From positions 4,228 through 42,303 of the forward strand of contig NZ_MUFB01000013.1 in assembly GCF_001996005.1 (NCBI RefSeq): a DNA stretch of 38,076 nt. Direction: 5' to 3'. The notes under the pieces are model-generated. The model ran no database searches, had not been told where the DNA came from, and saw nothing but the letters and a program-made list of their open reading frames with translations. This stretch comes from Salinivibrio siamensis (GTDB taxonomy: Bacteria; Pseudomonadota; Gammaproteobacteria; Enterobacterales; Vibrionaceae). Numbering within the stretch: position 1 is the first letter of the stretch; each line of letters opens with the position of its first letter. Made by a program: the position numbers and the translations under genes. Positions 1 to 38,076 of this stretch are shown here, piece by piece.

Positions 1-84
1 TCCATGCCGAACTCAGTAGTGAAACGAAGCAGCGCCGATGGTAGTGTGGGGTCTCCCCATGTGAGAGTAGGACATCGCCAGGCT
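1..84 (+). rRNA. rrf: 5S ribosomal RNA, 3' part (cut by window start)
   Basis: The window opens inside a 5S rRNA gene. The stretch contains the conserved internal segment around CCGAACTCAGTAGTGAAACG and ends with the GCCAGGC closing strand of the terminal helix near position 84. The first third of the gene lies outside the window. It is followed 58 bases later by tRNA-Asp, the usual distal tRNA of Vibrionaceae rRNA operons. The exact 3' end may be off by a few bases. Confidence 0.95.
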
Positions 85-142
85 TTGAATACAATTGATT
101 AAAGCAAAGAGATATAAGTCTTTAGTCATACAGAATTGGTGC

Positions 143-219
143 GGAGTGGTAGTTCAGTTGGTTAGAATACCGGCCTGTCACGCCGGGGGTCGCGGGTTCG
201 AGTCCCGTCCACTCCGCCA
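143..219 (+). tRNA. tRNA-Asp (anticodon GTC), copy 1
   Basis: This is a 77-nt cloverleaf with acceptor GGAGTGG pairing to CCACTCC and the CCA end encoded at 217-219. The anticodon stem CCGGC/GCCGG encloses loop CTGTCAC, which gives anticodon GTC. The T loop is the standard GGTTCGAGTCC type. It lies just downstream of 5S rRNA and is probably co-transcribed with the rRNA operon and processed from it. Confidence 0.97.
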
Positions 220-229
220 CTACTTAGAA

Positions 230-283
230 AGCGCCGATGGTAGTGTGGGGTCTCCCCATGTGAGAGTAGGACATCGCCAGGCT
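230..283 (+). pseudogene. 5S rRNA 3' fragment (second copy)
   Basis: These 54 bases are identical to 31-84, the 3' part of 5S rRNA. The 5' two thirds of the gene are missing, because the segment is joined directly to the trailer of the first tRNA-Asp. Without the 5' strand of the terminal helix it cannot fold as 5S rRNA. It is a by-product of the 199-bp tandem duplication. Confidence 0.9.
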
Positions 284-341
284 TTGAATACAATTGATTA
301 AAGCAAAGAGATATAAGTCTTTAGTCATACAGAATTGGTGC

Positions 342-418
342 GGAGTGGTAGTTCAGTTGGTTAGAATACCGGCCTGTCACGCCGGGGGTCGCGGGTTCGA
401 GTCCCGTCCACTCCGCCA
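342..418 (+). tRNA. tRNA-Asp (anticodon GTC), copy 2
   Basis: This copy is identical in sequence to the tRNA-Asp at 143-219, with CCA encoded at 416-418. It belongs to the second unit of the tandem duplication. It is followed by a rho-independent terminator starting at 430, so it is likely the last gene of the rRNA transcript. Both copies look functional. Confidence 0.97.
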
Positions 419-429
419 CTACTTAGAAG

Positions 430-456
430 CCCTGCTAATTTTAGTAGGGTTTTTTT
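430..456 (+). terminator. Rho-independent terminator of the rRNA/tRNA-Asp transcript
   Basis: Stem CCCTGCT (430-436) pairs with AGTAGGG (443-449) with one G-U pair across a 6-base loop, and seven T residues follow. It sits 12 bases after the second tRNA-Asp. Confidence 0.85.
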
Positions 457-461
457 GTTAT

Positions 462-547
462 TGGCAGGTTCGCCCTGCGGGCGAATGAGTCCCGCAGGAT
501 GGCCTGCCCGTTGTCCGCAACCCCGGCCCTCCGCCACTATTTAGAAA
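462..547 (+). other. Structured intergenic remnant with a tRNA 3'-end relic
   Basis: Hairpin CCTGCGGG (474-481) pairs perfectly with CCCGCAGG (491-498). Further on, bases 527-547 match the tRNA-Asp 3' end and trailer (CTCCGCCACTA followed by TTAGAAA) at about 18 of 21 positions, but no complete cloverleaf can be drawn upstream of it. This looks like the stump of a further distal tRNA of the rRNA operon, left after deletion or recombination. No protein gene is supported here. Confidence 0.5.
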
Positions 548-573
548 CCCTAGCTGAAAAGCTGGGGTTTTTT
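546..573 (+). terminator. Rho-independent terminator, second after the rRNA operon
   Basis: AACCCTAGCT pairs with AGCTGGGGTT (one G-U pair) across a GAAA loop, followed by a T run ending near 573. It follows the tRNA-end relic at the spacing expected after a tRNA gene, so it probably belonged to that lost tRNA. Confidence 0.8.
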
Positions 574-580
574 GCGTTTA

Positions 581-610
581 AGCCCCAGCATCATTGTGTT
601 GGGGCTTTTT
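581..610 (+). terminator. Hairpin terminator between the rRNA operon and ilvY
   Basis: AGCCCCAGCA (581-590) pairs with TGTTGGGGCT (597-606), followed by a short T run to 610. On the plus strand it is a third terminator of the rRNA transcript. The stop codon of ilvY on the minus strand lies 5 bases away, so it may also end ilvY transcription, although the minus-strand side lacks a clean T tract. Confidence 0.7.
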
Positions 611-614
611 GTGT

Positions 615-1478
615 TTATCGCATGACATCGAGTAGGGCGTTGAGTAAAGGCTCTTTTGCGCGGGAAGCTTTACAACAAAGGCCCAGTTCGAGAGGTTGTA
701 CAATTTCTTGGCGTAATCGCTCAACCTTGTCTTTTACTGGGCTGTTATCAATCACTACATCGGGTGCGACACCAATACCACAGCCCAATGCCACCATACT
801 GACAATCGCCTCATGGCCTGCTATTTGTGCGTAGACGTTTGGCTCGATCCCTTTACTGGTCAACCATTGATCAGCGAGTTCGCGCGCTGTCCCTGATTCG
901 GGCAAGATTAATGGTGTGTGCTGCCAGTCAATGGCTTGTAGGTCAATGCCACTGCTGGCCATTGCCGGTGCGATAACCGACAAACTGACTGTATCAATCG
1001 GTTGAAACACCAAGCTGGATGACAAGCGTTTGGGTTTAGCGGCAATGGCAATGTCGGCGCTATTGTCTTGCACCTTCTCTTCTGCTTGGGCGGGATCGCC
1101 AGTCAGAAGCTGTAGCTCGATATTTGGGTATTGTTGACGAAACCGCGCGAGGAGCTCAGGTAAATGGCTATAGCTTGCAGTGACCGAACAAAAGAGCGTG
1201 AGCTTACCGCCGAGCAAAGAGGCATGTTCATTGATACTGGCTTTAGTCGTGTGCCAAAGCTGAAGAATATCGCGTGCGACGGGAAGCAGCGTTTTACCTG
1301 CTGGGGTGAGATCGACCGCTTTATTGGTGCGAATAAACAGCGGCTGACCGATATCTTCTTCAAGACGTTGGATGATTCGGCTCAAGGCTGAGGGGCTGAC
1401 GTGCATCGCTTGTGCGGCCCGGGTGTAGCTTTTGGTGTCACAGAGATGGAGGAAGCCCGTGAGTTGCTTTGCATTCAT
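615..1478 (-). CDS. ilvY: LysR-family regulator IlvY
   Basis: This 287-aa protein is a LysR-type transcriptional regulator. An N-terminal winged helix-turn-helix covers about residues 1-60 (the [20 protein letters not shown] region), followed by a periplasmic-binding-protein-like effector domain from about residue 90. It is transcribed divergently from ilvC with 132 bp between the two starts, the classic ilvY-ilvC arrangement. In E. coli, IlvY binds acetolactate or acetohydroxybutyrate and activates ilvC. The helix-turn-helix and length fit the family, but the specific identity rests mainly on the neighbour. The start at 1478 gives the usual MNAKQL-type LysR N-terminus. Confidence 0.92.
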
Positions 1479-1496
1479 GATTTTATTGTTGCTTTA

Positions 1497-1554
1497 ATTG
1501 CAATGTTATATTGTGAATATATCACTTTAGGCAATATAGTGGTTAGGGTAGTAT
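1497..1554 (+). promoter_or_regulatory. Probable IlvY operator and ilvC promoter region
   Basis: The short ilvY-ilvC gap holds a palindrome ATTGCAAT (about 1497-1504) and an inverted pair ATATTG (1508-1513) / CAATAT (1532-1537). A possible -10 TAGTAT lies at 1549-1554, with only a weak -35 (TTTAGG) 17 bases upstream, as expected for a promoter that needs an activator. Assigning these repeats to IlvY is inference from position. Confidence 0.5.
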
Positions 1555-1610
1555 CAAAAATACGCGGTGAAAACACACCCAATCACGGATTTGAATCAAT
1601 GGAGCACCCC

Positions 1611-3095
1611 ATGGCGAACTACTTTAATACCCTGAATTTGCGTCAACAATTGGAACAATTAGGCGTATGCCGATTTATGGATCGTGACGAATTTGCCACC
1701 GAGGCCGAATTTCTCAAAGGTAAAAAAGTGGTGATTGTCGGCTGTGGTGCGCAAGGGCTCAACCAAGGCTTAAACATGCGCGACTCGGGTCTTGATGTGG
1801 CTTATGCACTGCGACAGGCTGCCATTGATGAAAAGCGTCCTTCTTATCAGAACGCGGCTGAGAATGGATTTGAAGTGGGTAGCTACCAAGATTTGATCCC
1901 ACGGGCAGACTTGGTGATTAACCTTACACCAGATAAACAGCACTCCAACGTCGTCGAAACCGTGATGCCACTGATGAAAGAGGGCGCCGCGCTCGGTTAC
2001 TCACATGGTTTTAATATTGTCGAAGTCGGTCAGCGTATCCGTGAAGACATTACTGTGGTTATGGTGGCACCTAAGTGTCCGGGTACCGAGGTGCGTGAAG
2101 AATATAAACGCGGCTTTGGTGTGCCGACGCTGATCGCTGTCCATCCAGAAAATGATCCTAAAGGTGAAGGCTTTGAGATTGCGAAAGCGTGGGCAGCTGC
2201 AACCGGTGGCCACCGTGCTGGCGTACTTGCCTCTTCATTCGTGGCAGAAGTGAAATCCGATCTGATGGGTGAGCAAACCATCCTGTGTGGGATGCTGCAG
2301 GCAGGCTCGGTCGTTTGCTATGAGAAAATGATCGCAGAAGGTGTTGATCCAGGTTATGCGGGTAAATTGATTCAGTATGGCTGGGAAACCATTACTGAAG
2401 CGCTAAAGTTCGGTGGCATCACTCACATGATGGATCGCTTGTCCAATCCAGCGAAAATCAAAGCCTTTGAGTTGTCGGAGTCGCTTAAAGAACTGATGCG
2501 CCCCCTCTATAACAAACACATGGACGACATCATCGCTGGCCATTTCTCCGCGACCATGATGGCCGATTGGGAAAACGGCGATAAAGACTTGTTCACATGG
2601 CGTGAAGAAACCGCACAGACCGCGTTTGAAAACTATCCCGAGTCGGATGTAAGCATCAATGAGCAGGAATTCTTTGATAACGGCATTTTGATGGTAGCTA
2701 TGGTGCGTGCAGGGGTCGAGCTTGCTTTTGAAGTCATGGTGTCATCTGGCATTATCGAAGAATCAGCGTATTACGAGTCATTGCATGAATTGCCTTTGAT
2801 TGCCAATACTATTGCGCGTAAGCGCTTGTACGAAATGAACGTGGTCATTTCCGATACGGCTGAGTACGGCAACTACTTATTCGCAAACGTGGCGACACCG
2901 CTGCTGCGCGAACACTTTATGCCAACAGTGAGCGCAGATGTGATTGGTAAAGGGCTTGGAGAAACCTCTAACCAGGTCGACAACGCCACCTTAATCGAGG
3001 TCAATGACCGTATCCGCAACCACCCAATTGAGTATATCGGTGAGGAATTGCGCGGCTATATGACCGATATGAAACAAATTGCGCTCGACAAATAA
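1611..3095 (+). CDS. ilvC: Ketol-acid reductoisomerase (NADP+), class II
   Basis: At 494 aa this is the long class II form typical of enterics and vibrios. It converts acetolactate and acetohydroxybutyrate to the dihydroxy acids of valine, leucine and isoleucine synthesis, using NADPH and Mg2+. The N-terminal Rossmann part has the [12 protein letters not shown] dinucleotide-binding loop near residues 45-57. The C-terminal knotted domain carries the [10 protein letters not shown] and [10 protein letters not shown] segments that hold acidic metal ligands. The open frame extends upstream to 1401, but I place the start at 1611 because [14 protein letters not shown] is the family's N-terminus and a GGAG Shine-Dalgarno lies at 1601-1604. 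An in-frame ATG at 1599 is a less likely alternative. It is divergent from ilvY, which probably activates it, and a terminator follows at 3129. Confidence 0.97.
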
Positions 3096-3128
3096 AAGCG
3101 CGGATCGTTTGAGATAACGCGGAAGAGA

Positions 3129-3155
3129 AGCCTGGCCTGAGGGTCAGGCTTTTTT
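3129..3155 (+). terminator. Rho-independent terminator of ilvC
   Basis: AGCCTG (3129-3134) pairs with CAGGCT (3145-3150), followed by a T run. It lies 34 bases after the ilvC stop, between convergent ilvC and ubiK. Confidence 0.85.
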
Positions 3156-3168
3156 ATATCTGCGTGGG

Positions 3169-3435
3169 TTATTCTTGGTTATCTGTCGATTGACCCACTT
3201 TTGCTTCCATGGCATCCAGCTTGGCTTCGAGTTCGGTGAGCTTTTGACGGGTGCGCAGTAACACCTGGGTTTGTACATCAAACTCCTCACGGCTTACTAC
3301 ATCCAGCTTAGTCAGTTGGCCTTGGATGGCTTGGCGCACACGGCTTTCCATATCCGTGCCTAACTCTTTAACAGGCTGAGGCATGGCGTCGTGAATTTGC
3401 TTGGCCATTTGCTCAAGTTTTTTGGGGTCAAACAT
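3169..3435 (-). CDS. ubiK: Ubiquinone biosynthesis accessory factor UbiK
   Basis: This 88-aa protein belongs to the UbiK/YqiC (BMFP) family. The N-terminal half has the amphipathic MFDPKKLEQMAKQIHDAMP start, and the C-terminal half is a predicted coiled coil (about residues 45-80, LLRTRQKLTELEAKLDAMEAK), as in the trimeric family members. In E. coli and Salmonella, UbiK binds UbiJ and lipids and supports aerobic ubiquinone synthesis. An AAGGAG ribosome binding site precedes the ATG at 3435, and its own promoter is visible upstream. It is convergent with ilvC, and the terminator at 3501-3525 separates it from the efflux operon, so it is likely transcribed alone. Confidence 0.93.
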   Translation of the reverse strand: MFDPKKLEQMAKQIHDAMPQPVKELGTDMESRVRQAIQGQLTKLDVVSREEFDVQTQVLLRTRQKLTELEAKLDAMEAKVGQSTDNQE

Positions 3436-3461
3436 GGAATACTCCTTTATTAACTGTCTTT

Positions 3462-3490
3462 ATTCTATGTAAATACGCACAGCTTGTCGA
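3462..3490 (-). promoter_or_regulatory. Sigma70-type promoter of ubiK
   Basis: On the minus strand a -35 TCGACA (3485-3490) and a -10 TAGAAT (3462-3467) are separated by 17 bases, about 27 bases upstream of the ubiK ATG. It lies just after the efflux-operon terminator. Confidence 0.6.
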
Positions 3491-3500
3491 AAGGATGATA

Positions 3501-3525
3501 AAAGAAAAGGGCCCGAAGGCCCTTT
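3501..3525 (-). terminator. Rho-independent terminator of the vexRAB-like operon
   Basis: On the minus strand a perfect 8-bp stem AAAGGGCC/GGCCCTTT with a TTCG tetraloop is followed by a T-rich tract, 4 bases after the efflux pump stop codon. Confidence 0.85.
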
Positions 3526-3528
3526 GGG

Positions 3529-6500
3529 TTAGTGTGATGCGCGATAGTCTTCATCGAGCTTATCAAGTTCATCGTCTTCGACAAACACAGGCAGTGGTTT
3601 GTGCTTGCTGGCCAGGTAGGTGTAAATCACTGGCAGAACGAATAGCGTGAATAACGTACCGATAGCGAGACCCGCTACGATCACAATCCCGATGCTAAAG
3701 CGTTGCTCGGCGCCTGCGCCGGTGGCGAACATTAGCGGGATGAGGCCTGCAATCATCGCGGCAGTGGTCATTAAGATCGGACGCAGACGAATTTTGGCCG
3801 CTTCTTTTACCGCGTCCATTCGGCTGGCTTGATGATGCAGTTGCTGCTCTTTAGCCACCTCACAGATCAGAATACCGTGTTTGGTAATCAGACCTATCAA
3901 GGTTATCAACCCGACTTGTGAGTAGATGTTCATTGATGATAGCCCCCACGCGAGTGCAATTAAGGCACCACAAATCGCAAGTGGCACAGAGACCAAGATC
4001 ACCAGTGGGTCGAGCAAGGATTCAAACTGAATCGCCAGTACCAGATAAATGATCGCTAAGGCGAACAAGAAGGTGGCATACAGCGCGCTGCCTTCTGTCA
4101 CGTATTGGCGAGACTCACCGAGGTAATCGTGCTGATAGCCTTTAGGCAACTCTGCTGCCTTGCTTTCGAACCAATCCACCGCGGTACCCATGGTGACACC
4201 GGGCGCAGATACCGCACTGATGGTCGCAGCGTTTAGCTGATTAAAGTGCGGGAGTGAGCGAGGCTCCGCGGTGACTTCAATGTCAATCAGCGAGCCCAGC
4301 GGAATGGAATCACCGTTGGCCGCACGAACATAGTAGCTCTCAATGGACTCAGGGTTGAGGCGATATTTACGCTCCACTTGCGGGATCACCTCATATGAGC
4401 GGCCATCAAAGTCGATACGGTTGACGTAGCCATCCGCCATCATGGTGCCAATGGTGGCGCCAATATCACGCATCGTCACGCCATATGACCCAGCTTTGTC
4501 TTTATCAATGCTGATATTCATGGTGGCCGAATCAAAGTTAAGGTTCAGCTCCGAATAGACGAAGTTCGGGCTAGATTGTACCTCGGACATAATTTCGGCG
4601 GTCACTTGATAGAGACTTTCGAAATTATTCGGGGTCGTCACCACAAATTGGATCGGCAAGCCGGAGGAGGCACCGGGCAGTTCTGGCATTTCAAAGGTGG
4701 TGACCTTCATACCCGGAATGTCTTTCACTTCGTCAGCCATGCGTTTTACCACTTCGGACTGACTGGCTTCCCGCTCACTCCAAGGCACCAGTGAGGCGAT
4801 ACCAAACGCTTGATTCGATTTCGGCACCCCAGAAAAGACCTGAGAAAAGGCCACTTCTGGTTGTTCGTCGAGCTTTTGGTTCACTTCCGCCATGCTGTTT
4901 TGGATGTAATCCAGGTTAGCCGTCGAGGGTGCCGTCCCCATCATGACTACCACGCCTTTATCTTCCGATGGTGCGAGTTCACTGGGGATAAAATTAAATA
5001 GCACGGGTAAAGAGGCAAAGACGATGACCGCAAAAGATACCACCACAGGACGGCGTTGCATCACCTTACTAAGAAGATGAGCATACTTGTCGGTCATTCC
5101 ATCCAAGAAGCGGTGAACGGCAAGCTCAAAGCGACTTGGCTTGGCATTGGCTTTCAGCATGGTCGAACACATTACCGGTGAGAGTGTTAATGCGACAATC
5201 CCGGAGACAAACACAGCCCCAGCAAGCGTTAACGCAAACTCTTTAAACAGCGAGCCGGTGATCCCGCCCATCATGGCGATAGGGGCATACACCGCCGCCA
5301 ATGTCAGTGTCATGGAGATAACCGGCACGGCAATTTCCCGTGTACCAATAATGGCCGCGCGGAAAGGGGACTCTCCCAGCTTTATATGGCGGTCGATGTT
5401 TTCCAATACCACGATCGCATCGTCGACCACCAAGCCGATAGCCAGCACCATCGCCAGCAGGGTCATCAAGTTCAGTGAGAAGCCAATCATTTCCATCACC
5501 AACGCCACACCAATCAGGGATAGCGGAATGGTGATAATAGGGATAATTACCGCGCGGAATGAGCCCAAGAACAGGGTGATCACCACCAACACGATCAGTG
5601 CCGCTTCAATGATGGTTTTGATCACCTCATTGATGGACTCATTGATTGCATTAGATGAGTCATACAGCACATTCATCTCGATATTGCTTGGCATGTTGCG
5701 CTCAACTTCCGGCAACATATCCATGACGTCAGCGGCAATATTGATGGGGTTAGCCGACGGGGTGGCATTGATCGCGGCGACAACGGCTTCAGAGCCATTG
5801 GCCAGTGCACGTACCCGATCATGGCTTTTCTCGAGTGAGACCTTAGCGATGTCTCCGAGGCGTACGACACGACCATCTTGGGTATCCACCACCAAGTTAC
5901 TCAGCTCTTCAGGGGTGGAGACCTGGGTATCGGCACTGCCGTTATAGATCATAAAGGTACCAATCGCCTGACCGGTGGCCGACTGGTAGTTGTTGGCATC
6001 AAGCACGGACATCACGTCGGTGGCCGCCAGCTTAAATGCCGCCATTTTCTCCGGATCGAGCCACACGCGAAGGCCATACTTCACCCCGCCGTAAAGGTCG
6101 ATTTTGGAAACGCCATCCACGGTAAACAGCTGAGGTTTGACCACGCGTTCGAGGTAGTCGGTGATCTGACTGGAGTCGAGCTCGGGTGAGGTAAAACCAA
6201 CATACATCACCGCGGTGGTCGAACCGGTCGACATCGATACTGACGGATCTTCGGCTTCAGCGGGGAGCTGAGCACGCACCGAGTTTACCTTGGCGAGAAT
6301 ATCGGCCAAGGCGGCATTAGGGTCGGTATTAAGCTTCATATTGACCGTAATGGTCGAAGAACCAAGCACCGACTCTGAGGTCATAAAGTCAATATTATCA
6401 GCTTGGGCCACGGCTTGTTCGAGTGGCGTCGTAATGAAGCCCTGAATCAAGTCGGCACTGGCGCCATAATAGCTGGTTGTGATGGTGACCACGGTATTGG

Positions 6501-6624
6501 TCATCTCCGGGTATTCCCTGACTTGCATCTTAAATAAAGATTGCAGGCCGAGCAGCGCAATCAGAATACTGATTGACGCGGCTAGCACGGGGCGCCGGAT
6601 AAAAATATCAGTAAAGCGCATCAC
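3529..6624 (-). CDS. vexB: RND multidrug efflux permease (HAE1 family, VexB-like)
   Basis: This 1031-aa inner-membrane proton/drug antiporter is full length for the AcrB family (about 1030-1050). It starts with a cytoplasmic stub and the first TM (residues 12-30) and has two large periplasmic loops. The proton-relay pair D401-D402 lies in GLVVDDAIVVLEN (TM4), and the partner lysine lies in the GLITKHGILI segment of TM10. The conserved RLRPILMT stretch follows. It would form a tripartite pump with the adaptor encoded 9 bp upstream and a TolC-like channel encoded elsewhere. The name VexB comes from remembered gene order in Vibrio cholerae (ilvC, pump, adaptor, TetR, rep), where vexRAB confers resistance to bile and detergents. 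The sequence alone supports only an HAE1 pump. The second Met is an equally possible start. Confidence 0.88.
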   Translation of the reverse strand: MMRFTDIFIRRPVLAASISILIALLGLQSLFKMQVREYPEMTNTVVTITTSYYGASADLIQGFITTPLEQAVAQADNIDFMTSESVLGSSTITVNMKLNTDPNAALADILAKVNSVRAQLPAEAEDPSVSMSTGSTTAVMYVGFTSPELDSSQITDYLERVVKPQLFTVDGVSKIDLYGGVKYGLRVWLDPEKMAAFKLAATDVMSVLDANNYQSATGQAIGTFMIYNGSADTQVSTPEELSNLVVDTQDGRVVRLGDIAKVSLEKSHDRVRALANGSEAVVAAINATPSANPINIAADVMDMLPEVERNMPSNIEMNVLYDSSNAINESINEVIKTIIEAALIVLVVITLFLGSFRAVIIPIITIPLSLIGVALVMEMIGFSLNLMTLLAMVLAIGLVVDDAIVVLENIDRHIKLGESPFRAAIIGTREIAVPVISMTLTLAAVYAPIAMMGGITGSLFKEFALTLAGAVFVSGIVALTLSPVMCSTMLKANAKPSRFELAVHRFLDGMTDKYAHLLSKVMQRRPVVVSFAVIVFASLPVLFNFIPSELAPSEDKGVVVMMGTAPSTANLDYIQNSMAEVNQKLDEQPEVAFSQVFSGVPKSNQAFGIASLVPWSEREASQSEVVKRMADEVKDIPGMKVTTFEMPELPGASSGLPIQFVVTTPNNFESLYQVTAEIMSEVQSSPNFVYSELNLNFDSATMNISIDKDKAGSYGVTMRDIGATIGTMMADGYVNRIDFDGRSYEVIPQVERKYRLNPESIESYYVRAANGDSIPLGSLIDIEVTAEPRSLPHFNQLNAATISAVSAPGVTMGTAVDWFESKAAELPKGYQHDYLGESRQYVTEGSALYATFLFALAIIYLVLAIQFESLLDPLVILVSVPLAICGALIALAWGLSSMNIYSQVGLITLIGLITKHGILICEVAKEQQLHHQASRMDAVKEAAKIRLRPILMTTAAMIAGLIPLMFATGAGAEQRFSIGIVIVAGLAIGTLFTLFVLPVIYTYLASKHKPLPVFVEDDELDKLDEDYRASH

Positions 6625-6633
6625 ATCCTCGTC

Positions 6634-7740
6634 TTACAATTGAGGTAATTGTTCTGGTGGTGTGAGAGCGTCGTTTTCGACGATTTTCACTTTGGAGCCA
6701 TTGCTTAATCGCACTTGGCCGGAGGTGACGACCTGATCGCCAGGTTGCAGACCTTCGATAATGCGTGCTTGATGGCCACGACGCTCACCGACTTTGAGCA
6801 CTTGTTGGAACGCGCGTTTTTCCCCTTCTTCTTCGCGGATCACGTACACACTTTCCCCGTACAAGGTGAAATTAATCGCGGTTTGATCAATCACGATTTG
6901 CTCTTCAATGGTGGGCAGAACGATATCGGCACGGGCAAACATCCCTGAGCGCAACTGACCATCGTTATTCGGGATGTTCGCTTCCACCTTGATAAGACCA
7001 CTCTGGCTGTTGACCGCAGGCTCAATGGCACTGATAGAGCCGATGAATTCCTTTTCAGGATACGCGTCGACAGTAATGCGCAACGGCTGGCTCAGACGGA
7101 TTTTAGAAATATCTGTTTGTGGCACGGTAAAGCGCAGCTTCATCACCGAGGTATCCTCGAGGCGAGCAATATCCGTACCTGGCTGCAAGTATTCACCTAA
7201 GAAAACATCACGCAGGCCAATCACACCATCGAAGGGTGCTTGGATATTACGACGGGCAATGGTGGCTTTCAGTGCGTTAATGTCAGCTTGTAGCGACCGA
7301 TAATTGGCCTCGGCTTCATCCAGCGCTTCTTTAGAGATAGAGCCTTTAGCAAACAGTCCTTGGTAGCGTTTAAACTTGGCTTCCGCCGCCGGTAGGCGCG
7401 CTTGGGTGCTGGCTAAATTGGCTTTTTCAACGCTCGAGTCGAGCTCGACCAGGTTTTGCCCACGCTCAACGGTTTGGCCAGACTCAAAATTAATCACATC
7501 GACGACACCGGCAATTTGGGTGGTTAAGGTGATCCCTTGGTTAGGCTCAACAAAACCAATGGCGTCAAGCGTTGGTGTCCAAGGCTCAGCCTCAACCGTC
7601 ACCGCGGTGACTGGGTGGGTGGGCTCTGGCATGTTTGCCATATACTCTGCAATCTTTTGCTGCTTGAACAGGTTAAAGCCAATCACACTGCCAAACAGCA
7701 GCAGCGCGAGGATAACCATAAAGAAAAACCATTTTTTCAT
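6634..7740 (-). CDS. vexA: RND efflux periplasmic adaptor (membrane fusion protein, VexA-like)
   Basis: This 368-aa adaptor of the HlyD/AcrA type is anchored by one N-terminal TM (residues about 4-24, no lipobox). A barrel-sandwich lipoyl half follows (about 60-100, LTTQIAGVVDVINFESGQTV). Next are a short alpha hairpin (about 100-165), the second lipoyl half (RNIQAPFDGVIGL), a beta barrel and a membrane-proximal domain. It bridges the pump and an outer-membrane channel. It is the second gene of the tetR-adaptor-pump operon, 21 bp after the regulator and 9 bp before the pump, so translation is probably coupled. The operon encodes no outer-membrane channel, so TolC is presumably shared. The name follows synteny with V. 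cholerae vexA. Confidence 0.87.
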   Translation of the reverse strand: MKKWFFFMVILALLLFGSVIGFNLFKQQKIAEYMANMPEPTHPVTAVTVEAEPWTPTLDAIGFVEPNQGITLTTQIAGVVDVINFESGQTVERGQNLVELDSSVEKANLASTQARLPAAEAKFKRYQGLFAKGSISKEALDEAEANYRSLQADINALKATIARRNIQAPFDGVIGLRDVFLGEYLQPGTDIARLEDTSVMKLRFTVPQTDISKIRLSQPLRITVDAYPEKEFIGSISAIEPAVNSQSGLIKVEANIPNNDGQLRSGMFARADIVLPTIEEQIVIDQTAINFTLYGESVYVIREEEGEKRAFQQVLKVGERRGHQARIIEGLQPGDQVVTSGQVRLSNGSKVKIVENDALTPPEQLPQL

Positions 7741-7761
7741 CGAAGTAAGCTCCGAACGTCG

Positions 7762-8322
7762 TTAGTGAAGAGAAATTGCATCCCAGCAAGCGTGGATCGC
7801 ATCTGCGATAGCATGACTGTCCAGGGTTATAACACCCCGAACCTGTTTGCGAGCTAAACAAAAAGCGGGTTCGAGTCCCAAGGTGATTAACACCTCATCA
7901 TCGAGGGGCTTGAGCACGCCTTGTTGCTTACCTTCTTGAAAGACTTGATAAAGGTCGGAGAAGGCATCTCGCTCCCGCTGAGCGTGTAACTGGTCGTCCC
8001 GTGGCAGCGCATCAAACTGGTCTCGAGACAATAGCAGATGATCGCGTTGTAGCATCATGGTCCAAGTATTGCGCCATAAGCGTTCAAACTGACGTTTGAG
8101 TGTTGGTTCATCCTTGACCCCTTGCTGGATATGGGTCGCACACTGCATCATCAGGTGCGAAGACAGTTGGCGAAGCAAATCATCCTTGTCTTTGAAATAG
8201 CGATAAATGGTCCCTGCAGCGACGTGTGCTTGTGTCGCCACTTGTTGCATTGAGACTTTATCGAGCCCGACCGTCGCGATTAATTGCTCGGTCGCGGCAA
8301 AGATTTGCGTACGTTTGTCCAT
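7762..8322 (-). CDS. vexR: TetR-family repressor of the efflux operon (VexR-like)
   Basis: This is a 186-aa TetR regulator. The N-terminal helix-turn-helix lies at about residues 5-50 (KVSMQQVATQAHVAAGTIYRYFKDKDDLL), followed by a variable ligand-binding domain. The frame can be opened at 8355, but that ATG lies inside the palindromic operator, at about the predicted transcription start. I therefore use the ATG at 8322 (MDKRTQIFAATEQL), which is the usual TetR N-terminus. It is first in the operon with the adaptor and pump, and the operator overlaps its own -10. This implies autorepression relieved by pump substrates. The named identity is by synteny. Confidence 0.88.
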   Translation of the reverse strand: MDKRTQIFAATEQLIATVGLDKVSMQQVATQAHVAAGTIYRYFKDKDDLLRQLSSHLMMQCATHIQQGVKDEPTLKRQFERLWRNTWTMMLQRDHLLLSRDQFDALPRDDQLHAQRERDAFSDLYQVFQEGKQQGVLKPLDDEVLITLGLEPAFCLARKQVRGVITLDSHAIADAIHACWDAISLH

Positions 8323-8338
8323 AGATAATACACCAAGC

Positions 8339-8387
8339 AATGAATGAACGTTCATTCATTTTAGAGCGTTTTTCGCGCAAATGACAA
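8339..8387 (-). promoter_or_regulatory. vexR promoter with perfect 22-bp palindromic operator
   Basis: Bases 8339-8360 form a perfect palindrome with half-site AATGAATGAAC. On the minus strand a -35 TTGTCA (8382-8387) and -10 TAAAAT (8358-8363) are 18 bases apart. The -10 overlaps the palindrome by 3 bases, so the transcription start would fall inside it. This is the expected layout for TetR autorepression. That the VexR-like protein binds here is inference. Confidence 0.8.
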
Positions 8388-8429
8388 GCATAAAGTGTAG
8401 CAAGCAAAATGCACTCTGCTGCGGTGAGA

Positions 8430-8457
8430 TAGACATCAGTTGGATTCGCTCTACAAT
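8430..8457 (+). promoter_or_regulatory. Probable rep promoter
   Basis: A -35 TAGACA (8430-8435) and -10 TACAAT (8452-8457) have 16-base spacing and lie 33 bases before the rep ATG. They are divergent from the efflux operon promoter. Confidence 0.55.
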
Positions 8458-8489
8458 GCTCATTCAGCCACTGATGAGGTGTTGTCACC

Positions 8490-10511
8490 ATGAAACTTAA
8501 CCCCGCGCAATCCGATGCCGTACGACATATCTCTGGACCTTGCTTGGTCTTGGCAGGGGCCGGCTCGGGAAAAACACGTGTCATTACCCATAAAATTGCC
8601 TATTTGGTTCAGCAATGTGGCTATAAAGCGCGCCATATCGCTGCGGTAACCTTTACCAACAAAGCGGCACGCGAGATGAAAGAGCGGGTAGCACAAAGTT
8701 TAGGAAAGCAAGAGTCGCGTGGTTTGATGGTGTCGACCTTTCATACCTTGGGCCTCAATATCATTCGGCGAGAATATAAAACCTTGGGGCTCAAGGCAGG
8801 CTTTTCGCTGTTTGATGATCAAGACCAATTAGCTTTGTTAAAAGCCCTGACCGAACAAGAGTTGGATAACGATAAAGATTTGCTCCGTCAGTTAGTGCAT
8901 ACCATTTCCAACTGGAAAAATGCCATGTTGGGGCCGGATGAAGCACTGGCTCAGGCGCAAGGCGAGCGTGATCAACTGTTTGCCGCCTGTTACGCGCGCT
9001 ACCAAAAACAAATGCGTGCGTATAACGCGCTGGATTTTGATGATCTCATTTTGATGCCGGTCGCGCTACTTAGCCAAAACCAAGCCGTACGCGAGCGGTG
9101 GCAAGCGCGCATTCGTTATTTATTGGTCGATGAATATCAAGATACCAACACCAGCCAATATCAGTTAGTGAAGCTGCTAGTGGGTGAGCGTGCACGTTTC
9201 ACGGTGGTCGGGGATGACGATCAGTCAATTTACTCGTGGCGAGGGGCTCAGCCGAAAAATCTGGTGTATCTTCAGCAAGACTTTCCGCGTTTGCACGTGG
9301 TGAAGTTGGAGCAAAATTACCGCTCAACCAGTCGCATCCTCCGCGCGGCCAACATCTTGATTGCCAATAATCCCCATGTATTCGAAAAGACCTTATTTTC
9401 TGCTTTACCTGATGGCGACATGCTCAAAGTATTGACGGCCAATAATGAAGAACATGAGGCGGAGCGCGTGGTCGGCGAGCTGATAGGCCATCGTTTTCTC
9501 GGACGTACCCAATACAAAGATTACGCCATCCTTTATCGCGGAAACCACCAATCGCGTTTAATCGAAAAAGCGCTGATGCAAAACCGCATTCCTTACAAGA
9601 TCTCGGGTGGGACGTCGTTTTTCTCACGTGCAGAAATCAAAGATATCATGGCCTATCTGCGCCTGCTCACGAACCCCGATGATGACAACGCGTTCTTGCG
9701 AGTCGTTAACACGCCACGACGTGAGATTGGCCCTGTGACGTTAGAGAAACTCGGCAGTTATGCCAACCAACGCGGAAAGAGCTTGTTTGCGGCAAGCTTC
9801 GAGCTCGGGCTAAGTCAACATTTATCGGGACGTGGTTTGGCGTCGCTACAAGCGTTTACCCGCTGGGTGGTAGAATTATCCGATCAAGCCGAGCGAGGCG
9901 ATACCGTGGCGGCGGTGAGGGCGCTTTTGCGTGACATTCACTACGAAGAGTGGCTGTACGAAACGTCTTCAAGCCCTAAAGTGGCTGAAATGCGGATGAA
10001 AAACGTCTCACAGCTTTATAGTTGGATTGTCGCCGACTTAGAAGGTGATAACCCCGATCAGGTCGAACGCAGCTTAAGAGAGGTGGTTCAGCGCCTTACA
10101 CTACGTGACATGATGGAGCGGGGGGAAGACGATGATGACGCAGACCAAGTCCAGTTGATGACCTTGCATGCCTCCAAAGGGCTCGAATTTCCTTATGTCT
10201 ACCTGATTGGCATGGAAGAAGGTTTATTGCCGCATCAGTCGAGCATTGATGAAGACAATATCGATGAAGAGCGGCGTTTGGCTTATGTCGGACTGACTCG
10301 TGCGCAAAAGGCGCTGACCTTTGTAGTGTGTCGAGAACGGCGTCAATTTGGTGAAGTGATTAAACCTCAGCAAAGCCGCTTCCTGGAAGAACTTCCTTTT
10401 GACGATGTGGAGTGGGAGTCGCAAAGAAAGCCTGTTTCACAAGAAGAGCGGATGGAGAAAGGGCAAGCCGCGATCGCCAACCTAAAAGCCATGCTGGATA
10501 AAAACAAATAA
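8490..10511 (+). CDS. rep: ATP-dependent DNA helicase Rep
   Basis: This 673-aa superfamily 1A helicase matches E. coli Rep from its first residues ([20 protein letters not shown]). Rep moves 3'-5' and clears protein blocks ahead of the replisome. Walker A AGAGSGKT is at 22-29 and motif Ia [15 protein letters not shown] follows. Motif II is [10 protein letters not shown], motif [18 protein letters not shown], motif [13 protein letters not shown], motif [15 protein letters not shown] and motif [10 protein letters not shown]. The DEYQDTN form and the N-terminus separate it from UvrD, which is encoded at 33219. It is expressed alone from a promoter at 8430 and ended by the hairpin overlapping its stop codon. 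Confidence 0.97.
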
Positions 10512-10533
10512 CGCCGCAAGGGCGGCGTTATTG
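10508..10533 (+). terminator. Hairpin terminator of rep
   Basis: ATAACGCCGC pairs perfectly with GCGGCGTTAT across a short loop, starting inside the rep stop codon. The T tract is weak (TATTGT). It probably works in both directions for convergent rep and the cytochrome c5 gene. Confidence 0.65.
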
Positions 10534-10555
10534 TCACACGGGTTGCGTGGCGGTA

Positions 10556-10990
10556 TTAAAGTGCGTCGAGCATGTGCTCGATAGCCGCCACAATCTCATC
10601 ATCCGAGCAATCCATACACGTCCCTTTGGCAGGCATCGCATTAAAGCCGTTGATAGCGTGCGTGGTCAGCGTTTCCATGCCTTTATCGACACGTGGCCCC
10701 CAAGCGGCGGCATCGCCTGTTTTGGGCGCGCCGGCTGCGCCTGTGCCGTGACACGCGGTGCAGTAGGTGTTGTAGACCTGCTCGCCGCTGCGTGGGCCAC
10801 TCGGCTCTGCGGCGGCGGTTTGCGTTGGCGCTTCGCCGTCAATATACACATCACCAACCGGGGCAATGCGTTCAGCAATAGCGGCTTTTTCTTGCTCAGA
10901 CACTTCTAGCGCTTGCGCAGCAGAAGCAAATAACAGGGCCGCCACGGTGGCAACCATAATTTGACCTAGACTTTTTCCCTTTGCGCTCAC
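10556..10990 (-). CDS. Cytochrome c5 (monohaem, periplasmic)
   Basis: This 144-aa protein has an N-terminal signal segment (about residues 8-27, ending near ASAAQA) and a class I cytochrome c domain. The haem-binding CTACH motif (CXXCH) lies near residue 80 and the axial methionine is in FNAMPAKGTC. The CMDC pair after it is typical of cytochrome c5. It is a soluble or loosely bound electron carrier of the respiratory chain. The gene next to rep is also cytochrome c5 in Vibrio. It is transcribed towards rep, and a structured inverted repeat lies in its upstream region (11040-11087). The stop codon is about 25 bases from the rep terminator. Confidence 0.92.
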   Translation of the reverse strand: MSAKGKSLGQIMVATVAALLFASAAQALEVSEQEKAAIAERIAPVGDVYIDGEAPTQTAAAEPSGPRSGEQVYNTYCTACHGTGAAGAPKTGDAAAWGPRVDKGMETLTTHAINGFNAMPAKGTCMDCSDDEIVAAIEHMLDAL

Positions 10991-11039
10991 AATGACACTC
11001 CCACATTACTGGTGGCTTAACGCCTTTTTTATCTTATTT

Positions 11040-11087
11040 GCCGCCAACCTAAGGGGGTGAATCAATCAAGGGTGATTCGGTTGCGGC
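11040..11087. repeat. Nested inverted repeat upstream of cytochrome c5
   Basis: The outer arms GCCGCCAACC (11040-11049) and GGTTGCGGC (11079-11087) pair with one bulged base. They enclose an inner pair GAATCA (11059-11064) / TGATTC (11073-11078). On the minus strand this lies 50-97 bases before the cytochrome c5 start, so it is either an RNA structure in its leader or a protein site. The rest of the 323-bp gap holds the tRNA promoter and no gene that I can support. Confidence 0.5.
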
Positions 11088-11263
11088 CTGTCAGTCTCGT
11101 CTTAACGGATTTGCCAACGTTGCTGGGTTAACTCCGTGTAAAGATTAGGTGATTATAGCGCTTTAGATTGTTACGTTAAACCGTTATAGTAGAGACCTTA
11201 CTGACGATTTCTACGCAATTTGTTGAAAAAGAGACCAGTCAGTAAAAAAATTAAAAAAAGTGC

Positions 11264-11292
11264 TAGACGGCTGGTGGTGATATCCGTAATAT
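11264..11292 (+). promoter_or_regulatory. Promoter of the tRNA-Arg/His/Pro operon
   Basis: A -35 TAGACG (11264-11269) and -10 TAATAT (11287-11292) have ideal 17-base spacing, 21 bases before the first tRNA. The discriminator is fairly GC-rich, as in stringently controlled stable-RNA promoters. An A-rich stretch lies just upstream (11243-11259), in the position of an UP element. Confidence 0.65.
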
Positions 11293-11313
11293 TCGTCACC
11301 GCCAACGGGGCAA

Positions 11314-11390
11314 GCGCCCGTAGCTCAGTTGGATAGAGTGTTGGCCTCCGAAGCCAAAGGTCACAGGTTCAAATCCTGTCGGGCGCGCCA
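11314..11390 (+). tRNA. tRNA-Arg (anticodon CCG)
   Basis: This is a 77-nt cloverleaf with acceptor GCGCCCG/CGGGCGC and CCA encoded at 11388-11390. The anticodon stem TTGGC/GCCAA encloses CTCCGAA, giving CCG, which reads codon CGG. It is the first gene of a three-tRNA operon that parallels E. coli argX-hisR-proM. Confidence 0.97.
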
Positions 11391-11424
11391 TTCCGGGGAT
11401 AAAGGTAATTGGCAAAAAATCAGT

Positions 11425-11501
11425 GGTGGCTGTAGCTCAGTTGGTAGAGCCCTGGATTGTGATTCCAGTTGTCGCGGGTTCAAGTCCCGTCAGCCACCCC
11501 A
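11425..11501 (+). tRNA. tRNA-His (anticodon GTG)
   Basis: The acceptor GGTGGC pairs with GCCACC, including the extra G at position -1 opposite C73 that is diagnostic for tRNA-His. The anticodon stem TGGAT..ATTCCA region holds GTG. CCA is encoded at 11499-11501. It is the second tRNA of the operon. Confidence 0.97.
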
Positions 11502-11526
11502 TTATTTTCGCTCACAGCGAATATGT

Positions 11527-11603
<77 letters not shown>

Positions 11604-11610
11604 CTATTAC

Positions 11611-11640
11611 AAACCCTAGCCTAATGGCTGGGGTTTTTTT
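11611..11640 (+). terminator. Rho-independent terminator of the tRNA operon
   Basis: AAACCCTAGCC pairs with GGCTGGGGTTT (one G-U pair) across a TAAT loop, followed by a T run to 11640. It resembles the hairpin at 546-573 after the rRNA operon tRNA relic. Confidence 0.9.
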
Positions 11641-11770
11641 GTTTGGCCCTCCTCCCTATGACCATGTCTTTACTCCTCAAGCTTCCCCTGTAATAGGGTG
11701 ACTTTATATCGCTTTGCGAGTACGTGTTGATGATTCTTTTCTCTACGTGGCGACGTTGAGAGAGGATAAA

Positions 11771-11809
11771 ATGCAGAAATTAGAACTCTATCAAGATTCT
11801 GATAGATAA
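11771..11809 (+). CDS. Possible 12-aa leader peptide (uncertain)
   Basis: ATG at 11771 opens a frame of 12 codons (MQKLELYQDSDR) ending in TAA. It is preceded by AGAGGA at good ribosome-binding distance (4 bases). A frame this short can occur by chance. No family is recognised, and it is far (about 450 bp) from the next gene. It is recorded only because the ribosome binding site is good and the gap is otherwise empty. Confidence 0.15.
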   Translation: MQKLELYQDSDR

Positions 11810-11828
11810 AAAGTCACCAATCAGCAAT

Positions 11829-11853
11829 AAAAACCACACCTTTTGATGTGACT
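11829..11853 (-). terminator. Orphan minus-strand intrinsic terminator
   Basis: Read on the minus strand, CACATC, an AAAA loop and GGTGTG form a hairpin followed by GTTTTTATT. An upstream arm AACCACAC (plus 11869-11876) can compete for the same 3' arm (plus 11832-11839). No minus-strand gene lies between here and 12256, so the RNA it would end is unknown. Confidence 0.5.
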
Positions 11854-12256
11854 GCTATACCTATCATTGTGTGGTTCAAAAAACTGCCTTTCATTTATTA
11901 AGTAATCAATTAACTCGATAAATGCGTTTTTTTTGGTGCTTATCGCTGTCATTGTTTACACGCTGTTAAATAACTTTGCTTTATTCTATGCGCGATTTGC
12001 TTTAAAACAGGGGAAAGCGTAATACCTTATATCTTTATGATATGAAGTGTATTTTTTGTTTGACGCTTGGGTACACAATCGTAGCCAAGTGAATGAATAT
12101 TCGAGCCGACTGTGTCATTATGGCATTTTCTGCTGTGATGTTGATTTTTTGTGAAATGTTTGCCAGATTAAATCCGCATCTCTCCGAGGCAAGATCATAT
12201 CACCTTGTTTTGGTAAGGAAGTCGATCGTCACCTAAGACGATATCAAGGATGAAAA

Positions 12257-13975
12257 ATGTCACTGCTAGAAGTAAATAATCTACGAATAGAGTACCCGTC
12301 TCGCCATGGCGTTCACGCCGCCGTGACGTCATTGTCATTAACGATTGAGCGCGGTGAGATTGTTGGCGTGGTGGGTGAGTCTGGGGCGGGCAAGTCCACG
12401 GTCGGTAATGCCGTGATTGATTTGCTCAGTCCGCCGGGTCGCATTGCCAGTGGCGATGTGTATCTGGACGGTAAAAAAATCTCCGGGCTAACCCCCAACG
12501 AAATGCGCAAAGTGCGCGGTGATAAAATTGGGTTTATCTTTCAAGACCCGATGACCTCCCTGAATCCGCTGTTTACGGTCGAGCAGCAGCTTACCGAAAC
12601 CATTTTGACCAACTTGAATGTGACGCAGCAACAGGCCTATCAGCGCGCGCTTAATTTAATGGAGCAGGTGGGGATCCCTGAGCCAGAGCTGCGCATCAAA
12701 CAATACCCCCATCAGTTTTCCGGCGGGATGCGTCAGCGCGTGGTGATTGCGGTTGCGCTGGCCGGGGAGCCGGATCTCATCATTGCCGATGAGCCGACCA
12801 CGGCGTTGGATGTGTCCATCCAAGATCAAATCCTTAACCTCATCCGCGACTTATGCCAAAAGAAAAATGTTGGCTGTATGCTGGTCACCCATGATATGGG
12901 CGTGGTCGCCAATGTGACCGACCGTGTCGCGGTGATGTATCGTGGTGATTTGGTGGAGCTAGGCACCACCCAGCAGGTGTTAGGTGAGCCTCAGCATCCT
13001 TACACGCAAAGTCTCATTTCAGCGGTGCCACGCTCTGATATCAAGCTGGACCGCTTTCCGCTGGTCAATTATATCGAGGAAGCCGGTGAAACCCTTGAGC
13101 TTGATGTCAAGAATCACTGGCTGGGGCAAAGCCAAGATCAGCGCGCTTACAGCGGTCCGCTACTGCAGGTGAAAGATGTGTCCTTGCGCTTTATTACTAA
13201 GGATTCTCTCTTTGCGAGCCGCCGCGAATACGTCCAAGCCTCTGATCATGTCAGCTTTGACGTGGTTGAGGGGGAAACCTTTGGTCTTGTCGGTGAGTCG
13301 GGCTCAGGAAAGTCGACCATTGCGCGCGCGATCACCGGGCTTTATCCGCCCAACACGGGGCAAATCATTTTTGAAGATATCGATCTGACCGCGATTAAAA
13401 ACGAACGCGCCCGACGTCCTATTCGTCGCCAAATGCAAATGGTGTTTCAAAACCCGTATTCATCCATGAACCCACGGATGAAGATTTACGACATTATCGC
13501 TGAGCCCATTCGTTTTCACCGTTTGGCCGAAAGCGAGTCTCAAATCCGCCAAATCGTCGGCGACTTGCTTGATCACGTTGGCCTGGGTCGCGGCGCAGGG
13601 ATTAAATATCCGCACGAGTTCTCTGGGGGGCAACGCCAGCGTATTTCGATTGCTCGCGCATTGGCGACGCGTCCGCGTTTACTGATTTGCGATGAGCCGA
13701 CATCCGCGTTGGATGTGTCAGTACAAGCGCAAATTTTGAACCTGCTCAAAGATCTGCAGGACGAGCTCAATCTCACCATGTTGTTTATCAGTCACGATTT
13801 GCCGGTGATTCGCCAAATGTGTGACCGCATTGGTGTGATGCGCAAAGGCCAGCTGTTAGAAGTGGCACCGACAGAGCAACTGTTTACTAACCCACAACAC
13901 GAATATAGCCGTCAGCTTATCTCATTGATGCCAGAGTTTAAGGGAATGAGCACGGAAGGTTTGCAACCGGCATAG
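12257..13975 (+). CDS. Peptide-type ABC importer ATPase, two fused nucleotide-binding domains
   Basis: This 572-aa cytoplasmic ATPase carries two complete Opp/Dpp-type nucleotide-binding domains in one chain, the form seen in GsiA and similar importers. Domain 1 has Walker A GESGAGKST near residues 39-47, signature FSGGMRQR and Walker B LIIADEPTTALDV. Domain 2 has Walker A GESGSGKST near 345-353, signature FSGGQRQR and Walker B LLICDEPTSALDV. Each domain is followed by the C-terminal extension with the QHPYT or QHEYS element of oligopeptide transporters. It is the first gene of a four-gene operon ordered ATPase, binding protein, permease, permease, the same order as gsiABCD. The substrate cannot be read from sequence. 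Dipeptide, oligopeptide or glutathione-like substrates are possible. Confidence 0.93.
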   Translation: MSLLEVNNLRIEYPSRHGVHAAVTSLSLTIERGEIVGVVGESGAGKSTVGNAVIDLLSPPGRIASGDVYLDGKKISGLTPNEMRKVRGDKIGFIFQDPMTSLNPLFTVEQQLTETILTNLNVTQQQAYQRALNLMEQVGIPEPELRIKQYPHQFSGGMRQRVVIAVALAGEPDLIIADEPTTALDVSIQDQILNLIRDLCQKKNVGCMLVTHDMGVVANVTDRVAVMYRGDLVELGTTQQVLGEPQHPYTQSLISAVPRSDIKLDRFPLVNYIEEAGETLELDVKNHWLGQSQDQRAYSGPLLQVKDVSLRFITKDSLFASRREYVQASDHVSFDVVEGETFGLVGESGSGKSTIARAITGLYPPNTGQIIFEDIDLTAIKNERARRPIRRQMQMVFQNPYSSMNPRMKIYDIIAEPIRFHRLAESESQIRQIVGDLLDHVGLGRGAGIKYPHEFSGGQRQRISIARALATRPRLLICDEPTSALDVSVQAQILNLLKDLQDELNLTMLFISHDLPVIRQMCDRIGVMRKGQLLEVAPTEQLFTNPQHEYSRQLISLMPEFKGMSTEGLQPA

Positions 13976-14063
13976 CACGCTATGTCGACGCGGCATTGCG
14001 CCGCACCTCATCCATGATGCAAACACAGCAGGGGGCAACCCCTACGCATAAAGGAGCTATGCA

Positions 14064-15617
14064 ATGAAAACAATGAAGAGCAAGATTGCCGTGGCGCTTA
14101 TGGCCGCCGGCCTGAGCGTTAGTGCCGCGGCTGCAGATATCACCGTCGCGTATGATGCGGATCCGGTTTCACTGGACCCTCATGAGCAGCTTTCCGGTGG
14201 TACGCTACAGCTATCACACATGGTCTTCGACCCCTTGGTCCGCTTTACCCAAGAGATGGACTTTGAGCCTCGCCTCGCCACGTCTTGGGAGCGTATCGAT
14301 AATGAAACCGTGCGTTTCAATCTTCGCGAAGGCGTGACGTTCCATTCCGGAAACGCGTTTACTGCCGACGATGTGGTGTGGACCTTTGATCGTTTGAAAT
14401 CATCCCCCGACTTTAAAGGGATTTTCACCCCAATCGTTGATATCAAAAAAGTCGACGAGCACACGGTGGATGTGGTGACGGACGGTACCTACCCGCTGGT
14501 AGAAAACGTCATGACCTACGTGTTCCCGATGGACAGCAAGTTCTACAGTGGTGAGACAGAAGACGGCCGTGATAAATCTGAGCTGAAGAAAAATGGCTCA
14601 ACCTATGCGTCGACACACCTGTCAGGCACCGGGCCGTATGTGGTTGACGAACGTGAACAAGGCGTGGTTGTCGAGTTTGACCGTAATGAGAATTACTGGG
14701 ACAAAGACAGCGAAGGCAATGTGGATAACATCACGCTGCGTCCGATCAAAGAAGATGCCACCCGCGTCGCGGCGCTGCTGTCTGGTGATGTCGACATGAT
14801 TGCGCCTGTTTCTCCTAACGACTATCGCCGTATCGAACGTGCCGACGAGCTGCAATTGGTGACCATGCCAGGGACGCGGGTCATCACCTTCCAAATGAAC
14901 CAGAGTGTGGTGGATGAGTTTAAAGATCCACGTGTTCGCCAAGCGGTGGCTTATGCGGTCAACAACGAAGGTATCGCGCAGAAGATCATGAAAGGGGCGG
15001 CCACGCCCGCGAGCCAGCAAAGCCCAGTCGGGTATGCAGGCTATAATCCTGATCTCGAGCCACGTTATGACCTGGCGAAAGCGAAAAAACTGATGGAAGA
15101 GGCCGGTTACCCAGATGGTTTCTCAATCACCATGATTGCCCCTAACAACCGTTACGTGAACGATGAAAAAATCGCTCAAGCGGTGGCGGCAATGATGGCG
15201 AAAATTGGTATCAAGGTTGACTTGCAAACCATGCCAAAAGCGCAGTACTGGCCTGAGTTTGATAAGTGCGAAGCGGGCATGCAGATGATCGGTTGGCACC
15301 CAGATACAGAAGATTCTGCCAACTTCACCGAGTTCCTCACCATGACACGTGATGCGGACACCGGTAAGGGTCAGTATAACTGTGGCCACTACTCGAACAG
15401 CGAAGTGGATAAGCTGGTGATGGAAGCCAACTCAGAAACGGATCTGGAAAAGCGTAGTGCGATGCTGCAAAAGGTCGAGAAGATCCTGTATGACGAAGCG
15501 GCTTTCTTACCTCTGCACTGGCAAGATCCATCATGGGCAGCCAAAAATAACGTTAACATCGAGCCGATCGTTAACGGTATGAACTTCCCTTACTTCGGCG
15601 ATCTAGTGGTCGAGTAA
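14064..15617 (+). CDS. Periplasmic substrate-binding protein of the peptide ABC importer
   Basis: This 517-aa protein is an SBP family 5 (DppA/OppA/GsiB) binding protein. A Sec signal peptide occupies residues 1-24 (cleavage after SAAAA). The family signature region LDPHEQLSGGTLQL...VFDPLVRF lies at about 38-64, and DEHTVDVVT and VRQAVAYAVN stretches follow. Two late cysteines (KCEAGM and YNCGHY) match the disulfide of DppA-like proteins. An AAGGAGCT ribosome binding site precedes the ATG by 6 bases. An 88-bp gap with a small GCGGC/GCCGC hairpin separates it from the ATPase. A strong hairpin after its stop (15628-15652) may stabilise its mRNA, which suits a protein needed in excess over the membrane parts. 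Ligand unknown. Confidence 0.93.
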   Translation: MKTMKSKIAVALMAAGLSVSAAAADITVAYDADPVSLDPHEQLSGGTLQLSHMVFDPLVRFTQEMDFEPRLATSWERIDNETVRFNLREGVTFHSGNAFTADDVVWTFDRLKSSPDFKGIFTPIVDIKKVDEHTVDVVTDGTYPLVENVMTYVFPMDSKFYSGETEDGRDKSELKKNGSTYASTHLSGTGPYVVDEREQGVVVEFDRNENYWDKDSEGNVDNITLRPIKEDATRVAALLSGDVDMIAPVSPNDYRRIERADELQLVTMPGTRVITFQMNQSVVDEFKDPRVRQAVAYAVNNEGIAQKIMKGAATPASQQSPVGYAGYNPDLEPRYDLAKAKKLMEEAGYPDGFSITMIAPNNRYVNDEKIAQAVAAMMAKIGIKVDLQTMPKAQYWPEFDKCEAGMQMIGWHPDTEDSANFTEFLTMTRDADTGKGQYNCGHYSNSEVDKLVMEANSETDLEKRSAMLQKVEKILYDEAAFLPLHWQDPSWAAKNNVNIEPIVNGMNFPYFGDLVVE

Positions 15618-15627
15618 TGGACTAAAA

Positions 15628-15652
15628 CAGGGCCCCAACCGCTGGGGCCCTG
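15628..15652 (+). terminator. Intercistronic hairpin after the binding-protein gene
   Basis: CAGGGCCCCA (15628-15637) pairs perfectly with TGGGGCCCTG (15643-15652). No T tract follows, so it is more likely a partial terminator or 3'-end stabiliser between the binding protein and permease genes than a full stop. Confidence 0.6.
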
Positions 15653-15677
15653 ATTATCCAATCGCTTAGAGGCACAC

Positions 15678-16655
15678 ATGGTAACGTTTTTAGTCAAACG
15701 TCTGGTACAGGCACTGATTGTGATGTTTGTCATCAGTCTGGTGGCGTTTGCTATCCAAGACAACCTCGGCGACCCCTTGCGGGAGCTGGTGGGGCAATCA
15801 GTATCAGAAGCGGAGCGTGATGCGCTGCGTGATGAAATGGGGCTTAACGATCCCTTCTTAACCAAATATACCCGCTTTGTAGGCAAGGCCCTACAAGGGG
15901 ATTTAGGCAATTCTTATTTCTTTAAGCGTCCAGTCGTGGACGTCATTTTAGATAAATTGGTGGCAACGCTAGAACTCGTGGCGGGGGCGGCACTGATCAT
16001 TGTCGTGGTGTCGATTCCACTCGGGGTGTACTCGGCGATTCACCCCAATAGCATGCTCACCAAGATAATCATGGGCTTTAGTATCGTGGGTATCTCGATA
16101 CCTGTCTTCTTGACCGCGATTATGCTCATGTATGTCTTCTCGATTGAGTTGGGCTGGCTGCCTTCTTATGGGCGTGGAGAAACGGCCAATTGGCTTGGCT
16201 GGGAGTCCGGCTTTTTCACCCTGGATGGCTTAGCGCATTTGGTGCTGCCCTCCGTGTCGCTGGCATCCATCATGCTACCTTTGTTCATTCGCTTGGTGCG
16301 CTCTGAAATGCTGGAAGCCTTGGGAACCGAGTATGTGAAATTTGCACGTGCTAAAGGGCTGCCCGAAAACAAGGTTTATTATCAGCATGCGCTGAAGAAC
16401 ACCATGCTGCCGGTGGTAACGGTTGGTGGTGTGCAAATCGGTACCATGATTGCGTATACCATTTTGACCGAGACCGTCTTTCAGTGGCCGGGGACGGGCT
16501 TTTTGTTCCTTGAAGCGATTAACCGTGTAGATACACCGTTGATTACCGCTTACGTGATTTTCGTCGGGCTGATCTTTGTGGTGACCAACACCATTGTCGA
16601 TCTGCTGTATGGCTTGATTAACCCAACGGTTAACTTAACCGGCAAGGAGGCGTAA
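15678..16655 (+). CDS. Peptide ABC importer permease, DppB/GsiC type
   Basis: This 325-aa inner-membrane permease starts with the MVTFLVKRLVQALIVMFVISLVAF segment typical of DppB/OppB and has about six TM helices. A periplasmic domain with a GLNDPFLTKYTRFVGKALQGDLG stretch follows the first TM. The cytoplasmic coupling motif (EALGTEYVKFARAKGLPENKV) lies near residues 215-235 and contacts the ATPase. It would pair with the next permease to form the channel. It is 3 bp upstream of that gene and in one operon with the ATPase and binding protein. Confidence 0.94.
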   Translation: MVTFLVKRLVQALIVMFVISLVAFAIQDNLGDPLRELVGQSVSEAERDALRDEMGLNDPFLTKYTRFVGKALQGDLGNSYFFKRPVVDVILDKLVATLELVAGAALIIVVVSIPLGVYSAIHPNSMLTKIIMGFSIVGISIPVFLTAIMLMYVFSIELGWLPSYGRGETANWLGWESGFFTLDGLAHLVLPSVSLASIMLPLFIRLVRSEMLEALGTEYVKFARAKGLPENKVYYQHALKNTMLPVVTVGGVQIGTMIAYTILTETVFQWPGTGFLFLEAINRVDTPLITAYVIFVGLIFVVTNTIVDLLYGLINPTVNLTGKEA

Positions 16656-16658
16656 GCG

Positions 16659-17597
16659 ATGACACAAGCGAATACAACACCAAGCCGTTGGCAGCGCTTC
16701 TTGGACTCTGACTTCTTCTACCACTTTAAGCGTGACAAGGTGGCGATCGCTAGCTTCACCATTTTCATGGTGTTCTTATTGCTCGCGGTCTTTGCGCCCT
16801 TAGTGTCCCCAACCAATCCCTATGATTTAATGGCGATTGATATTATGGACTCTGAGCTCCCCCCTGTCTGGATGGAGTGGAGCGATCCGCGCTTTTTGCT
16901 CGGCACGGATAACCAAGGGCGAGATATTTTGTCGACCATTATTTATGGTTTGCGGATCTCTTTGACCATAGGTTTGTGTGCCGTCGGCCTGCAGTTGATT
17001 CTGGGGACGGTGATTGGTCTGAGTGCCGGCTATTTTGGTGGCCGCATTGATAGCTTTTTTATGCGTATCGCCGATATCCAGCTGTCTTTCTCGACCATGA
17101 TGGTCGCTATTATTGTCTCAGCGATTTTTAAAGCCAGCTTTGGCAGTGAGTTTTATAGCCAATACGCGATTTTAATGCTGGTGGTGATTATCGGGATTGC
17201 CGAGTGGCCACAGTATGCGCGGACCATTCGTGCCTCTGTCCTGGCAGAAAAGAAAAAAGAATATGTGGAAGCAGCGCGAGTGATGGGTTTCCGCTCGCCA
17301 CGGATCATGTTCCGTCATATTCTTCCCAACTGCTTGTCGCCCATCTTGGTGATTTCAACCGTGCAGGTTGCCAATGCGATTATGTCTGAGGCGGCACTGT
17401 CTTTCTTGGGGCTGGGGATGCCTGTCGATCAGCCATCACTGGGCTCATTGATCAGCATCGGTTTTAATTACATTTTCTCCGGCGCGTGGTGGATAACCGC
17501 CTTCCCAGGCATTGTGCTGGTTTTACTGGTGCTAGTGATCAATTTGCTCGGCGATTGGCTACGAGATGTTTTCAATCCCAAAATCTACAAAGGGTAA
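16659..17597 (+). CDS. Peptide ABC importer permease, DppC/GsiD type
   Basis: This 312-aa permease has an N-terminal cytoplasmic tail and a first TM at about 30-50. The DppC/OppC loop LLGTDNQGRDILSTIIYGLRISL follows at about 85-107. The coupling motif (KKKEYVEAARVMGFRSPRIMFRHILPN) lies near 205-230. It completes the transporter with the DppB-type permease. It is the last gene of the operon, with a strong terminator 4 bp after the stop. Confidence 0.94.
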   Translation: MTQANTTPSRWQRFLDSDFFYHFKRDKVAIASFTIFMVFLLLAVFAPLVSPTNPYDLMAIDIMDSELPPVWMEWSDPRFLLGTDNQGRDILSTIIYGLRISLTIGLCAVGLQLILGTVIGLSAGYFGGRIDSFFMRIADIQLSFSTMMVAIIVSAIFKASFGSEFYSQYAILMLVVIIGIAEWPQYARTIRASVLAEKKKEYVEAARVMGFRSPRIMFRHILPNCLSPILVISTVQVANAIMSEAALSFLGLGMPVDQPSLGSLISIGFNYIFSGAWWITAFPGIVLVLLVLVINLLGDWLRDVFNPKIYKG

Positions 17598-17600
17598 GGA

Positions 17601-17629
17601 AAATGGCTGCGTTCGCAGCCATTTTTTTT
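17601..17629 (+). terminator. Rho-independent terminator of the peptide ABC operon
   Basis: AAATGGCTGC pairs with GCAGCCATTT across a GTTC loop, followed by a run of T residues. Confidence 0.93.
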
Positions 17630-17720
17630 GATGGCTGTCTGACAGCTTGGTGATCCCTTGCTTGAGTCAATGTGTGACTTTGCTTAAGCTGAGCAGATTA
17701 GATTATCAAGGGAGCGACTC

Positions 17721-18515
17721 ATGGGGCGGTGGCGAGGTTTGGCTGTCAGTGTGGTAGCAATGTGGGCAATTAGTGCGCCAGTGCGCGCAGAACAGAACCC
17801 TTGCGCCATTATCGACCGCCAACAAGGCTGGCCAATCATTGGCGAGACATGTGATATCGGACAAGGGTTGTGGGGCAATCAATCTCCGGATCCGCAGAGC
17901 ACGGCGTTTTGGGTGCAATGCGGCGCCACGCAAGGCGTGCCATCACGCCAATTCTATCAGTCTCTGCGTCAAGGCTTACCGGACTTGCCGTTTCAAGTGC
18001 AGGTGCGTGAGGGCCGAGGACGTTGCTTAATTGGTCCGTATCCTAACCTAGACGTGGCTCAGTTGGTGCTAAAACGGGTTCGTCAATTTGGGCCAACCAA
18101 GCAGGCGGTATTAAGACAAACCCGTCAGCCATTGTCGCAACCGGCCGTGATCCGCTTACCGCCGCTGTCTCAAACCCAATCGACTTCGGGAGCTGAAAAG
18201 TCGGCGCCGATGGAAACGGCGATTACCTTGAGCCATTTTGGCTTACCAGAGCCAGAAGCTGGCGATAAGCAATACACCGAAAAATCCATGAGTTGGTTGC
18301 GTGTCCCTTATGCGCAGGCGGCACCCCGCTGTCAACGTGAAGGGATGGTGTTGGCCTCCCAGCAGGAATTGGTGCAAGTGGCGCAGGCGACAGATCAGCT
18401 CCCCATGCGCTTACCGTACTGGGTACAAGGCGCCAAGGGCGTAGATGCTCGAAGTGGCAAAGTGGTGACACGTAACGCCGATGCGGCGCTCAATGTCTTG
18501 TGTAAAAAGCGGTAG
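17721..18515 (+). CDS. Secreted SPOR-domain protein, function unknown
   Basis: This 264-aa protein has a signal peptide (residues 1-23, cleavage after APVRA). A segment at about 62-130 (FWVQCGATQG...RGRCLIGPYPNLDVAQLVLKRVRQFG) matches the SPOR fold, which binds glycan strands of peptidoglycan stripped of stem peptides, usually at the division septum. A proline-, glutamine- and serine-rich linker follows (about 130-170). The C-terminal region (from about 185) has SWLRVPYAQAAPRCQREGMVLAS and a final LCKKR; I do not recognise it as a named domain. The mature part has six cysteines, suggesting disulfides in the periplasm. A good ribosome binding site (AAGGGAG) precedes the ATG. It is a single gene with its own terminator. 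SPOR assignment is by pattern and not certain. Confidence 0.75.
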   Translation: MGRWRGLAVSVVAMWAISAPVRAEQNPCAIIDRQQGWPIIGETCDIGQGLWGNQSPDPQSTAFWVQCGATQGVPSRQFYQSLRQGLPDLPFQVQVREGRGRCLIGPYPNLDVAQLVLKRVRQFGPTKQAVLRQTRQPLSQPAVIRLPPLSQTQSTSGAEKSAPMETAITLSHFGLPEPEAGDKQYTEKSMSWLRVPYAQAAPRCQREGMVLASQQELVQVAQATDQLPMRLPYWVQGAKGVDARSGKVVTRNADAALNVLCKKR

Positions 18516-18536
18516 TTGCTATCCGCAATAATAAGG

Positions 18537-18561
18537 CGCCCCGCAGTGCGGGGCGTTTTTT
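18537..18561 (+). terminator. Rho-independent terminator of the SPOR-protein gene
   Basis: CGCCCCGC (18537-18544) pairs perfectly with GCGGGGCG (18548-18555), followed by six T residues. On the other strand it could also stop hemY transcription, which ends 48 bases away. Confidence 0.9.
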
Positions 18562-18608
18562 CTCATTCGAAGGCAATTGACTGACTGCCTTTTCGGCTGG
18601 CGGAAATA

Positions 18609-19805
18609 CTATGCCGCGGGAGGTTGTTCAGGCAGTGCTAACTTTAACGCTGTACGTGAGACATCACTCGCGGCTTTCCCCTGATCAAGCTTATCCAACA
18701 CATCAGCCAAATACGCATAGTCGGTGACGTCGGCACGATACTCCAGGGCTTTCTCAAAGTGGCTGCGCGCATCTTGCCATTTTCCCGACTGCATAAGCAG
18801 TTGCCCAAGGGCGCTGTGAAGTACAGGGTTGCGGCTATCTTGCGTGAGCAACTCTTCCAGCATCACCACCGCGGGGTAGTTATCTGGCAAGTTTAGCGTC
18901 GGGATCAGGGCAATCAAGCGATCATCGGTGCGCTTTTTCAAGGCCTCGCGTAGCAGAATGTAGGCTTCTGAGTCGGCATTGCGCGCCGCCAGATGTTTGA
19001 CTAACCCCGCTAAGAGTGAAGGCTGGTTGCGTTTGGCTTTAGGGAGTTGGTTCCAATGCGCCAGCAGTCCCTCGGTGCCTTGTTGACTGGCGACATGGGC
19101 CATTACACCTAGCTCAGCTCGCTCGTGTAGGGCATCAAATTGCTCATGATCAAGCAGTTGAGCCTTTTTCAAGGTGGGCAGAAGGTTAAGAAGCGCTGAC
19201 CAATCTTCGAGGTGAATATAGGTGTCTTTTAGCAGCGCCAGCATCACCGGGTTGCGAGGATGCTGACGTTTAATCGCACGCAACGAGGCCAAGGCTTCTT
19301 CGTGCTGACCACTTTGGCTATGGAGCTGCGCACGAGTCAGGGCGAGAGCTAAGCTATTGGCGTTAAGATCAGCAGCTTGCTGAAGGTATTGGTCGCGAGC
19401 CTGCAGGTTTTGTCGCTGTTGTGCCGCCTCCGCGGCAGCCAATAAGTTATGCATAGGCGCATCGCTGTGAGGCCGGGCTTTGGCGAGGAGTTTTTCGGCT
19501 TTTTTCCACTCCCCTTCGCGTAACTTAATTAAGCCAGTTTGGGTTTGTTGGCGCGCTTTGCGTTGCTTACGGCCGGATAACCAGCCTGTTGCGGTGCTGC
19601 TGATGGATAAAAGCTTTCTCAGTAGCCACTCCAGTGCCCATAATACCGCGATTAACATGCCAATCAGTACCAACAAGGTGGTAACACTCATTTCCAGTGT
19701 TTGTTCTGCCGCGGAGATCAAAACATAACCTTGCTGTCCGGCTAATTGAGGGCCAACCACCAGCCCTGCCGCCAGCACAAGGACGAGCAAAAGCAATCTA
19801 ATCAT
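18609..19805 (-). CDS. hemY: HemY, TPR membrane protein of the haem biosynthesis operon
   Basis: This 398-aa inner-membrane protein has two N-terminal TM helices (about 2-22 and 43-65) and a basic loop (SGRKQRKARQQ). A long helical region of tetratricopeptide-like repeats follows from about 95 to the end (for example LHSALGQLLMQSGKWQDARSHFEKAL). It matches the HemY_N plus TPR layout of enteric HemY. The exact role is not settled; it is thought to help organise late haem synthesis. It is not the protoporphyrinogen oxidase also called HemY in Bacillus. It is the fourth gene of hemCDXY, and its ATG overlaps the hemX stop by 4 bases. Confidence 0.93.
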   Translation of the reverse strand: MIRLLLLVLVLAAGLVVGPQLAGQQGYVLISAAEQTLEMSVTTLLVLIGMLIAVLWALEWLLRKLLSISSTATGWLSGRKQRKARQQTQTGLIKLREGEWKKAEKLLAKARPHSDAPMHNLLAAAEAAQQRQNLQARDQYLQQAADLNANSLALALTRAQLHSQSGQHEEALASLRAIKRQHPRNPVMLALLKDTYIHLEDWSALLNLLPTLKKAQLLDHEQFDALHERAELGVMAHVASQQGTEGLLAHWNQLPKAKRNQPSLLAGLVKHLAARNADSEAYILLREALKKRTDDRLIALIPTLNLPDNYPAVVMLEELLTQDSRNPVLHSALGQLLMQSGKWQDARSHFEKALEYRADVTDYAYLADVLDKLDQGKAASDVSRTALKLALPEQPPAA

Positions 19806-20932
19806 GATTGGCCTCCTGTCAGCGGTGCAATGTCTCGACGCAGTCGGGTATTAATTTCATCACTGACTAGCGACTGGCTTTTCAGTTTTTGCGGCAGGTC
19901 GACGCCAATGGTTTGTTGGTTCAGCTCGTCAAGCTGCTCGACAAAGCGGCGAGTGGCATTGGCGTCTTGATTATAAAAGCGCAGTGTCCAGTCTTTTCCC
20001 ATCTCTAGCGCTTCGTGATACAGGGTATCATTGCCTTCATACACGGCGCGCATCGCTTGATCGAGTTTGTTTTTTAAATTTTCTTGCAGGTAGTAGCTTT
20101 GGGTGGGTGATAACAAGGGCACCACGTTGCCGTCACGTTTGCGGTAGGTGACAAAGTTATCGACAAAGTCTTTGACTGAAGTGGTGAGATTACTTTTCCA
20201 GTCATTCACTGACTCAGAGACAATAGGCGTGTCCACCGCCTCGGCGTCGGGAATGACCGCGCTGGCAAGCGGAAGGTTTTCGACCCGCTGTTGCATGCTG
20301 GTCAAGCGCAGTACAATCCCATCTCTATCAACCCGTTTCACCGCCTTTAACGCGGTGATATCGTCAGCCATCGCCTGGCGAATCGGCATCAAGGACGGGT
20401 CGTTGAGCTGAGCAATGCGGTGATCGGCCGCTTCCATCAGGGCAGTGGCGCTTTGTGCATCTTGTTCGAGCCAAATTTTACGCCCAGCCATTCGGATCAG
20501 ATAGTCAGCTTCTGCCAGTAACCAGTCATTGGGACGTCGGCCTTTCACTTCAGCGACGGCTTTTTGCAAGCTAGATAAACTGCTGTCCTGCTGGTTCAAA
20601 CGTGTTTGAGTGGTGGCTTTCAGTTGCTCTCGCGCTTTTTCTGCCGCTTGCTTTTGTTGGTTAAGATCTTGTTCAAGGCGCGAGATATGAGATTGTTGCG
20701 CGGATACGGTGTTTTGCAACACGGTGGCTTGCTGGTGGCCATGATAAAATACCCAGCCACTGGAGCCGAGGGCTAATGCGATGGCGATAGCGCCGAGTAA
20801 TATGCCGCCACGTCCCCCCGATGAGGTTTGGCTGGCTTTTTCAGGCGCCGGCGCATCTGTAGCGTGGGTCTTGGGTGAAGATGGCGTGGTGGCCTTGCTT
20901 TGTTTGGTGTCGGTATTTTTGTTGTCAGTCAT
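19802..20932 (-). CDS. hemX: HemX, membrane-anchored protein of the hem operon
   Basis: This 376-aa protein has a cytoplasmic, low-complexity N-terminus rich in Lys, Thr, Ser and Pro (1-40). One TM helix follows (about 43-63, GGILLGAIAIALALGSSGW). A coiled coil (about 70-125, QQSHISRLEQDLNQQKQAAEKARE) and the conserved HemX domain (from about 130, NDWLLAEADYLIRMAGRKIWLEQD) make up the rest. Databases often call it a uroporphyrinogen-III methyltransferase, but no SAM-binding methylase domain is visible, so that label should not be used. It overlaps hemD by 8 bases and hemY by 4, implying coupled translation. Confidence 0.93.
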   Translation of the reverse strand: MTDNKNTDTKQSKATTPSSPKTHATDAPAPEKASQTSSGGRGGILLGAIAIALALGSSGWVFYHGHQQATVLQNTVSAQQSHISRLEQDLNQQKQAAEKAREQLKATTQTRLNQQDSSLSSLQKAVAEVKGRRPNDWLLAEADYLIRMAGRKIWLEQDAQSATALMEAADHRIAQLNDPSLMPIRQAMADDITALKAVKRVDRDGIVLRLTSMQQRVENLPLASAVIPDAEAVDTPIVSESVNDWKSNLTTSVKDFVDNFVTYRKRDGNVVPLLSPTQSYYLQENLKNKLDQAMRAVYEGNDTLYHEALEMGKDWTLRFYNQDANATRRFVEQLDELNQQTIGVDLPQKLKSQSLVSDEINTRLRRDIAPLTGGQS

Positions 20933-21689
20933 CCGAAAGTCCCGTTTTACTTAACCTGAGCAGCGTGTTAACCAGTGCATCATTGGCCACGCTGTCAACG
21001 GTCGTAATCGTGTCAAAACCAAGCGCAGTGGCTTGATCTTGAATCCTTTTACTGGGCACCAGTATACGGCATTGGCGCAGCCAGTGCTGTCCGCTCAGTG
21101 TGATAAGTTGATCAAAGTAGGCTAATTGTTGGCCACTGGTGATAACGACTGTGTCGATAGCGTCATGCGGCCAGCTTACTACTTGCGATACTAAAGGCTC
21201 AATCGCCCATTGTCGCCGATAGGTCTCGCAATAGTGAACTTGTGCGCCTTGTGCTTGTAACGTTTGCCCCATCATATCGCGTCCACTCTCCCCGCGCAGA
21301 ATCACCACTTGCGTCCCTGTCACGGCACTAAAAGGAGCAAGTGTAAGCATGCCTTCGCTGTCTTCACGGGTGGGGGTCAAGATAGGCTGCCCTGAGACGG
21401 CCTGCCACTCGTTGGCAGTGCGTTGTCCAACCGCGACGTAGTGACAGTCAACAGGCCACCCCCCGTTTTGGTGTTGCAAGGCTTGATGAGCAAATGCCAC
21501 GGCGCGCGGGCTCACTGCGACCAAGATGCTACCGGAAGGCAGTGAGACGAGCAGACTGGCCAGAGACGGTAAGCCTCGCCCCGGCGTAAAACTGACCAGT
21601 GGACAGGGGATCGCCGCTAGCCCTTGCTGGGCGAGTAGGGCGACTAACTGACTGCAGTCTGGCTCGGGGCGAACAACAACAATGGTCAT
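20925..21689 (-). CDS. hemD: Uroporphyrinogen-III synthase
   Basis: This 254-aa cytosolic enzyme closes and rearranges hydroxymethylbilane to uroporphyrinogen III. It has the family's two-domain alpha/beta layout with weak sequence conservation. The recognisable parts are the N-terminal VVVRPEPD start, [13 protein letters not shown], the [12 protein letters not shown] segment and [15 protein letters not shown]. The length is normal (about 250). The identity is secured by its place directly after hemC with a 4-base ATGA overlap, and before hemX with an 8-base overlap. Confidence 0.93.
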
Positions 21690-22621
21690 GCGTCGTCTTG
21701 GTAAAGTTTATCCAGGATTTGCCGCGCGCCTTGGGCGAGAAGTTGCTCTGCTAAATCGGTACCGAGCTGCTCACCTTTTTCCAAAGGCCCTGTCACTTCG
21801 GCGCGTAAAATGGTGGAGCCGTCGGGCTCGCCGACTAACGCACGTAGCCAGATTTTATCGCCTTGAATTTCTGAATAGCTGCCAATCGGCACCTGACAGC
21901 CGCCCTCGAGTCGGTTATTCATTGCTCGTTCACACAATACGCGCTCGGTGGTGCTGGCGTCAGACAAAGGCGCGAGTAAAGTGCGAATGCGCTCATCATC
22001 CAATCGGCATTCAATCCCCACGGCACCTTGGCCGACGGCAGGGAGAATGACTTCTGGTGGGATTTCGCTACGGATCCGCTCATTCAAGCCTAATCGTTTT
22101 AAGCCGGCGGCAGCGAGGACAATCGCATCGTACTGGCCGTCATCGAGTTTACCGAGGCGTGTCCCCACGTTGCCCCGTAATGTGTTAATGACCAGATCAG
22201 GACGACGCTCGCGCAATTGACACTCGCGGCGCAGGCTAGAGGTACCTACCACCGCGCCTTCAGGTAAGTCGTCAATGCTGTCGTAGTGATTGGAGACAAA
22301 GGCATCACGTGGGTCGCCGCGTTCACAAATCGTGACCAGCCCTAATCCTTCGGGGAATTCAACCGGGACATCTTTCATTGAGTGCACCGCAATGTCTGCG
22401 CGGCCGTCGAGCATGGCTTGTTCAAGCTCTTTAATAAACAAGCCTTTACCACCGATTTTCGCCAAAGGCGTGTCCAGAATCACGTCACCTTTCGTGACCA
22501 TCGGCACCAGTTCAACCGATAGCCCCGGGTGAGAGCGCTCTAATGCGTCTTTAACAAATTCAGCTTGCCAGAGAGCCAAAGGGCTTTTGCGCGTGGCAAT
22601 GCGTACAGGCGTTGAGTACAT
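21686..22621 (-). CDS. hemC: Porphobilinogen deaminase (hydroxymethylbilane synthase)
   Basis: This 311-aa enzyme polymerises four porphobilinogens to hydroxymethylbilane on a dipyrromethane cofactor. The cofactor-binding cysteine is C242 in EGGCQVPIG and the catalytic aspartate is D84 in HSMKDVP. Both fall at the E. coli numbers when the start is placed at 22621 ([19 protein letters not shown]), so I prefer this start to the in-frame ATG at 22654. A GAAGGA ribosome binding site lies upstream. Arginines for the tetrapyrrole chain are seen in [10 protein letters not shown] and [11 protein letters not shown]. It is the first gene of hemCDXY, divergent from cyaA, and the operon is probably driven from near 22753-22782. 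Confidence 0.96.
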
Positions 22622-22752
22622 GGTTTGTTTTCCTTCTTGGTTCATAACACCCATCGTAACATTGGCGCTGGACGACTCGTAATCTCTGCCATGCGGTTTG
22701 GCGATTTATGACGGCGTTATGGTCATATAGGTGAAAAAATGTGATCGGTAGC

Positions 22753-22782
22753 GTATTATTTGCGCAAATAATGAGATCTGAA
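22753..22782 (-). promoter_or_regulatory. hemC promoter candidate with perfect 18-bp palindrome
   Basis: Bases 22755-22772 are a perfect palindrome (half-site ATTATTTGC). On the minus strand a possible -35 TTCAGA (22777-22782) and -10 TAATAC (22753-22758) are spaced 18 bases apart, so the palindrome fills the spacer and touches the -10. A protein bound here would be placed to repress hemC. The 389-bp hemC-cyaA gap holds this, the cyaA promoter at 22829 and no supported gene. Confidence 0.55.
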
Positions 22783-22828
22783 GGCGGCAATATGGCTGAC
22801 TTACGACTAAGGTAGTAGAGCAAAAAAG

Positions 22829-22858
22829 TTGATATTGGTCTCAAAAAGCACCTATAGT
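22829..22858 (+). promoter_or_regulatory. Probable cyaA promoter
   Basis: A -35 TTGATA (22829-22834) and -10 TATAGT (22853-22858) have 18-base spacing. This predicts a leader of about 145 bases before cyaA. I see no full CRP site overlapping it, unlike the E. coli cyaA promoter. Confidence 0.6.
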
Positions 22859-23010
22859 GCGATGTTGATACCACCACACAGGCATCGGGGTTATTGGCTT
22901 TACCCGAGTTGTCGAGAGTGTTACATTGATCACGTTTTGTTATCTGCAATTGGGCGGATACGGTGAAGACAGTAACGTCGACCTGTTGACCGGGATGTCA
23001 ACGAATCTGG

Positions 23011-25596
23011 ATGATTGCCTTGCAAACATACGTAGAACAGCAAACTGAGCGCATAGAAGCGTTTAACCGCGTGAGAATGGATCGCGCGCGGTCCGCGATG
23101 AGCCGTCAGGCGCAAGCTATCTTTGATGTGCTGCCAGTGCTTTTACATCTAAATCACCCCGCATTACCCGGGTTTTGTGGCGACAGCGTGCCTTTCGGTA
23201 TTGCTGATTACGCGCTCGATGAGACACAACGAGAGTTTGTCTCTGATTGCCTGATCCACTCAAACACCCGCTTCTCTTCTTTAACCGCCTGCGTGGAAGG
23301 TCGTGAGCGCCATCCGATCAAAGGCATGTATACCATGGGCAGTACCGGCTCGATGGGGCAAAGCCTCACCAGTGATCTCGATATTTGGGTGTGTATCGAT
23401 GCCTCTGTAACGGCCGCTCAGCGCGATAAGCTTGATGCCAAATGCATGGCGATCTCGGAATGGGCGTTAAGCCAAGGGATAGAAGCCAATTTTTTTGTGG
23501 TTTGTGAGGGGCGCTTTCGTCATCATCTCTCCCAAGCGATGACCAGCGATAACTGTGGCACCAGCCAGCATTTCCTTTTGCTGGACGAGTTTTATCGCTC
23601 CTCTATGCGACTCGCCGGGCAAAAGCTGTTGTGGTACATGGTACCACCAGAGATGGAAGGCTGTTATGAAGAGTACGTCGACACACTGGTAGCTGAACAT
23701 GGCCTTGACCGTCGTGATTGGGTCGATTTTGGCGGCCTGCCGACCATCCCGGCCGAAGAATATTTTGGCTCGAGTTTGTGGCAGCTGTATAAAAGCATTG
23801 ATTCGCCGTATAAGTCGGTGCTCAAAGCGATTTTGCTCGAGGCGTACTCGTGGCAGTATCCCGGCACCCAGCTTTTGAGTGTGGATGGCAAACGCCGCTT
23901 CTATGCAGGCTGGGTCGATGTGTATCAATCTGATGCTTATTATCTGATGCTGGAAAAAGTCACCCGTTACTTGGAGTCGATTGGTGACACGCGCCGTTTA
24001 GATTTGGTTCGTCGTTGTTTTTACCTTAAAACCCATGAGAAATTGACCCAGTCCCCAGCGACTGGTTCGGTCGCTTGGCGCCGCGAAGTGCTGCGCTTAT
24101 TGGCGCGTGAGTGGGGCTGGGATGAACAGGCATTGGCGTATCTCGATAATCGTCGCCATTGGAAAGTCGAGGAAGTACAGCACGCCCACAATGAATTGCT
24201 TGATGCTTTGATGCAAAGTTATCGGAACCTGATCCGCTTTGCGCGCCGTAACGACATTACATCCGCGATTAGCCCGCAAGACATCAGCATTCTCGCCCGC
24301 AAGCTCTACGCGGCATTTGAAGAGTTGCCGGGTAAAGTCACCTTGCTCAACCCGCAAATTTCGCCAGACTTACACGAACCGGATCTCACCTTTATTCAAG
24401 TACCGGAGGGGCGTACTAATGCGCCGGGATGGTATTTGTATAAGCACTCGCTTGATCCGGTCGATATCATCGGTCGCGCCCCACTTGAGCACAACAGCTA
24501 CCTCTCCAAGCTGGTCGCTTGGGCATTTTTCAATGGGCTGCTAACAGAGTCTACACGCCTGGATACCGTGGTACGCGACGCCGATGTTGATATTGATACC
24601 TTGTATCAGCTGGTCAGTGATATTCGTAATACCTTCTCGCTCAACCCTCCACGTCCGACGCTGGATGCGTTGTCGAGCCCATGCGAAATCCGTCAGCTCG
24701 CCTTGTTTGTCAACCTGGAGCACGATCCAACATCAGCCTACAAAAAGCCGTCGATGCGCTTTGATTTTAAAAATAGCGATATTTTTAGCTATGGCCCTGA
24801 ACAAACCTGCTTGGTGGGGAGTGTTGACCTCGTTTACCGCAACTCATGGAACGAAGTGCGCACGCTCAATTACCGTGGCGACGATGCCATTTTGGAAGCG
24901 CTAAAAACCATGTTGGGTAAAATGCACCAAGATGCGGTGCCGCCTGAGTCAGTCGATGTGTTCTGTTATTCGAGCAAAATGCGCGGTTTAATCCGAAACT
25001 TGGTTTACCAACTGGTGGCTGAGTGCATTGAATTACGTTTAAAGCCGGTTGAAAAAGAGAAGCGTCGTCGTTTTAAAGCCTTACGCATCGGCAAGCAAAC
25101 TCATGGTTTGTTCTTTGAGCGTCGTGGTGTGTCAGTCCAGCGGTTGGAAAACTCGGTCGACTTTTATCGCTGTATTTCCACCAACAAGGTAAACGGCACG
25201 CCAGTGATGGTGGTGGATAATCCGCAGGATGTGCATCCGCCGGAAGTCGTGGATGCGTATGCCAGCGAGGGCTTAGTACAGTTTTTCTTTGAAGATTGTA
25301 CCAATGGTTACAACCTCTATATTCTCGACGAGAACAATCGGGTGGAAGTGTATCGCCAGTGCAGCGGGGATAAAACCGAAATGGTACAGGGCGTAAACCG
25401 TTTTTATACCTCGTCCCACGACCGTTACAGCTACAGCGCGAATTTCATTAACTTTAATTTGCCGCAGTTTTATCAGATTGTCACCGATGACGGGGGCGAC
25501 ACCCAAGCCTTGCCCTTTAAATGTGATGGTCAGTGGCAGCCACCACGTCCGCCTTCTCAAGGCGGGTTTACCGGGCAAGTCGCATCATTTAAGTGA
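23011..25596 (+). CDS. cyaA: Adenylate cyclase, class I
   Basis: This 861-aa enterobacterial-type cyclase makes cAMP, the ligand of CRP. The N-terminal catalytic half has the nucleotidyltransferase signature YTMGSTGSMGQSLTSDLDIW at about residues 107-126, with D122 and D124 as metal ligands. Conserved blocks EEYFGSSLWQLYKSIDSPYK and HNELLDAMQSYRNLIRFARR-like follow. The C-terminal regulatory half ends with SHDRYSYSANFINFNLPQFYQI. Two starts are possible: ATG at 23011 has a poor ribosome binding site, while TTG at 23020 (QTYVEQQ...) is preceded by GGATG and matches the weak TTG start of E. coli cyaA. The true start may therefore be 23020. The gene is divergent from hemC, as in other gammaproteobacteria, and is followed by a long perfect hairpin. 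Confidence 0.96.
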   Translation: MIALQTYVEQQTERIEAFNRVRMDRARSAMSRQAQAIFDVLPVLLHLNHPALPGFCGDSVPFGIADYALDETQREFVSDCLIHSNTRFSSLTACVEGRERHPIKGMYTMGSTGSMGQSLTSDLDIWVCIDASVTAAQRDKLDAKCMAISEWALSQGIEANFFVVCEGRFRHHLSQAMTSDNCGTSQHFLLLDEFYRSSMRLAGQKLLWYMVPPEMEGCYEEYVDTLVAEHGLDRRDWVDFGGLPTIPAEEYFGSSLWQLYKSIDSPYKSVLKAILLEAYSWQYPGTQLLSVDGKRRFYAGWVDVYQSDAYYLMLEKVTRYLESIGDTRRLDLVRRCFYLKTHEKLTQSPATGSVAWRREVLRLLAREWGWDEQALAYLDNRRHWKVEEVQHAHNELLDALMQSYRNLIRFARRNDITSAISPQDISILARKLYAAFEELPGKVTLLNPQISPDLHEPDLTFIQVPEGRTNAPGWYLYKHSLDPVDIIGRAPLEHNSYLSKLVAWAFFNGLLTESTRLDTVVRDADVDIDTLYQLVSDIRNTFSLNPPRPTLDALSSPCEIRQLALFVNLEHDPTSAYKKPSMRFDFKNSDIFSYGPEQTCLVGSVDLVYRNSWNEVRTLNYRGDDAILEALKTMLGKMHQDAVPPESVDVFCYSSKMRGLIRNLVYQLVAECIELRLKPVEKEKRRRFKALRIGKQTHGLFFERRGVSVQRLENSVDFYRCISTNKVNGTPVMVVDNPQDVHPPEVVDAYASEGLVQFFFEDCTNGYNLYILDENNRVEVYRQCSGDKTEMVQGVNRFYTSSHDRYSYSANFINFNLPQFYQIVTDDGGDTQALPFKCDGQWQPPRPPSQGGFTGQVASFK

Positions 25597-25627
25597 GCAT
25601 AAGCGCCCGAGCCGCGGGCGCTTATGC
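25597..25627. terminator. Perfect 13-bp hairpin between convergent cyaA and cyaY
   Basis: GCATAAGCGCCCG (25597-25609) pairs perfectly with 25615-25627 across a 5-base loop, directly after the cyaA stop. No clear T tract is present on either strand. It probably ends both convergent transcripts or protects their 3' ends. Confidence 0.65.
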
Positions 25628-25638
25628 GTGACCATGTA

Positions 25639-25950
25639 TCACCAAGAAATAGGTTCGCCAGCGTGCTTGCTGCACTCTTGCTGAACTAAATCCATCAGGA
25701 TCAAGCCGGTTTTGCTGCAGGTCCACTCGCCGTCTTTGAGGGCGAAGTGGAACCCACCACTTTTTGACGCCACCCAAATTTCTTGCATGGGCTCTTGGCG
25801 ATTAATGATGATCTGGCTGCCATCATCGAACTCCAGCGTCATCACGTTGCCAACGCTCTCATAATCGATGTCGGCGCCTGAGTCATCGATACCTTCTTCA
25901 ATGGCCTGCATTTGTAAATCGACCAACTGATGATATTCCGTTGTGTTCAT
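25639..25950 (-). CDS. cyaY: Frataxin-like iron-binding protein CyaY
   Basis: This 103-aa protein is the bacterial frataxin. It has an acidic first helix (QAIEEGIDDSGADIDYESVGNV) with the Asp/Glu patch that binds iron. The beta-sheet core includes MTLEFDDGSQIIINRQEP and the conserved EIWVASKSGGFHF signature. CyaY modulates IscS-dependent Fe-S cluster assembly in the cytosol. The size is normal (about 105). It is convergent with cyaA and divergent from lptM-lysA, matching its place in E. coli and Vibrio. Confidence 0.96.
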   Translation of the reverse strand: MNTTEYHQLVDLQMQAIEEGIDDSGADIDYESVGNVMTLEFDDGSQIIINRQEPMQEIWVASKSGGFHFALKDGEWTCSKTGLILMDLVQQECSKHAGEPISW

Positions 25951-26027
25951 CCCGTTACATCCTATTGCTTTTCATGGTTGTGATGCGATTATAGAGGGCA
26001 TTGACTCGATAATCACTGGCATTCACT

Positions 26028-26138
26028 ATGCGAAAACTCGTCATTTTACTGATGTTCACTGGCATCATGACACTGACCGGCTGTGGCCAACAAGGGCCCC
26101 TGTATTATCCGGACCAACAACCGACGCAAAATCAATAA
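26028..26138 (+). CDS. lptM: LptM lipoprotein (YifL family), 36 aa
   Basis: This is a very small gene before lysA. The translation starts MRKLVILLMFTGIMTLTGCG, a signal peptide with lipobox LTGC and lipidated cysteine C19. The short mature tail starts CGQQGPLYYP, the conserved N-terminal motif of LptM. LptM (formerly YifL) is an outer-membrane lipoprotein that helps mature the disulfides of LptD in the LPS translocon. The mature protein is only 18 residues, much shorter than the E. coli one (67 aa precursor), which suggests that the conserved CGxxGPLYxP head carries the function. It is 24 bp upstream of lysA on the same strand and probably in one operon with it. Confidence 0.88.
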   Translation: MRKLVILLMFTGIMTLTGCGQQGPLYYPDQQPTQNQ

Positions 26139-26162
26139 CCAACGACGACAGGGAAGAGCACC

Positions 26163-27416
26163 TTGGACTATTTCAATTATCAGGACGACGGCCAGCTGTG
26201 GGCTGAATCACTGCCCTTGACCCAACTGGCCCACGACCACGGCACGCCCTTGTACGTATACTCGCGTGCCACCTTTGAGCGCCATTGGCACGCGTTTGAT
26301 CGCGCCGTGGGCGACCACCCGCATTTGGTGTGTTATGCCGTTAAAGCGAACGCCAATATTGGCGTATTAAATGTGCTGGCACGCTTGGGCTCAGGGTTTG
26401 ATATTGTCTCTCAAGGTGAGCTTGAGCGCGTGCTCGTCGCCGGTGGTGATCCCGCGAAAGTGGTGTTTTCTGGCGTGGGCAAAACGGCCGCAGAGATGCG
26501 TCGTGCGCTGGAAGTAGGCATCAAGTGCTTCAACGTGGAATCACACTCTGAACTCGATCGCTTAAACCAAGTGGCGGGCGAGTTGGGTGTGCAAGCGCCG
26601 ATATCGCTGCGTATTAACCCCGATGTGGATGCCAATACTCACCCTTATATTTCTACCGGGTTGAAAGACAATAAGTTTGGCATTGCCTTTGATCAAGCGC
26701 TGACGAGCTTCCGTTATGCGGCCAGCTTGCCACACCTTAAAGTCGAAGGTATTGATTGCCATATCGGCTCGCAGTTAACCGAGCTAGCGCCTTTTATTGA
26801 ATCCACTGACCGTTTGCTGGCGCTGATTGATACTTTGGGCGATGAAGGCATTTCTATTCGCCATCTCGATGTGGGTGGCGGCTTAGGCGTGACCTACAGC
26901 GACGAGAAACCGCCGCAGCCATCGGAATATGCCAAAGCGCTGTTGGCGCGTTTGGACAATCATCGTCATCTTGAGCTGATTTTTGAGCCGGGCCGTGCGA
27001 TTGCTGCCAATGCAGGGGTGTTGCTGACCAAGGTCGAATTCCTCAAGCACAGTGAGCACAAAAACTTTGCCATTATCGATGCGGGGATGAACGACTTAAT
27101 TCGTCCGTCCCTGTATCAAGCCTATCAAGAGATCATCCCTGTGGTGCCGCGCGACGGTGAACCGCAAACCTATGATTTGGTTGGCCCGGTGTGTGAAACG
27201 GGTGACTACTTAGGTAAAAATCGCTCGCTGGTGTTAGAAGCAGGCGATTTGCTGGCGGTGCGCTCAGCCGGCGCGTATGGCTTTGTGATGGCGTCAAACT
27301 ATAACTCACGCTGCCGTCCTGCCGAAGTGATGGTCGATGGCGACCAGGTACATCTTGTGCGCGAGCGCGAGAACTTGGCGTCGTTATGGCAGCTTGAACA
27401 GCGCCTACCAGAATAA
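26163..27416 (+). CDS. lysA: Diaminopimelate decarboxylase
   Basis: This 417-aa PLP enzyme of alanine-racemase-like fold III makes the last step of lysine synthesis, converting meso-diaminopimelate to lysine. PLP-binding lysine K61 is in [14 protein letters not shown] (about 199-203) and GGGLGVTY bind phosphate, and the VCETGD cysteine (about 343) completes the active site across the dimer. It starts at TTG (26163), giving [15 protein letters not shown], with GGAAGAG just upstream; no ATG fits the conserved N-terminus. It lies between lptM and dapF (8 bp gap), so the last two diaminopimelate-lysine genes are adjacent. Confidence 0.96.
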
Positions 27417-27424
27417 GGATTGGC

Positions 27425-28255
27425 ATGCAGGTACAGTTTGCAAAAATGCACGGGCTGGGCAACGACTTCATGGTGGTTGACTGTGTCACGCAAAACGCGT
27501 TCTTTTCGCCGGATCTGATTCGGCGTCTGGCTGATCGCCAGCGTGGCGTCGGGTTTGACCAGCTATTGGTCGTGGAGCCGCCTTACGATCCCGAGACGGA
27601 CTTCCACTACCGCATTTTTAACCCTGACGCATCGGAAGTCTCGCAATGCGGAAACGGTGCGCGCTGCTTTGCGCGCTTTGTGCGAATGAAAGGCCTGACT
27701 AATAAGCATCAGATCAGCGTGAGCACCCAAGCGGGTAAAGTGCTGCTGCACATTGAAAACGACAACCAGGTGCGCGTGAACATGGGCGAGCCGGTCTTCA
27801 CACCGGGGAAAATTCCGTTTCGTGCTAACTCACAAGAGAAAACCTACCTAATGCGGGTGGCAGAGCAGACCTTATTTGTTGGCGCCGTGAGCATGGGCAA
27901 CCCGCATGTGGTGACCGTGGTTGAGGATGTCGACCACGCCGACGTGGACACCTTGGGGCCGTTACTTGAAAGTCACGAACGCTTCCCTGAGCGGGTCAAT
28001 GCCGGCTTTATGCAGATCCTTTCCCGCAATGCGATTAAGCTTAGAGTGTACGAACGCGGTGCCGGCGAAACCCAAGCCTGTGGCAGTGGCGCGTGTGCCG
28101 CGGTTGCGGTCGGGATTATACAAGGCGTGCTTGATGAGCAAGTAACGGTGAGTTTACCCGGTGGAGATCTACGCATTCGCTGGCGCGGGCCGGGCCATCC
28201 CTTATCAATGACAGGCCCAGCGACACATGTATTTGATGGACAATTGCAATTATGA
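27425..28255 (+). CDS. dapF: Diaminopimelate epimerase
   Basis: This 276-aa PLP-independent epimerase interconverts LL- and meso-diaminopimelate for lysine and peptidoglycan. The two catalytic cysteines are C75 in SQCGNGARC and C219 in TQACGSGAC, on the two mirrored domains. The N-terminus [15 protein letters not shown] is canonical, and an AAGGA ribosome binding site precedes the ATG. It overlaps the DUF484 gene by 4 bases. Gene order lysA-dapF-DUF484-xerC-yigB is a well-conserved gammaproteobacterial block. Confidence 0.97.
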
Positions 28256-28944
28256 ATGATGGGGTAGAAGCCTCGACTCTGGAAACCATGCCACTGAGCG
28301 ACGAGGCGGTGGCGGCGTATTTAAAAGACAATCCAGACTTTTTTACTCGTCACCGCGATTTGCTGACGCAGCTGACCGTGCCACACGGTGAGCAAGGCGC
28401 GGTATCGCTGGTGGAAATTCAACTTAAGCGCCTGCGTGAGCGGGTGGCGGAGTTGGAAGAAGACATTACCCAGCTGATGAGCCTGGGGGCGAAAAACGAT
28501 GCCCTTTTCCGTGCTTTTGCTGAAGCGCATCAGGCACTGTTGCGTGCTAACACGCCACAGTCGGTGCAAGCGGCGTTAACGGCACTTAGCGAGCAACTGC
28601 AACTCACCGTTAGCTTGCGGGTGTATGCGCCTATCGACGGGCTGCAGACCATGTCGCGTCAGGCGGTGGATCAATTAAAAAGCCATCATTTTGCTGGTCG
28701 TCGTTGCTATCTTGGGCGCTTACGCCGTGTGGATGCGGAAGCGGTGATGGCAACGCCACCGGAGCTAGGCTCTTTTGCGCTGGTACCGATTAAAGGGGAA
28801 GGCAAAGAGTGGGGACTGTTGAGCTTTGCGAGCGCAGATGGCGGGCACTTTCAGCCAGACATGGACACCCTTTTTATCGAACAGCTGGCCTCGCACTTGG
28901 CCATATTATGCAGCCAATGGGCGAAAAAGGGTGAGCGTCAGTGA
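28252..28944 (+). CDS. DUF484 family protein (YigA-like)
   Basis: This 230-aa cytoplasmic protein is of the DUF484/YigA family. A conserved N-terminal segment (about 18-50, [19 protein letters not shown]) is followed by a coiled-coil stretch (about 55-85, [20 protein letters not shown]). A GAF-like domain covers about 95-225, ending [16 protein letters not shown]. The molecular function is not established. It is always found next to xerC and dapF. It overlaps dapF at its start and xerC at its end by 4 bases each, which means coupled translation and suggests stoichiometric expression with the recombinase. Confidence 0.93.
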
Positions 28945-29912
28945 CAGCGGTAACGCCTGACCAAGCTGCTCCCCGTTCACTGACGGTCCCGCTCGACCGC
29001 TTTTATCAATATCAGCTCAGCGAACGGGGCCTTAGTGCCCATACGCAACGCAATTATCAGCGCCAGTTAGATAAGATTGTCGACTTTCTGACCGCGCGGG
29101 GTATCGCCCATTGGCAAGACGTGGATGCGGATTGGGTGCGACAAATTTCGAGCCAAGCCAAACGCGATGGCCTTAAACCGGGCAGTATTGCGTTGCGGCT
29201 GTCCGCACTGCGCAGCTTTTTCGACTACCTCGTTCTCACCGAGCAGCTCGCGGCTAATCCGGCCAAAGGGGTCGCCGCGCCTAAGCAAGGGCGTCAGTTG
29301 CCGAAAAACCTTGATGTGGATGAAATGAATCAACTGCTCGAGGTGGATCAAGACGACCCGCTGTCGGTGCGTGATCGGGCGATGATGGAGCTGATGTATG
29401 GCGCAGGATTGCGTTTAGCCGAGCTGGTTGATTTAAACGTGCGTGATGTCTCGGTACGTAAAGGGGATTTGCGTGTCACCGGTAAAGGGGAAAAAGAGCG
29501 CATCGTGCCTTTTTCCGGCATGGCCAAAACCTGGGTAATGAACTGGCTGAAAGTGCGTAACCAGCTCCTCAAAGGGCCAGAAGAGGCGCTATTTATCTCT
29601 AAACTTGGCCAGCGAATTTCGCACCGTAGCGTGCAAAAACGTATGGCGGAGTGGGGACAAAAGCAGGCGGTGAATAGCCACATTAATCCTCACAAACTGC
29701 GTCATAGTTTTGCCACTCACATGCTGGAGTCGTCCGGGGATTTGCGCGCAGTGCAAGAGCTTCTCGGCCATGCCGATTTAAGTACCACACAAATCTATAC
29801 CCATTTGGACTTTCAACACTTGGCGAAAGTGTATGACGCGGCGCATCCCCGTGCCCGCAGCACAGAGGCTAGCAAACCTCGTGCAGGTAAAAAAAACAAC
29901 TCGGAGTCGTGA
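28941..29912 (+). CDS. xerC: Site-specific tyrosine recombinase XerC
   Basis: This 323-aa recombinase acts with XerD at dif to resolve chromosome dimers. The N-terminal SAM-like core-binding domain covers about 15-105 and the catalytic domain about 125-305. Catalytic residues visible are R158 (GAGLRLAEL), K182 (GKGEKER), H251 and R254 ([10 protein letters not shown]), H277 (LGHADLS) and nucleophile Y286 (TQIYTH). The GTG start at 28941 overlaps the DUF484 stop. The C-terminal tail after about 305 is basic and not conserved. The gene lies inside the dapF block, not beside an integrated element, so it is the housekeeping recombinase and not a phage integrase. Confidence 0.96.
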
Positions 29913-29913
29913 T

Positions 29914-30642
29914 ATGAAATTTTATCGTCGCTTAAACGCGTTTGATGCGGTGAGTTTTGACTTGGATGATACCTTGTACGATAACTGGCCGGTGATCGCA
30001 CGTGCGGAGGCGGCGCTAAACGACTACTTGGGCGAGCACTGCCCGCCGCTCGCCGCGCTTGATAAAGCGACCCTTGCGGGATTTCGCCGCCAAGCCCGTG
30101 ATGAGAACCCTGCCCAACGCTTTGATGTTACCGCGATGCGGGTTGCCCAGCTGACGCTTGCCGGTGAACATGTTGGTTTAACCGCGGAGAAGGCGCGCGC
30201 ACAAGCCCAAGCGGCGACCACCCTCTTTTGCGGATATCGCAGTGATTTTACCCCGCCGGCGCAAAGTTTGGCTTACTTAAAAGCCTGGTCCGAGAAACTG
30301 CCATTGGTGGCCATCACCAACGGTAACGTCGACACCGATGCGATTGGCCTGACGCCGTTTTTCCAGCATATTTTCCGTGCCGGTGAACACGGGGCGGCCA
30401 AGCCGAGTCCAGAGATGTTTGATAAAGCTGCGCAGGCCTTAGGCATCGCCCCGGCGCGTATTTTACATGTGGGCGATCACTTAAGTTCGGATGTAGCTGG
30501 CGCGCGCCAAGCGGGCATGCAAGCATGTTGGATCCGCCCAGAGCGCCAATCCCCCATGATGCATAAAGGACGCACCTTACCGGATGTGGCGATCGACGAT
30601 TTATCTGAGCTCGATACCCTTATTCAGCAACGGCACCGCTAA
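29914..30642 (+). CDS. yigB: HAD-superfamily phosphatase YigB (FMN phosphatase)
   Basis: This 242-aa cytosolic phosphatase has HAD motif I FDLDDT with nucleophile D16 and acid D18. Motif II lies in LVAITNGN, the motif III lysine is in GAAKPSPEMF and motif IV is in HVGDHLSSDVAGARQAG. The E. coli orthologue YigB dephosphorylates FMN in riboflavin metabolism. The frame is open further upstream inside xerC (from 29833), but the start at 29914 gives the family N-terminus MKFYRRLNAFDAVSFD and has GGAG upstream. It follows xerC by 1 base. Its stop codon overlaps the stop of the convergent DoxX gene inside a hairpin. Confidence 0.94.
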   Translation: MKFYRRLNAFDAVSFDLDDTLYDNWPVIARAEAALNDYLGEHCPPLAALDKATLAGFRRQARDENPAQRFDVTAMRVAQLTLAGEHVGLTAEKARAQAQAATTLFCGYRSDFTPPAQSLAYLKAWSEKLPLVAITNGNVDTDAIGLTPFFQHIFRAGEHGAAKPSPEMFDKAAQALGIAPARILHVGDHLSSDVAGARQAGMQACWIRPERQSPMMHKGRTLPDVAIDDLSELDTLIQQRHR

Positions 30643-30651
30643 TGGGTGCCG
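30631..30651. terminator. Hairpin spanning the overlapping stop codons of yigB and the buf operon
   Basis: CGGCACC (30631-30637) pairs perfectly with GGTGCCG (30645-30651). The loop holds CTAA (30639-30642), which encodes TAG of the minus-strand gene and TAA of yigB. No T tract is visible. It may act as a two-way stop or 3'-end protector for two converging transcripts. Confidence 0.6.
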
Positions 30652-31082
30652 CTTGGTTTGCGGGCTAGCCAGTTATCGAGGTTAAGCCACCCCGGCCCCC
30701 ACACACTGACCACCAACAAGATCACGCCCCACATTATGTGGTCATCATAGCCACGCTCCCATAGCAGTGGATAGGAGGCGACCGCGACGATGTTGAACAC
30801 AAATAACGCCAACGTCATTGGCCGTGCGAGCAGGCCCAAAGCAACAAATATCGGCAAAATCAGCTCCGCCGCGGTCCCTAAATAAGCGGCCAGCTGCCAC
30901 GGCAGCAACGGCACTTGATACTCATACTCGAACAGGTATAGGGTGCTGTCCCAATTTTGGTATTTGATCAGCCCGGATTGAAAAAAAATCCACGCTACAT
31001 AGACGCGACCCACCAGAAGAAGTAGCGGTTGCAGTGGGGTAAGCGCGCGGGCGAAGGTGTGATTGATTGTGGTTAGCCACAT
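30639..31082 (-). CDS. bufD: DoxX-family membrane protein of the bufferin operon
   Basis: This 147-aa integral membrane protein has four predicted TM helices (about 17-37, 62-80, 86-106, 115-133). It shows the DoxX hallmark GRVYVAWIFFQSGLIKYQNW near residues 25-44 and AELILPIFVALGLLARP. DoxX proteins often accompany DUF692/DUF2282 loci and have been named BufD in bufferin operons. The role is unknown; an electron-transfer or membrane redox function has been suggested for the family. It is the last gene of the four-gene operon, 3 bp after the DUF2063 gene, and its stop overlaps that of convergent yigB. Confidence 0.85.
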   Translation of the reverse strand: MWLTTINHTFARALTPLQPLLLLVGRVYVAWIFFQSGLIKYQNWDSTLYLFEYEYQVPLLPWQLAAYLGTAAELILPIFVALGLLARPMTLALFVFNIVAVASYPLLWERGYDDHIMWGVILLVVSVWGPGWLNLDNWLARKPSGTH

Positions 31083-31085
31083 GGC

Positions 31086-31826
31086 TTACTCCTTAGCATT
31101 GCAGGCAGTCGTTGGGGTGGTAAATGCATTCATGGCCGCGAGCTCAGACACACACGCCAGTTGCGTCTCTGACAGGGCGCCTAATGGAGTGTGTGGGCAG
31201 GCGTTGAGCACACTGACATGATGGGTATTGAGCGCGTACCAATGCACCTTGTCTTGGTTAGCAACCAGTAATAAAGCTTGCGGCTTCTCGACCACCAAGC
31301 CTTCGAACTGCTCCGTGGCGATCGCTTGCCACACGTCACTGACTGCGTAGTCGCTTTCAAATAGACGCGCTTGATGGTTGAGCGGTAAACAAACCTGCGC
31401 TTGTTGCTCAGGGCTTAGCGACGCGAGCGCGCTGCCTTCAAACGCCGGAGAGGGAGGGGTGAGAGTGAGCACCACTTGCGCCCACTCAAAACGGGCAAGT
31501 TCGGCGCAACAAGGCACGGGCTCGATAATATTGGGCAGGGCGCGCAAGGTCGCATCGAACTGTGCGCCATAGTCTTCCATCACCCCGGTTTGCGGGGGAT
31601 GCACCATCGCATGATGACGCGCTACCGCATCAAAACACGCCTCACCCAGTAGTGCACAGGTCTTGGGATACACGCATTTTAGCGTGTCAGTGAGGGTGAC
31701 CACATAATGGTTGCGATAAATCTGCAATCGCTTGTCAGCGGCAACGCGACCATCTTTTATCGGCAGCGGCTGAGGGTCATCTCGCAATGTGGCAGCAAAG
31801 GCCTGCTGCAAGGTTGCCAGCGTCAT
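31086..31826 (-). CDS. bufC: DUF2063 partner protein BufC
   Basis: This 246-aa protein has the DUF2063 domain in its N-terminal part (about 4-95: LATLQQAFAATLRD, RLQIYRNHYVVTLTDTLKCVYPKTCALLGEACFDAVAR). A less conserved C-terminal domain follows. DUF2063 proteins are the standard partners of DUF692 (MNIO) enzymes and are thought to recruit the precursor peptide to the enzyme. Its ATG overlaps the DUF692 stop by 4 bases, so the two proteins are probably made in equal amounts and form a complex. The length is normal for bufferin-type BufC. Confidence 0.9.
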   Translation of the reverse strand: MTLATLQQAFAATLRDDPQPLPIKDGRVAADKRLQIYRNHYVVTLTDTLKCVYPKTCALLGEACFDAVARHHAMVHPPQTGVMEDYGAQFDATLRALPNIIEPVPCCAELARFEWAQVVLTLTPPSPAFEGSALASLSPEQQAQVCLPLNHQARLFESDYAVSDVWQAIATEQFEGLVVEKPQALLLVANQDKVHWYALNTHHVSVLNACPHTPLGALSETQLACVSELAAMNAFTTPTTACNAKE

Positions 31827-32662
31827 ACCGCCTCCTTATGTCGAGCCAGTCGGTGGTGGGCTTTGGCCGCTTCTGCTAACAATCGCTCGGGTGCGGGCAA
31901 GTCGCTATCCCACTCAATGAGGGTGTGGCGAGGGCCGTGGCGGTCAATCCACTGTTGATAGAGCGTCCATACTGCCTCGCTAACCGGCTGGTTATGGGTG
32001 TCTATCCAAATTTCTCCTGCGGGGGTGTGTTTGACGGTAAACCCAGCAAGGTGAATTTCTTTCACCGCATGGGCGGGAATCGCGTCAAGGTAGGTGCTGG
32101 CGATGAAATCATGGTTAAACGCGCTGACATGAACGTTATTTAAATCGAGCAGTAAATCGCAGCCCGTGCGAGCGTGTACTTCGGCGAGAAAGTCCCATTC
32201 GTGGTAGTCACCCTGAGCAAAGCTTAAATAGCTCGATGGGTTCTCAATCAGCAGAGGACGCTGCAGCGCGTCTTGAACCTGTTGCACATTGGTGCAAAAC
32301 ACCCGCAATGCCTGCTCGGTGTAAGGGAGGGGGAGTAAATCGTGAAAGTGCTGCCCGTCTATCCGGCTCCAACTTAAATGGTCAGACACAAACAGTGGCT
32401 CGACGTGTTTGACCAGTGTACACAATTTGTCTAAATGTGCCCGATCAAGCGGCTCGTCGCTCCCCAGCGACAGCCCCACGCCATGACAGCTGATGGCGTA
32501 ATCCTCACGTAACCGCATCAGGGTTGAGAAGGCAGGACGGTGGGGACGGAAATAGTTTTCACTGTGAATTTCTAACCAGCCAAGCTTTGGGCGATATTGG
32601 TCGAAGTAGGCGAGATGTGGTTGTCTGAGCCCCACGCCGGTCAAAACGGTTGCCTCATCCAT
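31823..32662 (-). CDS. bufB: DUF692 (MNIO) peptide-modifying enzyme BufB
   Basis: This 279-aa TIM-barrel enzyme belongs to the multinuclear non-haem iron-dependent oxidative enzymes. Likely iron ligands are visible in the conserved motifs: EIHSENYF (about 31-38), SCHGVGLSLG, VSDHLSW, LLLDLNNVHVSA, EIHLAGF, WIDTHNQPV and LIEWDSDLP, which supply the His, Asp, Glu and Asn residues expected of the family. MNIOs oxidise cysteines of ribosomally made peptides; bufferin BufB enzymes are reported to turn cysteines of the BufA peptide into thiooxazoles. The substrate is presumably the four-cysteine peptide encoded 54 bp upstream. The GGAG ribosome binding site is good, and a hairpin lies in the gap to bufA. 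Confidence 0.92.
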   Translation of the reverse strand: MDEATVLTGVGLRQPHLAYFDQYRPKLGWLEIHSENYFRPHRPAFSTLMRLREDYAISCHGVGLSLGSDEPLDRAHLDKLCTLVKHVEPLFVSDHLSWSRIDGQHFHDLLPLPYTEQALRVFCTNVQQVQDALQRPLLIENPSSYLSFAQGDYHEWDFLAEVHARTGCDLLLDLNNVHVSAFNHDFIASTYLDAIPAHAVKEIHLAGFTVKHTPAGEIWIDTHNQPVSEAVWTLYQQWIDRHGPRHTLIEWDSDLPAPERLLAEAAKAHHRLARHKEAV

Positions 32663-32689
32663 GGTTGCTCCTTGTGGTCAAATGACAAA

Positions 32690-32708
32690 GCCCGGGGTTA
32701 GCCCGGGC
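32690..32708 (-). terminator. Attenuator-like hairpin between bufA and bufB
   Basis: On the minus strand GCCCGGG (plus 32702-32708) pairs perfectly with CCCGGGC (plus 32690-32696) across a 5-base loop, followed by CTTTGTCATTT, a poor T tract. It lies 8 bases after the bufA stop and could lower transcription into bufBCD, giving more peptide than enzyme. Confidence 0.6.
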
Positions 32709-32716
32709 GCGCCATA

Positions 32717-32980
32717 TCACGATGACGAGGTACTGCCGCCGGCTAAGCGATCGCACAAGCCTTTTGGTACCATCACAAACGCATCTTTTTGGCCGTCTTC
32801 GGTGGAGGTGCCCGCGCAGGAGCTGGTGTTGGTGGCGCAGTCATTTTGTCCGGCTTTGGCGACGCCATAGCATTTTTCTTTTTCTGCCGCATGGGCCGGT
32901 GCGCTAGTGAGTGTGGTCGCGCCTACGGCCAGCAATCCTGTCACAGCGGCGGCAACCGCTAGGTTAGTATGTTTCATCAT
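32717..32980 (-). CDS. bufA: Bufferin precursor peptide BufA (DUF2282), secreted, four cysteines
   Basis: This 87-aa DUF2282 protein has a long Sec signal peptide (about 1-31, cleavage after PAHA). The mature part of about 56 residues has exactly four cysteines: C37 ([13 protein letters not shown]), C48, C55 (SSCAGTS) and C76 (VPKGLC). The [13 protein letters not shown], SCAGTS and DAFVxVPKGLC motifs define bufferin-1 type precursors. Bufferins are exported RiPPs that bind copper in the periplasm, with the two central cysteines reported as the modified pair. The C-terminus ends in an unusual GGSTSSS tail. ATG at 32980 and 32977 are both possible, with AGAGGA just upstream. A possible promoter (TTGCGC, 18 bases, TTTATA on the minus strand) lies upstream. 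It is the first gene of bufABCD. Confidence 0.9.
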
Positions 32981-33167
32981 GCTTCCTCTTCTTGTTCCGT
33001 GTTGGTGTTATCAGCCCACTGATTGGTGGTGGGCATATAAACCAAGATAGGAAAACACTGCGCAATCTTTCACCACTTAAGCGATTTTTTGCGTGCTGGT
33101 GGCTAACCTGCTGAATTATTGTTTAAAAAAGTTGCGTCGGGATCGGGCGCGCAATTTAGTGGCGAGC

Positions 33168-33201
33168 TGGTATAATCGCTAACCAGTGTATAAATACCCA
33201 G
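33168..33201 (+). promoter_or_regulatory. uvrD promoter (extended -10) with LexA-like box
   Basis: TGGTATAAT (33168-33176) is a perfect -10 with the extended TGn element. Downstream, bases 33186-33201 (GTGTATAAATACCCAG) match my recollection of the E. coli uvrD LexA box at 14 of 16 positions. The box would cover the start of transcription, as needed for SOS repression. A recognisable -35 is lacking. Confidence 0.6.
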
Positions 33202-33218
33202 TAAAATGGCAGGTGGCG

Positions 33219-35399
33219 ATGGACGTATCAACTCTTCTTGACGGACTCAACGACAAACAGCGTGAAGCCGTGGCCGCGCCGCTCGGCAACCATTTGGTGT
33301 TGGCAGGTGCTGGCAGTGGTAAAACCCGGGTGCTGGTTCATCGTATGGCTTGGCTGATGCGGGTCGAAGAGGCATCGCCGTTCTCGGTGATGGCGGTCAC
33401 CTTCACCAACAAAGCGGCAGCGGAAATGCGCGGTCGTATCGAGCAATTGATGCAAGGCACCGCCTCTGGCATGTGGTGTGGCACCTTCCACGGCATTTGC
33501 CATCGTATTCTCCGTGCCCACTATTTAGACGCCAACCTGCCACAAGACTTCCAAATTCTTGATTCAGACGATCAGCAGCGTTTGCTACGTCGGTTAATTA
33601 AAGCGCAAAACTTGGATGAAAAACACTGGCCCGCCAAGCAAGCGAGTTGGTATATCAATGGCAAAAAAGACGAAGGCTTGCGCCCCAAGCACATTGATAC
33701 CCACCATGATCCGGTTGAAAGTACTTGGCTGCGGATTTATCAGGCTTATCAAGAAGCCTGTGATCGCGCCGGTTTGGTGGATTTTGCGGAGATCTTGCTG
33801 CGAACCTTAGAGTTATTGCGCGATAAAGCGGTGATCCGCGAACACTATCAAGCACGTTTCCAGCACATTTTGGTGGATGAGTTCCAAGATACCAACAACA
33901 TCCAATATGCTTGGTTGCGCATGATGGCGGGCCAACAGGCGCATGTGATGATTGTGGGGGACGACGACCAATCCATTTACGGCTGGCGTGGCGCGAAAGT
34001 CGAAAATATTCAGCGTTTTCTGGATGATTTCACCACCCCGCAGACCATTCGTTTGGAGCAAAACTACCGCTCAACCAGTACGATTTTGCAAGCGGCGAAC
34101 ACCCTGATTGAAAACAATGCCGACCGGATGGGCAAAAGCCTGTGGACCGAGGGCAAAGAGGGTGAGCCCATCTCTGTGTATGCCGGTTTTAATGAGCTGG
34201 ATGAAGCGCGTTTTGTGGTCGGGAAAATCAAAACCTGGCAAGACGAAGGCGGCGCGCTCACCGACAGCGCGATTTTATACCGCAACAACGCCCAATCTCG
34301 GGTGCTGGAAGAAGCCTTAATTCAAGCCGGTCTCCCTTATCGTATCTACGGCGGCATGCGCTTTTTCGAACGTCAGGAAATCAAAGATGCGCTGGCCTAT
34401 TTACGTTTGATGGCGAATCGCAATGACGATGCGGCGTTTGAGCGGGTGGTAAACACGCCCACTCGGGGGATTGGTGATCGCACCCTTGAGACGCTTCGTG
34501 GCGCGGCGCGCGATCGTGGCCAAACCTTATGGCACACGGCCGAGCAAATCTTGGCAGAAAAAGCACTGGCAGGACGCGCAGCCAATGCGCTGGGCCGGTT
34601 TATCGAGCTGGTCAATGCGCTAGAAGATGACACCCGTGACATGGCACTGTATCAACAAACCGATGCGGTGATCCGTCACTCCGGCTTGCGCGCCATGTAC
34701 GAGCAAGAAAAAGGTGAAAAAGCGCAAGCGCGTGTCGATAACTTGGAAGAGTTGGTGACGGCTACGCGCCAATTTACGCCTCCTGAAGAGGCGGAAGCGG
34801 AAGGGATGACACCGCTGTCGGCGTTCTTGGCCCATGCCGCCCTTGAGGCCGGTGAAGGCCAAGCGGACGAGTTTGATGATGCGGTCCAATTGATGACCTT
34901 ACACAGTGCCAAAGGCCTCGAGTTCCCCTTAGTCTTTATGGTCGGGGTGGAAGAGGGCATGTTCCCCAGCCAGATGTCAGCCGAAGAAGCGGGCCGCTTA
35001 GAAGAAGAGCGTCGCCTTTGCTATGTCGGCATGACGCGAGCGATGGAAAAACTCTATCTGACCTACGCAGAAATGCGCCGTGTGTACGGCAAAGACATGT
35101 TCCATAAGATCTCGCGCTTTATTCGTGAGCTGCCCGAGGCCTGCTTGGAAGAAGTGCGGATGCGTGCCAATGTCTCACGCCCTGCCGCAAGCGGTGGCCG
35201 TTTTTCCAAAACGCAGACTCAGGAGAACTTTAACCAAACCGGGTTTAGTTTGGGTCAGCGGGTTCAACACCCTAAATTTGGTGAAGGCACCATCATCAAC
35301 TTTGAAGGCAGTGGCGGACAAAGCCGCGTGCAAGTTGCCTTTAATGGGGAAGGGATTAAGTGGTTGGTGACTCAGTACGCCAAACTGGAAGCGCTTTAA
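33219..35399 (+). CDS. uvrD: DNA helicase II, UvrD
   Basis: This 726-aa superfamily 1A 3'-5' helicase works in nucleotide excision and mismatch repair. It has Walker A AGAGSGKT at 29-36, motif Ia [11 protein letters not shown], motif II VDEFQDTNN, motif [17 protein letters not shown], motif [11 protein letters not shown], motif V LMTLHSAKGLEFP and motif VI CYVGMTRA. The C-terminal Tudor-like tail (LGQRVQHPKFGEGTIINFEGSG...) is the UvrD module that binds RNA polymerase. The frame opens earlier at GTG 33186, but that codon lies in the LexA-like box. The start at 33219 gives MDVSTLLDGLNDKQREAVAAP, like E. coli, with AGGTGG 3 bases before it. SOS control is likely. In E. coli, uvrD directly follows yigB; here the buf operon lies between them. 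Confidence 0.97.
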   Translation: MDVSTLLDGLNDKQREAVAAPLGNHLVLAGAGSGKTRVLVHRMAWLMRVEEASPFSVMAVTFTNKAAAEMRGRIEQLMQGTASGMWCGTFHGICHRILRAHYLDANLPQDFQILDSDDQQRLLRRLIKAQNLDEKHWPAKQASWYINGKKDEGLRPKHIDTHHDPVESTWLRIYQAYQEACDRAGLVDFAEILLRTLELLRDKAVIREHYQARFQHILVDEFQDTNNIQYAWLRMMAGQQAHVMIVGDDDQSIYGWRGAKVENIQRFLDDFTTPQTIRLEQNYRSTSTILQAANTLIENNADRMGKSLWTEGKEGEPISVYAGFNELDEARFVVGKIKTWQDEGGALTDSAILYRNNAQSRVLEEALIQAGLPYRIYGGMRFFERQEIKDALAYLRLMANRNDDAAFERVVNTPTRGIGDRTLETLRGAARDRGQTLWHTAEQILAEKALAGRAANALGRFIELVNALEDDTRDMALYQQTDAVIRHSGLRAMYEQEKGEKAQARVDNLEELVTATRQFTPPEEAEAEGMTPLSAFLAHAALEAGEGQADEFDDAVQLMTLHSAKGLEFPLVFMVGVEEGMFPSQMSAEEAGRLEEERRLCYVGMTRAMEKLYLTYAEMRRVYGKDMFHKISRFIRELPEACLEEVRMRANVSRPAASGGRFSKTQTQENFNQTGFSLGQRVQHPKFGEGTIINFEGSGGQSRVQVAFNGEGIKWLVTQYAKLEAL

Positions 35400-35421
35400 G
35401 CTCGACCGGTTAACGCCAAAT

Positions 35422-35444
35422 AACGCCCAGCCTCGGCTGGGCGT
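35422..35444 (+). terminator. Hairpin terminator of uvrD
   Basis: ACGCCCAGC pairs with GCTGGGCGT across a short loop, 22 bases after the uvrD stop. The following tract is only mildly T-rich (GTTGGTATTT). Confidence 0.65.
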
Positions 35445-35485
35445 GTTGGTATTTATCCTATCACCTGCGCTTTTCGGCCTCGGTG

Positions 35486-36130
35486 TTAGCCGAACACGCC
35501 GGCTTGCCAAACGACCGCACCACCTAGCAGCAAAAACAACAGCGCACACAGGCCATCGATAACCGGGGCGACTTTGGTGAGCACTTGCTGTACGCGACTG
35601 CCTGATAGCAGCCAGGCAAGCGAAGAAAACCAGCCTAATGAGAGCAGAAACACCACCGCCACGGCCATGGCTTTGCCGCTGGCAGACATGCTCGCCGGCA
35701 CCAAGGTACTCATCAACGAAATAAAAAACACCAAGGCTTTAGGGTTAAAAAGGTTGGTCAGCACCCCTTTCCAAAAGGCCTGTTTTTGGCCGCGTACCGC
35801 AGGCGCATCATTGGCGGTTTGCGCCGGTGCTGTGGTGGCGGCGAGCAAGCCTTTGATTGCGCTAAGGCCTAAATACATCAGCACACTGCCCCCCGCCACT
35901 TGCACCCACATAAAGAGTTGTGGGTGCTGATGCACCAACAGGCTGATGCCGGTAATGCTCAGTATTGTGTGCGCCAAAATACTGAGCGATAACCCCAGCG
36001 CAATCGCCAAGCCAGTGGCACGGCCATAACGGGTCGCATTTTGGAGCACCAAGGCAAAGTCGGGCCCGGGGCTGAGCAGCGCAACCATATGTACCCCCGC
36101 CAGCGTGGCGAGAATAGCGAACTCATTCAT
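35486..36130 (-). CDS. LysE/RhtB-family amino acid exporter
   Basis: This 214-aa inner-membrane protein has about six TM helices. The family signature is near the start (VHMVALLSPGPDFALVLQNATRYGRATGLAIALG, residues 14-46, with the conserved SPGP). The family exports amino acids such as lysine, threonine or homoserine lactones; the substrate cannot be read from sequence. RhtB and RhtC lie next to recQ in E. coli, and this gene sits one gene away from recQ here. Its start overlaps the rarD stop by 4 bases, so the two exporters form an operon. It is convergent with uvrD. Confidence 0.9.
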   Translation of the reverse strand: MNEFAILATLAGVHMVALLSPGPDFALVLQNATRYGRATGLAIALGLSLSILAHTILSITGISLLVHQHPQLFMWVQVAGGSVLMYLGLSAIKGLLAATTAPAQTANDAPAVRGQKQAFWKGVLTNLFNPKALVFFISLMSTLVPASMSASGKAMAVAVVFLLSLGWFSSLAWLLSGSRVQQVLTKVAPVIDGLCALLFLLLGGAVVWQAGVFG

Positions 36131-37062
36131 CCTGATTTTCCTGCTGACAAAGGCGTGGTCTCTATCTTGGCTTCTTGCTGTCGTTTCGCCCGATAGGCAT
36201 CAAAGCTAAATATCGCCAAGGCGGCCCAGATAAAGGCAAAGGTGGTGGCTTTATCTGGGGTAAAGGGTTCGTCATACAAGCCGACGGCAAGTAAAAACAT
36301 TAAGCTGGGGCCGATATATTGGAAAAAGCCCAATACCGTCAAGGGTAAGCGGGTGGCGGCGCCGGTAAAGCACAGTAAAGGCACCGTCGTGATCAAACCG
36401 GCAGCGGCCAGTAGCATATTCAGGCTGATGGGATTATCGAGCAGGTTGGCGCTGGGTGTATCGGCAAACTGCCACAGATAAATCAGCGCAACGGGCAAGA
36501 GTGTGCAGGTTTCCACAAACAAACCCGGCACCGCAGGGAGATTGATTTTTTTGCGCAGTAAGCCGTAAATCGCAAAACTGGTGGCCAGCACCAACGCAAT
36601 CCAAGGCAGTGAACCAAAGGTGATCAGTTGTACTAATACCCCTACCAACGCTAGCGCGGCGGCAAGCCACTGTAGACGGCGGAAACGCTCACCAAGAAAG
36701 ATCATCCCCAGCGCTACGTTCACCAGTGGATTAATGTAGTAGCCAAGGCTGGCATCTAGCATGCGGTTATTGACAATCGCCCAGATAAAAATCAGCCAAT
36801 TACAGCCAATAAAGCAAGAGGTGAGCATCAACATCAACAGCTTTTTCGGCTCGCGGATAATCGGCTTGAGCTGATAAAAACGACGGGTGAAAAAAAGCAG
36901 TAATGCCAAAAAAACAAACGACCACAATACCCGGTGCGCTAAAATTTCCGGCGCCGGAATATGGTTGACCGTTTTAAAGTACATGGGGGCGATACCCCAC
37001 ATAATGTAGGCCGCAAGGGCCAATAACACGCCTTGGCGTGTACGTTTTGGATCAGGAATCAC
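36127..37062 (-). CDS. rarD: EamA-family transporter RarD
   Basis: This 311-aa drug/metabolite-superfamily protein has ten predicted TM helices in two EamA repeats. The RarD hallmark is clear: GVLLALAAYIMWGIAPMYFKTVNHIPAPEILAHRVLWSF (about 11-50), and later DASLGYYINPLVNVALGMIFLGERF. It was first named for chloramphenicol sensitivity in Pseudomonas, but its natural substrate is not settled. Basic residues follow the last TM (FDAYRAKRQQEAK). It is the first gene of a two-gene operon with the LysE-family exporter and is divergent from recQ. The rarD-recQ neighbourhood is conserved in enterics. Confidence 0.92.
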   Translation of the reverse strand: MIPDPKRTRQGVLLALAAYIMWGIAPMYFKTVNHIPAPEILAHRVLWSFVFLALLLFFTRRFYQLKPIIREPKKLLMLMLTSCFIGCNWLIFIWAIVNNRMLDASLGYYINPLVNVALGMIFLGERFRRLQWLAAALALVGVLVQLITFGSLPWIALVLATSFAIYGLLRKKINLPAVPGLFVETCTLLPVALIYLWQFADTPSANLLDNPISLNMLLAAAGLITTVPLLCFTGAATRLPLTVLGFFQYIGPSLMFLLAVGLYDEPFTPDKATTFAFIWAALAIFSFDAYRAKRQQEAKIETTPLSAGKSG

Positions 37063-37173
37063 AGCGCAGTCTCGTTATAAGTGTCGGTCAGGGATGAACA
37101 CGAACGTGTGCATGTTGCCTAGATGTAACAAGTTGTAAGGGCGGGCGCAAGCACCTTTCTCTGTGCTCAGGGT

Positions 37174-37201
37174 TTCATCGCTTACGGGGTGTCGGTAGAA
37201 T
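37174..37201 (+). promoter_or_regulatory. Possible recQ promoter
   Basis: A -35-like TTCATC (37174-37179) and -10 TAGAAT (37196-37201) have 16-base spacing, 30 bases before the recQ ATG. The match to consensus is moderate. A short inverted repeat ACACG-AA-CGTGT (about 37098-37109) lies nearer the rarD start. Confidence 0.4.
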
Positions 37202-37230
37202 GAGCGCCAGTTTGAGTAATGAGCTTGATT

Positions 37231-38076
37231 ATGTCCGCCACCCCCGCCCATGCCGATGCGTCAACCGCGACTGACGTCGCTACCGCTGATCCTGCCATGA
37301 GTCCTGCCCATCAGGTACTCAAAGCGGTGTTTGGTTATCACCAGTTCCGCGAGGGTCAGCAAGCGGTGATTGATGCGGCGATTGCGGGGCGTGACGCCTT
37401 GGTGATTATGCCGACCGGGGGCGGGAAATCACTGTGCTATCAGATCCCTGCGTTGGTGCGCACTGGCTTGACCGTGGTGATTTCACCTTTGATTTCATTG
37501 ATGAAAGATCAGGTTGACCAGCTTAATGCCAATGGTGTTGCCGCGGCGTGTTTAAACTCAGCGATGACGCCTGAGGCGCAAGCGGACACCTTGCGCACGT
37601 TAAATCAGGGGGAGGTGAAGCTACTCTATGTGTCGCCTGAGCGCGCGTTAGGGCGCGACTTTATCCATCGCTTAACGGAGTGGCAACTGGCGTTGATTGC
37701 GGTCGACGAAGCGCACTGTATTTCCCAATGGGGCCATGACTTTCGCCGCGAATATGCCTCTTTAGGCCAGCTCAAACAGCACTTTCCTGATGTGCCTGTG
37801 ATGGCGCTGACAGCCACCGCGGATGCCACCACGCGCGAGGATATTTTATCCCGCCTTGCCCTGCACGATCCCTTGGTGCATCTGGGTAGCTTTGACCGCC
37901 CTAACATTCGCTACACCTTGCTGGAAAAGCACAAACCTTTGGCCCAATTGGTGCAGTTTCTGAGCGGTCAACGCGGCCAATCAGGGATTGTCTATTGCAA
38001 TAGCCGTAAGCGGGTTGAGCAGGTCACTCAAAAACTGTGTGATAACAATATGCTCGCCGCTGCCTACCATGCGGGA
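37231..38076 (+). CDS. recQ: ATP-dependent DNA helicase RecQ (5' part, cut by window end)
   Basis: The first 282 codons are present. This is a superfamily 2 3'-5' helicase of the RecF recombination pathway. A non-conserved Ala/Thr-rich N-terminal extension (1-25) precedes the family core HQVLKAVFGYHQFREGQ, which holds motif 0. Walker A PTGGGKS lies at 61-67, motif Ia VVISPLISLMKDQ follows, motif II is VDEAHCISQWGHDFR, motif III is LTATAD and motif IV begins at IVYCNSR. The C-terminal RQC and HRDC domains lie beyond the window. The start at 37231 has a weak ribosome binding site; ATG at 37297 (MSPAHQVL) is a possible alternative that would remove the extension. Confidence 0.96.
   Translation, partial: MSATPAHADASTATDVATADPAMSPAHQVLKAVFGYHQFREGQQAVIDAAIAGRDALVIMPTGGGKSLCYQIPALVRTGLTVVISPLISLMKDQVDQLNANGVAAACLNSAMTPEAQADTLRTLNQGEVKLLYVSPERALGRDFIHRLTEWQLALIAVDEAHCISQWGHDFRREYASLGQLKQHFPDVPVMALTATADATTREDILSRLALHDPLVHLGSFDRPNIRYTLLEKHKPLAQLVQFLSGQRGQSGIVYCNSRKRVEQVTQKLCDNNMLAAAYHAG

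Follow-up and report, generated by a model that had tools for sequence, protein, structure and literature searches.

Bufferin 1 of Caulobacter vibrioides is encoded by the bufA1B1C1D1 operon (CC3254–CC3257) (PMC12452194, PMC3511200). The precursor of this Buf1 type is a DUF2282 peptide, in which the central Cys residues are modified to thiooxazole, the outer two form a disulphide, and copper is bound (PMC12452194). The Caulobacter operon is controlled by the ECF sigma factor sigmaF, the anti-sigma factor NrsF (DUF1109) and a GTAACC-N16-CGAA promoter (PMC3511200). The same four families make up the gold-induced gene (GIG) operons, which are known from Cupriavidus metallidurans (gigPABT) and from Legionella pneumophila. 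They are induced by copper and gold, and copper resistance depends in part on gig (PMC5413113, PMC10304878). The captophorins (oxazolin hvfABCX, gonophorin and fontiphorin) also combine an MNIO enzyme with a PME1 partner, often with DoxX, and are associated with thiooxazole and with copper (PMC13097082). In the case of Haemophilus influenzae, an MNIO cluster (a DoxX/DUF692/DUF2063 operon) is controlled by RpoE2–HrsE, the ECF sigma factor being encoded outside the operon (PMC7907618).

The locus described here lies in a stretch of 38,076 nucleotides from Salinivibrio siamensis (the whole analysed DNA, called the window below). Its four genes and their order match those of Caulobacter bufferin 1: a DUF2282 precursor with a Sec signal and four Cys residues, an MNIO enzyme with its DUF2063 partner, and a DoxX protein.

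Gene assignment and predicted chemistry

The operon occupies positions 30639–32980 on the minus strand, and the genes are separated by 54, -4 and 3 nt in the order bufA-bufB-bufC-bufD, each preceded by a Shine-Dalgarno-like sequence. According to the Pfam searches computed here, all four proteins exceed the gathering scores. The bufA gene (32717–32980, minus) encodes the 87-aa DUF2282 bufferin precursor (PF10048, 8.4e-24; 83.8 bits against a cut-off of 22.4), and bufB (31823–32662, minus) encodes the 279-aa MNIO (DUF692) maturase (PF05114, MbnB_TglH_ChrH, 2.4e-102). The 246-aa MNIO partner BufC (31086–31826, minus) has a DUF2063 domain (PF09836, 4.3e-21) and a predicted C-terminal RRE-type domain, and the 147-aa BufD (30639–31082, minus) is a DoxX-family membrane protein according to PF07681 (5e-17) and the hydropathy windows. 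On the bufD side, a yigB-like HAD phosphatase gene (29833–30642, plus) is convergent, and the two stop codons lie in a 4-nt overlap. The divergent neighbour is uvrD (33219–35399, plus; likely start ATG 33219). An SOS-box-like sequence, GTGTATAAATACCCAG, is located at 33186–33201 by uvrD.

BufB scores 369.3 bits against the NCBIfam model NF050167 (MNIO_BufB; cut-off 310). It matches the structure 3BWW with the His, Asp, Glu and Asn blocks of the MNIO family aligned, and these blocks are conserved across 20 BufB proteins. As the PDB sequence search with BufC gave no match, its structure was predicted using AlphaFold2 (pLDDT 85.5). The model resembles TglI (8hi7 and 8hci) and PME1 (3DEE) over most of its length. 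The predicted fold of BufC is that of TglI and 3DEE, with the RRE-type domain placed C-terminally to DUF2063.

BufA has exactly four Cys residues (37, 48, 55 and 76). By inspection, its N-terminus reads as a Sec-type signal peptide, with an n-region, a hydrophobic stretch and an AHA/AEKEK cleavage motif, and these features are kept in the relatives. The PDB sequence search with BufA gave no match. Four Cys residues are present in 79 of the 80 Vibrionaceae precursors compared, the exception being a short, mis-started gene call. Cys48 and Cys55 are the two central residues, at the position of the modified pair in Buf1 (PMC12452194). The sequence-only reading had proposed a complete bufferin operon with these coordinates, strand, gene order and protein lengths, and a precursor with a signal peptide and exactly four Cys residues. 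All of these hold, and the HMM check on DUF2282, DUF692 and DUF2063, which places the 87-aa protein in DUF2282, gives the same result. The assignment to Buf1 is backed by the HMMs, the gene order, the Cys pattern, the BufC fold and the conservation throughout the family. The same reading had suggested that the C-terminal tail GGSTSSS may be undescribed. According to the family alignment the tail is not strain-specific, being a variant of the GG-S-T-x-S C-terminus seen through Vibrionaceae.

Assignment to one of the other branches of the MNIO clusters (BufA2, HvfA/oxazolin or methanobactin) is scarcely credible. Weak NCBIfam matches to BufA2, HvfB, HvfC, HvfX and MbnB were observed, but all of them are below the curated cut-offs, whereas DUF2282 and MNIO_BufB are above theirs. 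The BufA2 model (NF050166) reached 29.4 bits against a cut-off of 60, and the Hvf equivalogs gave 212 against 360 (HvfB), 57 against 142 (HvfC) and 50 against 80 (HvfX). Unlike the captophorin precursors, which have EGKCG repeats, BufA is a compact four-Cys DUF2282 peptide without any such repeat, and it carries a Sec-type signal peptide instead of a leader. The operon is very probably, in both identity and function, an ordinary Buf1-type bufferin operon of Salinivibrio.

By analogy with the characterised homologues, BufA would be synthesised with its Sec signal peptide, and BufB together with BufC (DUF2063 and RRE) would oxidise Cys48 and Cys55 to 5-thiooxazoles in the cytoplasm. The modified peptide would then be exported, the Cys37–Cys76 disulphide would form, and the mature product would bind copper in the periplasm, with BufD acting as an inner-membrane accessory. 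A periplasmic copper buffer, as had been proposed from the sequence, is the right expectation from these homologues. Alternatively, copper binding could be a side effect and the operon could serve a non-copper stress, for example from chromate, cadmium or gold, from hypochlorite or from another thiol stress. Caulobacter sigmaF, which controls such an operon, responds to Cr and Cd (PMC3511200), the related H. influenzae operon is linked to RpoE2 under HOCl (PMC7907618), and in Legionella both Au and Cu elicit a response of the GIG operon (PMC5413113). We consider this unlikely, as the characterised Buf1 not only binds copper but also improves growth under copper (PMC12452194), and the role of gig in C. 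metallidurans is in copper resistance (PMC10304878).

A GC stem-loop of 7 bp is predicted between bufA and bufB (32690–32708, minus), which may favour the transcript of bufA over that of bufBC. In the comparison with the other Vibrionaceae loci, the stem-loop is restricted to Salinivibrio. An attenuator hairpin as a family-wide feature was thus ruled out.

Conservation of the locus in Vibrionaceae

Each of the 80 Vibrionaceae contigs retrieved carries bufABCD divergent from uvrD, except that one contig stops short of uvrD. Chance is therefore excluded for the operon, and the same uvrD-side position indicates an ancestral locus of the family with a routine Buf1 bufferin. One Salinivibrio genome (G001) lacks buf. 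As it is nested in a genus and a family that have buf, the absence reads as a secondary loss.

Bufferin-type operons are mobile elsewhere, the Legionella GIG copy being carried on an ICE (PMC5413113), and a recently acquired island, a horizontally transferred copper-resistance cassette, might be supposed here. This is very improbable, because buf and uvrD are neighbours in Vibrio, Photobacterium, Enterovibrio, Veronia and Thaumasiovibrio alike, and because the single buf-less Salinivibrio genome reads as a loss. We reject recent horizontal transfer on this synteny. Judged from gene order, the bufferin operon is an old, fixed and inherited chromosomal locus of Vibrionaceae, and not an accessory island.

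Promoter-like element upstream of bufA

The sequence TGAAAG-N16-CTATC, a predicted ECF-type promoter of bufABCD, is located upstream of bufA (33046–33072, minus), with the predicted -35 element at 33067–33072, a 16-nt spacer and the predicted -10 element at 33046–33050. The pattern TGAAAK-N16-CTWTC is present exactly upstream of bufA in 59 of the 80 Vibrionaceae loci. In shuffled controls it occurs 0.055 times on average (maximum 1), and on the opposite strand not at all. Among the spacer lengths, enrichment is observed only at 16. The same promoter architecture precedes bufA in further families, labelled f10, f12, f13 and f25. The sigma-70 consensus scan found no promoter in the operon region, and a CueR-type consensus palindrome gave no match in the whole window.

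NrsF (PF06532) was not found in the Salinivibrio genome, and there is no GTAACC-N16-CGAA site between bufA and uvrD. Control of the sigmaF/NrsF type is ruled out by these two results. The predicted bufA promoter of Salinivibrio is of another type than that of Caulobacter. The neighbouring regulators also differ from those of the GIG operons, presumably RpoQ–RsqA in the case of C. metallidurans.

A related sequence, TGAAAT-N16-CGGTC, precedes an unlinked gene for a PRK12517-type (NF009170) ECF sigma factor, which is paired with a DUF3379 membrane protein. The two predicted promoters have the same -35 element and 16-nt spacer, but the -10 elements (CTATC and CGGTC) are only partly alike, which speaks against a shared sigma factor. 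CGGTC of the ECF gene is kept at synonymous sites in the orthologues. In a genome scan, the CTWTC pattern gave 13 matches; the ECF gene was not among them, and two of the best-looking others are intragenic. The wider CKRTC pattern, which was derived from the bufA and ECF gene sites that it then recovered, gave 26 matches, of which three are intergenic: those two and a third that precedes an ABC transporter.

ECF sigma factor and DUF3379 pair as candidate regulator

An orthologous ECF–DUF3379 pair is divergent from bufA at a bufABCD locus of another family (L127), and the pair adjoins buf in about nine f12 genomes. In the buf-less Salinivibrio genome, the pair is also gone from its separate locus with clean junctions and only the promoter left; this co-loss is a single event, seen in one draft genome. 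Overall, 50 of 248 genomes have the pair without Buf1, among them four Vibrio genomes and many from elsewhere in the order. Thus the sigma factor has other targets, or its link to buf is not exclusive.

The bufA element may instead be read by RpoE (GGAACTT-type -35), RpoH (TTGAAA-N15-like spacing) or a ChrR-linked ECF sigma factor, with the ECF–DUF3379 pair incidental. RpoE–RseAB and an ECF–ChrR pair are also encoded in the genome, and the element can be loosely aligned with the RpoH or RpoE consensus. This reading is possible but doubtful, since the GGAACTT promoter region of the rpoE gene itself has no match, whereas the PRK12517 gene's own promoter shares the -35 element and the spacer. The f12 adjacency and the co-loss are also specific to the DUF3379-linked ECF sigma factor. 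According to these comparisons, bufABCD is predicted to be switched by the PRK12517-type sigma factor, which we regard as the probable case. Transcription would most likely start from TGAAAG-N16-CTATC, and the sigma factor would probably be held by the DUF3379 protein as the candidate anti-sigma factor.

The DUF3379 protein has 234 residues and a single span, and its periplasmic domain contains invariant Cys157, His113 and His166, which could sense copper or an oxidant. The predicted arrangement follows the same idea as H. influenzae RpoE2–HrsE, in which HrsE is a cytoplasmic anti-sigma factor of 67 aa, in contrast to the single-span candidate here. More broadly, we somewhat favour a dedicated PRK12517/NF009170 ECF sigma factor governing buf both in Vibrionaceae and in several related families of this order. 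DUF3379 would then be an anti-sigma factor of a new type, which senses copper or thiol stress in the periplasm through the Cys and two His residues.

No earlier tie of this pair to bufferins was found in the literature. The earlier suggestion that the regulation may be undescribed stands in that neither the predicted promoter nor the likely sigma factor is that of the Caulobacter sigmaF/NrsF control, and the predicted regulation is the sole special part of the locus. The likely regulation is new, and the type of operon itself is known.

The Salinivibrio operon is one more well-behaved member of a class with thousands of known members. The ECF sigma factor and DUF3379 pair, otherwise undescribed, is a specific and easily tested candidate for bufferin control. 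If the prediction is true, it would put a name to the regulator and the promoter of bufferin expression in a large bacterial group and provide a further sigma/anti-sigma solution for the control of MNIO RiPPs beside sigmaF–NrsF and RpoE2–HrsE, as well as a first function for DUF3379.

The bufABCD operon and its products

The four reading frames proposed in the sequence-only reading are borne out, with their coordinates and minus strand: bufA (32717-32980), bufB (31823-32662), bufC (31086-31826) and bufD (30639-31082). According to the HMM analysis, the proteins score above the Pfam gathering scores for DUF2282, MbnB_TglH_ChrH, DUF2063 and DoxX, respectively, as the proposed DUF2282, DUF692 and DUF2063 assignments implied. 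BufB also passes the NCBIfam bufferin-maturase equivalog (369 against a cut-off of 310); the scores for the BufA2, HvfB, HvfC, HvfX and methanobactin NCBIfam models are all under their own cut-offs. The genes are spaced by 54, -4 and 3 nt, each is preceded by a Shine-Dalgarno-like sequence, and bufD overlaps the convergent yigB by 4 nt. A 7-bp all-GC hairpin (32690-32708, minus strand) lies between bufA and bufB. The compared Salinivibrio loci (L008-L010, plus the window) all have it, and most other Vibrionaceae lack it in this form; it could favour precursor over enzyme transcripts.

BufA contains exactly four cysteines, as claimed, at 37, 48, 55 and 76. In Buf1 bufferins, which are DUF2282 peptides that bear a Sec signal and chelate periplasmic copper, the two central cysteines become thiooxazoles and the outer two form a disulphide (PMC12452194). 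Bufferin-type clusters are jointly named captophorins, and MNIO-PME1 clusters are enriched in Vibrionales (PMC13097082); GIG was an earlier name for this type of operon in Cupriavidus and Legionella. BufB matches the MNIO structure 3BWW. The HG, SDHLS, EN, LDLNN, HLAG, DTH and E-W-D blocks align, carry the MNIO His/Asp/Glu/Asn residues, and are (near-)invariant among 20 Vibrionaceae BufB proteins. A PDB sequence search with BufC at 1e-3 gave no match. In structure comparison, the AlphaFold2 model of BufC (pLDDT 85.5) has significant matches to just two proteins: TglI (8hi7, 8hci), with which the MNIO TglH is partnered, and gonococcal PME1 (3DEE). The DUF2063-plus-RRE partner, one of the features that define the bufferin cluster type (PMC12452194), is thus present. 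The operon is a complete, ordinary member of the known bufferin kind, as first read, and by homology thiooxazole chemistry, export and copper binding would be expected in this strain.

The closest relatives are Salinivibrio. The four genes occur together in all 80 fetched Vibrionaceae contigs (Salinivibrio, Vibrio, Photobacterium, Enterovibrio, Veronia and Thaumasiovibrio), divergent from uvrD on every contig containing it (one ends before uvrD); on the far side, yigB and xerC follow in Photobacterium and some others. bufABCD is an old Vibrionaceae locus. The tail GGSTSSS, flagged as perhaps undescribed, is not special, because BufA is conserved along with its GG-S-T-x-S C-terminus. Of 248 genomes drawn evenly across the order, 85 carry DUF2282, including 14 of the 19 Vibrionaceae in the draw. 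In some other families, DUF2282 genes also occur without an adjoining enzyme pair: bufA is followed by bufD in one locus (L133 2594-3444), and is near an ECF gene in another (L131).

A predicted promoter element upstream of bufA

In Caulobacter, the ECF sigmaF, whose anti-sigma is NrsF, drives the operon from GTAACC-N16-CGAA (PMC3511200). In contrast, NrsF is absent from the present genome, no site of that type is found between bufA and uvrD, and a TGAAAG-type element is present instead. This predicted promoter element, TGAAAG-ATTGCGCAGTGTTTTC-CTATC (33046-33072, minus strand), stops 65 nt short of the start codon of bufA. An exact TGAAAK-N16-CTWTC lies upstream of bufA in 59 of the 80 Vibrionaceae loci (shuffle mean 0.055, maximum 1) and on the opposite strand in none. 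The 16-nt spacer alone is enriched; spacers of 12 and 17 nt give one match each. A relaxed form is found in 68 of the 80 loci. The conserved parts of the weight matrix are TGAAA(G/T), a T-rich stretch and CT(A/T)TC, with TAAGCA downstream in most.

An SOS-box-like sequence, GTGTATAAATACCCAG (33186-33201), lies directly before uvrD and resembles the E. coli uvrD box; a 20-nt full SOS consensus scan allowing 3 mismatches gave no match. Because of this box, uvrD probably starts at ATG 33219 rather than GTG 33186.

A candidate sigma factor and its partner

The sigma-70 region-2 proteins of the genome include three ECFs: RpoE with RseAB, an ECF with ChrR, and a PRK12517-type ECF with the membrane protein DUF3379. 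Separately, rpoS is seemingly split into two overlapping frames of 189 and 159 aa (L108 2024-3005, minus strand; contig C1, ~112.5-113.5 kb), which appears to be a frameshift or sequencing error in this strain.

We lean towards the PRK12517 ECF with DUF3379 as the sigma of bufA, from adjacency in f12 (a different family of the order), the promoter of the ECF gene itself, the promoter forms, and co-loss. In the f12 locus L127, an ECF orthologue (61% identical) and DUF3379 are divergent from, and beside, bufABCD; in some nine genomes of that genus, by coordinates, DUF3379 is ~2.5 kb or less from bufA. The Salinivibrio ECF gene is preceded by TGAAAT-N16-CGGTC, with the same spacer as the bufA element. 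In orthologues of other genomes, CGGTC recurs at the ECF gene start, for the most part within the 5' coding frame. It is always GTC after a codon ending in G, and GTC is only a quarter of the Val codons there, so the constraint is on DNA, not on protein. The bufA promoters in f10, f12, f13 and f25, (T/G)GAAAT-N16-CGGT(T/A), link both versions of the element. G001, the only Salinivibrio genome without buf, likewise lost the ECF and DUF3379. There, yigB and uvrD are adjacent, and the unlinked sigma locus keeps the promoter and first codons, with the rest of both genes gone. In the two-contig Salinivibrio genome G003, the two loci are ~0.7 Mb apart.

In the genome scan, bufA and the ECF gene are two of three intergenic matches to a pattern derived from these same two sites, whose -10 elements differ in part. 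The third (L114 1885; C23:88884) lies ~310 bp upstream of the operon for an amino-acid ABC transporter and may be a chance match.

The DUF3379 gene (L111 1631-2335, minus strand; contig C59) encodes ~78 residues followed by one hydrophobic span (79-97) and a presumably periplasmic C-terminal domain. The 22 sequences compared, which come from about ten families, all share His113, Cys157 and His166 in this domain. The domain is a candidate metal or redox sensor, and one may reasonably guess at a copper or thiol-oxidant switch; DUF3379 is not mentioned in the literature searched.

Scope of the proposed regulon

Among the 248 genomes, 73 have both DUF2282 and DUF3379, 12 only DUF2282, 50 only DUF3379 and 113 neither, a co-occurrence that is confounded by phylogeny. 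The 50 genomes with DUF3379 and without DUF2282 suggest that the sigma has other work besides buf. Four Vibrionaceae (G085, G206, G226 and G236) keep the ECF-DUF3379 pair without a DUF2282 gene. The regulatory prediction is the part deserving specialist attention, and the targets of the pair in these four genomes would show what else the regulon contains.
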